Shown one piece after another: positions 1-64,000 of a stretch of DNA of 64,000 bases (positions are counted from its first letter, which is position 1; every line of letters starts with the position of its first letter). Source of the DNA: Williamsia sp. 1135 (GTDB taxonomy: Bacteria > Actinomycetota > Actinomycetes > Mycobacteriales > Mycobacteriaceae). The position numbers were made by a program, and so were the translations under genes. The notes beneath the pieces are model-generated. The model was not told where the DNA came from, did not search any database, and saw only the letters and a list, made by a program, of their open reading frames with translations. The stretch is taken from NCBI RefSeq assembly GCF_002095395.1, contig NZ_MJEI01000103.1, positions 1 through 64,000 of the forward strand, written 5' to 3'.

Positions 1-29
1 AGTGGTCTGAGCCGTTAGTTCGTCGGGGG
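1..29 (+). repeat. Left terminal inverted repeat of the IS630 element
   Basis: Twenty-nine bases beginning AGTGGTCTGAGCC match the reverse complement of 1607-1635 without a mismatch. Pairing stops at position 30 (T against C at 1606). The stop codon of the minus-strand passenger gene lies inside this repeat. Confidence 0.95.
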
Positions 30-413
30 TATTTGCCAGGCTGTCGGGTCGCCGAGGTAGAGCCCGCATGCGGTGTCGAGTGCGTCTTCAGGGCTGCCGG
101 TGAAGTCGCCTGTAGGCAGCAGCGAATCTTCGTACTTGCCCTTGGACGCGAGGTGGATCGCGAAGCCCCATCTGCTAGCGGAGCCGTTGTATCGCAGCCG
201 CATCAACACCAGGACCGACTCGTCCGGTAGTACACCGTCGACGTAGGCGAACGCGCCACGAAATCGGACGTTGACTCGCGCGAGTTGCGGCCACCTCGTT
301 CGGGCGTGGCCGCTGAGCTTGAGGCGCAGTGAGCTTTTCGTCGATTCCGGTGGTGTCGGCACGCATCCGATCGTGCCCGATCCGTGTGGTCCACCCAACA
401 TTTCGCGGATCAT
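15..413 (-). CDS. Conserved small protein carried by the IS630 element (passenger)
   Basis: A 132-residue open frame reads toward the left end of the element, divergent from the transposase. The C-terminal two thirds look like a folded domain, with segments such as LMRLRYNGSASRWGFAIH and a DTACGLYLGDPTAW tail. I recall similar hypothetical proteins in actinobacteria but cannot assign a function. Its TAA stop (15-17) is inside the left inverted repeat, so gene and element end are shared. The true start is uncertain: the first ~40 residues are low in obvious structure, and ATG at 413 is simply the most upstream start. It could be an accessory factor or a gene captured by the element. Confidence 0.6.
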   Translation of the reverse strand: MIREMLGGPHGSGTIGCVPTPPESTKSSLRLKLSGHARTRWPQLARVNVRFRGAFAYVDGVLPDESVLVLMRLRYNGSASRWGFAIHLASKGKYEDSLLPTGDFTGSPEDALDTACGLYLGDPTAWQIPPTN

Positions 414-462
414 CGGCGTGCCGCGGCCCGAGACAGGTGTGACTCAGGTGTCCTTTTGAGGC

Positions 463-1605
463 ATGAGTGACAAAACCGCTCGACCCTCGGCCTGCGTGAT
501 CGTCCTGTCCACCAGCGACCGTCAGGTTCTCGAAACATGGGTGAGGTGTGGGTCGACACCGCAGAAGACAGTGCTGCGGTCTCTGATCGTGCTGCTCGCC
601 GCGGACGGCTGCACCAACGCAAGTATCGCCATCGAACTCGACGTTCATCCCGACACGGTCCGTAAGTGGCGCAGCCGGTTCCACCATCACGGTATCGATG
701 CCCTCGCCGACGCACCACGGTCGGGCCGGCCACCGATCTACACCCCCGCTGACATCGCTGCAGTGAAAGCGTGGGCGTGTCAGATCCCGGCCGATCACGA
801 TATTCCGATCGCACGGTGGTCCACCCCGGAACTCGCCGCCCAACTCGCACGCGACGGCATGACCGTCTCGGTGTCGACGGTGCGCCGGTGGCTGGACGAG
901 GATGCGCTCAAACCGTGGCAGCATCGCTCCTGGATCGCCGCCCGCGACCCGAACTTCGAGATGAGAGCATCTGTCGTTCTCGACCTGTACGCACGCCGCT
1001 ACGCAGGCAAACCGTTGGGCAGCAACGAGTTTGTGATCTCGGCCGATGAAAAGCCGTCGATCCAAGCCCGCGACCGCTGCCACCGCACCACCGCCGCCGC
1101 ACCAGGTCGCCCGATGCGCGTCAGCCACGACTACCGCCGCCGCGGCGCGCTCACCTACCTCGCTGCCTACGACGTCCACACCGCACGGGTCTTCGGCCGC
1201 TGCGAGCAAAGCACCGGCATCACCGAGTTCACCGCCCTCGTCGATCAGGTCATGACGAGCGAACCGTACGCGTCCGCCGACCGGGTGTTTTGGGTCGTCG
1301 ACAACGGCTCCTCGCACCGCGGACAAGCATCGATCGACCGCCTCACCGCCCGATACCCGAACGCGGTCATGGTGCACACCCCGGTGCACGCATCATGGCT
1401 CAACCAAGTCGAGATCTACTTTTCCATCGTCCAACGCAAAGTCCTCACGCCCAATGACTTTCCCGACCTCACCTCAGTCGAGAACCGGTTGCACACCTTC
1501 GCCGAACGCTACAACCGCACCGCCGAACCCTTCGCCTGGAAATACACCCGCCGGGACCTCCACCGCCAACTCAAACTGATCGATCAAAGCAGCGAGGCGG
1601 CATGA
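463..1605 (+). CDS. IS630-family transposase
   Basis: A 380-residue transposase. The N-terminal third is a helix-turn-helix region (roughly residues 35-110, with INDVH-like spacing seen in VHPDTVRKWRSRF) for binding the element ends. The C-terminal half is the DDE endonuclease fold, with catalytic acidic residues visible in SADEKPS, WVVDNGSSH and WLNQVEIYFS. The stop codon sits directly in front of the right inverted repeat. Length and motifs are those of an intact enzyme. A weak TGAGG precedes the ATG. Confidence 0.92.
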   Translation: MSDKTARPSACVIVLSTSDRQVLETWVRCGSTPQKTVLRSLIVLLAADGCTNASIAIELDVHPDTVRKWRSRFHHHGIDALADAPRSGRPPIYTPADIAAVKAWACQIPADHDIPIARWSTPELAAQLARDGMTVSVSTVRRWLDEDALKPWQHRSWIAARDPNFEMRASVVLDLYARRYAGKPLGSNEFVISADEKPSIQARDRCHRTTAAAPGRPMRVSHDYRRRGALTYLAAYDVHTARVFGRCEQSTGITEFTALVDQVMTSEPYASADRVFWVVDNGSSHRGQASIDRLTARYPNAVMVHTPVHASWLNQVEIYFSIVQRKVLTPNDFPDLTSVENRLHTFAERYNRTAEPFAWKYTRRDLHRQLKLIDQSSEAA

Positions 1606-1606
1606 C

Positions 1607-1635
1607 CCCCCGACGAACTAACGGCTCAGACCACT
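1607..1635 (-). repeat. Right terminal inverted repeat of the IS630 element
   Basis: Perfect 29-bp partner of positions 1-29, starting two bases after the transposase stop and followed by TA at 1636-1637. Confidence 0.95.
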
Positions 1636-1684
1636 TAGCCCGAAGCGTGGGACGGCACGGGTCGGCGGGATAGACTCCTGCGCC

Positions 1685-1891
1685 ATGACCACGAGCAAGT
1701 GGGGCCAGGACTCGAATGAGGCGCAGGCGCTGTACTTTGCCGCGCAACTCGAAGAGTGGGCTACGCAGATCGAAGAAGAAATCACGACCTTCGCGGCACC
1801 CGCAGAAACACATGCCACGAAGCGAGTTGAGCTGTATGAGGTTCGCAGGCAGATCGATGCGCTGCGCCGGCGGTTTCCCGCCGCCTTCTGA
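1685..1891 (+). CDS. Small hypothetical protein, predicted helical
   Basis: A 68-residue frame rich in Glu, Gln, Ala and Arg, with a heptad-like C-terminal helix (TKRVELYEVRRQIDALRRRF). I do not recognise the family. It lies just outside the right end of the insertion element, so it may be a short native gene or the tail of a gene split by the element. No clear ribosome site is visible. Third-position GC fits the genome, which favours real coding. Confidence 0.5.
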   Translation: MTTSKWGQDSNEAQALYFAAQLEEWATQIEEEITTFAAPAETHATKRVELYEVRRQIDALRRRFPAAF

Positions 1892-1991
1892 ACGTCGCGT
1901 CCGCGGTTCCGGGGCCCACCGCGCCACCTGCCGGCCACTACCGTGCACGTGGGGGGGGGAATGTCCATTTCAAATCCTCACGGAAGGCCCC

Positions 1992-2873
1992 ATGAGCAAC
2001 AAATCACTTCCCGCAATCGTTGATGTCGCCTGGTTGCAGTCCCATCTCGACGACGCTGATCTGGTGGTCGTGGACGCCACCACCCACCTTCCGATCCCGA
2101 AGGACGGGCCGTATGTCCCCGAGTCCGGGCAGGCGACCTATCAGGCCGAACACATCCCGGGCGCGCTCTTCGCGGAGCTGTTGACCGACTTCGCCGATCC
2201 CGACAGCGAGCAGGCCTGGACGGTGCCGAGCTCGGAGCGATTCGCCGCGGCGGCGGGTGCCCTGGGGATCGGCTCGGGAGCGAAAGTGGTCGTCTACGAC
2301 CAGTCGGCGGGCTTCTGGGCAACCCGCTTCTGGTGGCACCTGCGGCTGGAGGGTTTCGACGACGTTGCTGTTCTCGACGGTGGCATCGCCGCGTGGAAGA
2401 CCGCGGGGCTCCCGGTCACCGACGAGTCGTCGACCGCGACACCCCGAGAGTTCGTTCTCGCACGCCGACCAGAACTTCTGCGCTCGACCGAAGAGATCTT
2501 TGCCGCCCTTGATGACGAGTCGACCATTCTGGTCAACGTCCTGGACGAGCCCACCTACCGCGGCGAAACCACCACCTACGCACGCAACGGCCACATCCCG
2601 GGCAGCATCAACGTGCCGGTCGCGGGGGTGCTCGACGCTGAAAAAGGCGGATTCAAACCCGTTGAGGAGCTGCGCAAAGCATTCAAGGCTGCGGGTCTAC
2701 TGGACACCGACAAGACCATTGTCACCTACTGTGGTGGTGGGATCGCTGCAACCGGTGTCGCGCAAGCCCTTTCGCTGGTGGGTCGCGACGATGTCGCGAT
2801 CTACGATGGCTCGATGACCGCTTGGGTTGCCGATCCGGATCGGCCGTTGGTCACAGGCGATTCGCCGCGCTGA
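1992..2873 (+). CDS. Two-domain sulfurtransferase (rhodanese)
   Basis: A 293-residue tandem rhodanese. The first domain (about residues 10-135) has the fold motifs HIPGALF and VVVYDQSAGFWATRFWW but no cysteine in the active loop, so it is structural. The second domain carries the loop CGGGIAAT, whose cysteine takes up sulfane sulfur from thiosulfate or 3-mercaptopyruvate and passes it to cyanide or a thiol. The start at 1992 is supported by GGAAGG eight bases upstream. A longer upstream frame overlaps the preceding gene and is not credible. It is probably cytoplasmic; no neighbour suggests a dedicated pathway. Confidence 0.9.
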   Translation: MSNKSLPAIVDVAWLQSHLDDADLVVVDATTHLPIPKDGPYVPESGQATYQAEHIPGALFAELLTDFADPDSEQAWTVPSSERFAAAAGALGIGSGAKVVVYDQSAGFWATRFWWHLRLEGFDDVAVLDGGIAAWKTAGLPVTDESSTATPREFVLARRPELLRSTEEIFAALDDESTILVNVLDEPTYRGETTTYARNGHIPGSINVPVAGVLDAEKGGFKPVEELRKAFKAAGLLDTDKTIVTYCGGGIAATGVAQALSLVGRDDVAIYDGSMTAWVADPDRPLVTGDSPR

Positions 2874-2891
2874 TCTGAGATATTCGTACGT

Positions 2892-3041
2892 TCACTGTCC
2901 GTCGGTGGTGCCTTCGGAGCCACCGACGGCGTGATCACGCTCGCCGCCTGCACCTTCCTGGGCGGCCTCGTAGACGTCCTTCTCCTCGTCTTTTTCAGCA
3001 GTCTCGCCAACGGGCTCTTCGTTCTCGTGCGGAAAGGTCAT
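2892..3041 (-). CDS. Very short acidic hypothetical protein
   Basis: A 49-residue frame from ATG 3041, beginning MTFPHENEEPVGETAEKDEEKDVYE and rich in Glu, Asp and Gly with no hydrophobic core, so it is likely disordered. Family unknown. It lies tail to tail with the rhodanese gene and upstream of a strong hairpin at 3076-3105. There is no convincing ribosome site. The biased acidic composition is the only argument for coding, so treat it as tentative. Confidence 0.35.
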   Translation of the reverse strand: MTFPHENEEPVGETAEKDEEKDVYEAAQEGAGGERDHAVGGSEGTTDGQ

Positions 3042-3075
3042 GGGTGCAGCGTGCCCCAACCCGTCCAGCACCAAA

Positions 3076-3105
3076 CAGCGCCCCGACCATGAGGTCGGGG
3101 CGCTG
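3076..3105 (-). terminator. Rho-independent-type hairpin after the M23 peptidase gene
   Basis: A perfect 13-bp stem (CAGCGCCCCGACC with its complement) and a 4-base loop, 15 bases beyond the peptidase stop at 3120. A strong GC stem with a poor U-tract is usual in this phylum. Confidence 0.75.
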
Positions 3106-3119
3106 CTTTGTCTGTCGAA

Positions 3120-4010
3120 TCAGCCGATGCTCACACCGCGGTTGTTCAGCCACACCTGTGGGTCGATCTTGGCGCCGCTCTGGTCCCAGACCTCGTAGTG
3201 CAGGTGCGGTCCGGTCGACTGCCCCTCATTGCCGACCGTGGCGATCTGCTCGCCGGCCTTGACCTGTTGTCCGGCCGTCACGAAGCTCTGGTCGACATGA
3301 CCGAAGACGCCGATGGTGCCGTCGTCTTGCTGGACCCGAACCCACTGTCCGAAGCCGCTCGCGGGTCCGGACTCCAGGACGGTGCCGTCGGTGACCGCGT
3401 AGACCGGGGTGCCGATCTCGTTGGCGATGTCCAGTCCGTAGTGGGTGGTGCCCCATCGCGCGCCGTAGCCCGAGGTCATGGTGCCCGTGGTCGGAGAAAC
3501 CGCAGTCCGGCCGTCAGGTAGGGCCGACTGCGGAGGAAGCAGGTCCTGCACCAGGTCGTCGAGCGGCGCAGGCAGCGTCAGGTCCGACGGGAGGGTCAGT
3601 TCCGGGGGCAGGGCAGGCAAGGGGGGAAGAGCCGGCAGTTCTGGCAGCGCCGGGAACCCGGCGTTGACCGGTGCGGCTGGGGTATCTGCGGATGCCTGAG
3701 CGGCCCCACCCACCGACAAGCCGATCACTCCGGCGACGGCGGCGAATGCGCCGGCTTTGGCCGTGGTCGGGACCACACCGGTCCGTGGGGCGCGATGCTG
3801 TGGTCCACGGCTTGCGGACGGCGCCTGCACCAGTACTCTGCGTTGAGCATCGCTCGGTTCCGCGATGGACTGCGTCAGACAGATGCCACGCTCCCACGGA
3901 GCCATCTGAGCACGCGTAACACCGGGTCTGACCTGGAGGCTCGGTGAGACAGGGGCCACGGCGGGCGCCTGAAGGTACGGGGCGGGTGCAGTCAGGCGGT
4001 GTCGAGCCAC
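3120..4010 (-). CDS. Exported M23-family peptidoglycan endopeptidase
   Basis: A 296-residue protein. Residues ~80-110 form a long, late signal/transmembrane segment (AGAFAAVAGVIGLSVGGAAQASA), followed by a Pro/Leu-rich linker (residues ~115-165). The C-terminal lysostaphin-type domain has zinc ligands in HYGLD (His190, Asp194) and HLH (His269, His271), so it should be catalytically competent and cut peptide cross-links in the wall. GTG at 4010 is chosen because AAAGGA lies seven bases upstream. It is divergent from an L,D-transpeptidase across about 180 bp, which suggests coordinated wall remodelling. Substrate bond unknown. Confidence 0.9.
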   Translation of the reverse strand: MARHRLTAPAPYLQAPAVAPVSPSLQVRPGVTRAQMAPWERGICLTQSIAEPSDAQRRVLVQAPSASRGPQHRAPRTGVVPTTAKAGAFAAVAGVIGLSVGGAAQASADTPAAPVNAGFPALPELPALPPLPALPPELTLPSDLTLPAPLDDLVQDLLPPQSALPDGRTAVSPTTGTMTSGYGARWGTTHYGLDIANEIGTPVYAVTDGTVLESGPASGFGQWVRVQQDDGTIGVFGHVDQSFVTAGQQVKAGEQIATVGNEGQSTGPHLHYEVWDQSGAKIDPQVWLNNRGVSIG

Positions 4011-4193
4011 AAATAGGTCCTTTATCTCAGAAGCAACGTTTTGGTATCAGCGAGGACACGGAAAGGTTACTACGTGCCCTGCCGGCGCCGCAGGCGGGCA
4101 TGACAGAAACGGGCAAACCGGTCGGCCATCCGTAAACTGGTGAGCGTTGGTAATCGCGAACGTCTTGATAGTCGTGAAAGAGGAGCGTGCCCG

Positions 4194-5438
4194 GTGTCCG
4201 AACGCCATCGGAATTCAGATGGTCATATCAGTCGGCGGGGGCTACTCATCACAGGCGGTGGTGCGCTTGCTGCAGCGCTTGCCGCCTGCGCGAGCGGAGG
4301 CACGACGACGCAGAAGTCCTCGGCGCCGCCGCCGATACCTGAGGCGCAGGTGACCTTCGAGCCACCGGCAGCAACCGCGGGCTTCGATCCGGTGGGCACG
4401 GTGCTGGTCAGTGTCGCCGAGGGCACGCTGGTCGACGTGGTCATGACCAACGACGAGGGTCGGGTGATCCCCGGGGTCATGACACCCGACAGACTGGCCT
4501 GGAAGCCGGACACGGCCCTGGGTTACTCCAAGACCTACCAGCTCGATGCGACCACCCGAGACGCGGCAGGCCGCACCCGTTCGACGACCAGCTCCTTCCG
4601 CACCGTCGAACCGAACAACCTGACCATGCCCTCGTTTGTCACCACCGGCGGGGGAGCGCTGAGGGACGGCGCCACCTACGGCGTCGGGATCGTCACCGTG
4701 GTGCACTTCGACGAACCCATCACCGACCGTGCCGCCGCGCAGAAAGCGTTGTCCGTTCAGACGGAGCCCGCCGTAGAGGGGCAGTGGAATTGGGTCGACA
4801 GCCAGAACGTGCACTGGCGGCCCAAGGAGTACTTCCGGCCCGGCACCAAGGTGACCGCTCGTGCGATGGTCTACGCCATCGACCTCGGGAACGGGCTGTA
4901 CGGCCAGGACGACGCGGCGTGCTCGTTCACGATCGGCGACTCGCATATCTCCATCGCCGACGACACCACGAAGCAGGTGAGTGTCTACGTCAACGACGAA
5001 TTGGTACGCACGATGCCGACCTCGATGGGCCGGGGCGGCACCGAGACGGTCAACGGGAAGACCATCCACTTCTGGACGCAATCGGGCACCTACACCGTGC
5101 TCGACAAAGCCAACCCGGTGATCATGGATTCCTCTACCTACGGTCTGCCGGTGAACTCACGCCTGGGATACCGCGAGACCATCAACTGGGCCACCCGGAT
5201 CAGCAATGACGGCATCTACCTGCATCAGCTGGAAGACACCATCCCCCAGCAGGGCAATACGAACATGTCGTCCGGCTGCCTCAATCTGAACCCGGACAAC
5301 GCCAGATGGTTCTACGACTTCGCTGTCACCGGCGACGTCGTCGAAGTCCGCAACACGGGCGGTCCCGCGCTCGAGTTGTGGCAGAACGGCGACTGGGGCG
5401 TGCCCTGGGAGACCTGGACGGCCGGCAGCGCACTCTGA
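4194..5438 (+). CDS. Lipoprotein L,D-transpeptidase (YkuD)
   Basis: A 414-residue enzyme of the mycobacterial Ldt type that makes 3-3 peptidoglycan cross-links. The N-terminus has a twin arginine and lipobox (SRRGLLITGGGALAAALAAC), so it is exported and lipid-anchored. Two Ig-like domains (about residues 45-240) precede the YkuD domain, whose active-site motif SSGCLNL holds the nucleophilic cysteine near residue 360, with the upstream catalytic histidine in GIYLHQ. The start is set at GTG 4194 because AGGAG lies nine bases upstream; an in-frame GTG at 4140 lacks a ribosome site. It is transcribed away from the M23 peptidase gene. Confidence 0.93.
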   Translation: MSERHRNSDGHISRRGLLITGGGALAAALAACASGGTTTQKSSAPPPIPEAQVTFEPPAATAGFDPVGTVLVSVAEGTLVDVVMTNDEGRVIPGVMTPDRLAWKPDTALGYSKTYQLDATTRDAAGRTRSTTSSFRTVEPNNLTMPSFVTTGGGALRDGATYGVGIVTVVHFDEPITDRAAAQKALSVQTEPAVEGQWNWVDSQNVHWRPKEYFRPGTKVTARAMVYAIDLGNGLYGQDDAACSFTIGDSHISIADDTTKQVSVYVNDELVRTMPTSMGRGGTETVNGKTIHFWTQSGTYTVLDKANPVIMDSSTYGLPVNSRLGYRETINWATRISNDGIYLHQLEDTIPQQGNTNMSSGCLNLNPDNARWFYDFAVTGDVVEVRNTGGPALELWQNGDWGVPWETWTAGSAL

Positions 5439-5456
5439 CGGACCAGTCCAGGACGA

Positions 5457-5493
5457 CAACGGTGCCCCGGCCACATTGGCCGGGGCACCGTTG
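5457..5493. terminator. Bidirectional terminator between convergent genes
   Basis: A perfect 16-bp stem (CAACGGTGCCCCGGCC and complement) with a 5-base loop, between the L,D-transpeptidase stop (5438) and the permease stop (5512). It can serve both strands. Confidence 0.85.
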
Positions 5494-5511
5494 TCTGCGC
5501 GCGGGGTGGAG

Positions 5512-7098
5512 CTATTCCGCCATCACGTCCGAGTCGTCGTGCTCCACAGACTCTTTGCCCCCGGGGAGGAAGTAATAGCCCAGGCACACGATGCCGAAGA
5601 ACAGGTAGCCCAGTGCCACCTCGGGTGCCGCGTTCCAGGCGACCTCAGGGGCGTGGATGAGGCCGATGAACGAGAGCACCGCACCGACGGCCGAGGCGAT
5701 GGCCGCGTAGAGGAACTTCTTGTCGATGATGAAGGTGACCATCGTGCCCAGGACGAGTCCGACCAAGACCGCACCCTCGCCGAACACCTTGAGGCCCTCA
5801 TAGACGACGCCCGCGCCGTTGAGCGACTCCATGCCGACATCGTTCGCCGTCGTACCGGCTGCCGCGAGAGCGTTGTCGATGAGTCCGTGGGCCCACTGCG
5901 CGAGGTTCGGCAAGATCGCCGCGACCACCGCGATGGCGTGGATCCGCGGTACTGCCTGGAACGCCTGCGCGCCGATCAGGAGACCGATGTACAGCAGGAT
6001 CGGGACGATCGCCGGTACCGGCAGTATCGAATCGAGCACCCCGAAAAGTCCTAGGAAACAGAGCAATCCGATCGCGACGCCGCTGGCGAGTGAGTAACTC
6101 GCGCGACCGCCGGCGTCTTTCCAGCCGGGATGTCCGATGTACACAGCAGGCGGGAAAGGGGAACCGAAACCGGCACCGATGATCGCGCCGGCACCGTCGG
6201 CCAGCAGCACGCTGCGCAGGTTGTAGTTGTCGCCGGCGGCTGCCGCGCTCTCGACGTTGCTCATCGCTTCGGTGAAGTTGTAGACGCCGAGGGGGATCGC
6301 GGTGCCGAGCAGTGGTGCGAGGTCTTTCAATCCGTCGAACAGCATGTCGAAGCGCTGATCGGGGACGCCGACCGCGATGTCGCCGATTGCGTCGCCCACG
6401 GCAGGCGCGTCCATGAATCCACCTGCCCAGCCGATGGCGGTACCGACGAGCAAGGCGGCCAGACCGACCGGAATGTTGCCCGGTAGGCGCACATTGGTGA
6501 AGAAGCCGATCAGGATGATGGCGAGCACCGGTAGACCGATCCACGCGGCTTCGTACATCTGGGCTGCGGGCCGCATCGAGATGAAGGTGATCGAGATTCC
6601 GGCGAGGGTGCCGAGCATCGCTGCGCGCGGGGTGATCTTGCGAATATAGGGACCGACGAACGCCCCGATCATCACGATCACGCCGATCATGAACGCCCAC
6701 GCGAGACCGGCTTGCCAGGCCGCGATCGCGTCGTCGGTGTTGAGGTAGACCGGCAGCATGACCACGAAGACGACGATGAACATGTGCGGGACGCTGGGGC
6801 CGTACGGCAGCGCGGTGACGTCGGTGCGATTCTCCTTCTGCCCCAGGCGTCGTGCCAGCCAGGTGTAGTAGAGGTTGCCCAAGATCAATGCGACCCCGAG
6901 CGCGGGCAGCACCGTTCCCAGCACATCGCCGGGGGAGACGCTGATGACGCCGATCATCAGCCCGGTGAGGGTCAGGACGTTCACCAGGATGTTGAATCCC
7001 AGGCCGAAGAAGGCGTTGGTGTCGCCGCGAGTCCACCAGGGGATCTTCACGGGTTCGGGGCTGGGTAGTGGGACTTTTTCGTTGACTTCAGTACTCAT
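5512..7098 (-). CDS. Multispanning permease, NCS2-like, last gene of the biuret/allophanate operon
   Basis: A 528-residue membrane protein with about 12-14 hydrophobic segments. It resembles the xanthine/uracil (NCS2) permease superfamily in layout, including a polar stretch NVESAAAAGDNYNLRS where NCS2 members carry substrate residues. Its substrate is not known from sequence. It is the third gene downstream of the GntR gene and starts 12 bases after the cysteine hydrolase stop, so uptake of biuret or a related ureide is the simplest inference. Its stop is followed by the shared terminator at 5457-5493. Confidence 0.8.
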   Translation of the reverse strand: MSTEVNEKVPLPSPEPVKIPWWTRGDTNAFFGLGFNILVNVLTLTGLMIGVISVSPGDVLGTVLPALGVALILGNLYYTWLARRLGQKENRTDVTALPYGPSVPHMFIVVFVVMLPVYLNTDDAIAAWQAGLAWAFMIGVIVMIGAFVGPYIRKITPRAAMLGTLAGISITFISMRPAAQMYEAAWIGLPVLAIILIGFFTNVRLPGNIPVGLAALLVGTAIGWAGGFMDAPAVGDAIGDIAVGVPDQRFDMLFDGLKDLAPLLGTAIPLGVYNFTEAMSNVESAAAAGDNYNLRSVLLADGAGAIIGAGFGSPFPPAVYIGHPGWKDAGGRASYSLASGVAIGLLCFLGLFGVLDSILPVPAIVPILLYIGLLIGAQAFQAVPRIHAIAVVAAILPNLAQWAHGLIDNALAAAGTTANDVGMESLNGAGVVYEGLKVFGEGAVLVGLVLGTMVTFIIDKKFLYAAIASAVGAVLSFIGLIHAPEVAWNAAPEVALGYLFFGIVCLGYYFLPGGKESVEHDDSDVMAE

Positions 7099-7110
7099 GG
7101 ACGGTTCCTG

Positions 7111-7836
7111 TCAGCTCTGGGAGGCGGGGGCGGAGACTGGTGTGACGGATAGAGCGGCAATGGCGGGGATGACCGCCGCGGAATCGGCGACCCAGCCGAA
7201 GATTCCACCTTGCGCACTGATCATTTCCAGACCGATGCGCTGGAACTCCGGGAAATACGATCCGACGCAATCGGATACGACGAGGCACTCGTATCCGCGG
7301 TCGTTCGCCTCCCGGGTGGTGGTGTGCACGCACACCTCCGTCGTGACCCCGGTGACGAGCAGTTGCGTGATGCCCGCCCCGGTGAGGATCTCCTGCAGTT
7401 CGGTGGCGTAGAACGCCCCTTTGCCCGGTTTGTCGATGACGATCTCTCCCTCGAGCGGCGCGAGTTCGTCGACGATGTCGTGGCCGTACTCGCCGCGGAT
7501 CAGGATGCGGCCGTATTCACCGGGGTCGCCGATGCGCTTGGACGGTGCGCCGCGCTTGAGTTTCGCTGGGGGACAATCAGATAGATCGGGCACGTGGCCT
7601 TCCCGGGTGTGGACCACCAGCATTCCGGCGGCCCGCGCGGCGGCGATGAGGTCGGCGAGAGGCGGGACCACCTTCAGGAGCATGTTCACGTCGTTGCCGA
7701 GGCTCTCCCCGAAACCTCCGGGCAGGATGAAGTCGCGCTGCATGTCGATGACGATGAGCGCCGTTTTACCCGCGATCAGCGGGTACGGTTCGGGTACCGC
7801 ATCGACAGATGTTGACGCGGTGGGTGATTCGGTCAT
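7111..7836 (-). CDS. biuH: Cysteine hydrolase of the isochorismatase superfamily, probable biuret amidohydrolase
   Basis: A 241-residue enzyme. The catalytic triad is Asp31 (in VIDMQRDF), Lys136 (in IDKPGKGAF) and Cys169 (in TTEVCVHTT); Gln209 lies in SAQGGIFG. From memory, Rhizobium biuret hydrolase has Asp36, Lys142, Cys175 and a substrate glutamine at 215, so the spacing matches with a nearly constant offset of five to six. It would convert biuret to allophanate plus ammonia. The gene overlaps the allophanate hydrolase gene by four bases (ATGA), which fits stepwise use of the product. A different ureide as substrate cannot be excluded. Confidence 0.82.
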
Positions 7837-9266
7837 GAATGCTCCTCGATGACTGATGTTGGTGCCGAAAGGTTTTGCTGCGCATCGGCGGGCAGCGCGG
7901 AGGTGGTGCGGGGTTCGTCGAGAAATCTTGCGGCGAGAGTCAGGACGGTGTCGTCGGAGAGCGCCGGCCCGAGGATCATCGCGCTCAGTGGTCGGCCGTC
8001 GGCGGTATGGCCGACAGGAATGGCGACCCCGGTGAGGTCGAGAAGATTTCCGAAGTGTGTGTAGTGGCCCAGCATCGTGTTGCAGTCGATGGGACGCGCA
8101 AGCACCTCGTCGACCGTGAAGGTGGTACCGATGGTGGGGATCACCAGGACGTCCATGTCTTTCCAGAGGCGCGCCACCTCGGCTTTGAGGTCCTGTAGTT
8201 TCTGTTGCGCGGCAAAGGCATCGACAGCGGTGTACTTCTCGCCGCTGCGGAGGATGTCGCGGACGACGGGAAAGATCGACTCAGGTTGTGCAGCGAGGAA
8301 ATCGGCGAACTCGACGAGGCGTTCGGCGACCCATGGTCCCGAGTAGAGCAGGGCGCCTGCGGCGAGAAACGGAGCCAATGGTGCATCGACGATGTCTTCT
8401 GTGCGGGAGATTCGGTGGCGGAACGCCAAGTGCGCGGCCTGCATCTCGTCATCACCGAAGAAGTCGAGTTCATCAGGGGCAGGCAAGCCCACCCGAATGG
8501 ATCGGCCGTCGTGGCGGGGCCCGCGGTCGCGAGACCAGGAGTCGCGGTCGTCGCGACCGATCACCACGTCGAGGACCCGGTCGGTGTCGTCGATCGATCC
8601 GGCCATCACCGTGATGCAGTCGAGCGACTTACAGGCCGGGACGAGTCCGACGGTGCTGATCAGACCTCGGGACGGCTTGAAACCCACAACCCCGTTGAGT
8701 GCGGCCGGGACCCGGCCCGACCCGGCGGTGTCGGTGGCGACGGCGAAGGGCACCTGTCCCAGGGCCACGGTCAACGCCGACCCGGAACTCGAACCACCGG
8801 AGATCATTTCGTTGCCGTACACACTCCGCGGCACCGTGTACGGGGTGCGTGTCCCGTTGAGACCTGTCGCGAACTGGTCGAGGTTGGTCTTGCCCACATA
8901 CAGAGCGCCGGCGTCGAGGAGTCGCTGCACGACCGGTGCGGTGACCTCGGGGACGTAGGCGTAGTCGGGGCACGACAGCGTGGTGGGGACGCCTGCGACG
9001 TCTATGCTGTCCTTGACTCCGAAGGGGACTCCGTAGAGCGGGAGCGTGCGCGCCCCGGGTCGTTGTTCGATGGCTTCGGCTGCGGCGAGAAGTTTGTCGC
9101 GAGGCACCGTCGACAGCCAGGTGCCGTCGTCGCCCCGGGCGGCGATCGCGTCGGCCACGCGAGCCGCTGTCTTGGTAGGAGATCCGCTGCCGCTCGCGTG
9201 GGACTGCAGGATCTCCGCCACCGATGGACCGATTGTGGGCCCGGTTGCCGTTGCATCGAAAGTCAT
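7833..9266 (-). CDS. atzF: Allophanate hydrolase, amidase domain only
   Basis: A 477-residue amidase-signature enzyme. The Ser-cisSer-Lys triad is visible in FGVKDSID (Lys), GGSSSGSA and [10 protein letters not shown]. It should hydrolyse allophanate to ammonia and N-carboxycarbamate. Characterised AtzF is about 600 residues with a second C-terminal domain; here the protein ends soon after the amidase domain (tail [14 protein letters not shown]), so that domain is absent. No Shine-Dalgarno precedes ATG 9266 and a GntR-type palindrome sits only 9-17 bases upstream, suggesting a very short or leaderless message. First gene of the catabolic operon. Confidence 0.85.
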
Positions 9267-9275
9267 AATGTCGAT

Positions 9276-9283
9276 TGTCGACA
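9276..9283. promoter_or_regulatory. Putative GntR operator in front of the allophanate operon
   Basis: The palindrome TGTCGACA lies nine bases upstream of the atzF start, in the context ATTGTCGACAGA. The same core occurs in front of the GntR gene at 10043-10052. Site identity between regulator and target promoters is the evidence. Confidence 0.6.
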
Positions 9284-9322
9284 GAATCGTGCCAACGGCG
9301 AAACGGCTGTGTGTCGTTTGTG

Positions 9323-10003
9323 TTAGCTGTTGCTCTCCAGGCCCAGATAGGCCAATTGGCCGTGGTTTTTGGCCGCTGCGACCGCAATTCGCGAATCGTT
9401 GGTTTCCAACGCTTCGAGGATGCGCTGGTGTCGCCGGATTCCGTCGCTCGGGTCGTGAACGCGGGCTTCATTACGAAGATTGATCGCCATCGGCAGCTGC
9501 AGCTTGAGCAGGACGGGTTCCATCGCGATGTCGAGCTGGCGGTTTCCGGCGAGTCCGACGACCGCCGCGTGGAAGCGCCGGTGGGCGTCGTCCTTCTCGA
9601 GGTCGTCATCGCGCTCACTCGCGGTGCGCATGTCATCGAGGGCCTCGCGGACCGGATCGAGCGCGGTCTCGACGTCGGCAAGGGGCAGGGCCGATTCGAT
9701 CGCATGCCGCTCGAGGATGTGCCGCAGCTCGAACAGTTGCAGGATGTCCTGGGGTGACCACTCGGTGACGCGTGACCCCCTCCGCGGGAGATGTTCGACG
9801 AGGCCCTGCTGGCTAAGCAGGCGCAGTGCCTCACGCAGCGGCGCCCGGCTGATGCCGAGACTTGCGCACAGTTGTTCCTCGACGATTTTCTCGCCGGGCT
9901 TCAGTGTTCCCGACAGGATGGCATCGCGAACACGACGGCCCGCGACGTCAACCAGGCTGACGGGAAGGCCTTGCTCGTCGAGCGCTCCTCTTGGCACGGC
10001 CAC
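9323..10003 (-). CDS. GntR/FadR-family transcriptional regulator of the biuret operon
   Basis: A 226-residue regulator. The winged helix-turn-helix spans about residues 15-80 (LGISRAPLREALRLLSQQGLVEHLPRRGSRV), followed by an all-helical FCD ligand domain with the characteristic Asp/His residues (DDAHRRFHAAVV, RRHQRIL). It lies directly upstream of atzF in the same direction. A matching palindrome precedes both, so it likely represses itself and the operon until a pathway intermediate binds. The start GTG at 10003 follows AAAGGACGAGG. Confidence 0.88.
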   Translation of the reverse strand: MAVPRGALDEQGLPVSLVDVAGRRVRDAILSGTLKPGEKIVEEQLCASLGISRAPLREALRLLSQQGLVEHLPRRGSRVTEWSPQDILQLFELRHILERHAIESALPLADVETALDPVREALDDMRTASERDDDLEKDDAHRRFHAAVVGLAGNRQLDIAMEPVLLKLQLPMAINLRNEARVHDPSDGIRRHQRILEALETNDSRIAVAAAKNHGQLAYLGLESNS

Positions 10004-10042
10004 AAGCCAGCCTCGTCCTTTCGTTCAGCGAACTGGGTGATT

Positions 10043-10052
10043 TTGTCGACAA
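10043..10052. promoter_or_regulatory. Putative GntR operator in the regulator's own promoter
   Basis: A perfect 10-bp palindrome, TTGTCGACAA, 40 bases upstream of the GntR start. It shares TTGTCGACA with the site before atzF. Confidence 0.6.
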
Positions 10053-10054
10053 TC

Positions 10055-10720
10055 CTAGACGGCCGCGCGTCGGCAGTGCATCTCCACAACTCTTACCTGC
10101 GAGTTTCCTGCTGTCGACTGAACGCCTCCGGTGACGCTCGGCCCGCGGCGTTTGGGTGCCCCACGTCGCTTCGTGGCGTCGTCGCGGTTCTCCCGCACCA
10201 GATTCGGATCCCGCCGAAAAATGGTCGCATCGACCATGTCGCGCAACCGGTTCTTCGACCACGACCCGGGCCGCCGCAACGCCTCCGCGATATCGCGGTC
10301 GATGTCGGCCATGAACTCTGACCCCTCGATCAGATCCGTCCGCGAGATGATCGCCGCAATGTGATGCGCAGCGATCAACCCCTCCTTCAACAACTGATTG
10401 ACCATCGGTATTCGGTCTCGCAACGCGAGTGCTCGCGTCAAATGATGCTCGGCGCCTTGTTGGGTCATCTGCTGCGCCGCAGCCAACTGCGCCGCGCAGA
10501 CACTGAATGGATCGACCGCCCGCATCGCCACCGGAGTGTCCGCGAGCGATTCGACGAGGAGTCGATGCAACTGTGCCGCAGCGGTATAGCGTTCCCACTC
10601 CAGCCGGCTCTGACCCGTGACCGCACGCTCAGCATGACGCAGCAGCTCATCAGGCAGCGCCGACTCCGCAGGCCCGATATCGGCCACCTCATCCGCCCCC
10701 ACGGCGATCCCCTCGAACAT
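10055..10720 (-). pseudogene. Truncated DUF222 (13E12-type) protein
   Basis: From ATG 10720, 222 codons read a recognisable DUF222 N-terminal domain (LPDELLRHAERAVTGQSRLEW through KNRLRDMVDATIFRRDP). These mobile-repeat-associated proteins are usually 400-500 residues and end in an HNH nuclease domain. Here homology stops after DDATKRRG and the frame continues for about 35 unrelated residues before a stop, right at the GntR promoter. The C-terminal half is missing, so this is a decayed copy. An upstream ATG at 10786 is also possible. Confidence 0.7.
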
Positions 10721-10846
10721 GTGTACGACTTTGCCAGAGGGGTCTGACAAGCCCCGGATGATGCAGATTCTTACCTCGGACGTCATCGCCCAGTGACACC
10801 CATGAGCGGCACGATTGTCATCACACACAACAGCAAGGAGCAGGCA

Positions 10847-11242
10847 ATGACCGGAACCATCCAGGACACATCGCATCTCGACACCGTGGGTGCGCTCGTC
10901 GATCAGTACCTCGCCGCGTGGAACGAGACGGACCCGCAGGCCCGTCGCGAGGCGATCGCTGCACTGTGGGCAGCCGACGGCGTCTACACCGACCCGCTCG
11001 CGTCGGTCAGCGGCGTCGACGGTATCGACCAGGTCATCGCCGGCGCGCAGGAGCAGTTCGCCGGCCTGACGTTCGTTCGCGGCGACGTGCTCGACGCTCA
11101 CCACAACATCGCCAGGTTCACCTGGGAGTTGGTGGCAGAGGTGGGCGCCGAGCCGTTGGTGGTCGGATTCGACGTCGCGGCCGTGAACGACGATGAGAAG
11201 ATCACCGCCGTCTACGGGTTCATCGACAAGATGCCCGGCTGA
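10847..11242 (+). CDS. SnoaL/NTF2-like small protein
   Basis: A 131-residue protein with the cone-shaped NTF2-like fold pattern: an N-terminal helix with LVDQYLAAWNETDPQARREAI, then ALWAADGVYTDPL and a beta-sheet ending AVYGFIDKMPG. Family members bind or isomerise small hydrophobic molecules; the substrate here is unknown. ATG 10847 is preferred over 10793 because AAGGAG lies six bases upstream. It faces an SDR gene tail to tail. Confidence 0.8.
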   Translation: MTGTIQDTSHLDTVGALVDQYLAAWNETDPQARREAIAALWAADGVYTDPLASVSGVDGIDQVIAGAQEQFAGLTFVRGDVLDAHHNIARFTWELVAEVGAEPLVVGFDVAAVNDDEKITAVYGFIDKMPG

Positions 11243-11272
11243 GGTGGGCGGGAGCGATCTCGTCTGGTGGAG

Positions 11273-12034
11273 CTAGGTGATGCTGACGCCTCCGTCGACG
11301 ACGATGGTCTGGCCGGTGACATATCCGGAGGCCGGCGACGCCAACCAGATCGCCGTGGCGGCCAGTTCTTCCGGGTCGCCGGTCCTGCTCAGCACCAGCC
11401 GCGGACCCATGGCCTGCAGGTAACCGTCGGGATAGGTGTCGGTCATCTCGGACTTGAAGAAGCCGGGGGCAATCGCGTTGACGCGGATACCTTTCCGGCT
11501 GCCCCACTGCTGAGCCAGATCGCGGGTGAGTCCGGAGATGGCAGCCTTGCTCGCCGAGTAGGCGGCTTGGGGGAGGCCCGCGGTGGTGATGCCGAGGATG
11601 CTCGAGATGTTGATGATCGAGCTCCCCGGTTGCATCACCCGGCCGACGGCCTGGGCGGCCCAGTACGAGCCGTTCAGATTGATGTCGACCACCGCGCGGA
11701 ACTCGTCCGGGGTCTCTCGGGTCGCCGGCACCGCGGTGCCGACGCCGGCGTTGTTGATCAGCACATCGACCTGGCCGAACTCAGCCATCGCGGCGTCGAC
11801 GAGTGCGGTGGCCTGGTCTGGCTGGGAGATGTCGGTGACGACGGACAATGCCGTCCCGCCGACGGATTCGACCAACTTCGCGGTCTGCTCGAGCCGGTCG
11901 GCGCGGCGGGCGGCCAGGACGACCCGGGCGCCGGCTTCGGCGAATCCCTTGGCGAAGGCGACGCCCAGTCCTGACGATGCGCCGGTGACGATCACCACCT
12001 TGTCGTCGATGCGAAAGCGGTCGAGCACAGTCAT
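11273..12034 (-). CDS. Short-chain dehydrogenase/reductase
   Basis: A 253-residue classical SDR. The cofactor motif TGASSGLG is near residue 18, NNAG follows, and the active-site Ser and Tyr-Lys lie in NISSILG and YSASK. The C-terminus (GQTIVVDGGVSIT) is typical of FabG-like enzymes. ATG 12034 is chosen for GAGGAG seven bases upstream. It is divergent from an XRE regulator that may control it. Substrate not inferable. Confidence 0.9.
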   Translation of the reverse strand: MTVLDRFRIDDKVVIVTGASSGLGVAFAKGFAEAGARVVLAARRADRLEQTAKLVESVGGTALSVVTDISQPDQATALVDAAMAEFGQVDVLINNAGVGTAVPATRETPDEFRAVVDINLNGSYWAAQAVGRVMQPGSSIINISSILGITTAGLPQAAYSASKAAISGLTRDLAQQWGSRKGIRVNAIAPGFFKSEMTDTYPDGYLQAMGPRLVLSRTGDPEELAATAIWLASPASGYVTGQTIVVDGGVSIT

Positions 12035-12160
12035 GTCCTGCTCCTCAGCGTTGAAGGTCCGCCGCTGATCATAAGGTGAAATGGGAGGGACCAGGGCGAT
12101 GGGTGCGGGATCGAGCTCACCCGAGTATCCACAACAGAACAACAGGCGGGGAGACCGAGA

Positions 12161-12955
12161 ATGCCAGAGGAAAAGCGGTACCTGTTCGGTGATCTGCTGC
12201 GTGAATGGCGAACCATCCGCAAGGTCCCGCAGCTGGAGTTGGCGTCGGTGGCGGACGTATCGGCTCGGCACCTGAGCTTTCTGGAGACCGGTCGATCGGC
12301 GCCGAGCCGGGCGATGGTGCTCACCTTGGCCGAGCACCTGGAGGTGCCGCTGCGGGAACGCAACCAACTCCTGCTCGCTGCAGGCTTCGCGCCCTCATAC
12401 AGCGAGTCCGCGCTCGACGGCGAGCGAATGTCCATGGTGCGCAGCGCGATACGTCAAGTCTTGGCGGCGACTCAGCCGTACCCCGCGCTAGCGGTCGATC
12501 GGCACTGGAATCTGGTGGACGCGAACGCAGCTGTCGCGGCGTTCACCCAGGACGCGCCCGAGGATCTGCTTGCGGCGCCGTTCAATGTTCTCAAGTTCAG
12601 TCTCGACCCACGGGGACTCGGGGGCCGGATCGTCAACCTCGGGCAGTGGCGAACCCACCTGTTCGAGCGATTGGAGCGCCAGATCAGGGTGACGGGCGAT
12701 CCGAAGCTGAAGACACTGCTCGCCGAACTGCGGGCCTATCCCGCAGCCGAAGACGATGACGTCGACGACCCGACGATGGCCGGAGACGTGGCCGTCTACC
12801 TGCGTCTGCGCACCGGCGACCAGGAGTTGTCGTTCTTCAGCACGGTCACCACCTTCGGAACGCCACTGGATGTGACGGTGGACGAACTCAGCGTCGAGAG
12901 CTTCTACCCCGCTGACGACAAGACCGCTGAGTACTTGCGCCGACTGCTGCCGTGA
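12161..12955 (+). CDS. XRE-family regulator with MmyB-like ligand domain
   Basis: A 264-residue protein. The N-terminal helix-turn-helix (residues ~8-65, LASVADVSARHLSFLETGRSAPS) is followed by the MmyB-like domain (WNLVDANAAVAAFTQDAPEDLL, LRLRTGDQELSFFSTVTTFGTP) found in many actinobacterial regulators and thought to bind fatty-acid-like ligands. It is divergently transcribed from the SDR gene, with about 125 bp between starts, so regulation of that gene is plausible. A DUF427 gene follows in the same direction. Confidence 0.88.
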   Translation: MPEEKRYLFGDLLREWRTIRKVPQLELASVADVSARHLSFLETGRSAPSRAMVLTLAEHLEVPLRERNQLLLAAGFAPSYSESALDGERMSMVRSAIRQVLAATQPYPALAVDRHWNLVDANAAVAAFTQDAPEDLLAAPFNVLKFSLDPRGLGGRIVNLGQWRTHLFERLERQIRVTGDPKLKTLLAELRAYPAAEDDDVDDPTMAGDVAVYLRLRTGDQELSFFSTVTTFGTPLDVTVDELSVESFYPADDKTAEYLRRLLP

Positions 12956-13015
12956 GATCGGGGGAATCAGCGCGGCCGGTGGGTGGTTATGTCAGTGACA
13001 CGAGAGGTGGATCAC

Positions 13016-13384
13016 ATGGCAAAGACCCGATTGATACCCGACGAGACGCATCCGATCACCGTTGAGGCAAGCACAGGTCAGGTTCGGGTGCGGGCCGGCG
13101 AAACCGTCGTCGCCGATACCGCGAAGTCGCTCACGCTGCAGGAATCCACGTATCCACCCGTGGCGTACGTGCCGCTGTCGGCCATCGATCCATCGCTGCT
13201 CAGACCCAGCGACAGCGAGACCTACTGTCCCTACAAGGGCGATGCCACGTACTTCGACCTGGTGACGCCTGACGGGGTGATCGCCGACGCGGCGTGGACC
13301 TACGCCGAACCCTATGACGCCGTCGCGGACATCGCCGGGCACCTCGCGTTCTATCCGAACAAAGTGGTCATCACGGTCTCCTGA
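13016..13384 (+). CDS. DUF427 domain protein
   Basis: A 122-residue single-domain DUF427 protein with the family signature around YCPYKGDATYFDLVTPDG and the closing region AWTYAEPYDAVADIAGHLAFYP. The function of the family is not established. ATG 13016 has GAGAGG upstream. It follows the XRE regulator by 60 bases and may be cotranscribed. Confidence 0.88.
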   Translation: MAKTRLIPDETHPITVEASTGQVRVRAGETVVADTAKSLTLQESTYPPVAYVPLSAIDPSLLRPSDSETYCPYKGDATYFDLVTPDGVIADAAWTYAEPYDAVADIAGHLAFYPNKVVITVS

Positions 13385-13403
13385 CCGCCGGGCCCGGAGA
13401 CGA

Positions 13404-14402
13404 TCAGAAGCCGCCGGCCACCTTTACGACCGCGCGACCGGAGAACTTGCCTGCCCGGACCTTGTCGACGACCTGGGCGACGTCCTTCACATCGACTTCC
13501 GTCGCGACATCAGCAAGATGCTGCGGGACGAGCGAGGTGCCGAGCTTCTCCCAGAGCGCTCGCCGCGGTTCGATGGGCATCTGCACCGAGTCCATCCCCA
13601 GGAGCGCGACCCCGCGCAGGATGAAGGGCAGGACGGTCGTCGAAAGGCCTGGTCCTCCGGTGAGGCCACTGGCCGCGACTGCGCCGCCGTACTTGACCGA
13701 GCTCAGGACGTCCGCCAGTGTCGCGCCGCCCACGCAGTCGACGGCTCCGGCCCAGCGAGTCTTGCCCAGGGGGCGGGGTTTGGCATCCGGGTCCTCCGGT
13801 AGCCGCCCGATCACGTCGGCGGCACCGAGGGCGCGGAGTCGTTCGACTGCCTCGGTCTTTCCGCTGGAGGCGACGACCTCGTAGCCCGCACCCGCCAGTA
13901 GGTCGATGGCGACAGAACCGACTCCGCCTGTCGCTCCGGTGACCAGGACCGGCCCGTCCCCGGGGGTCAGGCCGCGCTCGATCAGGGCTTGGACGCTCAT
14001 CGCGGCGGTGAACCCGGCGGTCCCGATGGCCGCCCCGTCGTGCGGGGAGATCGGACCGAGTGCGACGACCCATCCGGCCGGAACCCGCGCGTATTCGGCG
14101 TACCCGCCGTGACGTCCCGTGCCGATCTCGTAGCCGTGGGCCAGGACCAGGTCGCCGACCGCGAAGTCCGGTGACTGCGACTCCACCACCTCGCCGGTCA
14201 GGTCGATGCCGGGGACGATCGGATAGTCGCGCACCACCCCGCCCTTCGGCGTCAGTGCCAGCGCGTCCTTGAAGTTGACGCTCGAATACAGCACCCGGAT
14301 CGTCACGTCGCCGTCAGGGAGTTGCGCTGCGTCGAGACTCTCGACCGCTGTCACGATCTGATCGTCATCCTGCCGGGCCACCAAGGCTGAGAAGTTGTCC
14401 AT
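13404..14402 (-). CDS. YhdH/AcuI-type medium-chain oxidoreductase
   Basis: A 332-residue zinc-free MDR enzyme. The N-terminal GroES-like domain has SSVNFKDALALTPKGGVV, and the nucleotide domain has VTGATGGVGSVAIDLLAGAGYEV, followed by SGKTEAVERLRALGA, typical of NADPH-dependent acrylyl-CoA reductase relatives. It likely reduces an alpha,beta-unsaturated carbonyl or acyl-CoA. It stands alone, tail to tail with the DUF427 gene. Confidence 0.88.
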   Translation of the reverse strand: MDNFSALVARQDDDQIVTAVESLDAAQLPDGDVTIRVLYSSVNFKDALALTPKGGVVRDYPIVPGIDLTGEVVESQSPDFAVGDLVLAHGYEIGTGRHGGYAEYARVPAGWVVALGPISPHDGAAIGTAGFTAAMSVQALIERGLTPGDGPVLVTGATGGVGSVAIDLLAGAGYEVVASSGKTEAVERLRALGAADVIGRLPEDPDAKPRPLGKTRWAGAVDCVGGATLADVLSSVKYGGAVAASGLTGGPGLSTTVLPFILRGVALLGMDSVQMPIEPRRALWEKLGTSLVPQHLADVATEVDVKDVAQVVDKVRAGKFSGRAVVKVAGGF

Positions 14403-14462
14403 GTCTCGAAGCTAATCGCAGCCGCGCGTCTCAGTGGACTCGGGGAGGGGCGTCGAAGCAAC

Positions 14463-14498
14463 AAGGCCGCGACCCGAATTGCTTCGGGCCGCGGCCTT
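14463..14498 (-). terminator. Terminator of the mycolyltransferase gene
   Basis: A 16-bp stem (AAGGCCGCGACCCGAA against TTCGGGCCGCGGCCTT, one mismatch) with a TTGC loop, 20 bases past the stop at 14518. Confidence 0.75.
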
Positions 14499-14517
14499 GA
14501 GTGTTGCTTGTGGTTTC

Positions 14518-15480
14518 TCAGACCCCCAGAGCGGGAGCCAGGGTGCCGTACCAGGATTCCTTCAGGCGGTCCTGCCAGAACGACCACCAATGCACGCCTT
14601 CAGGCGTGATGTGGGTCTGCGGGTTGATGCCGGCCGCCTGGAGGCTGGCGACGTAGAGCTGACTGCTGATGCCTGCGGCAGCTTCCAGCGGAACCATCTG
14701 TGAGAACTTGATCGGATCGAACGACGCGCTGGCCGGGTTGAAGGCCGGGTTGGTACTCGGTGATCCGGCGCCGGACGAGACGTAGACGCGCTTGCCACGC
14801 AGGTTCGCGGTGTGCAGCGACGGGTCGTTCTCGAGCCAGGCACCTGCGGGCCAGATGCCCCACATGTTGATGGGGTTACCGCCCATCTCCAGGACAGATG
14901 CGGCGATGCCCTGGGCGAATCCGGGGGAACTGACGGTCGGGTAGCCGCTGTACGACGCGACACCCTGGTAGAAGTTCGGGTGCTTCGAGGCCAGGTTGAG
15001 CGCGGAGGTGCCGCTCATCGACAGGCCTGCGATCGCGTTGCGGCGGTTGTCACTGCCGAAGTTGGCCTGCATGAAGGCGGGCAACTCCCGGGTCAGGAAG
15101 GTTTCCCACTTCTGCCGGCCCAGGGTGGGGTCGTCCCGCTGCCAGTCGGTGTAAAAACTGCCGCCGCCACCGAATGGAATCGCCACGTTGACGTTCTTGC
15201 CGGCGAAGAAGCGCTGCACATCGGTCTCGAGCAACCAGCCGCTGTTGTTGTTCGGGGCGCGCAGGCCGTCGAGCAGGTACAGGGTGGCGTTGTTCGAGCC
15301 ACCGCCTGCGGCGGGGAGCACCTTCACCGGAATGCTCTTGCCCATCGAGGCCGAGTAGACGCGGACGGTCTGAGGTTCGGCGGAGGCGGTGGCAGGAACG
15401 GCAGCGACCGACAAGGTCACACCCGCAACCACGGCAGCGGCGCCGGCGACCAATTTCCGCCAGGCAAACTTTGCGCGCAT
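14518..15480 (-). CDS. Secreted antigen-85-type mycolyltransferase/esterase
   Basis: A 320-residue exported alpha/beta hydrolase. The signal peptide is MRAKFAWRKLVAGAAAVVAG...TASA, with cleavage near residue 38. The nucleophile elbow is GLSMSG, and the catalytic His lies in EGVHWWSFW near the C-terminus. In mycolate bacteria such enzymes transfer mycolic acids between trehalose monomycolate and arabinogalactan or a second trehalose. ATG 15480 is used because AAGGAAA precedes it by six bases; a longer frame upstream has no export signal. It is strong evidence for a mycolic-acid host. Confidence 0.9.
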   Translation of the reverse strand: MRAKFAWRKLVAGAAAVVAGVTLSVAAVPATASAEPQTVRVYSASMGKSIPVKVLPAAGGGSNNATLYLLDGLRAPNNNSGWLLETDVQRFFAGKNVNVAIPFGGGGSFYTDWQRDDPTLGRQKWETFLTRELPAFMQANFGSDNRRNAIAGLSMSGTSALNLASKHPNFYQGVASYSGYPTVSSPGFAQGIAASVLEMGGNPINMWGIWPAGAWLENDPSLHTANLRGKRVYVSSGAGSPSTNPAFNPASASFDPIKFSQMVPLEAAAGISSQLYVASLQAAGINPQTHITPEGVHWWSFWQDRLKESWYGTLAPALGV

Positions 15481-16061
15481 CAGTTTCCTTCGTATGCAGT
15501 GTTCAGATGGCCCGAAACGAGCCGGGAAAGTCCTCGGGGCCACCTGCGACCCCGAGAGAAGATAACAGCAAAATAGCAGCAGAGCCGCCCACGCGCATCC
15601 CCGGTCCGGAGCTCAGGCCGATGCAAGGCCTTTTACCAGCAGGTTCAGCGAGATTTTGCGTTCGCTGATTCGTATCCTTGATTGGATCGGATCCAGCTCG
15701 CTGGAACGATTCTGCACATTCGGAAGAGTCATCGAGTGCCCCTCCGCAGCGGTCTCCGTGAGAGCGCGTCCGAATACGAACGCGCCGAGCACCGGCTCCG
15801 CGGCAGCTCCGGTGTTCGCCTGACGGTTCGCCACCGCACATCGTCGCTGAACGCGGAACATGTTGTCCGAAAATAGGTCCGCCACCTGGGTTAGGCGAGT
15901 TCAAAGAAGAGGATCTTGGCGTGTTTACGTCGATTGACATCCCCGACACCGCGCTGGGAGGATCTGTGAGGTAAGTCACTTCGAAGGCGGAACTCCTCAG
16001 AGCGCGAGTCCGAGAGTTCTGGATTTGTAGCAGCAGATGACGCCGGAGTTGGGAGCACCAT
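15481..16061. other. Gap with no supported gene
   Basis: About 580 bases between the mycolyltransferase start and the nitrile hydratase genes. Several frames of 60-110 codons exist on both strands, but none has a ribosome site or recognisable domain. A TTGACA at 15934-15939 could be a -35 box for the nitrile hydratase genes, but no good -10 follows. Confidence 0.5.
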
Positions 16062-16883
16062 GTGAACGGCGTATTCGATCTCGGAGGGACTGATGGTCTC
16101 GGTCCGGTCTATCTTCCGGACAGTGAACCGGTCTTCAGCGCCGAGTGGGAGAAGGCCGTGTTCGCGATGTACCCGGCCTGCGTTGGCGCCGGGTACTTCG
16201 GTATTGACCAGTTCCGGCACGGCGTCGAGAAGATGGACCCGGCGACTTACCTCAGCTCGCCGTATTACCAGCATTGGCTCCACTCCATCGAGGCCCACGT
16301 CATCGCGGCAGGCGTTGTCGAGCCGGATGAACTCGCCCGCCGCGCCCGTCACTATCTCGAGAACCCCGACGCCCCACTCCCTGATCACCCCTAACGCCAA
16401 GAGCTGCTCGATTTCGTTGATGCCGCGGTCTCGGCGGGCGCTTCCGCCGCTCGAAAAACCAGTAAGCAGCCGCGATTCACCGTCGGCGACAGGGTGCGCA
16501 CTGCGCACAACAGCCCGTTCGGACACACCCGGTTGGCCCGGTACATCCGAGGCAAACAGGCTGTGGTCGTCGCTCACCGCGGGTCTTTCATCTACCCCGA
16601 TTCTGCGGGGAACGGGCTCGGCGACGCGCCGGAGCACGTCTACACCATAAAGTTCACCAGCGAAGAGTTGTGGGGCAAGGGTTTTGGTGATCCGAACGCG
16701 TCGGTTTGTTTCGACGTATGGGACCCCTACGTCGAATTGGTCGATGAACGGAACGGAGCGCATGAGTGCAGGCGCCTCAGGTCAGGAAGAAACGGCCGCC
16801 CGCGTCAAGGCGCTGGAGTCGATGCTCATCGAAAAGGGGGTGGTGACGAGCTCGATGGTCGACCGCATCGTCGACATCTATGA
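16062..16883 (+). pseudogene. nthB: Nitrile hydratase beta subunit, interrupted by an in-frame stop
   Basis: GTG 16062 opens the typical beta N-terminus (MNGVFDLGGTDGLGPV). The helical domain runs to PLPDHP, where TAA at 16392-16394 ends translation after 110 residues. The same reading frame continues past the stop with clear beta homology: PRFTVGDRVRTAHNSPFGHTR, then [15 protein letters not shown] and [12 protein letters not shown]. The break therefore falls in the linker between the helical and beta-barrel domains. The first later in-frame start, GTG 16494, would cut into the barrel. The frame also lacks a stop after DPYVEL and runs into the alpha gene to 16883. Decay is the simplest reading; a sequencing error or a natural split are alternatives. 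Confidence 0.8.
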
Positions 16884-17361
16884 GAATCAGGTCGGACCGC
16901 AGCTGGGAGCGAAAGTGGTCGCGAAAGTATGGATTGACAACGACTTTCGGCACCGTCTCCTCGACAACGCCGCCGAAGCCTGCAGAGAACTGGGTATCGG
17001 TGGACTGCAAGGCGAAGACATGGTGGTCCTCGAGGACACCGACGAGGTGCACCACGCCATCGTGTGCACGTTGTGCTCGTGCTACCCGTGGCCGGTTCTC
17101 GGGTTGCCTCCTAATTGGTACAAAGACCCGCAGTATCGAGCCCGAATCGTGCGTGAGCCGCGCAAGGTCCTGGCCGACGACTTCGGGTTCAACGTCGCCG
17201 ACTCCGTCGAGATCCGCATCTGGGACTCGAGTTCGGAGATGCGTTATTGGGTACTGCCGCAGCGACCCGCCGGCACCGACGGCTGGAGCGAAGAGCAACT
17301 CGCTGCACTGGTCACGCGGGATTCGATGATCGGCGTCGGCCCAGTCAAGGCCGCATCATGA
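16762..17361 (+). CDS. nthA: Nitrile hydratase alpha subunit, cobalt type
   Basis: A 199-residue metal subunit. The claw motif Cys102-Thr-Leu-Cys105-Ser-Cys107 is followed by [14 protein letters not shown]. Threonine at the second position marks the cobalt class (iron enzymes have serine). It would hydrate nitriles to amides with the beta partner. ATG 16762 has a short GGAG upstream. The gene is intact, unlike its beta partner just upstream. The accessory gene overlaps its stop by four bases. No amidase gene, the usual next step, is nearby. Confidence 0.92.
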
Positions 17362-17786
17362 ACGGCGTGCCTGCCACTGTTCCAGATGCGGACCGCCGAA
17401 CGGTGGATGATCTGGTCCGCAACCTACCCGGCGGGCGGCCCGACGAAATGTCATTCGATCATCCCTGGGAGATCAGAGCGTTCGCGCTGGCGGTGGCGGC
17501 GCACACCGCAGGCGAGTTTGACTGGCAACTGTTCCAGGGCACGCTCGTCGACTCCATCAAGGACTGGGAGTCAACCCGCTACCCCACCGCTGATGAGTCA
17601 TGGTCGTACTACCGACACTGGGTGAGCGCGCTGGAAGCAGTCATGGCCAGGAATGGAGCCGTCGATCGTGCTGCTCTGAAGAATCGGACAGCAGAGGTCC
17701 TGGCCGCACCGCCGAATCGCAACCACCACAGAGCAATACTCGAACCAGTGGCAATTGATGCTGCGACCATTGCAGGGCCAACCTGA
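17358..17786 (+). CDS. Nitrile hydratase accessory (activator) protein
   Basis: A 142-residue protein related to the N-terminal helical domain of the beta subunit. Diagnostic segments are [28 protein letters not shown] and [20 protein letters not shown]. In cobalt enzymes such proteins escort the alpha subunit and deliver cobalt. ATG overlaps the alpha stop (ATGA), so the two are translationally coupled. This completes the order beta-alpha-activator. Confidence 0.85.
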
Positions 17787-17902
17787 CTGTGCCCGCAGGA
17801 CGGCGGCCCTGTTTGCCCAGACTCACAGACTTGCGTTGCGGACCTGGTGGATCGGGAACGCGGTGCGATGGTCGGAAAGGTCATCGTCGAGGCAGGCTGA
17901 GG

Positions 17903-18463
17903 TCAGGGCACCTCGAACACCAGGATTGAGGTGGAGGCGGTTGCGACTGTCTTGCCGAGCGAGTCGGTGATCTCCGCTTCGGCGAAAGCCACTCGCCGGC
18001 CTGCCTTCTTCACCCAGCCCCGGGCGATCAGTTCGCCGGAGTCGAGTGTGGTCCCACGCATGAAGTTGACCTTGATCTCGACGGATGTGTAGCCGAACCC
18101 CTGAGGAAGAGTTGTGTGGACCGCGCAACCGGCAGCGGAATCGAGCAACGTGCAAATGACGCCGCCGTGGACGGCGCCGATCGGATTGAAGTGGGATTCG
18201 TTCGGCGTCAGCGTGAACTCGGCTGCTCCCGGTGTCACCGAGGTCAGGCGTGCGTCGATCAGTCCGACGATCGGTGGCGCCGGGATCCGGCCGTCGGCGA
18301 GCGCGTGCATGTAGTCGATCCCGGACAGCTTGGTGGCAACCTGGGCGGGTATGGCGGGGTCGTGCCAGGTCACGTTGCGGTTCCGGGCTTCACCCCAGTC
18401 GATGCCTGCGATGGCGGCGTCCACGGCATCGCCCGAAATAGGTTGCGCTTCATCGATACTCAT
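17903..18463 (-). CDS. PaaI-type hotdog thioesterase
   Basis: A 186-residue hotdog-fold protein with the family core NPIGAVHGGVICTLLDSAAG and SVEIKVNFMRG. It likely hydrolyses an acyl-CoA or aryl-CoA thioester. ATG 18463 is favoured by GAAGGATC upstream. The start is 10 bases from the MFS stop, so it is the second gene of a two-gene unit with that exporter. Confidence 0.87.
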   Translation of the reverse strand: MSIDEAQPISGDAVDAAIAGIDWGEARNRNVTWHDPAIPAQVATKLSGIDYMHALADGRIPAPPIVGLIDARLTSVTPGAAEFTLTPNESHFNPIGAVHGGVICTLLDSAAGCAVHTTLPQGFGYTSVEIKVNFMRGTTLDSGELIARGWVKKAGRRVAFAEAEITDSLGKTVATASTSILVFEVP

Positions 18464-18473
18464 TGTTGATCCT

Positions 18474-19895
18474 TCAGTGTGCGGGTCGACTTCGGACAAA
18501 TAGTGCGGTGGGAACGGCCACGACGGTGAACACGATGGCTGCGACGACGGCGCAGATGTGAAAGGCCGACTCGAAGGCGTCGGCGGGCGAATCGGTCAAC
18601 GCTGCGGCCGCCACCTGCGACGTCAGGATGGATCCGAGGACACTCGTTCCGAGGACTCCGCCGAGCTGCCGGAACATGTTGACGGTGCCACTTGCCATGC
18701 CGGCTCGGGCGGGCTCGACGCTGCTCATCGCGGCGGCTGTGGCGGGGGCGATCAACGAACCGAATCCGACGCCCAGGACCACGAGCGCGACTGTCATGTT
18801 CGTCCATCCCTCGCCCGGGTGGACCCGCAGCAGGAGCAGGGCGCCGGCGGCTGTGATCAGTAACCCGGACGTCAACATCACCTTGAAGCCGGTCCGGGGC
18901 AACAGTCGTGGTGCGACGCCGCTGACGACGACGTAGGTGCCCATCAGTGCCAGCAGGTGCAGGCCGGTCGTCCAGGCGTCGAGTCGGCCGACTCTCTCGA
19001 AGAAGAGCACGGAGATGAACGCCAGGCCCGTGAACCCGAACAGCACTGTGGCGCTGACCAGCATGACCGTGGAAAACGAGGGCGATTTGAACAGGCGCGG
19101 GTCGAGCATCGGGGCGTCGACGGCGCGCTCGAACGCGATGAAGACGGCGAGTGCGCCGACGAATAGGACAATCGCGATGATCGCTCGGGCAGAGCCGAAT
19201 CCGCTGTGCGAGCCGTCGATGACCCAGAACGTGAGTGCAGCGATCGCGGTCGTTGCGCTGAGCAGGCCCGGTAGGTCCAACCTGGCGCCGGGCACCTTGC
19301 TGGCCGGGACGACGAACGGGGCGATGAGGGTGACGGCGAGCGCTGCGATCGCGTTCACCCCGAAGACGGCGTTCCAGGAGAACGCTCCGAGCACCGCTCC
19401 GGCGGACAGTGGTCCGATCGCCAGGCCCAGGCCCGAACATGCCGCCCAGATGCTGATCGCCTCGGTACGTTCCTTCGGGTCGGTGAAGCTGTTGCTGATG
19501 ATGGACAGGCTGTTCGGAAGTACGAGCGCTGCGCCCACGCCTGTGACGGCCTGAGCGGCCAACAGCCACCCGCTGGTGTGGGACAGGATTGAGGTGAGGC
19601 TGCCTACCGACATGATCGCGGAGCCGATGACAAAGGCCGTCCGTCGGCCGATCACGTCACCCAGCGTTCCGGCAGAGAGTACGAGGCTGGCCACCACCAG
19701 GGCGAAGACGCTCGGGATCCAGACCATCGTTGCGCTGTCTGCGGCGAGGTCGGACTGGATCGCCGGGACCGAGGAGATGGTGGCGGTGATGTTCAAAAAC
19801 GTGAGCATCATCCCGAAACAGACCGCGGCAAGCGCGACCCATCGCGATCTGTCGGCGTGCACGGTCGGGGCAGGCGGCTGACTTGCAGTGAGCAT
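18474..19895 (-). CDS. MFS transporter, DHA2-type (14-helix) drug exporter
   Basis: A 473-residue membrane protein with 14 predicted helices. The motif between helices 2 and 3 is present as GTLGDVIGRRTA, and helix 5 has the antiporter-type motif (SGLGLAIGPLSAGAVLG). Substrate unknown. It is the first gene of an operon with a thioesterase. Its start overlaps a 7-bp dyad (19895-19919) that may bind a regulator; no regulator gene is adjacent. Confidence 0.9.
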   Translation of the reverse strand: MLTASQPPAPTVHADRSRWVALAAVCFGMMLTFLNITATISSVPAIQSDLAADSATMVWIPSVFALVVASLVLSAGTLGDVIGRRTAFVIGSAIMSVGSLTSILSHTSGWLLAAQAVTGVGAALVLPNSLSIISNSFTDPKERTEAISIWAACSGLGLAIGPLSAGAVLGAFSWNAVFGVNAIAALAVTLIAPFVVPASKVPGARLDLPGLLSATTAIAALTFWVIDGSHSGFGSARAIIAIVLFVGALAVFIAFERAVDAPMLDPRLFKSPSFSTVMLVSATVLFGFTGLAFISVLFFERVGRLDAWTTGLHLLALMGTYVVVSGVAPRLLPRTGFKVMLTSGLLITAAGALLLLRVHPGEGWTNMTVALVVLGVGFGSLIAPATAAAMSSVEPARAGMASGTVNMFRQLGGVLGTSVLGSILTSQVAAAALTDSPADAFESAFHICAVVAAIVFTVVAVPTALFVRSRPAH

Positions 19896-19919
19896 AGTCA
19901 GAACAGTAAAGCCTGACTA
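19895..19919. promoter_or_regulatory. Dyad at the MFS operon start
   Basis: TAGTCAG and CTGACTA form a perfect 7-bp inverted repeat 11 bases apart, reaching the start codon of the exporter gene. The sequence GCCTGACTAG also occurs just upstream of the HxlR gene at 34886-34895. Confidence 0.35.
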
Positions 19920-19989
19920 GTGGTAATACAAGGCAGGGGGAGGCGGAGCTCGACCAGATATCTGCAGGTGTACTGCGTAGGCTGCCAAG

Positions 19990-21081
19990 ATGCCGTTCGC
20001 CGACGAACTCCTGGGTGCCCCTGCGGTGAAAGCTCTGGCCGGTTGCCTGACCGTTGCCGGGCAGCGCAGCACCGCAACCAAGAGGTCTGCGAAGATCTTC
20101 GACGGGATGGCCCTCAAAGAGCGGTCTGACCTGGTGCGCGACGCCCTGCTCGAGGACCTTCCGGACGACTACGGCGACTTCGTCGCGGCGGTCAATGCTC
20201 TGGTGGCGCAACCGGAATGCTCGGGCTGGATGGTGTGGCCGATCACCGAGGCCGTTGCTTCCCGGGCGTCCGCCGCAGGATCGGCCAAGGCGTTCGACAC
20301 CGGGCTCGGACTTCTCAAGAAGCTGACCCCCAGGCTCACGGCAGAGTTCGCGTTGCGGACGATGCTCATCGCCGACCTCGATCGCACCCTCGCCGCTGCC
20401 GGGCGGTGGACCACCGCAAGGGACGAACACGTGCGGCGACTCGCGAGTGAGGGAACGAGGCACTACCTGCCCTGGGCCAGGCGGGTCCCCGAATTGCTCA
20501 CCCGGCCCGACGCCACCCTGCCGATCATCGACGCCCTCTACCGCGACCCCAGCGACTACGTCCGGCGGTCGGTTGCCAACCATCTCAACGACCTGAGCCG
20601 GCAACATCCCGGCCTGGTGGTCGACACCGCGACCCGCTGGCTGGCGGAGCCGGACGCCAACACCGACCGGCTGGTGCGGCACGCGTTGCGGACGCTGATC
20701 AAACGGGGCGACGCGAATGCGTTGGCACTGCTGGGGTTCGCCGCACCGACCGGCGTGAGCCTCGTCGGGTTGAGTGTGGATCCGACCGTCTCCGTCGGCG
20801 GCAAACTGGGCATCTCGGCCGTGCTGGTCAACTCCGGTGACAAGCCGGTCAAAGTGATCGTCGACTACAGCGTGGGGTTCCGTAAGGCGACCGGCACCGT
20901 CGCCCACAAGGTCTTCAAACTGGCCGCCAAGACGGTCGGCCCGGGCGAGCGCGTCGACATTGCCAAGACGCATTCCTTCGCGCCGATCACGACGCGCCGA
21001 TATTACCCCGGAGGTCACGAACTCTCGGTGCAGGTCAACGGTCTGCGGATGGGTCTGGTGGAGTTCGTCTTGCTGGAGTAG
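19990..21081 (+). CDS. AlkD-like HEAT-repeat DNA alkylation repair protein
   Basis: A 363-residue protein. The N-terminal two thirds are antiparallel helical repeats of the AlkD/AlkC type (LTPRLTAEFALRTML, HYLPWARRVPELL, DPSDYVRRSVANHLNDLSRQHPGLV). A C-terminal beta-rich domain (SVGGKLGISAVLVNSGDKPVKVIVDYSVGF) is typical of the longer AlkC-like branch. Such glycosylases remove positively charged alkylated bases without flipping. It stands alone, divergent from the MFS operon. Confidence 0.85.
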   Translation: MPFADELLGAPAVKALAGCLTVAGQRSTATKRSAKIFDGMALKERSDLVRDALLEDLPDDYGDFVAAVNALVAQPECSGWMVWPITEAVASRASAAGSAKAFDTGLGLLKKLTPRLTAEFALRTMLIADLDRTLAAAGRWTTARDEHVRRLASEGTRHYLPWARRVPELLTRPDATLPIIDALYRDPSDYVRRSVANHLNDLSRQHPGLVVDTATRWLAEPDANTDRLVRHALRTLIKRGDANALALLGFAAPTGVSLVGLSVDPTVSVGGKLGISAVLVNSGDKPVKVIVDYSVGFRKATGTVAHKVFKLAAKTVGPGERVDIAKTHSFAPITTRRYYPGGHELSVQVNGLRMGLVEFVLLE

Positions 21082-21104
21082 TCGCCCGCGATCACAGCGG
21101 CCGT

Positions 21105-21155
21105 CGACCGTGCCCTACCGACCGTTGACCGTGCCCTACCGACCGTCGACCGTGC
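21105..21155. repeat. Short 21-bp tandem repeat, 2.4 copies
   Basis: The unit CGACCGTGCCCTACCGACCGT occurs at 21105-21125, again with one change at 21126-21146, then partially at 21147-21155. It lies between the stops of two convergent genes. Confidence 0.8.
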
Positions 21156-21243
21156 TGAAGTTACGCAACTTCGTCACGCTCGACGGCGTTATCGGCACGC
21201 TCGACGGAATGCAGGGATGGTCTGGCCGCTGCAGCAGGTCGCT

Positions 21244-22143
21244 CTATCTGCCGGTTGCGGCGTAGTGCATGGGGACGGGTGACTGCTGCAGGGATTGCTC
21301 CTGCTCTGCCGCAATGGCGAGCTGCACCGGGTCTAGGTCGGGGTTTGCGTACCCGGAAGCTCCTGGAAACACCACCCGGGTGATCGCCGAGCGCTGGTCG
21401 GTGTACTCGATGTAGCTGAAGTCCATGGTGATCGACGACATGTCCGGCCATCGAGAGGTGAACATCTCCCACACCGCGAGTTCCTCTGGGACGGGGCGGG
21501 TGCCGTTGAGCGAGAGCGACAGACTCGGTTGCGGCCTGGCGGGATCGGCGCCATCAGACGGCGACGTCCCGACGGCGACGGAGCCCGTCTTGCTTTCGAA
21601 AACCGTGGCATACCGATCCGCCACGTAGTTCATCGTCCTCGCGATGGCGACGCCATCGGACTCGGCGGGGACGGAGATTGCCCAGTCGACTGCTAGAGCG
21701 CCGACTTTTACGAAGGCGGGGTCGGTCAGCATCGTGAACCAGGTTTTGATACTCGCAGGCTCGGCGGGGACGTACGAGTAGACATTGGATCGGAGCGTGA
21801 CCGCCAGAGTCGTCTGGTAGCCCTCGAAATCCTGGTGGTCGGTTTCATCGTGAAACAGCGAGACCGCGTGCTCGACCTCGTCCAACCGGGCGTCGTCGCG
21901 GAAGATCAGGTCGACCAGGAAATCGTTGCCGTGGGTGAAGGAGTGCTTGTAGCTGTAGTCCACCGTGGCAACTCCAGGGAGCTCGCGCAACGCCTGGGCG
22001 ATCGATGCCGACTCGTCTGACTGATCTGCGCCGGGCGCTGCGAAGATCGTACGGACAAAGAGCACGAGGGCGAGAACTCCGATGACGAACAATCCGACAA
22101 GGAGATAGAACAGTTTCAGCAATGGGTGCCTGCCCTCTGCCAT
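21244..22143 (-). CDS. Membrane-anchored hypothetical protein
   Basis: A 299-residue protein with one N-terminal transmembrane helix (LLKLFYLLVGLFVIGVLALVLFV, residues ~8-30) and a large extracytoplasmic part. I do not recognise the domain. The exterior region contains two similar alpha/beta stretches (ATVDYSYKHSFTHGNDFLVDLIF and ITMDFSYIEYTDQRSAITRVVF), suggesting an internal duplication. ATG 22143 is used because GGGAGCG precedes it. It is divergent from an SDR gene. Confidence 0.7.
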   Translation of the reverse strand: MAEGRHPLLKLFYLLVGLFVIGVLALVLFVRTIFAAPGADQSDESASIAQALRELPGVATVDYSYKHSFTHGNDFLVDLIFRDDARLDEVEHAVSLFHDETDHQDFEGYQTTLAVTLRSNVYSYVPAEPASIKTWFTMLTDPAFVKVGALAVDWAISVPAESDGVAIARTMNYVADRYATVFESKTGSVAVGTSPSDGADPARPQPSLSLSLNGTRPVPEELAVWEMFTSRWPDMSSITMDFSYIEYTDQRSAITRVVFPGASGYANPDLDPVQLAIAAEQEQSLQQSPVPMHYAATGR

Positions 22144-22222
22144 CTCGCTCCCTTCGTCCGCGGCAATCGACCATTGGACGCACCGCCGCGACGATCGGTT
22201 CAGTGTCGGACGGTCCGATCTG

Positions 22223-22251
22223 TTGGCCGACCGGCAAAGCGCGCATAGGAT
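22223..22251 (+). promoter_or_regulatory. Candidate sigma-70-type promoter for the SDR gene
   Basis: TTGGCC (22223-22228) and TAGGAT (22246-22251) are separated by 17 bases, about 50 bases ahead of the SDR start. This is a good match in spacing and moderate in sequence. Confidence 0.4.
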
Positions 22252-22303
22252 GACCGTGTTCTGGCACGTCGACAGCAGGCCGACCACCACTGGGGGCACA
22301 ACA

Positions 22304-23131
22304 ATGAGCAGCAGAGTCGCACTCGTCACCGGTGCCTCATCGGGCATCGGCGAATCGACCGCCGTCAGGCTGGCGGCAGCTGGTTTCGTCGTCTACGCCG
22401 CCGCGCGGCGGGTCGAGAAGATGGAACCGTTGAAGACCAAGGGTATTCGGGTCATCGGTATGGACGTCACCGACGAGGACTCGATGGCGCACGGTGTCGA
22501 AGAGATTCTTGCGGAAGCGGGCCGGATCGACGTGCTGGTCAACAACGCCGGCTACGGCAGTTACGGATCGATCGAGGACGTTCCTCTGGACGAGGCCCGG
22601 GGTCAGTTCGACGTCAATGTGTTCGGTGCCGCGCGATTGATCCAGTTGGTGCTGCCGGGCATGCGCGAACGCCGGTCGGGCACGATCATCAACATCACCT
22701 CGATGGGCGGCATCATCACGGCACCCTTCGGTGGCTGGTACCACAGCACGAAGTTCGCACTCGAGGGTCTCAGCGACTGCCTGCGTCTCGAGTTGCGGCC
22801 CTTCGGTATCGACGTCGTCGTGGTGGAACCGGGCATGATCAAGACCGAGTGGGGCACGATCTCAGCGGACAACCTGGTGAAAACAGCGGGCGAGGGACCA
22901 TACGCGCACGACGCATCAGCTGTCGCCGACGTGCTCCGTAGCCAGAGCGCATCGCGGTTGCCGTCGTCGCCGGAGGCGGTGGCGAAGTCGATCGTCAAAG
23001 CAGCGCAGGCGAGTCGGCCACGGACGCGTTATACGGTCGGGACCGGAGCCAAACCGATGATCTTCCTGAAGCGAGTCCTGCCGGACCGGGCCTGGGACCT
23101 CGTGATCACCAAGGGCATGCGCGCGATGTGA
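22304..23131 (+). CDS. Short-chain dehydrogenase/reductase
   Basis: A 275-residue classical SDR: TGASSGIG near residue 8, NNAGYGSYG, the active-site NITSMGG, and Tyr-Lys in WYHSTKFALEG. The sequence around the active site resembles the 17-beta-hydroxysteroid-dehydrogenase-like group. The substrate is uncertain. ATG 22304 begins the Rossmann strand directly; upstream in-frame starts add unrelated residues. Its stop abuts the ancestral stop of the convergent MFS gene. Confidence 0.88.
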   Translation: MSSRVALVTGASSGIGESTAVRLAAAGFVVYAAARRVEKMEPLKTKGIRVIGMDVTDEDSMAHGVEEILAEAGRIDVLVNNAGYGSYGSIEDVPLDEARGQFDVNVFGAARLIQLVLPGMRERRSGTIINITSMGGIITAPFGGWYHSTKFALEGLSDCLRLELRPFGIDVVVVEPGMIKTEWGTISADNLVKTAGEGPYAHDASAVADVLRSQSASRLPSSPEAVAKSIVKAAQASRPRTRYTVGTGAKPMIFLKRVLPDRAWDLVITKGMRAM

Positions 23132-24696
23132 TCACGGCAAGACCTCGGTGGTCGATTCCAACGGCTCGTCGTGCTCCACCGTTGTCGCCAGGGGCTTTCG
23201 ATCACGAAGCACAGCAGGATCGCGCCGAGAAGGGCGAGCGGGCTGACGAACAAGAAGACCGGCATGAGTGCGTCGTTGTACGACTCGATGATCGGGTCTT
23301 TCACCGAGTCAGGGAACCCGCGCACCAGTTCTGGAGTCAATGATTTCGCGCCGTCCGCAGAGCCTGCGCTGTCGCCGGGGACCTTGCCGACGAGCAGGTC
23401 GGCGAGACGAGACGCGAGGAGGCTGCCGACCGCCGCGGCACCCAGCGAGGCGCCGATCTGGCGGAAGTAGTTGTTCGCCGCCGTCGCCGTGCCCACCAGA
23501 CTGTACGGAAACGTGTTCTGCACGATCAGGATCAAGATCTGGATGGAGATGCCCAGCCCCGCACCGAGAATCCCGAGGTAGACGCAGATCAGCCAGGTCA
23601 TAGTGGTGAGTGAGATCGTCGACAGCAGGAACAGGCTCAGGGCGAGCAGGAGCGACCCGACGATCGGCATCGCTTTGTAGTGTCCGGTCCTGGATACGAG
23701 TCGTCCCACGGTGATGGAGCAGACGAGCATCGTGCCCATCATCGGCACCATCAGGAGGCCGACGTGGCTGGATGTGACGCCCAGGGCCATCTGCAGGTAG
23801 GTGGGCATGTAGGAGATCGCACCGAACATGCCGACACTCGCGAACAACCCACCCGCGGTGGTGAGGTTGAAGTTGCGCTGCCGAAATAGTGACATGGGCA
23901 TCACGGGTTCGGCTGCGCGGCGTTCGACCATTATGAAGACCAGCCAGGCGACGACGGTACCCATCACGATCCCGATGATGGTGGGTGAGGTCCACGCGTA
24001 TTGCGAACCACCCCAACTGGCCACGAGGACGATCCCGGTGGTGGCGATTCCGAGCACGGTCATGCCCAGGATGTCGATCTTGTGCCGGACACGGATCTTC
24101 TTGGGCGGGTGCAGGAATGCGACGGCGGCCACGACCGCCAGCACCCCGAGAGGCAGATTCATCCAGAACACCCAGCGCCACCCGGGTCCCTCGGTCAGCC
24201 AACCGCCGAGCAGCGGACCGGCGACCGAGGAGACAGCGACGACGGCGCCCATGATGCCGGCGTACCGGCCGCGTTCTCTGGCCGGGACGACGTCGGCGAT
24301 AGTGGCCTGCGAGAGGATGATCAGGCCGCCTGCACCCAGTCCCTGCAGGACCCGGGCGATGATGAGGCACAACATGTTCGGTGACAGAGCACCGAGTACC
24401 GACCCGACGGTGAAGATGCAGATCGCAATGATCAGCAGGCTCTTCCGGCCGAAGAGGTCGCCGAGCTTTCCATAGATCGGCATCCCGATCGTAGAGGCGA
24501 GAATGTACGACGTGATGACCCAGTACATCTGGTCGTTGCCGTCGAGTTCACCGACGATCGTCGGTAGCGCCGCACTCATCACGGTCATGTTCAGCGAGGC
24601 CAGCAGCATGGCGACCAGCAGGCCGGCGAACAGGAGCAGGACACCGCGACCCGATGGGGTGGCCGGTGCCTCGACCGCGCGGGTATCGGTTGCCAA
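23029..24696 (-). CDS. MFS multidrug exporter (DHA2 type) with C-terminal frameshift
   Basis: A 14-helix exporter with the motif GKLGDLFGRKSLL and the antiporter-type motif AVSSVAGPLLGGWLTEGPGWRW. As written, the frame gives 555 residues and overlaps the SDR gene by about 100 bases, with an Arg/Ser/Trp-rich tail that is not protein-like. Adding one base within GGGGCTTT at 23191-23198 restores a sensible tail (PLATTVEHDEPLESTTEVLP) ending at 23132, exactly beside the SDR stop. A one-base deletion or sequencing error is therefore likely. The start is TTG 24696, one base after the TetR stop. Confidence 0.88.
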   Translation of the reverse strand: MATDTRAVEAPATPSGRGVLLLFAGLLVAMLLASLNMTVMSAALPTIVGELDGNDQMYWVITSYILASTIGMPIYGKLGDLFGRKSLLIIAICIFTVGSVLGALSPNMLCLIIARVLQGLGAGGLIILSQATIADVVPARERGRYAGIMGAVVAVSSVAGPLLGGWLTEGPGWRWVFWMNLPLGVLAVVAAVAFLHPPKKIRVRHKIDILGMTVLGIATTGIVLVASWGGSQYAWTSPTIIGIVMGTVVAWLVFIMVERRAAEPVMPMSLFRQRNFNLTTAGGLFASVGMFGAISYMPTYLQMALGVTSSHVGLLMVPMMGTMLVCSITVGRLVSRTGHYKAMPIVGSLLLALSLFLLSTISLTTMTWLICVYLGILGAGLGISIQILILIVQNTFPYSLVGTATAANNYFRQIGASLGAAAVGSLLASRLADLLVGKVPGDSAGSADGAKSLTPELVRGFPDSVKDPIIESYNDALMPVFLFVSPLALLGAILLCFVIESPWRQRWSTTSRWNRPPRSCRDHIARMPLVITRSQARSGRTRFRKIIGLAPVPTV

Positions 24697-24697
24697 T

Positions 24698-25339
24698 TCA
24701 GGCCTCTTCCAGAACGGTGGTGAACGACTGTGCGGCCCGATGCACCAGCTCGTCGAGTGGTCGGCCGTCCTCGGGCTCGGCGAGCATCCAGTCGACGGCG
24801 ATGCGGACGACCGATTGTCCTGCGGCGACGAGGATCTGAGCCGTCGCGCGGATGTCGACGGTGTGGGTGCGGTCCCGCCATCGATCGGTCTCGGTGAGGC
24901 TGGCCTCGATCAGTGCCCGGGCGAGGTGATGGAGCTTCTCGGTGTGGGCCAAGCGGATCCGCGCCAGTTCGGGATGGCGGTGCATCAGCGTCATCCGGAG
25001 TTCGCGTGACCCGGGCCCGCCTGCGGTCTTGTCGAAGACCTCGAACAGGAGCAACGCAACCTTCTCGATCAGATTGTCGTCGCCTCGGATCGCGAAACCC
25101 GAGGCGGTGTCGTCATCGATGGACGGTTGTCGGAGGCCGAGTATCGCGTCCTCTTTCGAGGGGAAGTAGTTGAAGAAGGTGCGCGGCGAGATGTCGGCTG
25201 TCTCCGCGATGTCTTCGATCGTGACCTTCGACAGGTCATCGTGATCGAGCGCCGCGGCGGCCGCGGCTTCATGGATTGCCGTCCACGTGGCGGCGCGCTT
25301 GCGCTCACGCAGGGATGGCTTCGCAGAGGTCGGGGACAC
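24698..25339 (-). CDS. TetR-family repressor of the adjacent exporter
   Basis: A 213-residue TetR protein. The N-terminal helix-turn-helix is VTIEDIAETADISPRTFFNYFPSKEDAIL (residues ~38-68), followed by a helical ligand domain. GTG 25339 starts the gene; two tandem near-palindromes lie 20-49 bases upstream. It is one base from the exporter gene in the same direction, so the pair is an autoregulated efflux operon in which substrates of the pump probably release the repressor. Confidence 0.9.
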   Translation of the reverse strand: MSPTSAKPSLRERKRAATWTAIHEAAAAAALDHDDLSKVTIEDIAETADISPRTFFNYFPSKEDAILGLRQPSIDDDTASGFAIRGDDNLIEKVALLLFEVFDKTAGGPGSRELRMTLMHRHPELARIRLAHTEKLHHLARALIEASLTETDRWRDRTHTVDIRATAQILVAAGQSVVRIAVDWMLAEPEDGRPLDELVHRAAQSFTTVLEEA

Positions 25340-25358
25340 CCACCCACCGTATCAAAAC

Positions 25359-25388
25359 TTGCAGTCCTGCAAAATTGCAACCCTGCAT
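25359..25388. promoter_or_regulatory. Tandem TetR operators
   Basis: TTGCAGTCCTGCAA (25359-25372) is a perfect 6+6 palindrome with a 2-base centre. TTGCAACCCTGCAT (25375-25388) repeats it with changes at a 16-base period. Both are just upstream of the TetR start. Confidence 0.65.
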
Positions 25389-25398
25389 ACTCCCGAAG

Positions 25399-25449
25399 TG
25401 GTGGGTTCTGGCGAGCGCGACCTGCGGTTATGCTCGCCAGAACCCACCA
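25399..25449 (-). terminator. Long hairpin after prpE
   Basis: A perfect 18-bp stem (TGGTGGGTTCTGGCGAGC and complement) with a 15-base loop, eight bases past the prpE stop. There is no T-run. It could be a terminator or a small mobile intergenic repeat. Confidence 0.6.
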
Positions 25450-25456
25450 AGATCGG

Positions 25457-27331
25457 TCAGCCGAGTTGCGACTTCAGGGCGTCGAGAACGGCAACATCTT
25501 CGATGGTGGACGGCACGGTGTAATCCTCGCGGTCGGCGATCTGCCGCATCGTCTTACGCAGGATCTTGCCGGAGCGGGTCTTGGGCAGGCCGTTGACGAC
25601 GGTGACGTCGCGGAAGGTGGCGACCGCACCGATCTCGTCGCGCACCATGGCCACGAGTTCGGATCGTAAGACATCCGGGTCGATGTCGACGCCCTCCTTC
25701 AGCACCACGTATCCACTCGGCCGTTGTCCTTTGAGCTCGTCGTGGATCCCGATCACGGCACATTCGGCAACGGCGGGGTGAGCGGCGACCACGGCCTCGA
25801 TGCTGCCGGTCGAAAGTCGATGTCCGGCAACGTTGATCACGTCGTCAGAGCGGCCGAGCACGAAGACGTAGCCGTCGGAGTCGAGGTAACCGGAGTCGCC
25901 GGTCAGGTAGTAGCCGGGGAATGCCTTGAGGTACGAACTGTGAAAGCGCTCTTCGTCATTCCACAAGCCGGTCAGCGTGCCGGGCGGCAACGGCAGTTTG
26001 ATGACGATGTTGCCCTCGTCGCCTGCCGCGACCTGCTCGCCAGCGGCATCGACGATCTGAACCTGGAAGCCGGGCACCGGAACCGTCGCAGAACCGGGCT
26101 TGAGCGGCATCGGTTCGAGGCCGAGGAGATTGGCGGCGATCGCCCAGCCGGTCTCGGTCTGCCACCAGTGGTCGACAACGGGGACGCCGAGGACCTTCGT
26201 CGCCCACGCGTAGGTGTCGGGGTCGAGTCGCTCACCGGCGGCGAACAGGGTGTGCAGTGACGAGATGTCGTGGTCGGCGAGAAGCTTGGCGTCGGGGTCC
26301 TTCTTGCGGATCGCCCGAATCGCGGTGGGCGCGGTGAACAGAGCCCGAACCCCGTGTTCGGCGATCACCCGCCAGAACGCTCCGGCATCCGGTGTACCCA
26401 CCGGCTTTCCTTCGTAGAGTACGGACGTGGCGCCGGCGAGCAGCGGACCGTAGACGATGTAGGAGTGCCCTACCACCCATCCGACATCGGATGCGGTCCA
26501 CCAGACGTCGCCCGCGGAGATGTTGTACAGGTTGCGCATCGACCACGTGAGTGCGACCGCGTGGCCGCCGTTGTCGCGGACGACGCCCTTCGGCTTGCCG
26601 GTGGTCCCGGAGGTGTACAGGATGTAGAGCGGGTCCGTGGCGGCGACCGGAACCGGATCTGCCGCAACGACATCGGTGGAGAGTTCGTCCCAGTCGAACC
26701 AGCCTTCGTGATCGGCGGCACTGCCCTCGACCTCGTCGCGGTTCTTCACGATGATCGTTGCCGGCGGGTGGGCGGAGAGTTCCAGCGCCTTCGCGACCAT
26801 CGGCAGGTACTCGACGGTGCGGCCGGGTTCCAGGCCGCCCGACGCCGTCACGAGAGCGACGGGCTGTGCGTCGTCGATTCGGGTGGCCAGTTCACGACCG
26901 GCGAATCCGCCGAAGACCACCGAGTGCACGGCACCGATCCGGGCACAGGCCAACATCGCGATCGCTGCCTCCGGGATCATCGGCATATAGACGATGACCC
27001 GATCCCCGGCCGCGACCCCGCGATCGCGCAGCACGCCGGCGAAGCGGGCGACCTCGCCGAGCAGCTCGGCGTAGGTGTAGGTCCGGGTGGTTCCCACCAT
27101 CGCCGAATCCCAGATCAGCGCGGGGCGATCGCCATGGCCGGCCTCGACATGCCGGTCGAGAGCGTTGTGGCTGGTGTTGAGCTCGGCCCCGGGAAACCAC
27201 TGATAGCCACCGTCTCCGATACCCAGCGCGATCGTGGGTGGCACGTACCAGTCGACGGCGCCTGCCGCCTCTATCCAGAATGCGTCCGGATCCTCGACGC
27301 TGTGGTTGAAAGCTTCCGTGTACGACACCAT
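25457..27331 (-). CDS. prpE: Propionyl-CoA synthetase
   Basis: A 624-residue AMP-forming acyl-CoA synthetase: P-loop YTSGTTGKPKGV, adenylate motif HWWQTETGW, hinge YLTGDSGYLD and the C-terminal acetylatable lysine in PKTRSGKILRK. Length and the N-terminus (YTEAFNHSVEDPDAFW) match PrpE rather than Acs. It activates propionate, feeding the methylcitrate or methylmalonyl route. No prp genes flank it; the metal transporter operon lies upstream in the same direction. Confidence 0.9.
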   Translation of the reverse strand: MVSYTEAFNHSVEDPDAFWIEAAGAVDWYVPPTIALGIGDGGYQWFPGAELNTSHNALDRHVEAGHGDRPALIWDSAMVGTTRTYTYAELLGEVARFAGVLRDRGVAAGDRVIVYMPMIPEAAIAMLACARIGAVHSVVFGGFAGRELATRIDDAQPVALVTASGGLEPGRTVEYLPMVAKALELSAHPPATIIVKNRDEVEGSAADHEGWFDWDELSTDVVAADPVPVAATDPLYILYTSGTTGKPKGVVRDNGGHAVALTWSMRNLYNISAGDVWWTASDVGWVVGHSYIVYGPLLAGATSVLYEGKPVGTPDAGAFWRVIAEHGVRALFTAPTAIRAIRKKDPDAKLLADHDISSLHTLFAAGERLDPDTYAWATKVLGVPVVDHWWQTETGWAIAANLLGLEPMPLKPGSATVPVPGFQVQIVDAAGEQVAAGDEGNIVIKLPLPPGTLTGLWNDEERFHSSYLKAFPGYYLTGDSGYLDSDGYVFVLGRSDDVINVAGHRLSTGSIEAVVAAHPAVAECAVIGIHDELKGQRPSGYVVLKEGVDIDPDVLRSELVAMVRDEIGAVATFRDVTVVNGLPKTRSGKILRKTMRQIADREDYTVPSTIEDVAVLDALKSQLG

Positions 27332-27352
27332 CGTCTGTCACCTCTCGCTGCG

Positions 27353-28228
27353 TCAGGGCGCAGCGAGGGCCGTGGAGCGTCGTCGCTGTGCCCGGTTGAC
27401 CGCTTTGATCAACACACCCTGGCGCGGCGCGAACAAGTAGATGACCGCGAAGGCCAGGCCCTGGGCGAGCACCACCATCGCACCGGGCGCAACGTCCAGG
27501 TAGTACGCATAGTAGATGCCCAGGACAGCGCAGGAACAGGCCAGGATCGGCGCGATGACGAGCATCCTGTTGAATCGGTCGGTGAGCAGGTACGCCGATG
27601 CGCCCGGAATGATCAGCATCGCGACAACGAGCACGACGCCGACAATTTGAAGTGCCACAACACAAGTCAGGGCCAGCAGGCCGAGTAGAAGCGCGCCGAG
27701 CCGGCGCGGCGACAGCCCGATCGCATGGGCGTGCGTGGGGTCGAAGGCAAAAAGCGTGAGGTCGCGGCGTTTGAGGGTCAGGACGACAACTGCCACCACG
27801 GCCAGGATGATGATCTGCCACAGATCGGCCATGGACACCCCGAGGACGTTGCCGAACAGGATGTGGTTGAGGTCCGTCTGACTGGGGGTGATCGAGATCA
27901 GCACCAGTCCGAAGGCGAACAACGTGCTGAACACGATCCCGATCGCGGCATCCTCTTTCACGCGGCTGGTGTCTCGGACCACTCCGATCAGCAACACCGC
28001 ACCGAGGCCGAAGATCAACGCTCCCACCGCGAACGGGGCTCCGAAGATGTAGGCGAGGACAACGCCCGGCAGCACCGCGTGCGAGACCGCATCACCCATG
28101 AGTGACCATCCGATCAGCACGATCCAGCAACTGATCATCGCGCAGATGGCTGCCGCGATGGTCGTCGCGAGGAGCATGTTGACCATGAAGTCCTCGGCGA
28201 GGGGGTCCAGCCACCAGTCGAGAATCAC
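27353..28228 (-). CDS. Metal ABC transporter permease (Mn/Zn family)
   Basis: A 291-residue ABC-3-type permease with eight or nine hydrophobic segments and the family signatures GDAVSHAVLPGVVLAY and VKEDAAIGIVFSTLFAFGL. It forms the channel for the binding protein and ATPase encoded just upstream; its start overlaps the ATPase stop by four bases. Confidence 0.92.
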   Translation of the reverse strand: MILDWWLDPLAEDFMVNMLLATTIAAAICAMISCWIVLIGWSLMGDAVSHAVLPGVVLAYIFGAPFAVGALIFGLGAVLLIGVVRDTSRVKEDAAIGIVFSTLFAFGLVLISITPSQTDLNHILFGNVLGVSMADLWQIIILAVVAVVVLTLKRRDLTLFAFDPTHAHAIGLSPRRLGALLLGLLALTCVVALQIVGVVLVVAMLIIPGASAYLLTDRFNRMLVIAPILACSCAVLGIYYAYYLDVAPGAMVVLAQGLAFAVIYLFAPRQGVLIKAVNRAQRRRSTALAAP

Positions 28229-28998
28229 GGGACCACCTGCCCGTCGAGGACATCCATTCCGAAAGCCCGGGCAAGGACTCGGGGCCGCAGGACCTCCCCG
28301 GGGACGTTGTGCATGAGAACCGTTCGCATCAGCAGGACCGCCTCGTCGCAGAAGGTCCCGAGGGAACCGAGGTCGTGGGTGGAGATCAAGATGGTCTTGC
28401 CTTCTGCTGCGAGTGACACCAGCAACCGGATGATGGTCGCCTCTGACTTCTTGTCCACCCCGGCGAACGGTTCGTCGAGCAGCAGCACGTCCGCGTTCTG
28501 CGCGATACCTCGAGCAACGAAGGCCCGTTTGCGCTGACCGCCCGAGAGCCTGCCGATCTGTCGGTCCGCGAGATCGGTCAGCTCGACCTGTTCGAGAGCG
28601 TGTGCGACCGCTTCCTTGTCCGCCTTGCGGGGTCGGCGCATGAAGTTCTGGTGGCCGTACCGGCCCGTCATCGCGACCTCACGGACGGAGATCGGGAAGG
28701 TCCAGTCGACGTCCTCGGACTGGGGAACATACGAGATGAGGCCGTGGTTCCGGGCCTGCGCGGGGGTGCCGCCCGAGATGGACACCGACCCGGCGTCGGG
28801 CTTGACCAGCCCCATGATGGATTTGAACAGCGTCGACTTGCCGGAGCCGTTCATCCCGATGAGGCCGCAGATCCGGCCGGGCGCGATGTCGAGGTCGACA
28901 TGTTCGAGGGCGTGTACATCGCCGTAGAAGACGCTCACGTCTTTGACGGAGATGGCAGGTGGGGCAGGCGACGACGAGGCATCGGAAAGGGGAGTCAT
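28225..28998 (-). CDS. Metal ABC transporter ATPase (Mn/Zn family)
   Basis: A 257-residue ATPase: Walker A GMNGSGKSTL, Q-loop YVPQSEDVDW (the VDWxFP pattern of manganese transporters), signature LSGGQRKR, Walker B VLLLDEP and switch His in STHDLGS. It is the second gene of a three-gene operon, overlapping both neighbours by four bases. Confidence 0.94.
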   Translation of the reverse strand: MTPLSDASSSPAPPAISVKDVSVFYGDVHALEHVDLDIAPGRICGLIGMNGSGKSTLFKSIMGLVKPDAGSVSISGGTPAQARNHGLISYVPQSEDVDWTFPISVREVAMTGRYGHQNFMRRPRKADKEAVAHALEQVELTDLADRQIGRLSGGQRKRAFVARGIAQNADVLLLDEPFAGVDKKSEATIIRLLVSLAAEGKTILISTHDLGSLGTFCDEAVLLMRTVLMHNVPGEVLRPRVLARAFGMDVLDGQVVP

Positions 28999-29918
28999 CG
29001 GTTACCGCCTTCGGTGAGCGCATTGACGATCGTGTCGGAGTCGTACCGGATGAGGTCGAGATAGGTCGGAACGGGGCCGCCCGCCTCGGACAGCGAATCG
29101 ACGTACAGCGTGCCGCCGAAGATGGCGTCGGTAGCACGCTCGACCTGTCGCATCACGGCGTCGCTGACGGTCGATTCGCAGAACACTGCCCGAATATTGT
29201 TCTCGCGCACGAAATCAAGGGTCGATTGCAGTTGCTTCGAGGTGCCCTGCTGTTCAGCGTTCACCGGCCAGACGAACTTTTCGCGCATGCCGGTGTCGCG
29301 GGTGAGGTAGGAGAACGCACCCTCACAGCTGACCAGCGCTCGGCGCTGCTCGGGGATCGCTGCGAGCTCGGCGACCATCCGGTCGTGCACCTGCTGGAGT
29401 TCGGCTTTGTAGGCGTCGGCGTTCTCGCGGTACTCCCGGGCATGTTCGGGATCGAGGTCGCTCAACGCTCTCGTGATGTTGTCGACGTAGATCTGCACGT
29501 TCAGCGGCGACATCCAGGCGTGAGGATTCGGCTTGCCTGCGCCCGCGTCGCCCGTGATCGGGATCGGGACGACGCCGTCGCTGGCGACGATGTGTTCGGC
29601 GTCGAGACGATCGACGAATTGCTTGAACCAGGCCTCGAGGTTGAGCCCGTTGTCGATGATGAGGTCGGCGTCGGCAGCTCGCCGTAGATCGCCCGGGGTG
29701 GGTTCGTACCCGTGGATCTCTGCGCCGGCCTTGGTCACGGACTCGACCCGGACCTTGTCACCTGCGACGTTGGCGACGATGTCCTGCAAGACCGTGAAGG
29801 TGGTCAGGACCGTCAGCCGGGAGTCGTCGCGACCACGCTTACCGACACAGGCGCTCAGCGCCAGTACGCAGGCAGCGACCAGGAGGATCGCGCCGCTGCG
29901 TACAGCTGCTTTTCGCAT
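28995..29918 (-). CDS. Metal-binding lipoprotein of the ABC transporter, manganese type
   Basis: A 307-residue cluster A-I binding protein. The lipobox is in LALSAC (Cys24). Metal ligands are predicted in EIHGYEP (His), NPHAWMSP (His), CEGAFSYL (Glu) and YVDSLSE (Asp). The Glu in the third position, with no His-rich loop, points to manganese or iron rather than zinc. A dyad 14 bases upstream of the start (29932-29949) is a candidate metalloregulator site. Confidence 0.9.
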   Translation of the reverse strand: MRKAAVRSGAILLVAACVLALSACVGKRGRDDSRLTVLTTFTVLQDIVANVAGDKVRVESVTKAGAEIHGYEPTPGDLRRAADADLIIDNGLNLEAWFKQFVDRLDAEHIVASDGVVPIPITGDAGAGKPNPHAWMSPLNVQIYVDNITRALSDLDPEHAREYRENADAYKAELQQVHDRMVAELAAIPEQRRALVSCEGAFSYLTRDTGMREKFVWPVNAEQQGTSKQLQSTLDFVRENNIRAVFCESTVSDAVMRQVERATDAIFGGTLYVDSLSEAGGPVPTYLDLIRYDSDTIVNALTEGGNR

Positions 29919-29931
29919 CCGCTCATCTTAG

Positions 29932-29949
29932 AGTTCGGGTGGCCGAACT
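29932..29949. promoter_or_regulatory. Dyad operator at the metal transporter promoter
   Basis: AGTTCGG and CCGAACT form a perfect 7-bp inverted repeat around GTGG, overlapping the likely -10 region (TAAGAT on the minus strand). Its position suits a DtxR/MntR-type repressor. Confidence 0.5.
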
Positions 29950-29969
29950 TTCAAGTTCTGCCGATGCGA

Positions 29970-30755
29970 TCACGTGCGCAGGAACGCGGCGACGACCTTG
30001 GGCCAGCAACGCACTTGTCCAGGTGTGTCGGCTGTCACCAGTCGGGCGCTCGGAATGATCGCTGCCAGGTAGCGGGCGGTCGACAACGGATGGCCGTCGT
30101 CGCCCGACCAGGCGAGCACCAACACCGGCACGTCGATGGCAGCGAGGGCAGCGGCAGGAGGCAGGTCCGACAGGGCTGCGCCCCGCAACACCGACGGCAG
30201 CAGTGACCGGGGGACCGACGGAGGGGAAGGGGTCTGGACGATTCCGGTCAACACCGGGGGCAGCGGTCCGGCGGCGGCCTCGAAGGCGGCCATTCCCTCG
30301 CGTTCGATGAGTGCAGCTCCGTCCCGATATCCGGCGACGTGCCGGGCGCGGGTCTGTCCTGCCGTCGGCGGCGTCGTGAGAACCAGACGGCGGAACCGGC
30401 CCGGTTGGGCGACCGCGGCGTAGAGCAGGGTCGCGGTGCCCATGGAGGCGCCGATGCCCGAGGCCGGCTCCGTGCCGGCGGCGCGGTTGAGCAGGTCGAG
30501 CAGGTCGAGGGCGAGATTGGGCCACGTGTATTGCTCGGGTATGGCGTCTCCGGTCGAGTTGCCATGTGCCCGAGCGTCGTAGCGGATCAGGCGATGCTCG
30601 CCCTCGAGTGGGGACCAGTCGAACGGTCCGGGAGGCTGCGCTCCGGTCGCGCTCGCGGTCAGGCCGTGCGCCCAGAGCGCAGGCGGGCCCGACCCGGACT
30701 CGGTCCACGCAAGCCGTGCTCCGCGAACCGTGGAGTGGTGGGGCGCTCCGGTCAT
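29970..30755 (-). CDS. Alpha/beta hydrolase
   Basis: A 261-residue hydrolase with oxyanion-hole HGLTAS, nucleophile elbow GASMGTA and a final His expected near TADTPGQVRCWP, although the usual catalytic His is not obvious there. Substrate unknown. ATG 30755 overlaps the LysR stop (ATGA), so the two are cotranscribed. Confidence 0.8.
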   Translation of the reverse strand: MTGAPHHSTVRGARLAWTESGSGPPALWAHGLTASATGAQPPGPFDWSPLEGEHRLIRYDARAHGNSTGDAIPEQYTWPNLALDLLDLLNRAAGTEPASGIGASMGTATLLYAAVAQPGRFRRLVLTTPPTAGQTRARHVAGYRDGAALIEREGMAAFEAAAGPLPPVLTGIVQTPSPPSVPRSLLPSVLRGAALSDLPPAAALAAIDVPVLVLAWSGDDGHPLSTARYLAAIIPSARLVTADTPGQVRCWPKVVAAFLRT

Positions 30756-31657
30756 CGCCGCGGTCCGGCCTGGGTGGCGAGCTCCACCAGATCTCGTGCA
30801 GGGCCGCGTAACCCGCCGCTGCGGTTCCACACCGCACGCAGCGTGCGGGGCATCCGGACGCCGGTCACCGAGATCCGCACGAGTCTGCCGTCCGTCAATT
30901 CCGGGGTCACGGACAGGCTCGAGAGAACCGCGGGTGCGTCGGAACTCAACACTGCGGCCTTGACCGCAGCAACCGAGGTCAGCTCGAGCAGGGGGTCGGC
31001 GACCTCTCCGAACGCAGCCTCGAACGTGACGCGGGTACCGGACCCCGGTTCCCGTTGCACCAGTGGTGTTCGCGCCAGTTCCTCGGCGGTGATCACGCGT
31101 TCGGCCCTGGCCCAGGGATGTTCAGGTCGGGTGACCACCACCAGCTCGTCGTGGCCGACAGTTAGGTTGTCGAGTCGCGACTCCACGTCGGGGCCCTCGA
31201 CGAATCCGAGGTCGACGTTGCCACCCAGCACCTCGCGCGTCACATCTGCGGAGTTCATGGGCCGTACGTTGATGCGGGCCTCGGGATAGAGCCTGCGCAG
31301 ACTCAGCGCCCATGAGGGGACGAGGTATTCGGCGATCGTCATCGATGCCGCGACGGTCAGCGAAGCCCGTTTGCTGCCGAGCAGCGATTCGATACCCGCA
31401 GAGAACTTTTCGGCTGCGTCGAGCAGGCCCGCCGCCCATTCCAGTACGGCGACACCCTCGGTGGTCAGTTCGGTACCCGACGGCGAGCGGCGGAAGAGCA
31501 TGACGCCGAGTTCGCGCTCCACCGCGTGAACGCGGGAGCTGATCGCCTGCTGGCTCAGATTCTGTTCTCGAGCGGCGGCGCTCATGCTTCCGCTCCGGGC
31601 CACCGATACCACCACGTCCAGCGCGGACAGGTCGGGAACGCGTGCGGGCAACACCAT
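30752..31657 (-). CDS. LysR-family regulator
   Basis: A 301-residue LysR protein. The helix-turn-helix is AVARSG-like in VVVSVARSGSMSAAAREQNLSQQAISSRVHAVERELG (residues ~12-50). The substrate domain starts near residue 95 (SLTVAASMTIAEYLVPSW). It is divergent from a TDT transporter with a 15-bp dyad between them, the classic arrangement for LysR control of the transporter. The family resembles CysB/CbbR-type anion sensors in general form only. Confidence 0.88.
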   Translation of the reverse strand: MVLPARVPDLSALDVVVSVARSGSMSAAAREQNLSQQAISSRVHAVERELGVMLFRRSPSGTELTTEGVAVLEWAAGLLDAAEKFSAGIESLLGSKRASLTVAASMTIAEYLVPSWALSLRRLYPEARINVRPMNSADVTREVLGGNVDLGFVEGPDVESRLDNLTVGHDELVVVTRPEHPWARAERVITAEELARTPLVQREPGSGTRVTFEAAFGEVADPLLELTSVAAVKAAVLSSDAPAVLSSLSVTPELTDGRLVRISVTGVRMPRTLRAVWNRSGGLRGPARDLVELATQAGPRR

Positions 31658-31668
31658 CAGCGCAGGGT

Positions 31669-31683
31669 ACAAGCTGAACTTGT
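31669..31683. promoter_or_regulatory. Dyad between LysR and TDT transporter genes
   Basis: ACAAG-CTGAA-CTTGT, a perfect 5-bp inverted repeat, fills most of the 29-base gap between the two divergent genes. Confidence 0.4.
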
Positions 31684-31686
31684 GAC

Positions 31687-32856
31687 ATGACAAGGACAAG
31701 CCGTCTACCGGCGAGAACGTCTGAGCTGCACGATCGATGCATGACGCCGAACTGGTTTGCCGCAATCATGGGTACGGGAATCGTGGCCACCTCAGGGGTG
31801 GCCCTGCACTCGGACTTGCCGGGTCTGAACACATCGGCCACCGGCTTCTGGCTGCTCGCGTCGGTGGGGCTGGTGATCGCGACCATCCTGTTCCTGCGCG
31901 GAGGCCCGGCCGAGCACGCCGACGACCCGATGATGGCCCACTTCTACGGAGCGCCCGCCATGGCGCTGCTGACCGTCGGCGCCGGCACCATCGAGCTCGG
32001 TCCGCAGTTCCTCGGCAACCATGTCGCGGTGTGGGTCGGCGGACTGCTCTGGCTGGCCGGCACCACGGCCGGACTCTTCACCGCCGTGTGGATCCCGTTC
32101 CGGATGATCACTGGGGCGCAGAGCGCGCGGTCGGGTGCGATGCCGAGCTGGCTCATGCCGGTGGTCCCGCCGATGGTCTCGGCTGCCACCGGATCGCTGC
32201 TGATCCAGCACGTCTCGGCGGGCCAACTGCGGCTCGGCCTCCTGGCGACCTGCTACGCCATGTTCGGCCTGAGTCTCGTCGTCGGCTTCCTGACCATCGC
32301 AATGGTGTACTCGCGCCTCGTCCATCGGGGTCTGCCATCGGTCGCCGTGGCCCCGACTGTTTGGATAATGCTCGGGATGATCGGCCAATCCATCACCGCA
32401 GCAGTTCTTTTGGGTAACAACTCGGCACTGGTATTCCAGGGGGAGAAAGCGCCGATCGCAGCCGGACTACACGTCCTCGGGATCGGCTACGGACTGGTGA
32501 TGGCCGGGTTCGCCGTCTTTGTCTTCGTACTGGCAGTGTCCATCACGGTGCACAACGTGCGCCGCGGGATGAGCTTCACCCCTGCCTGGTGGAGCTTCAC
32601 CTTCCCGATCGGCACCTGCGTCACCGGATCCGCAGCTCTCGCGTTCGCCACCGACTCCGGGTTGCTGCAGATCATCTCGGTGGCGCTGTATGTGCTGCTG
32701 CTCCTCGCCTGGGTGGTCGTCGCCTCCCGGAGTCTGACGTTGGTTGCCGGACAGGTGCTGAGGACGAAGGCGCCGGTTTTTCAGATGCGCACCGGCACCG
32801 CAACACCGGCGTTCGAACGGAAGACCGGCACCGAGGTGCAGGCAGTTTCGGTCTAG
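31687..32856 (+). CDS. TDT-family anion transporter (TehA/SLAC1/SSU1-like)
   Basis: A 389-residue membrane protein with 10 hydrophobic helices and the family opening TPNWFAAIMGTGIVA. TDT members carry malate, tellurite-related anions, sulfite or chloride; the substrate here is unknown. ATG 31741 is an alternative start that removes 18 residues; neither start has a clear ribosome site. Its TAG stop and the stop of the convergent nadB share the same four bases CTAG (32853-32856). Confidence 0.85.
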   Translation: MTRTSRLPARTSELHDRCMTPNWFAAIMGTGIVATSGVALHSDLPGLNTSATGFWLLASVGLVIATILFLRGGPAEHADDPMMAHFYGAPAMALLTVGAGTIELGPQFLGNHVAVWVGGLLWLAGTTAGLFTAVWIPFRMITGAQSARSGAMPSWLMPVVPPMVSAATGSLLIQHVSAGQLRLGLLATCYAMFGLSLVVGFLTIAMVYSRLVHRGLPSVAVAPTVWIMLGMIGQSITAAVLLGNNSALVFQGEKAPIAAGLHVLGIGYGLVMAGFAVFVFVLAVSITVHNVRRGMSFTPAWWSFTFPIGTCVTGSAALAFATDSGLLQIISVALYVLLLLAWVVVASRSLTLVAGQVLRTKAPVFQMRTGTATPAFERKTGTEVQAVSV

Positions 32857-34373
32857 GTCCCCGGCTCATCCGTGCGGTGATGGCAACCGCGAGATCGCTT
32901 GCGTGCCAACGCCGCATTCACCACGAGCATCGCTGTGACGGTGAGTGCGGCGTCCTCGTGGTCGGCGGCGGTGACCGGTGTACGTCGGGGCGCCGACTGT
33001 AGTTGCTCGGCCAAGGTGCTGAGCCCGGTGTGGTCGCGGCTGAGCGCGGCGCGATCGGACATCTGATTCTGCAGTTCACCACGCGGTGCGATAGGACGTT
33101 CGGTGGCTGCCGTGAGTCCATCGGGCCGTGCCACCGGCCCGCCGGTCCGGCCGATCGCGGCGTCGGCCACGCGTCGTCCCATGACCAGACCTTCGAGTAA
33201 GCTGTTGGACGCCAACCGGTTTGCGCCGTGCAGGCCGGTGCGGGCCACCTCGCCCGCGGCGTACAGCCCCGGAATCGACGTCGCTCCTGAGGTGTCGGTG
33301 ACGATTCCACCACACAGGTAATGGGCGCCGGGGACCACCGGAATGAGGTCGGTGGCCGGATCGATGCCGATCACCTCAACCCCTGCGGTCACGGTGGGGA
33401 ATCGGCGGGCGAAGTCGCTGATGTGCCGCGCATCGAGGTAGACATGCTCGGCACCCGTCTTTGCCATCGCAGCGGTCACCGCGTTCGCGACCACATCCCG
33501 CGGTGCGAGGTCACCGAGAGGATGGACGCCTTCGGTGACCGAATTGCCGTCGATGTCGACGAGGATCGCCCCTTCGCCGCGAAGCGCCTCGGTGATCAGG
33601 GTGCGACGCCCTCGAACTCCCGGGCGATAGAGCATCGTGGGGTGGAACTGGATGAACTCCATATCGGCCACTGCTGCCCCGGCCGCGTGTGCCAGGGCGG
33701 TACCGTCACCGGTCGAACCGAGAGGATTGGTGGTGGCGCGGTACATGTGGCCGGCGCCGCCGGTCGCGAGAACGACGGTGGGAGCAAACACTTCGGCGGT
33801 GTGACCGTCGCCCGACCCGATGCGCAGGCCCACTGCGTCACCGCCCGTGGACAGCACCACCTGCTGGGCGTGCGATTCGTCGATGACCCGGATCTGCGAA
33901 TGGGAGAGGGTGCGGGTGGCGAGTGAGCGCTGCACTTGCGCGCCGGTGGCATCTCCTCCTGCGTGGATGACGCGCCGGACGCTGTGTCCGCCTTCCCTGG
34001 TACGCAGGAACCGACCGTCGGAGCCCCGGTCGAACTGTGCCCCCCAGTCGACGAGGGTCGAGACCGCTGCGTACCCGTCACCGAGGATCGATGCGGTGGC
34101 GACCTCGTCGGTCAGTCCGGCACCGGCAACCACGGTGTCGCGGGTGTGCAGCGCCACCGAGTCCTCGTCGTTGTCGGGCTCGACGACTGCGATACCGCCT
34201 TGGGCGAAATACGTCGCTGTTCCGGGGTCGAGGTCGTCGGGGCGCCAGCCGCGCCCTTTGTTGAGAACGATCACGGTCAGACCCGCTTCGGCTGCCCGGA
34301 CCGCGGCGGTGAGACCGGCGACGCCGGCACCGACCACCACGAGATCAGCACGCAACGCAGCGTCGGCAACCAT
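32853..34373 (-). CDS. nadB: L-aspartate oxidase
   Basis: A 506-residue flavoenzyme that oxidises aspartate to iminoaspartate for NAD synthesis. FAD motif VVGAGVAGLTAAVRA, then FAQGGIAV, RRVIHAGGDATG, EFIQFHPTML, RGEGAILVD and GLHGANRLASNSLLEGLV are all present. Quinolinate synthase (nadA) and nadC normally sit beside it in this group, but neither is next to it here. It could therefore be a second copy or a relocated gene. Confidence 0.93.
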   Translation of the reverse strand: MVADAALRADLVVVGAGVAGLTAAVRAAEAGLTVIVLNKGRGWRPDDLDPGTATYFAQGGIAVVEPDNDEDSVALHTRDTVVAGAGLTDEVATASILGDGYAAVSTLVDWGAQFDRGSDGRFLRTREGGHSVRRVIHAGGDATGAQVQRSLATRTLSHSQIRVIDESHAQQVVLSTGGDAVGLRIGSGDGHTAEVFAPTVVLATGGAGHMYRATTNPLGSTGDGTALAHAAGAAVADMEFIQFHPTMLYRPGVRGRRTLITEALRGEGAILVDIDGNSVTEGVHPLGDLAPRDVVANAVTAAMAKTGAEHVYLDARHISDFARRFPTVTAGVEVIGIDPATDLIPVVPGAHYLCGGIVTDTSGATSIPGLYAAGEVARTGLHGANRLASNSLLEGLVMGRRVADAAIGRTGGPVARPDGLTAATERPIAPRGELQNQMSDRAALSRDHTGLSTLAEQLQSAPRRTPVTAADHEDAALTVTAMLVVNAALARKRSRGCHHRTDEPGT

Positions 34374-34391
34374 GGGTGGAAAGTCTATCGG

Positions 34392-34877
34392 TCAGCGCTT
34401 GACCAGTGATATCCGTAGCTCGTCGAGCGGCACCTCGACGCCGTCCGCGGTGGACACCGTCACCTGCACCGGCGCGCCGGTCTTGTCGGAGACCATCTCG
34501 AGTGGCGCGCCCTTGGGCTGGCAGTACTTGTCGCCCCACTGCATCAGCCCGAACAGGACCGGCACGAGGTCGGCGCCCTTCTCGGTGAGTCGGTACTCGA
34601 AACGGGTCCGCTGGCCGGGCTCCTGGTAGGGCGACTTCTCCAGTAGGCCTTCGGCGACGAGGGCCTTGAGCCGCGCGGCGGCGACGGCGTCGCTGACCCC
34701 CACTCGCCGTGCGAAGCCGTCGAAGCGGGTGGTGCCGTACATCGACTCGCGCATGATCAGCATCGCGGTCTTGGTGCCGACGACATCGAGGGCGCGCACG
34801 ATAGAGCACCGATTCCCGGGAACCCAGCGGTCGAGATCAGCCAGCTTGTCGTCGAGTACTACAGCCATGCGGTCCAT
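34392..34877 (-). CDS. HxlR-family regulator
   Basis: A 161-residue winged-helix protein: CSIVRALDVVGTKTAMLIMRESMYGTTRFDGFARRVGVS with the conserved Cys near residue 24, then the wing RFEYRLTEKGADLVPVL. A C-terminal extension (~55 residues) is longer than usual for HxlR. ATG 34868 is an equally possible start. A dyad at 34887-34912 overlaps its promoter. The target is unknown; the neighbouring VOC gene, same strand and upstream, may be one. Confidence 0.88.
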   Translation of the reverse strand: MDRMAVVLDDKLADLDRWVPGNRCSIVRALDVVGTKTAMLIMRESMYGTTRFDGFARRVGVSDAVAAARLKALVAEGLLEKSPYQEPGQRTRFEYRLTEKGADLVPVLFGLMQWGDKYCQPKGAPLEMVSDKTGAPVQVTVSTADGVEVPLDELRISLVKR

Positions 34878-34886
34878 CGTACCCGG

Positions 34887-34912
34887 CCTGACTAGGGTGT
34901 ACAGCAGTCAGG
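34887..34912. promoter_or_regulatory. Dyad upstream of the HxlR gene
   Basis: CCTGACT and AGTCAGG, 12 bases apart, immediately before the HxlR start. It is a candidate autoregulatory site. Confidence 0.4.
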
Positions 34913-34920
34913 AGATCGAG

Positions 34921-35280
34921 TCAGCTCAGCACGAGGCAGAACGGGTGGCCGACCGGATCGCGATAGACGCGGAAGCCCTCGTGCTCCTGCCCGTCGACCT
35001 TGGTCGCACCGAGCTCGAGAACCTGGGGTTCGGCGGTCTCGAAGTCGGAGACCTGGACATCGAGATGGAACTGCTGGCTACCGTTCGGGTCGGGAAACTC
35101 CGGCGGCACATAACTGGTGGAGGGTTGGAATGTCAGTTTCGCCTTGCCCAGACCGCAGTCGAGTTCGACCCACTCAGGATCGCTGGTGTCCAGTTCTCCC
35201 CCGAGCAGGTGCTGGTAGAACCGGGCCAACTCCACCGGATTCGGACCGTCAAGTGCAATTGCATTCACGAAACCGATCAT
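34921..35280 (-). CDS. VOC/glyoxalase-like protein
   Basis: A 119-residue single-chain VOC protein (IDGPNPVELARFYQHLLGGEL, FHLDVQVSDFETAEPQVLELGA, RVYRDPVGHPFCLVL). Glyoxalase relatives dismutate thiol adducts or bind antibiotics; the metal ligands here are partial, so activity is unclear. ATG 35280 has GGGAG upstream. It is upstream of hxlR in the same direction. Confidence 0.87.
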   Translation of the reverse strand: MIGFVNAIALDGPNPVELARFYQHLLGGELDTSDPEWVELDCGLGKAKLTFQPSTSYVPPEFPDPNGSQQFHLDVQVSDFETAEPQVLELGATKVDGQEHEGFRVYRDPVGHPFCLVLS

Positions 35281-35340
35281 CAGTACTCCCAACTCGTGTG
35301 TCGACTCGCCACCGGAGCCACTTGAGGACAAGATGTACCC

Positions 35341-36045
35341 GTGGTGGGCGAGTTCGATGCGTGTTGGTCAACGGTAATTGCTGCCGCCGACACTCACGCG
35401 GCGTTCGGTGACGCCCCAGACAACGGGTGGGTCCAGCGATGCCGGCTGGAATCAGGTCACCCAGGGCTCCACGGTAGTGATGCCGGCGCCAAGCCGGTGA
35501 CCGGTCGCAGACAGTGGCTGCAGTGGGTTGACGAGGTCTCGGGCCACCGGTTGATCGAGCTGTCGCCGTGTCCCGGTACGGACGGCGCCGATTCCGCATG
35601 TGCCCTCTTCGCCGATCACGGCGGACCCCACAGGTTCGTTCCCACGTCGTCGACCCTCAAGTTCGGGACTCATTACGAACCGGAGACCACCGTCAGCCGC
35701 AACGGCTCGAGCCGGGGCGGTTCAGTTGTGACCGCTCGCGAGTCCGCAGCGCCCGTCTCGCCCCAGCGACACGCCACCGAGCAACCTCGGGTGTCCGTTC
35801 CCGAGTCTGCTGGAGAACAGGTGGGTACCGGTCGTCGGTCGAGGCATCTCGACGACACGCAACAGGTCTCCGAAGATCAGACCCCGCAGATCCCCACGCC
35901 GAGTGCGCCTGGGACGGCGCGCCCGCGTCGGGCTGCCGACAGGACTGCTGAGGCTGTACCCACCGTCGACGAGGCACTGCTTGCCGTCGCGGAAGCTCTG
36001 GCCGAGTTGGCCAGGGCGATCCGCCGCCGCGACGACACCGGCTAG
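35341..36045 (+). CDS. Hypothetical protein with duplicated Cys/His motif
   Basis: A 234-residue protein. Residues ~30-100 contain two copies of a C-x-L-x3-H-x-G-x-H pattern: CRLESGHPGLH and CALFADHGGPH, separated by a Trp-rich stretch (RRQWLQWVDEV). The rest is a low-complexity Ser/Thr/Pro/Arg linker ending in a short Ala/Leu helix (VDEALLAVAEALAELARAIRRR) that could be a coiled coil. I recall similar CxLxxxHxGxH motifs in uncharacterised actinobacterial and phage proteins; metal binding is a guess. The GTG start is tentative. Confidence 0.6.
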   Translation: MVGEFDACWSTVIAAADTHAAFGDAPDNGWVQRCRLESGHPGLHGSDAGAKPVTGRRQWLQWVDEVSGHRLIELSPCPGTDGADSACALFADHGGPHRFVPTSSTLKFGTHYEPETTVSRNGSSRGGSVVTARESAAPVSPQRHATEQPRVSVPESAGEQVGTGRRSRHLDDTQQVSEDQTPQIPTPSAPGTARPRRAADRTAEAVPTVDEALLAVAEALAELARAIRRRDDTG

Positions 36046-36157
36046 CCCGGATCGCCGCCGGAATCATCCCCGTGAACGTCCGTCGAGGGCATTGAATTGT
36101 GCCCTCGGCGGGTCCTGTCGGGTCCGGATGTGGCGTATGTCGACGCTGGTGGCGAGA

Positions 36158-36176
36158 AATACCCTAGGGGGGTATT
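36158..36176. promoter_or_regulatory. CsoR operator
   Basis: AATACCC-TAGGG-GGGTATT, a perfect 7-bp inverted repeat of the GTA/TACCCC type bound by CsoR copper sensors, 32 bases ahead of csoR. Confidence 0.85.
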
Positions 36177-36207
36177 GTGGCCGACGGGCGCCGAACTAGG
36201 AGTGATC

Positions 36208-36522
36208 ATGGCCGACGAACATCAGGAACACGAGCAGCACCATCACGGTTACATCCACCGCAAGGACGACTATCTCAAGCGGTTACGCCGGATCGAGGGA
36301 CAGGCCCGTGGGCTCCAGAAGATGGTCGAAGAAGAGAAATACTGCATCGACATCCTGACCCAGGTGTCCGCGATGACCAAGGCGCTGCAGGCGGTGAGTC
36401 TTGGGCTCCTCGAAGAGCACATGTCTCACTGCGTGATCGACGCCGCCCGCCAGAGTGACGAGGCCGGTCAGGAGAAGGTCAAAGAGGCCACCGAGGCAAT
36501 AGCCCGGCTGGTCCGTTCATAG
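36208..36522 (+). CDS. csoR: Copper-sensing repressor CsoR
   Basis: A 104-residue helical repressor. The Cu(I) ligands Cys-His-Cys are visible in EKYCIDIL and HMSHCVID, and the N-terminal HEQHHHGYIHRK is His-rich. Copper binding releases the palindrome at 36158-36176. ATG 36208 has GGAG six bases upstream. It is the first gene of csoR-copZ-copA, with gaps of 18 and 4 bases. Confidence 0.93.
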   Translation: MADEHQEHEQHHHGYIHRKDDYLKRLRRIEGQARGLQKMVEEEKYCIDILTQVSAMTKALQAVSLGLLEEHMSHCVIDAARQSDEAGQEKVKEATEAIARLVRS

Positions 36523-36540
36523 GAAGGGGAGGTCGCGACA

Positions 36541-36743
36541 TGAGTGCAGACACCTACACGGTGGTGGGGATGACCTGCAGGCATTGCGTCGCCTCGGTCA
36601 CCGAAGAGGTCGGCGAGGTGTCGGGAGTCGATCGGGTCGAAGTCGACCTGGAATCGGGTGGCCTGATCGTCCACGTCTCAGAACCCGTTGCACGCGAAAA
36701 GGTCGAGGCCGCGGTCATCGAGGCCGGCTATCGGTTGGCCTGA
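36541..36743 (+). CDS. copZ: Copper chaperone CopZ
   Basis: A 67-residue HMA-domain protein with the metal motif GMTCRHC at residues ~10-16. It hands Cu(I) to the ATPase encoded next. GGAAGGGGAGG precedes the ATG. Confidence 0.93.
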
Positions 36744-36747
36744 GGTC

Positions 36748-38979
36748 GTGGTCACTGCTGCGCCACAGGCGCATATAGACCTCGAGATCGGTGGCATGAC
36801 CTGCGCGTCCTGCGCCAATCGAATCGAACGCAAACTGAACAAACTCGACGGTGTCGAGGCGACGGTCAACTATGCGACCGAGAAGGCCAGCGTCCGTTAC
36901 GCCGACCCGATCGACACCGCCGCCCTCATCGCCGCGGTCGAGGCCGCCGGCTATTCCGCCGCTCCTCCGGCGAGAGCCACTGACGAAGATACGCCCGGTG
37001 AGCCCGCGAAAGACGCTGAATTGCGGGCCCTTCGACACCGCACACTCGTCAGTGCGGCTCTGTCGGCACCGGTCATCGCGATGGCGATGATCCCGGCGCT
37101 GCAATTCGACAACTGGCAATGGCTGTCGCTGACCCTTGCCGCGCCGGTGGTGGTGTGGGGCGGCTGGCAGTTCCATCGAGCTGCCTTCATCAATGCCCGG
37201 CACGGGGCCGCGACGATGGACACCCTGGTGTCGCTCGGCACCTTCGCCGCGCTCGGCTGGTCGCTCTACGCCCTCTTCTTCGGATCTGCCGGCGATCCTC
37301 AGACCGCCCATGGCGCAATGGATATGGGCGGCACCGATGGAACCGGGAACATCTACCTCGAAGCGGCCGCGGGTGTCACCACGTTCATTCTCGCCGGCCG
37401 CTACTTCGAGATGCGTTCCAAGCGGCGGGCCGGTGCAGCGCTTCGTTCGCTGCTCGGTCTCGGCGCCAAGGATGTGACGCTCCTCGTGGACGGTGCCGAA
37501 AGGTTGGTTCCCATCGAGCAACTCGCGGTCGGGGATCTGTTTGTCGTGCGGCCGGGCGAGCGCATCGCCACCGACGGGGTGATCGAAAGCGGAAGCTCGG
37601 CGGTAGACGCCTCGATGTTGACCGGCGAAGCGGTCCCGGTCGAGGTCAACCCGGGCGACACCGTGGTCGGGGCGACGGTCAATGCCGGCGGCCGCGTTGT
37701 AGTGCGGGCGAGTCGAATCGGTGCCGATACCCAGCTTGCTCAGATGGCCCGATTGGTGGAGCAGGCGCAAACAGGTAAGGCACGAGTACAGCGCCTCGCC
37801 GACCGGATCTCGGGCGTGTTCGTGCCGATCGTCATCGCGCTGGCCCTCGGCACCCTGGCGGTGTGGCTCCTGCTTGGATATGGGGCAACCGACGCCTTCA
37901 CCGCCGCGGTTGCCGTGCTGATCATCGCCTGCCCCTGTGCGCTGGGCCTGGCCACCCCGACCGCGCTGATGGTCGGCACCGGCCGAGGCGCGACGATGGG
38001 TGTGCTGATCAAGGGGCCTGAGGTGCTCGAGTCGACCCGGCAGGTGGACACCGTCGTGCTCGACAAGACCGGAACGGTGACCACCGGCCAGATGGTCTTG
38101 ACGGACGTGAGGGTGGCCGACGGCGAGGAACACGACCATGTCGTCGCGATGGCCGGCGCTGTCGAGGATGCGTCTGAGCATCCCATCGCGCGGGCCGTCG
38201 CCGACGGGGCTCGTCGGCGCGTCGGCGCTCTGCACCCGGTCACCGAGTTCTCGAATACCGCGGGTCTCGGGGTGCGTGCCACGATCAGCGGGCTCGAGGT
38301 GTTGGTCGGTCGGCCGAAGCTGCTGACGGACAGCGGTTTCGAGCTTCCGGTCGAGCTCGATGTCGCACTCGATCAGGCCGGTGCGGCGGGATACACGGCG
38401 GTGGTCGTCGGTTGGGACAAGCGGATTCGCGGGGTCCTGGTGGTGGCCGATGAAATGAAGTCGACATCGAAGCAGGCGGTGGCCGAGCTCAAGGGACTCG
38501 GCCTGATGCCGGTACTCCTGACCGGCGATCACGAGACGGTGGCGACAACCGTTGCGGCGCAGGTCGGTATCGAGACAGTGGTCGCGGGGGTACTGCCCGC
38601 GGACAAGGTCGACGTGATCAAACGACTGCAGGCCGAGGGGAGAACGGTCGCGATGGTCGGCGACGGCGTCAATGACGCTGCGGCACTGGCCCAAGCCGAC
38701 CTCGGACTCGCGATGGGCACCGGGACCGATGCCGCCATCGAGGCGAGTGACATCACCCTGGTCCGCGGGGACCTGCGCGCGGCGGGCGATGCCATCCGGC
38801 TGTCCCGGGCCACGCTACGCACCATCAAGGGCAATCTGTTCTGGGCCTTCGGCTACAACGTGGCGGCCATTCCGCTGGCGGCGGCCGGACTGCTCAGTCC
38901 CATGGTCGCCGGAGCGGCGATGGCACTGTCGTCGGTGTTCGTCGTCGGAAACAGTCTGCGGCTGCGCCGCTTTCGGTGA
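36748..38979 (+). CDS. copA: Cu(I)-exporting P1B-type ATPase
   Basis: A 743-residue pump. One N-terminal HMA domain (GMTCASC), then membrane helices, TGEA (actuator), CPC in the ion path ([14 protein letters not shown]), DKTGT phosphorylation site, EHPIARA, TGDH and [10 protein letters not shown]. The last helices contain the YN and MxxSS copper ligands ([17 protein letters not shown]). GTG 36748 is chosen as the first start after copZ. It expels cytoplasmic copper under CsoR control. Confidence 0.94.
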
Positions 38980-39002
38980 CCGCTTGTGGGGGGCTTGCCG
39001 GT

Positions 39003-39785
39003 TTACGTCGGAACCGGCGGATTCGGGATCTGGTCGAGCTCGGGCTCGCCGGCGCCTTTGGCGAACACCAGGGGATAGAGGATGCCGGCGATCACCGCAC
39101 CGAGGATCGGCGCCAGCCAGAACAACCACAGCTGACCCGGCGCCCCGTTCCCGTTGAAGAACGCGACGGCAGTCGATCGGGCCGGGTTCACCGACGTGTT
39201 CGTGATCGGAATGCTGATGAGGTGGATCAGGGTCAGTGTCAGACCGATCGCGATGCCCGCGATGCCCGCGGGGGCGCGGGTGTCGGTGGCGCCGAGGATC
39301 ACCACGACGAAGATCGCCGTGAGGACGACTTCGGCTATCAGAGCGGCCAAGAGTGTGTAACCGGACGGAGAATGGTCACCGAACCCGTTCGCGGCCATGT
39401 TGCCCTCGGCTTCGAAACCGTCTTTGCCTTTGGCGATGACCAGAATGACAACACCGGCGATCAGACCGCCGATCACCTGCACCACGATGTATCCCGGTAC
39501 GTCTTTCCATTCGAATCGTTTCGCCAGGGCGGCCCCCACGGTGACTGCGGGATTGAAATGACCGCCCGATATGTGGCCGAGTGCGTAGACGCCGGTCAGA
39601 ACGGTGAGACCGAACGCAATCGACACACCGAGGAACCCGACGCCCACCTGGAAACTCGTTCCGGTGTCATCGTCTTGGGCAATGGACTTGGCGGCGAATA
39701 CGGCAGTACCGCAACCGCCCAGAACCAGCCAGAATGTGCCCAGTGCTTCCGCAGCGAGCTTCTGGACAGTGGTCGGAGAGGACAT
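39003..39785 (-). CDS. aqpZ: Aquaporin Z-like channel
   Basis: A 260-residue MIP channel with six helices and both NPA loops ([11 protein letters not shown] and [11 protein letters not shown]). The Arg after the second NPA and the flanking Thr-Ser fit a water channel. ATG 39785 has GGAGG upstream. A conserved insertion between helices ([22 protein letters not shown]) is normal for AqpZ. Confidence 0.93.
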
Positions 39786-39997
39786 GTGGGTTATACCTCC
39801 ATCAATGGGACGTGCCGGGTATCGCCGAATAGACTGATGGCAGCAGTGGTGCGCCCATGATGAACACCGGTGAATCCGCCGTTGCCATGCCGAAAGTATT
39901 ACCACCGTGACCGCTGATTCGTTCGTCCGATTGCAAATTGAAATGTCACGGATCGAGAAAGGTGGCCGATCGTGCCGATGATTGCGGTGTCATACCT

Positions 39998-40972
39998 ATG
40001 AGCAATGTTGTGAATGGTCCTGAAATCGATTGTCTGCCTGTTCCCGGCGATCCGGACCGGGTGCAGATCCTGACGTCGCGAGACGTTCCGCTGGGTGGTC
40101 CGCGGGCGATGGTGGTCCACCGCACTCTGCCCCAGCGGGCCCGTTCCCTGATCGGGGCGTGGTGCTTCGCCGACCACTACGGACCGGCAGATGTCAGCGA
40201 AACCGGTGGAATGGACGTACCCCCGCACCCGCATACCGGCCTGCAAACAGTCAGTTGGCTTTTCGAGGGTGAGATCGAGCATCGAGACAGCCTCGGCGAA
40301 CACGCGATGGTGCGGCCCGGTGAGGTCAATCTGATGACCGCAGGTCACGGCATCTGCCATTCCGAGGTGTCGACGCCCGACACCTCGATTCTGCACGGCG
40401 TGCAGCTTTGGGTGGCGATGCCGGATGATGCACGTGACTCGGAGCGACGATTCGAGCATTTCGTACCGGAACCCTTCTGGGTCGAAGGCGGGCGCGTGAG
40501 TGTGTTCATCGGGGAGTTGCTCGGCAGAACGTCGCCGGTCTCGACGTTCACCCCTCTGGTGGGTGCGCAGATCGACCTCGATGTCGGGTCGTCGCTGACC
40601 ATCCCGGCGCAGACCGATTTCGAATACGGAATCCTCGTCGATCAGGGAACGGTCAGCGTCGAGGGTTCCGAGGTCGCCCGAACGGAGATGGGATACGTGG
40701 GTGTGGGCCACAGTCAGATCACCGTGCAGAGTTCAGACGACAGTCCTGCGCGACTGATTCTGCTGGGCGGTAAACCTTTTGAAGAAGAACTGGTGATGTG
40801 GTGGAACTTTGTCGGACGCTCTCACGAGGAGATCGTGGCGTACCGGCAACAATGGCAGGCTCATTCGGAACGTTTTGGTGAGGTGGCCGGATACACGGGT
40901 CACGTCGATCGTCTGCCCGCACCGACTCTGCCGAATACGAGGATCAAGCCGCGCTCCGGACCTGGGGCATGA
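39998..40972 (+). CDS. Pirin-family protein
   Basis: A 324-residue bicupin. The N-terminal metal-site motif is PPHPHTGLQTVSWLFEGEIEHRDSLG with TAGHGICHSE, giving three His and one Glu. Bacterial pirins can act as quercetin dioxygenase or as redox-dependent partners. It stands alone between aqpZ and a GNAT gene. Confidence 0.9.
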   Translation: MSNVVNGPEIDCLPVPGDPDRVQILTSRDVPLGGPRAMVVHRTLPQRARSLIGAWCFADHYGPADVSETGGMDVPPHPHTGLQTVSWLFEGEIEHRDSLGEHAMVRPGEVNLMTAGHGICHSEVSTPDTSILHGVQLWVAMPDDARDSERRFEHFVPEPFWVEGGRVSVFIGELLGRTSPVSTFTPLVGAQIDLDVGSSLTIPAQTDFEYGILVDQGTVSVEGSEVARTEMGYVGVGHSQITVQSSDDSPARLILLGGKPFEEELVMWWNFVGRSHEEIVAYRQQWQAHSERFGEVAGYTGHVDRLPAPTLPNTRIKPRSGPGA

Positions 40973-41009
40973 GCCTGGAATAGTGGAAACAAAAGGCGGT
41001 TGAGCAGGC

Positions 41010-41375
41010 ATGACGCAAAACAGTGAGGCATTGACGGACAAGACAGGTGCCGCGGTCATCGTGGCGCCGGATCCGGCGGAGCGCCGGTACACGGTCTCGG
41101 TGGAGGGTCAGGTCGCCGGGTTCACCCAGTACGCGGATCGGACCGCAGCAGGGTCAGATCAGCGCGTTTTCTATCACACAGAGGTCGACGAAGCCTTCGG
41201 TGGCCGCGGGCTGGCGACCATCCTGGTGAAGGAGGCTCTCGATGATGTTCGTGCGCAGGGTAAACGGATCGTAGGGGTGTGCCCGCTGGTGGCGGCATAC
41301 CTCAAGAAGCATCCCGAATACTCCGATATCACCGACCCGGTCACGAAAGATGTTCTCACCTGGCTAGGGGTCTGA
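41010..41375 (+). CDS. GNAT-type acetyltransferase of the YjdJ group
   Basis: A 121-residue minimal GNAT protein (COG2388-like). The acetyl-CoA loop is VDEAFGGRGLATILVKEAL, ending GVCPLVAAYLKKHPEYSD. Substrate unknown. AGGCGGTTGAGCAGG lies upstream. Confidence 0.88.
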   Translation: MTQNSEALTDKTGAAVIVAPDPAERRYTVSVEGQVAGFTQYADRTAAGSDQRVFYHTEVDEAFGGRGLATILVKEALDDVRAQGKRIVGVCPLVAAYLKKHPEYSDITDPVTKDVLTWLGV

Positions 41376-41388
41376 GACCCGTAACGTC

Positions 41389-41715
41389 TCAGGGCATGCC
41401 GGCCAGTCGCAGCAACGCAGCGGTGCCGGCTGCGGCCAGCACCACGACGACGAACGGTACTTTCCGCCACGCGAGGACACCGCCGACGGTGACGCCGAGA
41501 ATCCTCGCCGGGGTTGCGATGTCGCCGCCGTCGGTGAACGTCGCGGTGGCGACCAGCGCGGCGAGGAGGACGACGGTGCCGGCGGAGGTGAGCTGTTGCA
41601 GGCGGTCCGGCAGTGTCCACCGCGCGGCGAGCACCGGTCCGGCGAACCGGAATGCATATGTGCCGACGGCCAGTGCGGCAATGCCCGCGAGCAGGACCGG
41701 GACCGACGTGGTCAT
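41389..41715 (-). CDS. azlD: AzlD-type branched-chain amino acid exporter subunit
   Basis: A 108-residue protein with four hydrophobic helices and the AzlD pattern (GTYAFRFAGPVL, LAWRKVPFVVVVLAAAG). It forms an exporter with AzlC. ATG 41715 overlaps the azlC stop by four bases. Confidence 0.88.
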   Translation of the reverse strand: MTTSVPVLLAGIAALAVGTYAFRFAGPVLAARWTLPDRLQQLTSAGTVVLLAALVATATFTDGGDIATPARILGVTVGGVLAWRKVPFVVVVLAAAGTAALLRLAGMP

Positions 41716-42410
41716 GAGTGGATCACCCGTCTCGGACGCCGGAGGGGCATGGTCAGCACCAGTGCCGACAACGCCAGCAGGATCGGGACGCCGGCGGGCA
41801 GCAACGGCGAGACCCCGACCGCGATCACGGCTCCGACGCCCGCTGCGCGACGGGTCACGCGCTCTTTGAGCGACGGCAGGATCAGGGCGAGCAGTACCGC
41901 CGGGAATGCGGCATCGAGCCCGAACGCGTCGGTATCGCTGACCAGTGTCCCGCCGAGCGCGCCGACCAGCACGCCCAGGTTCCATGAGACGAAAAGACCG
42001 CCCCCGCAGAGCCAGTAGACCGAACGACGTTCGTGCGACGAGCTTTTGGACAGGGTGAACGCGACGGATTCATCGACCATCAGATGTGATCCGACGAGCC
42101 TGCTCGCGAGTGAGGTACCGAGGACGTCGCCGAGCGAGAACCCGAACAGGATGTGCCGAGCATTCGCGAGTAGTCCGGCCGACACGGCAGCGACGATGCC
42201 TCCACCGGCGGCGATGATGGCGACGAACGCGAACTGTGATGCCCCCGCGAAAACAACGACCGACATCAGCAGCGGCATCCACAAGGGGAGACCACTGCTG
42301 ACGGCGATCGCGCCGAAGGAGAGGCCGACAACCGAGATCGCCGCGCACACCAGAGCGATGTCGCGGGTGAGCTGGGGATCGAGTGTTCGCCATATCGAAC
42401 GCATGACCAA
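41712..42410 (-). CDS. azlC: AzlC-type branched-chain amino acid exporter subunit
   Basis: A 232-residue membrane protein with the AzlC core (FGAIAVSSGLPLWMPLLMSVVVFAGASQFAFVAIIAAGG and NARHILFGFSLG). It is coupled to azlD by ATGA overlap and divergent from a cupin regulator that likely controls it. ATG 42404 is an alternative start. Confidence 0.9.
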   Translation of the reverse strand: MVMRSIWRTLDPQLTRDIALVCAAISVVGLSFGAIAVSSGLPLWMPLLMSVVVFAGASQFAFVAIIAAGGGIVAAVSAGLLANARHILFGFSLGDVLGTSLASRLVGSHLMVDESVAFTLSKSSSHERRSVYWLCGGGLFVSWNLGVLVGALGGTLVSDTDAFGLDAAFPAVLLALILPSLKERVTRRAAGVGAVIAVGVSPLLPAGVPILLALSALVLTMPLRRPRRVIHS

Positions 42411-42431
42411 AATAATGGACCACGTCGTGCG

Positions 42432-42449
42432 CGTTCGTCAAGCCGAACG
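42432..42449. promoter_or_regulatory. Dyad between azlC and its regulator
   Basis: CGTTCG-N6-CGAACG in the 83-base divergent gap; a candidate site for the cupin regulator. Confidence 0.45.
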
Positions 42450-42493
42450 AACGGTAGTCTGTGTCGAACGCAACGATCGAGGGGTTCGACGAC

Positions 42494-43045
42494 ATGAGTG
42501 GCGCACCATTGCAGGCGATCGCGACAGCACTGCAACGAGAACGAAAACGCACCGGGCTGTCGCTCGCCGAGGTCGCGCGGCGAGCCGGGGTCGCCAAATC
42601 CACTCTGTCGAGCCTCGAGGCGGGCAACGGTAACCCGAGTGTGGAGACGCTGTGGGCGCTCAGTACGGCACTGAATGTTCCCTTCGCGCACCTGGTACAG
42701 CCGCCGATGCCGCGCGTGCAGGTGATCCGCGCAGGTGAGGGTCCCGGAGTCTTCTCGGAACGGTCGAATTACCTGGCCACCTTGCTGGCCACGTGCCCGC
42801 CGAACGCCCGTCGCGACATCTACCTCATCACGGCGCAGCCCGGTGAGCCGCGCGAAGCCGATCCGCATGCGACCGGTGTGGTGGAGCACGTGGTGCTCAG
42901 CGCCGGGCGGGCTCTGGTCGGTTTGACCGATGAGCCGGTCGAACTCGAGCCCGGTGACTACGTCAGCTACCCCGGGGACCTTCCGCACATCTTCAAGGCG
43001 TTGGTCCCGGACTGCAGTGCGGTGTTGATCTCCGAACACATCTGA
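42494..43045 (+). CDS. XRE-cupin regulator
   Basis: A 183-residue protein with an N-terminal helix-turn-helix (LSLAEVARRAGVAKSTLSSLEAGNGNPS) and a C-terminal cupin (HVVLSAGRALVGLTDEPVELEPGDYVSYPGDLPHIF). This architecture with azlCD is common, and ligands are amino-acid-like. ATG 42494 has GAGGGG upstream; GTG 42461 is possible. Confidence 0.9.
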   Translation: MSGAPLQAIATALQRERKRTGLSLAEVARRAGVAKSTLSSLEAGNGNPSVETLWALSTALNVPFAHLVQPPMPRVQVIRAGEGPGVFSERSNYLATLLATCPPNARRDIYLITAQPGEPREADPHATGVVEHVVLSAGRALVGLTDEPVELEPGDYVSYPGDLPHIFKALVPDCSAVLISEHI

Positions 43046-43128
43046 GCCCTACCCGGCGATGAGTTGTCACCTGCGCCCTGGTCCATAGGGGTGAACGTGA
43101 ACCACATGGACCGGTAGGAGGTACCTCG

Positions 43129-43992
43129 ATGGCGGCACCTCGCCGCGGTGTCGGTCTGCCGACATTTGGCCCGCTGGCCGGTCCCGAGTCGGTGTCTGTC
43201 ATCGCCCGCACCGCCGATGACCTGGGCCTCGATGGCGTGTCTGCCACCGATCGGCTGCTGCTGCCCGCCGACCCGGGCCCCGTCGGAAGGCCCTGTCAGC
43301 TGCCGATGCCCGTCTGGGATCCGATCGAGGTGCTCACCTGGGCGGCGGCGCATACGACTCGCGTCCGGCTGGCGACGACGGTGGTCCACTCGCTGTTCCA
43401 GCCCCCCGTGGCGCTTGCTCGCCGGCTGGGGACCCTCGACCGGCTCAGCGGGGGCAGGTTACTGGTCGGCATCGGCCAGGGATGGACGCCGCACGAGCAC
43501 GAGGCCGCAGGGGTGGCGATGTCCTCGCGAGGAAGGCAATTCGCGGAGCACTTGGAGCTGATGCGCGAGTGCTGGCGGAAGGGGCCGGTGTCTCATGCCG
43601 GGGACTTCTACGATCTGAGATCGAGTTGGGTCGAACCCAAGCCCCTTCAAGATCCGCTCCCGGTGTTCATCGCCGCGGTGACCCCGGACGGGATTGCGCA
43701 GGCCGCTGCGATCGCAGACGGCTTCATGTTCCCGGTGACCTGCTGGGATGCCGCCCGCGATGCCGTCCGGGGATACCGTGAGGCGGGAGGGGGTGGCCCG
43801 ATCGCGCTGCGACTCAATCCGATTCGGGACCGGCGCGATCATGCTCTCGAGAGGTTCGCCGAGACGCTGTCCGCTGACTTTGGCCGGGCCCTGGCTCTCG
43901 GTGCCGACGAGGTGCACTGGGAGTTCAACCAGTCGACGATGACTTTGGCCGATCAGTGCAAGGCCATGGCACTCATCGCTGATATGGCCTAA
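43129..43992 (+). CDS. LLM-class (F420-type) oxidoreductase
   Basis: A 287-residue luciferase-like TIM-barrel protein: GVGLPTFGPLAGPE, DPIEVLTWAAAHTTRVRLATTV, GGRLLVGIGQGWTPHEHEAAGV. Members use F420 or FMN; the fold alone does not tell which. It lies upstream of the steroid-dehydrogenase-like gene, but the KstR box separates them, so coregulation is not assured. Confidence 0.85.
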   Translation: MAAPRRGVGLPTFGPLAGPESVSVIARTADDLGLDGVSATDRLLLPADPGPVGRPCQLPMPVWDPIEVLTWAAAHTTRVRLATTVVHSLFQPPVALARRLGTLDRLSGGRLLVGIGQGWTPHEHEAAGVAMSSRGRQFAEHLELMRECWRKGPVSHAGDFYDLRSSWVEPKPLQDPLPVFIAAVTPDGIAQAAAIADGFMFPVTCWDAARDAVRGYREAGGGGPIALRLNPIRDRRDHALERFAETLSADFGRALALGADEVHWEFNQSTMTLADQCKAMALIADMA

Positions 43993-43994
43993 AT

Positions 43995-44008
43995 TAGAAC
44001 GAGTTCTA
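43995..44008. promoter_or_regulatory. KstR-type operator
   Basis: TAGAACGAGTTCTA matches the published KstR pattern TnnAACnnGTTnnA at every fixed position and lies 28 bases ahead of the FAD dehydrogenase start. Confidence 0.8.
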
Positions 44009-44036
44009 GTTTGGGTCGCGTCAGTGAGGAAATGTG

Positions 44037-45488
44037 ATGAAGGCAGAGTTGCCCGAGGTAGTGCCCGTGTCGGACGTCGACGCGTGGACCGATGAGGTCG
44101 ACGTCCTGGTGGTCGGATGCGGTGTCTCCGGTGGCAGCGCCGCGGTGGCGGCTGCCTCCGACGGGGCCCGGGTGCTCGTCCTCGAACGCGCTGCCGTCGC
44201 CGGTGGCACCTCGTCGATGGCGGGCGGTCACTTCTACCTCGGTGGCGGGACCGCCGTGCAGAAGGCGACCGGCCATGACGATTCGCCCGAGGAGATGGAA
44301 AAGTATCTGCTCGCCGTCTCGCGCGACCCCGAACCCGAGAAGATCCACGCGTACAGCCACGGCAGCGTCGAGCACTTCGACTGGCTCGAGTCGCTGGGGT
44401 TCGAGTTCGAGCGCAGCTACTACCCCGAGAAGGCCGTCATCCAGCCCGAGACACAGGGCCTGATGTACACCGGGAACGAGAAGGTCTGGCCGTTCTGTGA
44501 ACAAGCCGTTCCCGCTCCCCGTGGGCACAAGGTCCCTGTGAAGGGCGACCTCGGCGGTGCCGGCCTGGTGGTCGATCTGCTCGTCAAACGCCTCGCGGAG
44601 TTGGGTACCGAGATCCGGTACGAGACAGGTGCCCGCAACCTGGTCGTCGATGAGTCCGGTGCCGTGGTCGGGGTGAAGTGGAAGCGACTGCAAGACACCG
44701 GCTTCATCAAGGCGAAGTCCGTGATCATCGCGGCGGGCGGCTTCGTGATGAACGAATCGATGGTCGCCGAGTTCGTTCCGCAGATGTCCGAGAAGCCGTA
44801 CACGCTGGGCAGTACGTACGACGACGGGCTCGGTATCCGCCTCGGCGCATCCGTTGGCGCCGCACTCAAACACATGGACCAGCCCTTCGTCACGGCCCCC
44901 ATCTATCCTCCGTCGATCCTGCTGACCGGCATTGCCGTCAACAAGGACGGGAACAGATTCGTCAACGAGGATTCGTATCATTCACGGACCTCGGCGTTCG
45001 TCATGGAGCAACCAGACGCCATCGCCTATCTGATCGTCGACGAGGAGCACCTGGAGCGACCGGAGTTCCCTCTCGCACCGCTCATCGACGGCTGGGAGAC
45101 AGTCGCAGAGATGGAGTCGGCACTGGGGATTCCGACGGGGAACCTGGCGAAGTCGCTCGACCGCTACAACGACAACGCCGCCCGGGGCGAGGATCCCGAC
45201 TTCAACAAGCGGCCGGAATGGCTTGCGCCGCAGAACAGCGGCCCGTGGGGTGCGTTCGACCTCTCGCTGGGCAAGGCCATGTACGCGGGTTTCACGATGG
45301 GCGGCGTGGCGACGTCGGTCGACGGTGAGGTCCTCACGGAGGCAAGAGACGTGGTGCCGGGTCTCTACGCGGCGGGTGCCGGGGCTGCGAACATCGCCCA
45401 GGACGGTAAGGGTTACGCGAGCGGCACCCAGCTGGGTGAGGGGTCGTTCTTCGGTCGGCGGGCGGGACGCCACGCGGCGGCACGCTGA
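44037..45488 (+). CDS. FAD-dependent 3-ketosteroid dehydrogenase-like protein
   Basis: A 483-residue flavoprotein of the fumarate reductase/3-ketosteroid dehydrogenase superfamily: dinucleotide motif VVGCGVSGGSAAVAAA, GGTSSMAGGHFYLGGG, and the C-terminal GGVATSVDGEVL...GLYAAGAGAANIAQDGKGYASGTQLGEG. It likely oxidises a steroid or related ring ketone; exact position unknown. ATG 44037 has GAGGAA upstream. A perfect KstR operator precedes it, tying it to cholesterol/sterol breakdown. Confidence 0.85.
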   Translation: MKAELPEVVPVSDVDAWTDEVDVLVVGCGVSGGSAAVAAASDGARVLVLERAAVAGGTSSMAGGHFYLGGGTAVQKATGHDDSPEEMEKYLLAVSRDPEPEKIHAYSHGSVEHFDWLESLGFEFERSYYPEKAVIQPETQGLMYTGNEKVWPFCEQAVPAPRGHKVPVKGDLGGAGLVVDLLVKRLAELGTEIRYETGARNLVVDESGAVVGVKWKRLQDTGFIKAKSVIIAAGGFVMNESMVAEFVPQMSEKPYTLGSTYDDGLGIRLGASVGAALKHMDQPFVTAPIYPPSILLTGIAVNKDGNRFVNEDSYHSRTSAFVMEQPDAIAYLIVDEEHLERPEFPLAPLIDGWETVAEMESALGIPTGNLAKSLDRYNDNAARGEDPDFNKRPEWLAPQNSGPWGAFDLSLGKAMYAGFTMGGVATSVDGEVLTEARDVVPGLYAAGAGAANIAQDGKGYASGTQLGEGSFFGRRAGRHAAAR

Positions 45489-45494
45489 GCCACG

Positions 45495-46028
45495 CTATCG
45501 GGAGACCGACACTTCTTCCTGGGCGAGCTGGCGTCGTCGGGCGCGAACGAACACATGACGGAAGGTCAGAAACCTGACTGCGGTGGCGATCAGGTTGACC
45601 GTCATCAGCACTACCAGCTCGAGGCGGCTCGAGGGGTGCTCAGAGATCTGGTGCAACGCCATCAATGACAGTGCGCTGAGTGCTGCGCCGAAGCCGAACA
45701 CCAAGATGCCTTGCACGTGATGCACCAGCAGTCGATGACTACCGCGCAGCGCAAAGGTGAACGCGCGGTTGGCCGCGGTGTTGAGAATGGCTGCGATGAG
45801 CATCGACACGAAGTTCGCTGCCTGAGCGCCCATCAGTGGATGAAGCGACAGGTACATCAATGCGTACGCCGTCGTGCAGAGGATGCCTACAGCACAAAAA
45901 CGCAAGACCTGGGTCGACAAGGGCTTACGAAGTAGTTCGACGAGAAATTGCCGCCGGGCAGGATCTTGAGCCGCCTCAGCGGTCTCGATCGCGTCTCCGG
46001 GGACCGGGCCTACCGTCACACCCACCAC
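45495..46028 (-). CDS. GtrA-family membrane protein
   Basis: A four-helix GtrA-like protein (LRFCAVGILCTTAYALMYLSLHPLMG, AANFVSMLIAAILNTAANRAFTF). Family members move lipid-linked sugars across the membrane. The frame is open to 46085, but that start lies inside the terminator hairpin at 46054-46086, so a GTG near 46028 is preferred; 46025 and 46019 are also possible. Confidence 0.8.
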   Translation of the reverse strand: MVGVTVGPVPGDAIETAEAAQDPARRQFLVELLRKPLSTQVLRFCAVGILCTTAYALMYLSLHPLMGAQAANFVSMLIAAILNTAANRAFTFALRGSHRLLVHHVQGILVFGFGAALSALSLMALHQISEHPSSRLELVVLMTVNLIATAVRFLTFRHVFVRARRRQLAQEEVSVSR

Positions 46029-46053
46029 GATATGGCAGGACCCCCCAAAATGT

Positions 46054-46086
46054 GTTGTCGCCCCGGCCGGTGGCCGGGGCGACAAC
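46054..46086 (-). terminator. Terminator of the fasciclin gene
   Basis: A perfect 15-bp stem (GTTGTCGCCCCGGCC and complement) with a 3-base loop, followed on the minus strand by ACACATTTT. Confidence 0.85.
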
Positions 46087-46200
46087 TTCTATCTTTGCTG
46101 TATCAAAGGAGCGACTCGAGCCGGGACGGTCGGTCGGGGGGGTGTACCGCCCCGACCCGAGTCTTGATCTACCCCAGATGCTGATTCTCGCAGTCGCGGA

Positions 46201-46872
46201 TTACGCGGCCGGAGGCGTCAGCACCGTGTCGATGAGGTAGACGGTTGCGTTGGCGGTTTTCACACCGCCACAGACGACAGACGCGTCCTGGACCTTGAGG
46301 GTGTCGACCGGGCCGGCGACGGTCACGGTGCCACCTTCGACGGTCGCGTGGTCTCCGATGACCTGCTCAGGGGTGAGCTGGCCCGGGACAACGTGGTAGG
46401 TCAGGATCTTGGTCAGGGTCGCGCTGTCGGTCTTGAGGGACTCGACGGTCGCCGGGGGGAGCTTGGCGAAGGCATCGTCGGTCGGGGCGAAGACCGTGAA
46501 CTCGCCGCCGTTCAGGGTGTCCACCAGGTTGACGTCAGGGTTGAGTCCGCCCGACACCGCTGCGGTCAGGGTCTTGAGCATCGGGTTGTTGCTCGCGGCG
46601 GTGGCAACCGGATCGGCAGCCATTCCGTCAACCGATCCTGCGCCGGTCGGGTTTGCCTCGGCGTATGCCGCACAACCGGGTCCGACCAGGGTGGCGGGCT
46701 CCATCGAAGTGCTTGAATCCGAGGACATCTCGGAAGAAGTCATGGGTGCCGACGTCGCGGCACTGGACGAAGAGGAGTCGGAGCTGTCGTCCGAACAACC
46801 TGCCACGAGGCCGATTGCCAAGCCAACGCTTGCCACTGTTACCGCGATGCGCTGAATACGTTTGAGAGCCAT
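46201..46872 (-). CDS. Fasciclin (FAS1) lipoprotein, MPT70/MPT83-like
   Basis: A 223-residue exported protein. The lipobox is LVAGC (Cys26), then a Ser/Asp-rich spacer and one FAS1 domain ([54 protein letters not shown]). It resembles mycobacterial MPT83, a surface lipoprotein under SigK control. A promoter of SigK form lies upstream on its strand (46980-47007). Confidence 0.9.
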
Positions 46873-46979
46873 GTTCGCTGTCCTATCGATTGCTGTCGGT
46901 CTTCTGCACGGTGTGGGCGACGGTGCCGTTGCTCTGACTCGAGCTCCGGTTTCTGCCGATCACTTGGTCGATCACTGCA

Positions 46980-47007
46980 GGTTCGGAGCTGTCCGCCGAG
47001 CGGATGG
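46980..47007 (-). promoter_or_regulatory. SigK-type promoter of the fasciclin gene
   Basis: On the minus strand, CCATCC (complement of 47002-47007), 16 bases, then CGAACC (complement of 46980-46985). It is the same architecture as the divergent promoter at 47044-47071. Confidence 0.7.
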
Positions 47008-47043
47008 GTATGGATCGAAAAGAATTTTGCCGAGTTCACCGAA

Positions 47044-47071
47044 CCATCCGGAATGCCGACGACTCCGAATC
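47044..47071 (+). promoter_or_regulatory. SigK-type promoter of the oxidoreductase-sigK-rskA operon
   Basis: CCATCC (47044-47049), 16 bases, CGAATC (47066-47071), about 60 bases before the oxidoreductase start. It matches what I recall of mycobacterial SigK promoters. Confidence 0.7.
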
Positions 47072-47132
47072 CCCTTCGTTATCAACACTTGCCAGTGCGT
47101 TACCCAATCGAGATCTTTGAAGGGCTGAGGAA

Positions 47133-48734
47133 ATGCGAACAGCAGCGACGGCACGCAACGGGCTCGCGGGCCTGATTGCCGTGGGTGCCGGGCTTGCTGC
47201 CGGTGAGGTGACGGCAGCCGCCGTCTCATCCTATGCCTCCCCGTTCTATGCAGTGGGTTCTTTCCTGGTGGATCGGGCGCCGGCCCCGGTGCGCGAGTTC
47301 GCCATCGACACGTTCGGTACCAACGACAAACCGGTTCTGTTGTGGGGCATAGCGATTGCCGTAGTGGTGCTCGCGATCATCGCGGGTATCGCCGAACGCC
47401 GCACCGTACCGGTCGGGTCTGCGCTGATCGTGGCTTTCGGGGCCTTTGGAGTCCTGGCCGCGCTTCATCGACCGACGTCTGACATGTGGTATGCCGCACC
47501 GTCATTGGTTGCTGCGGTGGTGGGAATTCTGGTCCTTCGCGGTCTGCGTGGTTTCTTGTGGAGCGGTTCTTCGTCGGGTGGACGGGTGAGGGGTTCGGCT
47601 ACCCGGCAAGAGACCGATCCGAACGGCGACGCGTCGACAGAGAAGCCGCAGTCCGATGGGAACCGCGATCTGTCGAGAAGGCAGTTCGGTGTCGCTGCGG
47701 GTGTGATCGCGGCCGTCTCGGTGGCCGGAGCATTCATCGGGAGGCAGGTGTCGACGATGGGCGATGTCGTCGCCGACCGGAAGCGAGTCCGGCTGCCGCG
47801 GCCGAGCCGGGCCGCAGCACCGATCCCAGCGGGTACCGAGGTCGAGATCGAGGGCATCACGCCCTTCATGACGAACAACGCCGACTTCTATCGCATCGAC
47901 ACCGCGCTCCAGGTTCCGAAGCTGACGACCGGCGAGTGGAAACTCCGGATCCACGGAATGGTCGACAACGAGATCACCCTCGATTGGGACGACCTGATGG
48001 ACATGCAGGCCGAGGAGAAGATCATCACCCTCACCTGTGTCTCGAATGAGGTTGGCGGCAATCTGGCGGGCACCGCCCGCTGGATCGGCTACCCGATGAA
48101 GACGATCCTCGAGCGCGCCGGCGTGCAGGATGACGCCGACATGCTCTTCTCCACCAGCGTCGACGGCTGGACCTCAGGCACTCCGCTCGACGACATCACC
48201 GATGGCCGTGACGCGATGCTCGTCATCGGGATGAACGGTGAGCCGCTACCACTCGAGCACGGGTATCCCGTGAGGCAAGTGGTCCCGGGCCTGTACGGAT
48301 ACGTCTCGGCCTGCAAGTGGGTGGTCGACTGGGAGATCACCAGGTTCGACAAGGCCGAGGCCTACTGGACGAAACGGAACTGGGGCGTGAAGGGGCCGAT
48401 CAAGACAGCATCGCGGATCGACAGGCCCGAGGGACTCTCCAGGCATCCTGTCGGGGATGTGGTCATCGCGGGCACCGCGTGGGCGCAGCACCGCGGGATC
48501 GCCAAGGTCGAGGTGCGGGTGGACAAGGGGCCGTGGAACGTCGCGACCCTGGCTCCCGAGTACACGAATGACACCTGGCGGCAATGGTTCTGGACCTGGC
48601 CCGCAACCGCAGGACAACACACTGTCTATTGTCGCGCCACCGATGTGACCGGGGCGGTGCAACCCGAGGAGAGGGTTGCTCCCATTCCCGATGGAGCGAC
48701 CGGCTGGCACAACCGAGTGTTCCGGATTGAGTAG
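47133..48734 (+). CDS. Membrane-bound sulfite-oxidase-family molybdopterin enzyme
   Basis: A 533-residue protein with four N-terminal hydrophobic segments (~residues 10-140), a twin-arginine-like SRRQFGVAAG motif near residue 185, and a molybdopterin domain with the molybdenum-binding cysteine in TLTCVSNEVGG. A C-terminal dimerisation domain follows. It probably acts outside the membrane on a sulfoxide- or nitrate-like substrate. It is the first gene of the operon with sigK and rskA. Confidence 0.88.
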   Translation: MRTAATARNGLAGLIAVGAGLAAGEVTAAAVSSYASPFYAVGSFLVDRAPAPVREFAIDTFGTNDKPVLLWGIAIAVVVLAIIAGIAERRTVPVGSALIVAFGAFGVLAALHRPTSDMWYAAPSLVAAVVGILVLRGLRGFLWSGSSSGGRVRGSATRQETDPNGDASTEKPQSDGNRDLSRRQFGVAAGVIAAVSVAGAFIGRQVSTMGDVVADRKRVRLPRPSRAAAPIPAGTEVEIEGITPFMTNNADFYRIDTALQVPKLTTGEWKLRIHGMVDNEITLDWDDLMDMQAEEKIITLTCVSNEVGGNLAGTARWIGYPMKTILERAGVQDDADMLFSTSVDGWTSGTPLDDITDGRDAMLVIGMNGEPLPLEHGYPVRQVVPGLYGYVSACKWVVDWEITRFDKAEAYWTKRNWGVKGPIKTASRIDRPEGLSRHPVGDVVIAGTAWAQHRGIAKVEVRVDKGPWNVATLAPEYTNDTWRQWFWTWPATAGQHTVYCRATDVTGAVQPEERVAPIPDGATGWHNRVFRIE

Positions 48735-48742
48735 GTGTTCTG

Positions 48743-49342
48743 ATGACTATCGCTAGTGTTATGGATGTGACCGACCGAATCCCCGAAGCACAGGTGGATC
48801 TGACCGATCTGCTGATCAGGACGGCCGGCCATGATCGACAGGCCTTTGCTGAGTTGTATGACGCGACGGGCGCCCGAGTTTTCGGGCTCATCCTTCGCGT
48901 ACTACGCGATCGTGGTTACGCCGAAGAGACGCTGCAAGAGGTATATCTGCAGATCTGGCAGAAGGCGGGCGGGTTCGACCCGTCGGCCGGGTCAGCGCTG
49001 AGCTGGATGCTGACCATCGCCCATCGCCGTGCCGTGGACCGGGTACGGAGTGAAGAGGCCGCGGGCAAGCGCTCGAACGACTACTCGGTATCCAACTTCG
49101 AGGCGCCGGGCGACACTGTCGCCGACTCGGTGATCGCCGAAGAGGAACGCTCGGACGTGATGTTCTGCCTGGGCAGCCTCACCGCCACCCAGCGACAGAG
49201 CATCGAATTGTCTTACTATGGTGGCCTGACCTACCGGCAGGTCGCGGAGCGTTTGGACGCCGCCCTACCCACGATCAAGTCCCGTATCCGCGACGGCCTC
49301 CGCCGCCTCAAGACTTGCTTGGAGGCGAACCCCAATGGCTGA
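48743..49342 (+). CDS. sigK: RNA polymerase sigma factor SigK
   Basis: A 199-residue ECF sigma factor: region 2 (FAELYDATGARVFGLILRVLRDRGYAEETLQEVYLQIW) and region 4 (LTATQRQSIELSYYGGLTYRQVAERL). It starts eight bases after the oxidoreductase stop and overlaps rskA by eight bases. The SigK identity rests on the RskA partner and the fasciclin gene nearby. The upstream SigK-type promoter makes it autoregulated. Confidence 0.9.
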   Translation: MTIASVMDVTDRIPEAQVDLTDLLIRTAGHDRQAFAELYDATGARVFGLILRVLRDRGYAEETLQEVYLQIWQKAGGFDPSAGSALSWMLTIAHRRAVDRVRSEEAAGKRSNDYSVSNFEAPGDTVADSVIAEEERSDVMFCLGSLTATQRQSIELSYYGGLTYRQVAERLDAALPTIKSRIRDGLRRLKTCLEANPNG

Positions 49343-50126
49343 ACACAGCTGGCTCGATGAGCACATCGAGCTCTACGCGGTGGGTGCGCTCGACGACACC
49401 GAGATCGACCGGATCGAGGTCGAGATCGCCCGCGAGACGGTAGCCGAGCAGCGCAGGTACCGGCACGAGGTGTCCCGTACCCGTGAGGCGCTGGCGAAGA
49501 TGACCGTCCAGGTCGCGACCCCGCCACCCCCGCAGATCCGGGAGCAGTTGCTTGCCAGCCTGTCGTCGCAGCCGCTGGAGCCGCCGGGTTTTGACCGGTC
49601 CACCGATGGCGTGGACCCCGACAAGGCCGTCAGCCCGTCGAACAACGTCATCGACCTCGCTGCCCGTCGTCGTCCCATCAGCCTCGCCGTCGGCTCGGTG
49701 GCTGCTGCCCTCATGCTCATCATCGGTGGCGTGCTCGTCGGCAGGGTGACCGCTCCGGACACGGGTGCTCCTGTCGCCAGCGAGCTCGAGCAGGACACGA
49801 GCAAGGTGCTCAGCGCACCCGATATGCAACTTCGGCAGGATGCTGTTGGCGGCGGAAACGTCACCGTCGCGGCGTCCCGCGAGGCGAACACCGCGGTGGT
49901 GTTCGCCGACGGTCTGCCGCCGACCCCGACCGGTCAGACGTACCAGATGTGGCTGCTCGGGGATTCGCACGATCCGACGTCTGTGGGCCTGATGCAGGGC
50001 GACCCCGGGCGTCAGGTGATCGCACTCGACGACCTGACGGGCTCCGACAAGCTGGGCATCACCATCGAACCCGATGGCGGATCTCCTCAGCCGACCGGCG
50101 AAGTGATCACGGCAGTCCAGTTCTAG
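49335..50126 (+). CDS. rskA: Anti-sigma-K factor RskA
   Basis: A 263-residue transmembrane anti-sigma factor. The N-terminal cytoplasmic domain (WLDEHIELYAVGALDDTEIDRIE) binds SigK, one helix crosses the membrane (ISLAVGSVAAALMLIIGGVLVG, residues ~115-137), and the exterior RskA domain ends with LGITIEPDGGSPQPTGEVITAVQF. Regulated proteolysis would release SigK. Confidence 0.92.
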   Translation: MAEHSWLDEHIELYAVGALDDTEIDRIEVEIARETVAEQRRYRHEVSRTREALAKMTVQVATPPPPQIREQLLASLSSQPLEPPGFDRSTDGVDPDKAVSPSNNVIDLAARRRPISLAVGSVAAALMLIIGGVLVGRVTAPDTGAPVASELEQDTSKVLSAPDMQLRQDAVGGGNVTVAASREANTAVVFADGLPPTPTGQTYQMWLLGDSHDPTSVGLMQGDPGRQVIALDDLTGSDKLGITIEPDGGSPQPTGEVITAVQF

Positions 50127-50255
50127 TCTGAGATCAGCCGTTTGTACTGCGCAAACGTACGTGGCCATCTGCTCCGGTGCGGGTGTCTGTAACTGCTGAG
50201 TGTGTCGAGTTCAACACCATGACCACCCTGCTACGCATGCTATGTTCCAACGCAG

Positions 50256-50288
50256 TGATGTGGCGCACGCGTGTCGTGCGCCACATCA
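50256..50288 (+). other. Hairpin in the pnt leader
   Basis: A perfect 14-bp stem (TGATGTGGCGCACG and complement) with a 5-base loop, 70 bases before the pntAA start and 130 bases past rskA. It could terminate the sigK operon or act in the pnt leader. The rest of 50127-50357 shows nothing I can name. Confidence 0.6.
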
Positions 50289-50357
50289 GGCTATTTAGGG
50301 GTGGGCACCAGAGCGCACGCTCGGTTGCCCACCCATACCCATGACGAGGGAGCTTGT

Positions 50358-51446
50358 ATGAGTGTGGGTGTCGTGCGTGAAACGACAGCTGGGGAGAACC
50401 GGGTGGCGTTGGTGCCGAAGGTGGTCGCGACGCTGGTGAACAAGGGCGTACCGGTTGTTGTGGAGTCGGGCGCGGGTGAGGCTGCGTTGATCCCTGATCA
50501 GTTGTATGTCGATGCTGGTGCGTCGATTGGTGATGCGTGGTCGGCTGATGTGGTGGTGAAGGTCGATGCACCCACCGATGCCGAGATCGGGAAGCTGTCG
50601 TCGGGTTCGTCGTTGATCGGGTTCTTGGCGCCGCGTAATCAGGAGAATCAGATCGGCGCTTTGAAGGCGGCCGGGGTGCAGGCGTTCGCGGTGGAGGCGA
50701 TCCCGCGTATTTCTCGTGCGCAGTCGATGGATGCGTTGTCCTCGCAGGGCAACGTCTCGGGCTACAAGGCCGTGATCTTGGCGGCGGAGAAGTCGACCCG
50801 CTTTTTCCCGATGCTCACCACGGCCGCCGGAACGGTCAAGCCGGCGACGGTGCTGGTCCTCGGAGTCGGCGTCGCGGGTTTGCAGGCGTTGGCCACAGCC
50901 AAGCGTCTGGGTGCGCGCACCACTGGTTATGACGTGCGGCCGGAGGTGGCCGAGCAGGTCAAGTCGGTGGGCGGCCAGTGGCTCGATCTCGGTATCGACG
51001 CGGCCGGTGAAGGTGGCTATGCCCGCGAGTTGACCGAGGAAGAGCGGGCGAAGCAGCAGCAGGCTCTCGAGGACGCGATCAAGAGCTTTGATGTGGTGAT
51101 CACGACGGCGTTGGTGCCCGGTCGTCCGGCGCCGCGGCTGGTGACCGCCGCCGCGGTCGACGGTATGAAGCCCGGCAGTGTCGTGGTGGATCTGGCCGGT
51201 GAGACCGGCGGCAACTGTGAGCTGACCGAGCCCGGTGAGAATGTGATCAAGCATGACGTGCTGATCTGCAGCCCGCTCAATCTGCCCGCGGGGATGCCTG
51301 AGCATGCCAGCGAGTTGTACGCGAAGAACATTTTGGCGTTGATCGAACTCGCGCTCGATGACGACGGCAATTTCGCGCCGGACTTTTCTGACGAGGTATT
51401 GGCCGCGGCGTGTGTGACGCGCGAAACCGAGAGGGCAGGTGCCTAA
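50358..51446 (+). CDS. pntAA: NAD(P) transhydrogenase subunit alpha part 1
   Basis: A 362-residue NAD(H)-binding subunit (SVGVVRETTAGENRVALVP, VLGVGVAGLQALATAKRLGA). The catalytic loop with KPGSVVVDLAGETGGN is present. With PntAB and PntB it couples the proton gradient to NADPH formation. ATG 50358 has GAGGGAG upstream. Leucine is often coded by TTG, unlike neighbouring genes. Confidence 0.93.
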   Translation: MSVGVVRETTAGENRVALVPKVVATLVNKGVPVVVESGAGEAALIPDQLYVDAGASIGDAWSADVVVKVDAPTDAEIGKLSSGSSLIGFLAPRNQENQIGALKAAGVQAFAVEAIPRISRAQSMDALSSQGNVSGYKAVILAAEKSTRFFPMLTTAAGTVKPATVLVLGVGVAGLQALATAKRLGARTTGYDVRPEVAEQVKSVGGQWLDLGIDAAGEGGYARELTEEERAKQQQALEDAIKSFDVVITTALVPGRPAPRLVTAAAVDGMKPGSVVVDLAGETGGNCELTEPGENVIKHDVLICSPLNLPAGMPEHASELYAKNILALIELALDDDGNFAPDFSDEVLAAACVTRETERAGA

Positions 51447-51448
51447 AG

Positions 51449-51793
51449 ATGTATACGGGTTTACTCGCGAATATCGCGATTTTGGTGTTGGCGGGTTTTG
51501 TCGGCTTCGCGGTCATTTCCAAGGTGCCCAACACCTTGCATACGCCGTTGATGTCGGGGACGAACGCCATCCACGGCATCGTGGTGCTGGGTGCGCTGTT
51601 GGTGCTGGGCCGGTTGCCTGATGATGCGCCGTGGGGTGTGCGGATCATCGCGTTCGTGGCGTTGATCTTCGGAACCCTGAATGTGGTGGGTGGGTTCTTG
51701 GTCACCGACCGGATGTTGGGCATGTTCAAGAGCAAGAAGGCCCCTGTGGCTGCTGCTGATTCCGCTGACCCGAAAGCGCAGGCCGGCAAGTGA
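51449..51793 (+). CDS. pntAB: NAD(P) transhydrogenase subunit alpha part 2
   Basis: A 114-residue membrane subunit with three helices (LANIAILVLAGFVGFAVISKVP, IHGIVVLGALLVLG, IIAFVALIFGTLNVVGGFLVTDRML). It forms the proton channel with PntB. Its start is two bases past pntAA. Confidence 0.92.
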   Translation: MYTGLLANIAILVLAGFVGFAVISKVPNTLHTPLMSGTNAIHGIVVLGALLVLGRLPDDAPWGVRIIAFVALIFGTLNVVGGFLVTDRMLGMFKSKKAPVAAADSADPKAQAGK

Positions 51794-53232
51794 ACAACTT
51801 GGTCAATATTCTTTATATTGTTGCGTTTTCGATGTTCATCCTCGGTTTGTCGGGGTTGACCGGACCGAAGACCGCGGTGCGCGGTAACTGGATCGCCGCG
51901 ACCGGTATGGGTATCGCGGTGATCGCGACGTTGATCGAGATCCGCGACACCTACGCCATCAACTGGATCCTGATCGTCGCTGGTTTGGCGATCGGTGTGA
52001 TCTTGGGTGTGCCGCCGGCCAAGCGGACGAAGATGACGGCGATGCCGCAGTTGGTGGCGTTGTTCAATGGTGTCGGCGGCGGCACGGTGGCGTTGATCGC
52101 GTGGTCGGAGTTCATCGAGACCGCAGGTTTCTCGGAGTTCAAGCACGGTGAATCCCCGACCGTTCACATCGTGATCGGGTCGCTGTTCGCGGCGATCATC
52201 GGTTCGGTGTCGTTCTGGGGGTCGCTGATCGCGTTCCTGAAGCTGCAGGAGTTGCTGAACAAGAACGTCGAGAAGGCGTTCGTGAAGAACGCGAAGATCT
52301 TCCAGGTCGCCAACATCGTGCTGCTGATCATCGCGCTCGCGGCGTGTGTGTTCATCGGCATCAACGCCACCCCGGGCGAGGGGTCGTCGCAGTGGTGGAT
52401 CGTGCTGGTGCTCGTCGCTGCCGCGATCATGGGGTTGTTCGTGGTGCTGCCGATCGGCGGCGCCGACATGCCGGTGGTCATCTCGCTGCTGAACGCGTTG
52501 ACCGGTTTGTCGGCTGCGGCTGCGGGTTTGGCGCTCAACAACACCGCGATGATCGTGGCCGGCATGATCGTCGGTGCGTCGGGCAGCATTCTGACCAACC
52601 TGATGGCCACAGCGATGAACCGGTCCATCCCGGCGATCGTGTTCGGGTCGTTCGGTGGCGGCGGTGGGGCTGCTGCGGCCGGTCCGGCCGGCGAGCAGGG
52701 CACCGTCAAGGCCACCAGCGCTGCCGATGCGGCGATCCAGATGGCGTACGCCTCCCAGGTCATCGTGGTTCCCGGGTATGGGCTCGCGGTGGCGCAGGCT
52801 CAGCACGCGGTGAAGGACATGGCGAGCATTCTGGAGGAGAAGGGCGTGGAGGTGAAGTACGCCATTCACCCCGTTGCCGGCCGGATGCCCGGACACATGA
52901 ATGTGCTTCTCGCCGAAGCTGATGTCGAGTACGACGCGATGAAGGAGATGGATGACATCAACGGGGAGTTCTCCCGCACCGATGTCACCCTGGTCATCGG
53001 GGCCAACGACGTCACCAACCCCGCCGCCCGCAACGATCCCAGCAGCCCGATTCATGGGATGCCGATCTTGAACGTCGACCAGTCCCGCTCGGTCATCGTC
53101 CTCAAACGCGGTATGGCCTCGGGCTACGCCGGCATCGACAACCCGCTGTTCACCGCTCCGGGCACCTCGATGCTCTTCGGCGACGCCAAGAAATCCGTCG
53201 GCCTGGTCATCGAAGAACTCAAAGCGCTGTAA
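51790..53232 (+). CDS. pntB: NAD(P) transhydrogenase subunit beta
   Basis: A 480-residue subunit: eight or nine membrane helices and a C-terminal NADP-binding domain (VIVVPGYGLAVAQAQHAVKDMA, HPVAGRMPGHMNVLLAEADVEYD, VIGANDVTNPAARNDPSSPIHGMP). GTG overlaps the pntAB stop (GTGA), so translation is coupled. Confidence 0.94.
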   Translation: MNNLVNILYIVAFSMFILGLSGLTGPKTAVRGNWIAATGMGIAVIATLIEIRDTYAINWILIVAGLAIGVILGVPPAKRTKMTAMPQLVALFNGVGGGTVALIAWSEFIETAGFSEFKHGESPTVHIVIGSLFAAIIGSVSFWGSLIAFLKLQELLNKNVEKAFVKNAKIFQVANIVLLIIALAACVFIGINATPGEGSSQWWIVLVLVAAAIMGLFVVLPIGGADMPVVISLLNALTGLSAAAAGLALNNTAMIVAGMIVGASGSILTNLMATAMNRSIPAIVFGSFGGGGGAAAAGPAGEQGTVKATSAADAAIQMAYASQVIVVPGYGLAVAQAQHAVKDMASILEEKGVEVKYAIHPVAGRMPGHMNVLLAEADVEYDAMKEMDDINGEFSRTDVTLVIGANDVTNPAARNDPSSPIHGMPILNVDQSRSVIVLKRGMASGYAGIDNPLFTAPGTSMLFGDAKKSVGLVIEELKAL

Positions 53233-53237
53233 CAAGC

Positions 53238-53675
53238 GTGCTCTACGCAGAGGATCTCGTCGAAGGTCACACGTACGAACTCGGTTCGTATCTCGTGACC
53301 CGAGACGAGATCCTCTCGTTTGCGCAGCAATGGGATCCGCAAGGCTTCCATACCGATACCGCCGTCGCAGAGGCCGGATACTTCGGTGAGGTCATCGCCA
53401 GCGGCATCCACACCCTTGCTGTCTTCCAGCGCCTCTCGGTGCTCGGTGCCTACAACCACTGGGCCGTCATCGCCGGGCGGACGTTGCGAGATGTGCAGTT
53501 CCGCAGCCCCGTCCGCTCGGGCCAAGAACTGACCGGCTCGTTGCAGGTCACGAAAGTCGACCTCGACAAGCCGGGTCGGGCCCTCGTGGTCACCGAAGGT
53601 GTACTCGCCACCGGAGACACCACCGTGCTGACGGCCGATCTCGACATGTACGTCCGTACGCGACCCGTCGCCTGA
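53238..53675 (+). CDS. MaoC-like hydratase
   Basis: A 145-residue hotdog protein with the MaoC/R-hydratase signature (ILSFAQQWDPQGFHTDTAVAEAGYFGEVIASGIHT): the Asp and His of the hydratase site are there. It likely hydrates an enoyl-CoA. GTG starts five bases after pntB, so it rides on that operon, which is unexpected. Confidence 0.88.
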   Translation: MLYAEDLVEGHTYELGSYLVTRDEILSFAQQWDPQGFHTDTAVAEAGYFGEVIASGIHTLAVFQRLSVLGAYNHWAVIAGRTLRDVQFRSPVRSGQELTGSLQVTKVDLDKPGRALVVTEGVLATGDTTVLTADLDMYVRTRPVA

Positions 53676-53693
53676 CGACTTCACCACCCAAAG

Positions 53694-53757
53694 TTCGCGC
53701 CACCTGCTGCGATACGCGCCGGGTACAACAGGAGCGAATCGCGGCAGGTGGCGCGAA
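53694..53757. terminator. Long hairpin between convergent genes
   Basis: Twenty-base arms (TTCGCGCCACCTGCTGCGAT and its complement, one mismatch) with a 24-base loop between the MaoC and acyl-CoA dehydrogenase stops. The long loop is unusual for a terminator. Confidence 0.55.
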
Positions 53758-53781
53758 TTCTGGGGTCGGGAACCAGTCGGA

Positions 53782-55557
53782 TCAGAGCCAGGCGGCCGGC
53801 GTGTCGAGGGTGGTTCGATCCAGGTTCGCCAGCAGGTCGAACTGCGGACCGGTCTTCGGCAACTCGTACCGATAGAAGTACTGCGCCGCTGCGCGTTTGC
53901 CGTCATAGAAGTCGCCGGTGCTCTCGCCGGCCGCCAGCAGCTGCTCCAGCCAGATCCAGGCGATCACCACGTGTCCTGTGGCTTCGAGATACACCGTCGA
54001 GTTCGCCAGGCTGACTGCGGGATCGCCTGCAGACCAGAGGGTTCCGGTGACCTCGACGAGGCGGTCGACGGCGGCGCGGAGCGTGCCGGCGTACTCAGGT
54101 TCGGCCGACTCGGCACGGTCGATCGTGGCGGAGATCGTCTCGACGAGAAGCTGCAGTCCGGCGCCGCCTTGCATGACGACCTTGCGACCGAGCAGGTCGA
54201 GACCATGAATCCCATGGGCGCCTTCGTGAATCGGGTTGAGGCGGTTGTCCCGGTAGAGCTGTTCGACGTCGAACTCTTTGGTGTAGCCGTATCCACCGAG
54301 GACCTGTATCGCGAGATTGTTGGCCTCGAGGCACCACTGCGACGGCCAGCTCTTCGCGATCGGGGTCAGCACGTCGAGCAGCAGGAGACGCTGTGCGGCG
54401 ACGGCCGGGTCGGTGGCGGTCTGCTGTTCGTCGACGAGCCGTGAACAGTAGAGCCCCAGCGCCAAAGCGCCTTCTACATAGGACTTCTGGGCTAGGAGCA
54501 TCCGCTTCACATCAGGGTGGGAGATGATCGCGACGGGTGCGGAGTTCGGGTCCTTGTTCGTCACCGGACGGCCCTGGGTTCGGGTCTTCGCATAGTCGAG
54601 CGATTGCAGGTATCCCGCGTAACCCAGTGAGGTGGCGAGGAATCCGACACCGATGCGGGCCTCGTTCATCATCTTGAACATGTAGCTCAGGCCGCGATGT
54701 TCATCGCCGACGAGGTAGCCGACAGCGCCGGACTCCGCCACCGGATGGTGTGTCCCGTCGCCGAAGTTCAGCAGGGTGTTGGTGGTGCCGCGGTTGCCCA
54801 TCTTGTGATTGAGCCCGACGAGTGCCACATCGTTGCGAGTGCCGTCGGCAAGGAACTTCGGCACCACGAACAAGGAGATCCCCTTGACGCCCGGACCGCC
54901 TCCCGGCGCTTTGGCGAGTACGAGATGCACGATGTTCTCGGACAATTCGTGATCCCCGCCGGAAATCCACATCTTGGTTCCGGTGATCCGGTAGGAACCG
55001 TCGGCAGCGGGCTCCGCCTTGGTGGTGATGTCGGCGAGCGACGACCCGGCCTGCGGCTCGGAGAGGCACATGGTCCCGAAGAACCGGCCCTCGAGCATCG
55101 GCTTCACCCAGGTGTCGACCTGCTCTGGAGTGCCGTACTCGACAAGGAGGTTGGCGTTCGCCATCGTGAGGAACGGGTACGACGCGGTCGCGGCGTTGGC
55201 CGCCTGGAACCAGGCCATGGCCGCACGGGCCACGACGGTGGGCAGTTGCATGCCACCCAGAGACTCGTCGAACTGGGCTGCGACGATTCCGGCCTTGCCG
55301 AACTCGTCCAGGGCGGCGCCCACCTCGTCGATGATCACGACCTTGCCGTCGCCACCCATCCGCGGCTCGTTCTGGTCGGACTTCTTGTTATGAGGGGCAA
55401 ATCGTTTGATCGCGATGTCGGCGCACAGGTCGAGGATTCCGTCGAACGTCTCTTTCGAGTGTTCGGTGTAGCGCTCGAAGGAGGTCAGTGAAGTGACGTC
55501 GAGCCACTCGTACAGCAGGAAGTCGAGGTCACGACGGGACAGCGGTGAGACGGCCAT
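53782..55557 (-). CDS. Long-form acyl-CoA dehydrogenase
   Basis: A 591-residue ACAD of the 60-kDa group (AcdA/DmdC-like). FAD/substrate motif CLSEPQAGSSLADITTKAE, KMWISGG, and the catalytic Glu in NPIHEGAHGIHGLDLLGRKV. It has an extra C-terminal helical domain. It introduces a trans-2 double bond into an acyl-CoA. It is divergent from a TetR gene with shared operators. Confidence 0.92.
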   Translation of the reverse strand: MAVSPLSRRDLDFLLYEWLDVTSLTSFERYTEHSKETFDGILDLCADIAIKRFAPHNKKSDQNEPRMGGDGKVVIIDEVGAALDEFGKAGIVAAQFDESLGGMQLPTVVARAAMAWFQAANAATASYPFLTMANANLLVEYGTPEQVDTWVKPMLEGRFFGTMCLSEPQAGSSLADITTKAEPAADGSYRITGTKMWISGGDHELSENIVHLVLAKAPGGGPGVKGISLFVVPKFLADGTRNDVALVGLNHKMGNRGTTNTLLNFGDGTHHPVAESGAVGYLVGDEHRGLSYMFKMMNEARIGVGFLATSLGYAGYLQSLDYAKTRTQGRPVTNKDPNSAPVAIISHPDVKRMLLAQKSYVEGALALGLYCSRLVDEQQTATDPAVAAQRLLLLDVLTPIAKSWPSQWCLEANNLAIQVLGGYGYTKEFDVEQLYRDNRLNPIHEGAHGIHGLDLLGRKVVMQGGAGLQLLVETISATIDRAESAEPEYAGTLRAAVDRLVEVTGTLWSAGDPAVSLANSTVYLEATGHVVIAWIWLEQLLAAGESTGDFYDGKRAAAQYFYRYELPKTGPQFDLLANLDRTTLDTPAAWL

Positions 55558-55594
55558 GGGTGTCCTTGCGGTTGAGCGGGCTCGAGCGGAGAAC

Positions 55595-55626
55595 TTAGCG
55601 CTCGCTTATATATGAGCGCTCGCTTA
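55595..55626. promoter_or_regulatory. Two TetR operators in the ACAD/TetR divergent region
   Basis: TTAGCGCTCGCTTA (55595-55608) and TGAGCGCTCGCTTA (55613-55626) are near-palindromes of TAAGCG-CT-CGCTTA type at an 18-base period. Confidence 0.65.
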
Positions 55627-55680
55627 GGATGCACTCTGCACCGATCTTCGTCAAGATTCCTGAATGCGGAAGGAGGCCAC

Positions 55681-56271
55681 ATGGTCCAGCAGGTGTCGGA
55701 CTCCGCGGCGGCAGAGCGGATCCGGCGCGCAGCCGTCGAGGCCTTCGCGGAGTCGGGGTACGGCGGCACCTCGACGCGGGAGATCACCAAACGTCTGGGC
55801 ATGAGCGCGACGGCGATGTATCCGCATTATCGGTCGAAGGAAGAGCTGCTGTTCGCGATCAGTCTCCAGGGTCATCGGGCCGCTCTGCAGGTACTCCAAG
55901 GGGCCGACGATCCGGCCGCTGACCATCTCGCGCGACTACGTGCGGTCGTCGCCGCCTTCGCCGGTTGGCAGGCCGAACAACGCCACGTGGCACGGGTCGT
56001 CCAGTACGAACTGCACGCGCTGACGCCCGAGCACTATCGGACCATCGTCGCGATCCGACGACAGACGACGGAGGTCATCGCCGGGATCGTGGATGGCGGC
56101 AAGAAGTCAGGGGAGTTCGAGATCGACGATCCCGACGACGTGGTGCTGGCGCTCTCATCGCTGTGCGTGGATGTCTGCCGCTGGTTTCCGTCGACCCGAC
56201 ATTGCGACCCTGAGCGACTCGCGAAGACGTATGCCGATCTCGCGGAGCGGATGGTGGTGGGAGCTCGGTAG
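55681..56271 (+). CDS. TetR-family regulator of the acyl-CoA dehydrogenase
   Basis: A 196-residue TetR protein with the helix-turn-helix GGTSTREITKRLGMSATAMYPHYRSKEELLFAI and a C-terminal ligand domain of the TetR_C_33 kind (VVQYELHALTPEHYRTIVAIRR). A strong GAAGGAGG precedes ATG 55681. Acyl-CoA release is a likely signal. Confidence 0.9.
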   Translation: MVQQVSDSAAAERIRRAAVEAFAESGYGGTSTREITKRLGMSATAMYPHYRSKEELLFAISLQGHRAALQVLQGADDPAADHLARLRAVVAAFAGWQAEQRHVARVVQYELHALTPEHYRTIVAIRRQTTEVIAGIVDGGKKSGEFEIDDPDDVVLALSSLCVDVCRWFPSTRHCDPERLAKTYADLAERMVVGAR

Positions 56272-56323
56272 ACCGCCGGTGTCGTAGGAAGTGGCTACTG
56301 ATCAGGGCTTTGGACCGCTGACG

Positions 56324-56836
56324 TCAGTCGTGTGAGAGCTCGTCGATGCAGACGGTGATGGCCAGGATGAACGCCTGATCTTCGTTTGCGTTGATCTCGA
56401 CGCCGTAGGTGTCGCGGAGTCGGAACCACTTCTTGGAGACCGTCGCCACGGTGTGGCCGTCGCGCTCGATGTCGTATTCGTGGTCGACGAAGTTTCCCTT
56501 CGCCTTCAGGTCCGGTCCCGAGTCGGGGTTGATCGTGTACCGGTCCCGGATCCCGATGAGAGCCTTGTGCACCGTGGCCTCGGAGCTGCCGCGCTGGATG
56601 TGCATCTTGTCGCGGACGCTGAGTTTGCGCTCCTGGATCTTGGCGAGTTCAGCGCCTCTGCTGTCTTCGAGGATGAACGTCTCGCGGAATCGAACAGCTT
56701 TGCCGTTGACCTTGAACACTTTCTGGCCGGCACTGTTCTCGATCCAGTAGTCGTCCCCGATGGAGAGAAGCTTCTCGCGCATCTGGTACTTGATCGGCGC
56801 GGGGACGTCGTTGCGTGATCGGTTGAAGAGGCCCAT
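56324..56836 (-). CDS. LURP-one-related protein
   Basis: A 170-residue beta-barrel protein of the LOR/tubby-like fold (YQMREKLLSIGDDYWIENSAGQKVFKVNGKAVRFRETF, GNFVDHEYDIERDGHTVATVSKKWF). Function is unknown in bacteria; lipid binding has been proposed. ATG 56836 is used because MGLFNR is a typical start. Confidence 0.87.
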   Translation of the reverse strand: MGLFNRSRNDVPAPIKYQMREKLLSIGDDYWIENSAGQKVFKVNGKAVRFRETFILEDSRGAELAKIQERKLSVRDKMHIQRGSSEATVHKALIGIRDRYTINPDSGPDLKAKGNFVDHEYDIERDGHTVATVSKKWFRLRDTYGVEINANEDQAFILAITVCIDELSHD

Positions 56837-57016
56837 GGATGTGATGCTGCCCGCGGCGGCCTCGACGCGCATCACCTCGGACGAATGAGTGCCCGCTGGG
56901 TGAGTGTGGAGGTGGGGGAGGGTCTTGGGGATCGGCCGACGCACCCGTAACCGGTGTTATCGAGCTGAGACCTCTTCAGTGCGGACCTGTAGCTCCAGTC
57001 GGATACTGTTACGCCA

Positions 57017-57979
57017 GTGACTCAAGTTGCGCGTGTGACGCGTGTGAATAGGACGCTCGTGGCTGCGGCGGCGGCCATCGGGATGTCGACTGGTGCCGTG
57101 GCATTGATCCCGACGGTGATGAACCCGGCGTCGTCGGCCGTGGCGCCGACGGTCTCCGAGGCCGACCTCACGAGCATGTTCAATGCCGCCCAGGGCGAGT
57201 TCGGTCGCGGCAACGCAACGGCCGGCCTGAGCAAACTGCGCACCCTCCTCGCCGCCAATCCTCGCGACACCGACGCACTTGCCCTGCAGGCATTGTGGTC
57301 CGACTACTGCGCCGACAGGAAAGCGACGCAGGCGGCGCTGGCGTCACTCGACAACCTTGACCGAACGCTGGCCCAGCGGGTCAGGAACTCGATCTCCGCC
57401 ATCGACGCAGGCGTGCGGATCGGCCCCGACCCCGTGCCGCGGTACTACCCGCAGACCACCGGCATCGTGGTCCTCGGTGCAGGACTCCGGCCCGACGGAG
57501 CGCCCACCGACGAGACGGCGAGCCGGCTGTTCGCCGCCTGGACGCAGGCGATCGTGGCCTACCAATCCCCGATCATCATCTCGGCGGGCGGCTCGCACCA
57601 AGGCCGAACCGAGGCCACCGTGATGCGCGACTGGCTGGTTGCGCATGCGCTTCCGGCCACGCGGATACACCTCGAAACGCGCGCCCAGAGCCTGCCGCAG
57701 CATGCCTCGCTGACGGCGGAAACAGTACGCGGATTACGCGTGCGGGAGGTCGTCCTGGTGACCTCGCCCGACGAGATACGGCGGGCGGCCAGCGACTTCT
57801 TGATCGCAGGAGTCCCGGTGGTCGGTGCGACCACCTCGACCCGCAATCTGGTGACCAACGCTGCACCGCCGTCGAAGGTGAACCAGAAGTCGTTCTACCT
57901 GGACGCTACCCAGGTCGTGGGCATACCAGCCCAGCGCGGCGGGGTTGCGCCACGGGCCTTCATCGCGCCGGCTGCCTGA
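57017..57979 (+). CDS. Exported YdcF/DUF218-family protein
   Basis: A 320-residue protein with a signal peptide (LVAAAAAIGMSTGAVALIPTVM), a helical repeat-like N-terminal part (residues ~50-135), and a DUF218 domain starting TTGIVVLGAGLRPDG with SAGGSHQGRTEA and LETRAQSLPQHA. The enzymatic role is unknown; ElyC-like members affect envelope sugar carriers. Confidence 0.85.
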   Translation: MTQVARVTRVNRTLVAAAAAIGMSTGAVALIPTVMNPASSAVAPTVSEADLTSMFNAAQGEFGRGNATAGLSKLRTLLAANPRDTDALALQALWSDYCADRKATQAALASLDNLDRTLAQRVRNSISAIDAGVRIGPDPVPRYYPQTTGIVVLGAGLRPDGAPTDETASRLFAAWTQAIVAYQSPIIISAGGSHQGRTEATVMRDWLVAHALPATRIHLETRAQSLPQHASLTAETVRGLRVREVVLVTSPDEIRRAASDFLIAGVPVVGATTSTRNLVTNAAPPSKVNQKSFYLDATQVVGIPAQRGGVAPRAFIAPAA

Positions 57980-57993
57980 TCGGCGCAGCCGTC

Positions 57994-58737
57994 TCAGACG
58001 GCGGGCACCGACCGGAAGTGACTGATGATGCGGCCCTCCGCGTAAACGTGGAATGCAAGCCCGGGAGGCTGGGTTTCGTTGACGACATCGGAACCCTCGA
58101 ACGGCAGATTGAGCGTCGATGACACCCCGGGGGCCAGGCACAGCGGCCGCCCTGCGAATGCGGTGACCGCGCCGGTGTGGGCATGTCCGCACAGGAACGC
58201 GACGATGTTCGGGTGCTTGTCGACCAGCGCGATGAGCCGTTCTTCACCCGACTGCCGGATGGTGTCCATGAACGGCATCTGCACCGTGACCGGTGGATGG
58301 TGGAACGCCACGAACACCGGAATGTGCGACCCTGCCCCCGCGATCTGCGCATCCATCCAGGTGAGGGTGTCGTCATCGAGACGGCCCTCGTTCTGGCCGG
58401 GGATCGAGCTGTCACACATCAGGAACAGCGCGCCCGCGATCATCTGTGAATGGTTGAGCGGACCGGTCTCGGTGGTCCCGCGCAGGAGCGCGTGCCCGAA
58501 CTCGCCGCGGACGTCGTGGTTGCCGGGCAGTACCAGCATCGGCAGCGGGGTGATCAGGGTCGCCGCGGCTTCCTCGTACTCGCTCTGGCGGCCGTCGTCG
58601 GCGATGTCGCCAGTGACGACCAGCGCGTCGATGCCGTCGGCCCGGCGGTTGATGTAGTCCAGGACCGAGGTGACCCGATCGCGTCCGCCGGCGGTGCCGT
58701 TGAAATGCAGATCGCTGATGTGCGCGACGACGAGCAC
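57994..58737 (-). CDS. CpdA-like metallophosphoesterase
   Basis: A 247-residue calcineurin-like phosphoesterase with all metal motifs: DLH (residue ~9), GDIAD, PGNHD, FHHPP and GHAHTG. It may hydrolyse cyclic nucleotides or other phosphodiesters. It is tail to tail with the YdcF-like gene. Confidence 0.9.
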   Translation of the reverse strand: MLVVAHISDLHFNGTAGGRDRVTSVLDYINRRADGIDALVVTGDIADDGRQSEYEEAAATLITPLPMLVLPGNHDVRGEFGHALLRGTTETGPLNHSQMIAGALFLMCDSSIPGQNEGRLDDDTLTWMDAQIAGAGSHIPVFVAFHHPPVTVQMPFMDTIRQSGEERLIALVDKHPNIVAFLCGHAHTGAVTAFAGRPLCLAPGVSSTLNLPFEGSDVVNETQPPGLAFHVYAEGRIISHFRSVPAV

Positions 58738-58922
58738 GTGCTCTCCTCCAAGTCTTGTGGTCCAGCTTGAACGTGTGCTCCTGGGCCTGCTCCGGCTCCG
58801 CCTTCGTTCGGCTCGAGTCCGGCTCCGGCCACGCCATCGTGTCGGCTGGGCAACGCTCTGACTGCTACCTGTCTACGACCGTAACGTTTGGTCCCGCGCA
58901 GGTCACATTCTCCCGGCGATAC

Positions 58923-61283
58923 TCACAGGTCACCGGGCAGCTTGTCCCGGCGGATACCCCGCCACGACGGGTGACGCAGATGACCTGCTGTGGTCCAGTC
59001 CATGAATCTCACATCGGCGACCAACTTCGGCAGCACCCAGACCGCGTCGGCCGAGACCTTGCGGTCGAGGGTGTCCAGGAAGGGGGAGGTCTTACGACGC
59101 AGGGGCTCCAGTTCGGTCATCAGGGCATCGAGCTGGCTGTCGCTGAAACCCGTCCCGACGCGCCCCACGTAGCGAAGCCCGGTCTCCTCGGGCAGCCCCA
59201 TCAGCAACGACCCGATGCGGGCGCCGCGGCCCCCTTTGCCCGGACGCCACCCGCCGATCACGACCTCGATGTCGCTCCAGTTCTTCTGCTTGAGCCACGT
59301 CTTCGATCGCCTGCCCTGCTGGTAGGTGGAATCGCGGCGCTTGGCGATCACGCCCTCCCAGCCGCGATCGCGGCTCGTGGCGATGGCAACCGACCCCGGC
59401 CCGTCGAGCAGGGGTGGGAGTTGGACGAGATCGGAACGAAAGGCCTTGGCGATCTCTTCCAGCAGTCCCCGCCGGTCCTCCCACGTGAGCTTCAGCAGTG
59501 ACGACCCGTTGAGGTAGAGAATGTCGAAGAGCAGCAGTTTGACGTCCACATCCCCGATCTCGCTGCGGCCGGCGAGACGGGTGAAATTGGTCCGGCCCTG
59601 GTCGTCGAAGGCCACGACCTCGCCGTCCAGCACCACATCGAGCAGGCCCAGGTCGTCGCCGATGGTGCGCAGTGACGGGAAGTCCTTGGTCATGTCGATG
59701 CCGGACCGAGACGTCAGCCGGAGCTTGCCGTCGATGTAGCGCAACAGGATTCGATATCCGTCCCACTTGCCTTCGAATGCCCATGTGTCGCCGGTCAGTT
59801 TCTCGATCGACTCGTCGGTGGCCAGCATCGGTCGCGGGTCCCGCAGGCTGTCGGGCACGATCGGGCGCGGCTCGTCGGACATCAGGTGCGCCAGCCAGTT
59901 CTTGTCGCCGGTCTTGATCAGGGCATACCGGCCCTGGATACGCTCCCCGTGCAACCGCACGATGATCTCTTTGTCGCGCCACTTCTCGGTCTCGTAGGTG
60001 CCCCGGTCCCAGATCTCGACATGGCCACCGCCGTACTCCCCGGCGGGGATGTCACCCTCGAAGTCGCCGTAGTCGATCGGGTGGTCTTCGGTCTGGACGG
60101 CGAGGCGGTTCTTGTCCCCTTCGAGCGGCAGGTTCTTGGGTACCGCCCACGACACCAGCACCCCGTTGCGTTCGAGCCGGAAGTCGTAGTGCAGCCGGCG
60201 CGCGTGGTGTTCCTGGATCACGAACATCGGGCCTTCGGCGCGATCGTCGTCGGACCTGCTGTCCGCTTTTCTCGTGTTACCGAACGGCTCCGGGGTCTTG
60301 CTCTCGTCCCGCTTGCGGCGGTACTCGCCGAGGTCGACAACGTCGGTGTCTGCGGCTGTCGTGGGCTGGGGGATCGGGGCCGAGCCGGTGGCGGACACAT
60401 CCTCCAGTCCGATGAGCAGATCGCCGAACTCGTCGAGTCTGGCCGCCATCTCGTCGAACATGATGTGCCGGATCTGTTTGTCTTCCAATTCTTCCCACGC
60501 GCGGGGCGCAGCGACCCGGGGCTCGTCGCGGCCACGCATCGAATACGGGGCGAGCGTTGTCTTCGACGCGCTGTTCTGGCTCCAGTCGACGAAGACGCGG
60601 CCACCGCGCACCGACTTCGTCATCTGCGCGGTCACCAGGTCAGGGCTTTCCGACTGCAGCTGGTTCGCGATCTGCTTGGCGACCTTGCGTGCCGAGTCGG
60701 CGGAGATCGGGGCGTCGAGCCGGAAGTAGACGTGAATGCCTTTGGAGCCGCTCGTCACCGGGAAGCTGCGCAACCCGATCCCGTCGAGCATCTCCCTGAT
60801 GCGCAATGCGACACTCGCGCACTGGGACAGGGTGACGTCGGGTCCGGGGTCGAGATCGAGGACGACGCGGTCGGTCATCCGATCCTGTTTGTACGACACG
60901 CCTGCAGCGTCCGAGCCGAGCGTCCACTGCGGGACGTGTAGTTCGAGCGCAGCCTGCTGGGCCAGCCAGACGAGCTCGGCGCGCGACGAGAGAACCGGGT
61001 AGACGACGCTTCGGTCGCTGTGTTCGAGCTGCACCCGGCCCACCCATTCCGGGGCGTGGCCCGGCAGGTTCTTTTCGAAGAACGGGGTGCCCTCGACCCC
61101 GTCGGGCCAGCGTTTACGGGTCACCGGCCGGTCACGGATATGCGGCAACATCACGTCGGAGATCTCGCTGTAGTACTCGATGACCTGTGCCTTGATGGTC
61201 CCCGTTGCGGGGTAAAGCACCTTGTCGAGGTGGGTCACCGAGATGGTGTGCCCGTCGACGTCGAGGCTGTTGCGGCTGGGCAT
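58923..61283 (-). CDS. ligD: ATP-dependent DNA ligase LigD (polymerase-nuclease-ligase)
   Basis: A 786-residue end-joining enzyme. Domain order is polymerase (residues ~1-300, VVLDLDPGPDVT), 3'-phosphoesterase (~390-520, FVIQEHHARRLHYDFRLERNGVLVSWAVPKN) and ligase (~530-786, lysine nucleophile in FEGKWDGYR). The order matches mycobacterial LigD. ATG 61283 is chosen because MPSRNSLDVDGH begins the polymerase domain. It is divergent from ku. Confidence 0.93.
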   Translation of the reverse strand: MPSRNSLDVDGHTISVTHLDKVLYPATGTIKAQVIEYYSEISDVMLPHIRDRPVTRKRWPDGVEGTPFFEKNLPGHAPEWVGRVQLEHSDRSVVYPVLSSRAELVWLAQQAALELHVPQWTLGSDAAGVSYKQDRMTDRVVLDLDPGPDVTLSQCASVALRIREMLDGIGLRSFPVTSGSKGIHVYFRLDAPISADSARKVAKQIANQLQSESPDLVTAQMTKSVRGGRVFVDWSQNSASKTTLAPYSMRGRDEPRVAAPRAWEELEDKQIRHIMFDEMAARLDEFGDLLIGLEDVSATGSAPIPQPTTAADTDVVDLGEYRRKRDESKTPEPFGNTRKADSRSDDDRAEGPMFVIQEHHARRLHYDFRLERNGVLVSWAVPKNLPLEGDKNRLAVQTEDHPIDYGDFEGDIPAGEYGGGHVEIWDRGTYETEKWRDKEIIVRLHGERIQGRYALIKTGDKNWLAHLMSDEPRPIVPDSLRDPRPMLATDESIEKLTGDTWAFEGKWDGYRILLRYIDGKLRLTSRSGIDMTKDFPSLRTIGDDLGLLDVVLDGEVVAFDDQGRTNFTRLAGRSEIGDVDVKLLLFDILYLNGSSLLKLTWEDRRGLLEEIAKAFRSDLVQLPPLLDGPGSVAIATSRDRGWEGVIAKRRDSTYQQGRRSKTWLKQKNWSDIEVVIGGWRPGKGGRGARIGSLLMGLPEETGLRYVGRVGTGFSDSQLDALMTELEPLRRKTSPFLDTLDRKVSADAVWVLPKLVADVRFMDWTTAGHLRHPSWRGIRRDKLPGDL

Positions 61284-61344
61284 GACCCGACTTTTCCCGC
61301 GCCAGGGGGCTGCGTCAAATGGCCGATACCTGCACAATGACGAT

Positions 61345-62277
61345 ATGCGTTCGATTTGGAAGGGCGATCTGAGCTTTGGCCTGGTCAATGTGCCGGTCAA
61401 GGTGTACTCGGCGACCGAGAGTCATGACCGGAAGTCGCATCAGGTCGATTCGAAGGACGGTACCCGGATCCGGTACCGCAAGGTCCGTGAGGGAACGGAC
61501 GACGAGGTCGAGTTCTCATCCATCGCCAACGCCTACGAGAGCGAGACCGGCGAGACCGTGGTCCTGACCAAGGACGACCTCTCCGAGTTGCCCGTGCAAC
61601 GCAGCCCCGAGATCTCGATCACCGACTTCGTGCCGGTCGATCAAGTCGATCCCATCTTCTTCGACAAGCCGTACTACCTCGAGCCCGCGAGCAAATCGCC
61701 CAAGGCGTATGCGCTGATGCGAGAGGCGCTGCAGGAGACCGACCGACTGGCCATCGCCACGTTCACACTCCGCAACCGCACCCGACTGGCTGCTCTGCGG
61801 GTCGTCGGCAACGTCCTGACCCTGCAGACCCTGCTGTGGCCCGACGAGGTGCGGGAGGCGGCCTTCCCCTCGCTCGACGAGTCCCCGGACCTCAAGCCCC
61901 AGGAACTGAAGATGGCTGCCTCGCTCATCGAATCGATGTCGGGCGACTTCGACCCCCAGCAGTACGAGGACACCTACCAATTGGAGCTGAGCAAGCTCAT
62001 CGAGGCGAAGGCCGAGGGCACCGAGGCGTTCAGCGCACCGGAGAAAGCCGACGATGACGATGACGACTCGGAGGTCGCGGACCTGCTGGCCGCGTTGCGT
62101 GCTTCGGTGAAAGACCGGGGAGGATCTGCGTCCGCAGACTCCGAGGAGGACGAGGACGAGGACGCGCCGAAGAAGGCGCCCGCGAAGAAGGCGGCCGCCA
62201 AGAAGGCCCCCGCCAAGAAGGCGGCAGCCAAGAAAGCACCTGCCAAGAAGGCCCCTGCCAAACGCAAGGCCGGCTGA
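61345..62277 (+). CDS. ku: End-joining protein Ku
   Basis: A 310-residue Ku protein. The core (MRSIWKGDLSFGLVNVPVKVYSATE through FDPQQYEDTYQLELSKLIEAK) is ~250 residues. An acidic patch (EEDEDEDAP) is followed by a Lys/Ala/Pro tail with repeated KKAPAKKAAA units, like histone H1. The tail probably aids DNA threading. It recruits LigD to broken ends. Confidence 0.94.
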   Translation: MRSIWKGDLSFGLVNVPVKVYSATESHDRKSHQVDSKDGTRIRYRKVREGTDDEVEFSSIANAYESETGETVVLTKDDLSELPVQRSPEISITDFVPVDQVDPIFFDKPYYLEPASKSPKAYALMREALQETDRLAIATFTLRNRTRLAALRVVGNVLTLQTLLWPDEVREAAFPSLDESPDLKPQELKMAASLIESMSGDFDPQQYEDTYQLELSKLIEAKAEGTEAFSAPEKADDDDDDSEVADLLAALRASVKDRGGSASADSEEDEDEDAPKKAPAKKAAAKKAPAKKAAAKKAPAKKAPAKRKAG

Positions 62278-62414
62278 ACGCCCTCCATTTCCGACGGTCT
62301 GCGCTGCCCGACATCGGCGCGCTCTGGCAATCTGGACACATCACACGCAAAGCAGTAGGACCAGACCTCGGCGACGTCGCAGCGGCGCCGGTAGACGCCC
62401 GTACCCGCAGACGG

Positions 62415-64000
62415 GTCACCGCCGTCGAGATCGCCGAGGCCGCGGCCCTGGCCGATGTCGCCGCAGCCATCTGCGTCCTGAGCCGGGTCCTGCCGATCGG
62501 AGGAGCGGCGTCGTTGGTCGCCTCGGTGCCGTACGCGATCCTCGCGGGCAGGCGGCGGTTCCGCGTCAGCCTCTTGGCGGCGTTCACCGGCTGGGTCGTC
62601 GCGTTCCTCTTCGGTGGGGTGACCGCGGCGAATCTCGTTGGCAGCGCCGCAGTTTTCGGAACACTGGTCGGTATCGCCTTTCGCCGCAGCTGGAAAGCGC
62701 CACGAGTCACGCTCTCCGCCTTCCTGTTCCTGGCGATTCCGTCGTCGGCGATCGCGACCGGTTTGATCGCACTCCTCGCCGACTATCGCGAGTTCATGAT
62801 CACCCAGATCCGCAACGGCTGGCAGGGCACCGAGCGGGTGATGAACAACGCGGGGCTCGAATCGCTCACCGCGATCATCGACCCGGCGGTCAGGTGGTGC
62901 CTCGAGTACTGGTGGATCGCGATCCCGGCAGCTGGTGTCGTGGGCGTGACCCTGTCGGCCCTGGCCGTCTACGTGGTACTCAAAGGTCCGGTGCCCGGGA
63001 TGATCGCTCGTCTGGGAGCCCCGCACACTGACGACAGGATCGACGAACACGGGCCGGTGGCGCCGTTGCCGCTGCACTTGCGTGCCGTGGGCGTGCAGTA
63101 CCCGGGTGCGCCGGTACCGGCGATCCACGACGTGTCGATGAGTCTCGGTGCCGGAGAGGTCGTCGCGGTGACCGGGCCGAACGGAGTCGGGAAATCCACT
63201 CTCGCAAGGGTCGTCGCGGGTCGGGCCCCGACCGCGGGCACCGTCGAGCGACCCGGAGCTGTCGGGTTGGGCAAGCGCGGTGGCACCGCGGTGATCAGCC
63301 AACGGCCGGAAACGCAGGTACTGGGCATGGTCGTCGCCGACGATCTTGCCTGGGGCAATCCCCAGCTCACCGAAGACCAGATGAACGTCCTGCTCGACCG
63401 CGTCGGTCTGTCGGGGATGCTGACGAGGGAGACGACCACGCTGTCCGGCGGTCAGCTCCAGCGACTTGCGATCGCCGCCGCACTGTCGCGGGAACCGGCG
63501 GTCCTCATCAGCGACGAGTCGACGGCGATGGTCGACCAGGAAGGTCGCCGGGCGGTGATCGGTGTCTTCCGGGAGCTCGCCGACAGCGGCGACACCGCGG
63601 TCCTGCAGATCACCCACGACGTGGGCGAGGCCGCGCTCGCAGACCGTGAGGTGGTGCTCGACTCGAGCCACCGCGACGCCGGGGCCGAACTGCTCAGCCC
63701 CAGCCGGGGGATCGGGCACATCCAAGGTGCGCATGTCGGTCTGTACGACGTCGGCTATGCCCACGACGCCGGAACCCCTTGGCACCACCAGATCTTCAGC
63801 GGACTCAACCTGCAGATCGCGGCCGGTTCTGCCGTCCTGATCACCGGACCGAACGGTGCCGGGAAGTCGACGCTGGCGAGGGTTCTCACCGGACTGCAAC
63901 CGCCCACCAGCGGGTCGGTGATGGTCGACGGGGCGCAGGTCCGTAACGGGCGTAAACATGCGCTACTGGGGTTCCAGTACTCCCGATTGCAGCTGGTCCG
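62415..64000 (+). CDS. ECF-type ABC protein with fused membrane and two ATPase domains (partial)
   Basis: An open frame running off the window. A hydrophobic N-terminal region with about five helices (AEAAALADVAAAICVLSRVLPIGG, FLFLAIPSSAIATGLIALL) precedes a first ATPase (GPNGVGKSTL, LSGGQLQRLAI, LISDEST) and a second (GPNGAGKSTL at 63851-63880) that is cut off. It resembles actinobacterial ECF vitamin/cobalt-type transporters. There is no ATG, GTG or TTG in this frame between the ku stop and TTG 62514, yet homology extends to about 62415. The 5' boundary given is the first homologous codon. Confidence 0.75.

Follow-up and report, generated by a model that had tools for sequence, protein, structure and literature searches.

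The window, by which we mean the whole 64,000-nucleotide stretch that was analysed, is located in contig C91 of the 5.98 Mb Williamsia genome. The region studied here contains a gene for an FAD-dependent oxidoreductase (P0001) preceded by a perfect palindrome of the KstR operator type. Its features are as follows.

43995..44008, + strand: KstR operator TAGAACGAGTTCTA, a perfect 6+6 palindrome, read from the sequence and kept before orthologues
44007..44012, + strand: TAGTTT, a weak candidate for a -10 element that shares bases with the right arm of the box
44026..44031, + strand: candidate ribosome-binding site GAGGAA, predicted from the sequence
44037..45488, + strand: gene of P0001, 483 amino acids, FAD-dependent oxidoreductase, delta4-(5alpha)-3-ketosteroid dehydrogenase-like
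44976..44978, + strand: codon of Tyr314 (Tyr319 of ro05698 in the alignment), invariant in 24 clade A sequences
45414..45416, + strand: codon of Tyr460 (Tyr466 of ro05698 in the alignment), invariant in 24 clade A sequences
45420..45422, + strand: codon of Ser462 (Ser468 of ro05698 in the alignment), invariant in 24 clade A sequences

Clade A denotes the homologues with at least 60% identity, a line chosen after the gap between 62% and 47% had been seen. An LLM-class oxidoreductase gene (43129-43992, +) ends 2 nt before the box and was considered as an operon partner of the FAD gene, but it was rejected, its family being found in six of the best 80 of 261 loci (L042-L044 and L046-L048), all from close Williamsia relatives. 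One of these, L046 (NZ_JNYV01000016.1), has its locus of Williamsia type under the title Kitasatospora arboriphila NRRL B-24581, which is probably wrong. About 5 kb downstream of the FAD gene there are NAD(P) transhydrogenase-like genes (window 50271-53232), and in Gordonia hydrophobica a transhydrogenase-like gene also stands 3' of the FAD gene (L057:4726-6258), all of them named from their translations.

The KstR box and the regulon of the Williamsia genome

The original prediction had described a KstR box with all fixed consensus positions, 28 bases before the gene, and this description was confirmed: the box is separated by 28 nt from the ATG at 44037, or by 25 nt from an in-frame GTG at 44034. 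It is the single match in the window to the loose consensus TnnAACnnGTTnnA. Taken alone, this match is weak and not significant evidence, with 0.19 matches expected per 64 kb window, at least one match in 19 of 100 shuffled sequences, and 51 places in the whole genome against 27 with the reversed control. These are the numbers that speak for a chance palindrome in front of a gene which is not controlled by KstR. Against it stands the strict palindrome TAGAACnnGTTCTA: the window site fits all 12 of its fixed bases with 0 mismatches, and the genome has 10 such places, compared to 0 for the reversed control (all but the one on C105 were examined further). Two further results described below also argue against chance, namely that other genera have kept the box close to where the gene or its operon begins, and that the FAD gene co-occurs with KstR; we regard chance as a very improbable explanation. 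In a scan of the + strand with a symmetrical position weight matrix made from 47 M. smegmatis and M. tuberculosis sites (Kendall 2007, Table 3) the box ranked first in the window with 15.5 bits, the next unrelated position scoring 11.7; the median score of the published sites is 15.6 bits.

The earlier reading had been made dependent on the presence of KstR in the genome. A kstR gene was found at C62:49541-50092; with the KstR model, whose cut-off is 280, its product scores 336.8 bits. The space between kstR and a divergent gene for a 741-aa, fadE34-like acyl-CoA dehydrogenase contains a perfect box, the same arrangement of kstR, fadE34 and box as described for mycobacteria (Kendall 2007). Boxes with one or two mismatches to the strict palindrome were also found before kstD, fadD8 and an hsaD-like gene. 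When 20 box-flanking ORFs, picked from the boxes of the genome, were scored against curated models, the cut-off was exceeded by kstR and by four others: a 3-oxosteroid 1-dehydrogenase (966.6 bits, cut-off 788), fadD8 (1055.9 bits, cut-off 875), an F420 enzyme of the Rv3520c type (476.4 bits, cut-off 335) and an SDR oxidoreductase (464.9 bits, cut-off 334). The HsaA-like and HsaD-like flanking proteins scored below their cut-offs, and six of the 20 ORFs had no match at E 1e-30.

Two other sites of the genome are worth recording. A perfect box (C13:5854-5867) precedes the gene of another F420 LLM-class oxidoreductase, which is TIGR03619-like and just under the cut-off (162 bits against 166.9); the product of the window gene 43129-43992 belongs to the same family (163.9 bits). 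At C62:2197-2239 two perfect boxes, whose starts are 29 nt apart, lie between divergent genes, one of them coding for an epimerase-like protein with similarity below the cut-offs to HpnA and SdmB.

Conservation of the box and spread of the gene

The named-genome scan used the best 80 of 261 loci, the closest relative among them being a W. soli record with 99% identity for P0001. In 50 of these loci the 760 nt that precede the first aligned residue contain a perfect box, and in 71 a box with at most two mismatches. In the loci named Williamsia, Gordonia, Jongsikchunia and Nocardioides the box is 35-85 nt before the gene. Mycobacterial loci are arranged differently: in 42 of the best 80 of 261 loci a Glyoxalase_4 (VOC) gene, which is not beside the Williamsia FAD gene, lies 5' of the FAD gene, and 38 of these 42 have a box with at most two mismatches (20 perfect) that precedes the FAD gene by 521-713 nt and lies approximately at or just before the start of the VOC gene. 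Forty of the 42 are titled Mycobacterium, Mycolicibacterium, Mycolicibacter or Mycobacteriaceae, the other two being MAGs titled 'Actinomycetes bacterium'.

For a wider comparison 158 homologous sequences were reduced, by leaving out 15 with identical protein, to 143 distinct ones (109 of clade A and 34 others), which include some truncated copies of one gene. The box is perfect in 68 of the 109 clade A sequences, has at most one mismatch in 74 and at most two in 98, whereas the reversed motif, at up to two mismatches, was found in four of the 109. No box was found before L071, L074, L079, L088, L093, L094, L102, L105, L108, L137 and L197, that is, in 11 of the 109; L093 has 281 nt of upstream sequence only. 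Among the more distant homologues no KstR box with two or fewer mismatches was found before any of the 33 that have upstream sequence, the 34th, L168, lying at a contig end and being excluded from the count.

The position of the box relative to possible promoter elements was compared in the same orthologues. Among the 42 whose box precedes the gene by under 100 nt, a TAnnnT hexamer starts 2 nt inside the end of the box in 25, which is weak evidence, the TA being supplied by the box so that one further base is needed. In 21 of the 42 a TAnnnT follows the box at 9-10 nt, a spacing at which the window has none, and in 35 of the 56 with a farther box it follows at 21 nt. At the kstR promoter the box is reported to lie upstream of the -10 region and to overlap it partly (Kendall 2007). 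These fixed distances suggest, from position, that the box lies in or against the promoter, which a bound repressor would cover.

Co-occurrence with KstR was counted across genomes. A clade A homologue (at least 62% identity, the next best being 47%) was found in 33 of 296 genomes drawn across the class, and all 33 also have a KstR scoring 227 bits or more, as do 38 of the 296 genomes in total. It must be noted that the 227-bit threshold was picked after the scores had been seen, the curated cut-off being 280. At 280 bits KstR is present in 27 of the 296 genomes and clade A in 23 of these 27, the remaining 10 clade A genomes having KstR-like proteins at 227-279 bits. KstR without the FAD gene was seen in five of the 38 genomes (G035, G100, G251, G272 and G299), of which G035, G100 and G299 carry proteins of the ro05698 clade in place of clade A. 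The sampled genomes are related and hence not independent, and the co-occurrence is given as counts, with no probability attached; the Fisher value for the box comparison is likewise to be taken as an indication only.

The perfect box, its retention in other genera, the presence of KstR and the co-occurrence in the 296 genomes all uphold the earlier view of the gene as a member of the sterol regulon. Judged from this evidence, the gene at 44037-45488 is very probably under KstR control.

Protein family and catalytic residues

P0001 is a single polypeptide of 483 amino acids, close to the 490 or so expected of a delta4-(5alpha)-3-ketosteroid dehydrogenase, with an FAD_binding_2/succinate dehydrogenase-like fold (Pfam FAD_binding_2, PF00890, 162.8 bits). 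It belongs to NCBIfam NF005508 (871 bits, cut-off 537), as do all 24 members of the clade A alignment (A1); the family is named only 'FAD-binding protein'. The best PDB match is 4AT0, the structure of ro05698 of Rhodococcus jostii RHA1 (E 1.7e-95, query residues 12-481), to which P0001 is 40.7% identical over nearly its full length. Further matches are flavocytochrome c fumarate reductases (about 1e-35), followed by delta1-KstD structures (about 1e-25). Residues Tyr319, Tyr466 and Ser468 are reportedly essential in ro05698, where Ser468 is said to be the general base, and they correspond to Y314, Y460 and S462 in P0001. The Tyr-Tyr-Ser combination is found in 142 of the 143 distinct homologues, L162 having Tyr-Tyr-Thr. 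The triad, being common to the distant homologues too, does not separate the clades; it supports a type of chemistry rather than an exact substrate. On these grounds P0001 quite probably has chemistry of the delta4-(5alpha) type. An identity of 41% to ro05698 is, judged from sequence, not enough to fix its substrate.

The top Foldseek match of the AlphaFold model is also 4AT0 (rmsd 11.1, TM 0.64). With a mean pLDDT of 72.9 the model is only moderate, and the superposition is poor, so this match adds little; as residues 455-463, which include Tyr460 and Ser462, have a pLDDT under 50, the active-site geometry was not taken from the model.

The original prediction had called the protein only distantly like known 3-ketosteroid dehydrogenases. 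This holds for the delta1-dehydrogenases (KstD), to which P0001 is about 25% identical in the Foldseek alignments, but not for the delta4-(5alpha) enzyme ro05698, with its 41% identity and its shared triad. As to the suggestion that the enzyme may serve a less-known step, the nearly end-to-end match to ro05698 and the preserved triad make a known step likely, although more than one substrate may come into question in the cell, as that prediction had implied.

A KstD isoenzyme could be imagined from the shared FAD_binding_2 domain and from weak similarity to the structures 4C3X and 8JOJ. P0001, in contrast, scores far too low with the KstD models (NF005882, 132 bits against a cut-off of 788; NF009478, 151 against 789; NF009479, 96 against 793), whereas the genome's own KstD on C62 scores 967 with NF005882. 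That protein fell outside all homologues in our tree, on a very long branch. A delta1-dehydrogenase identity was rejected because of the model scores far below the cut-offs, and we consider it hardly credible.

It is somewhat less improbable, though still a poor candidate, that P0001 works mainly as a reductase, i.e. as a delta4-3-ketosteroid 5alpha-reductase or an enone reductase using the flavin hydride, since its fold family includes flavocytochrome c fumarate reductase and urocanate reductase. No haem domain is present, however, among the Pfam matches of the 483 amino acids, and the GANRLGGN segment of flavocytochrome c3 is replaced in P0001 by GKGYASGTQ, with the Tyr and Ser of the dehydrogenases. 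A 5beta-delta4-ketosteroid dehydrogenase, which would belong to the Old Yellow Enzyme family (PMC8044976), was ruled out by the Pfam matches: the six families found at E 0.001 are all of the FAD/NAD(P)-Rossmann type, and no Old Yellow Enzyme fold was among them.

A phylogeny against KstD1-3 and delta4-dehydrogenases had been proposed with the original prediction; our tree includes one KstD and ro05698, the only characterised member compared. The tree contained 65 sequences (29 of clade A, 34 other homologues, 4AT0 and the genome's own KstD). The 29 clade A sequences form one side of a branch with a support of 100/97. ro05698 is in a separate clade (100/99), which does not include P0001, together with 21 sequences that are 67-78% identical to it, and 13 further distant sequences are in neither clade. 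The tree program gave a long-branch warning, above all for the KstD outgroup, and the deep order is unsure.

The NCBIfam assignments of selected sequences agree with the split of the tree. NF005512 is passed by four members of the ro05698 clade (L165, L166, L039 and L173), and not by L188, L184 or P0001. Among the seven proteins scanned (six distant homologues and P0001), NF005508 is passed by P0001 only and NF005510 by all seven. ro05698 shares the FAD fold, the triad and near full-length similarity with P0001, and differs by its own clade and by the NF005512 assignment of four clade members. A further difference is that none of the ro05698-clade genes with upstream sequence has a KstR box with up to two mismatches. 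Of nine genomes from the genus of the window, three contain both clades; the window genome has only clade A. If the box is taken as a guide, it is regulation that separates these look-alike clades, clade A being under KstR and the others not.

Predicted role and relation to known systems

We consider it likely that KstR control and delta4-(5alpha)-type chemistry hold together for this gene. KstR would block transcription by binding to the promoter palindrome (43995-44008), and a sterol-derived ligand such as a 3-oxo-4-ene sterol acid would lift the block. In the enzyme, with the roles transferred from ro05698, Tyr460 would hold the C3 oxygen, Ser462, aided by Tyr314, would take the 4beta proton and the flavin the 5alpha hydride, so that the C4-C5 bond is oxidised and a delta4-3-keto steroid is formed. 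The proposed role is to bring ring-A-saturated 3-ketosteroids to the ordinary delta4-3-keto form and thereby into the 9,10-seco pathway. Binding, induction, reaction and substrate are all deduced from the box, the kstR gene, the conservation, the kinship and the triad.

The need for a delta4 enzyme under KstR is not obvious, because cholesterol is a delta5 3-ol and requires none: its oxidation and isomerisation give the delta4-3-ketone directly. As cholesterol skips the delta4 step, the likely substrates are derivatives of 5alpha-stanols or over-reduced intermediates. The VOC gene next to the FAD gene in mycobacteria could also mean that the latter serves another step of the pathway. Also weighing against the proposed reading are the 11 of 109 clade A sequences with no box, the five of 38 KstR-bearing genomes in which the gene is absent, and the position of P0001 outside the ro05698 clade.

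It is also conceivable, though rather unlikely, that an enzyme of the same fold and chemistry serves the KstR regulon with another substrate, such as a sterol intermediate that is bound to CoA or still bears a side chain, or a ketone in ring C/D. The separation of clade A from the ro05698 clade by a long branch would fit this, as would the genomes holding both clades (the three of nine mentioned above, and others class-wide) and the position of the FAD gene behind a VOC gene in the 42 of 80 loci. On the other hand, all three residues reported as catalytic for delta4-(5alpha) activity are kept, and a comparable Nocardioides gene has been classed as kst4D by those who described it (PMC7593942).

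Enzymes of the delta4 type, and precedents for KstR control of such genes, are already in print. ro05698 (4AT0/4AT2), KstD4 of R. erythropolis SQ1 and TesI of Comamonas are listed together in PMC8044976. KR76_24505 of Nocardioides simplex VKM Ac-2033D is reported as a kst4D orthologue of the KstR regulon that is transcribed alone and is induced by both cholesterol and lithocholate, and a 3-oxo-4-ene sterol acid is given as the ligand releasing KstR (PMC7593942). Our comparison included 12 Nocardioides-type clade A sequences (two named Nocardioides, one Nocardioidaceae MAG and nine of family f24), and in 11 of them a box with at most two mismatches precedes the first aligned residue by 25-75 nt; none was found before L197 of this group, nor before L188 and L191, two distant sequences of f24. 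From the box, we infer that KR76_24505 is of clade A rather than ro05698-like.

Another published lead comes from mycobacteria, where many clade A genes have a TetR or trypsin-like gene and the VOC gene on one side and a BacA-type ABC transporter gene on the other. We take the order Rv1815-Rv1819c of M. tuberculosis to be the same. An additional KstR motif is listed at MSMEG_3658, among motifs that overlap or lie inside coding regions (Kendall 2007), and MSMEG_3656 is an ABC transporter (PMC11578590). As the mycobacterial FAD gene lies between VOC and transporter genes, MSMEG_3658 and MSMEG_3657 are probably the VOC and FAD genes of M. smegmatis, an assignment that depends on gene order. Rv1817 is named, together with ro05698, as a delta4(5alpha)-KSTD with experimentally confirmed function (PMC6593523). 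The connection of clade A with Rv1817 and the MSMEG_3658 operon is drawn from the gene order in mycobacteria, with the identities deduced from it, and the VOC neighbour is a mycobacterial, not a Williamsia, feature. None of MSMEG_3656-3658 is named in the main text of a study of M. smegmatis on cholesterol (PMC4881515), and no mention of MSMEG_3657 was found in the open-licence papers searched; it may well be in print elsewhere.

A more speculative extension, which we put forward tentatively, is that NF005508 is a dedicated actinobacterial delta4-dehydrogenase of the sterol regulon acting on stanol-derived 3-ketones, perhaps with the side chain or CoA attached, and with a mycobacterial VOC isomerase or epimerase beside it. 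Such an enzyme could be a feed-forward gate for the entry of stanols: since a 3-oxo-4-ene sterol acid releases KstR, it would make the regulon's own inducer, and substrates that otherwise do not induce would yield an inducer of the KstR regulon. If P0001 is active on stanols, the cholesterol switch would also take in saturated sterols, which would have a bearing on strains making steroid drugs from phytosterols. In any case a testable function can be put to a widespread branch, NF005508, with close relatives (E 1e-120 or better) in 379 of 395 genomes of one genus, that of G011, taken to be Mycobacterium.

In slow-growing mycobacteria including L055, L064 and L096 the left arm and the core of the site before the VOC-FAD operon are intact and its right end is changed, giving TAGAACGTGTTCAT/CAC, and a TetR gene adjoins this altered site; regulation of the operon may have shifted there. 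Two genomes of 4.4-4.5 Mb (G548 and G600) had no box with three or fewer mismatches in the 6.5 kb examined; their gene order is trypsin-like gene, VOC, FAD gene and ABC transporter, with no TetR between, which does not seem to fit M. tuberculosis, and our reading does not extend to M. tuberculosis itself. The VOC protein is about 166 amino acids long (e.g. L096:2492-2992). Q10, Q69, H94, H95 and E146 are among its residues conserved in at least 95% of the 42 sequences, a pattern that resembles methylmalonyl-CoA epimerase.
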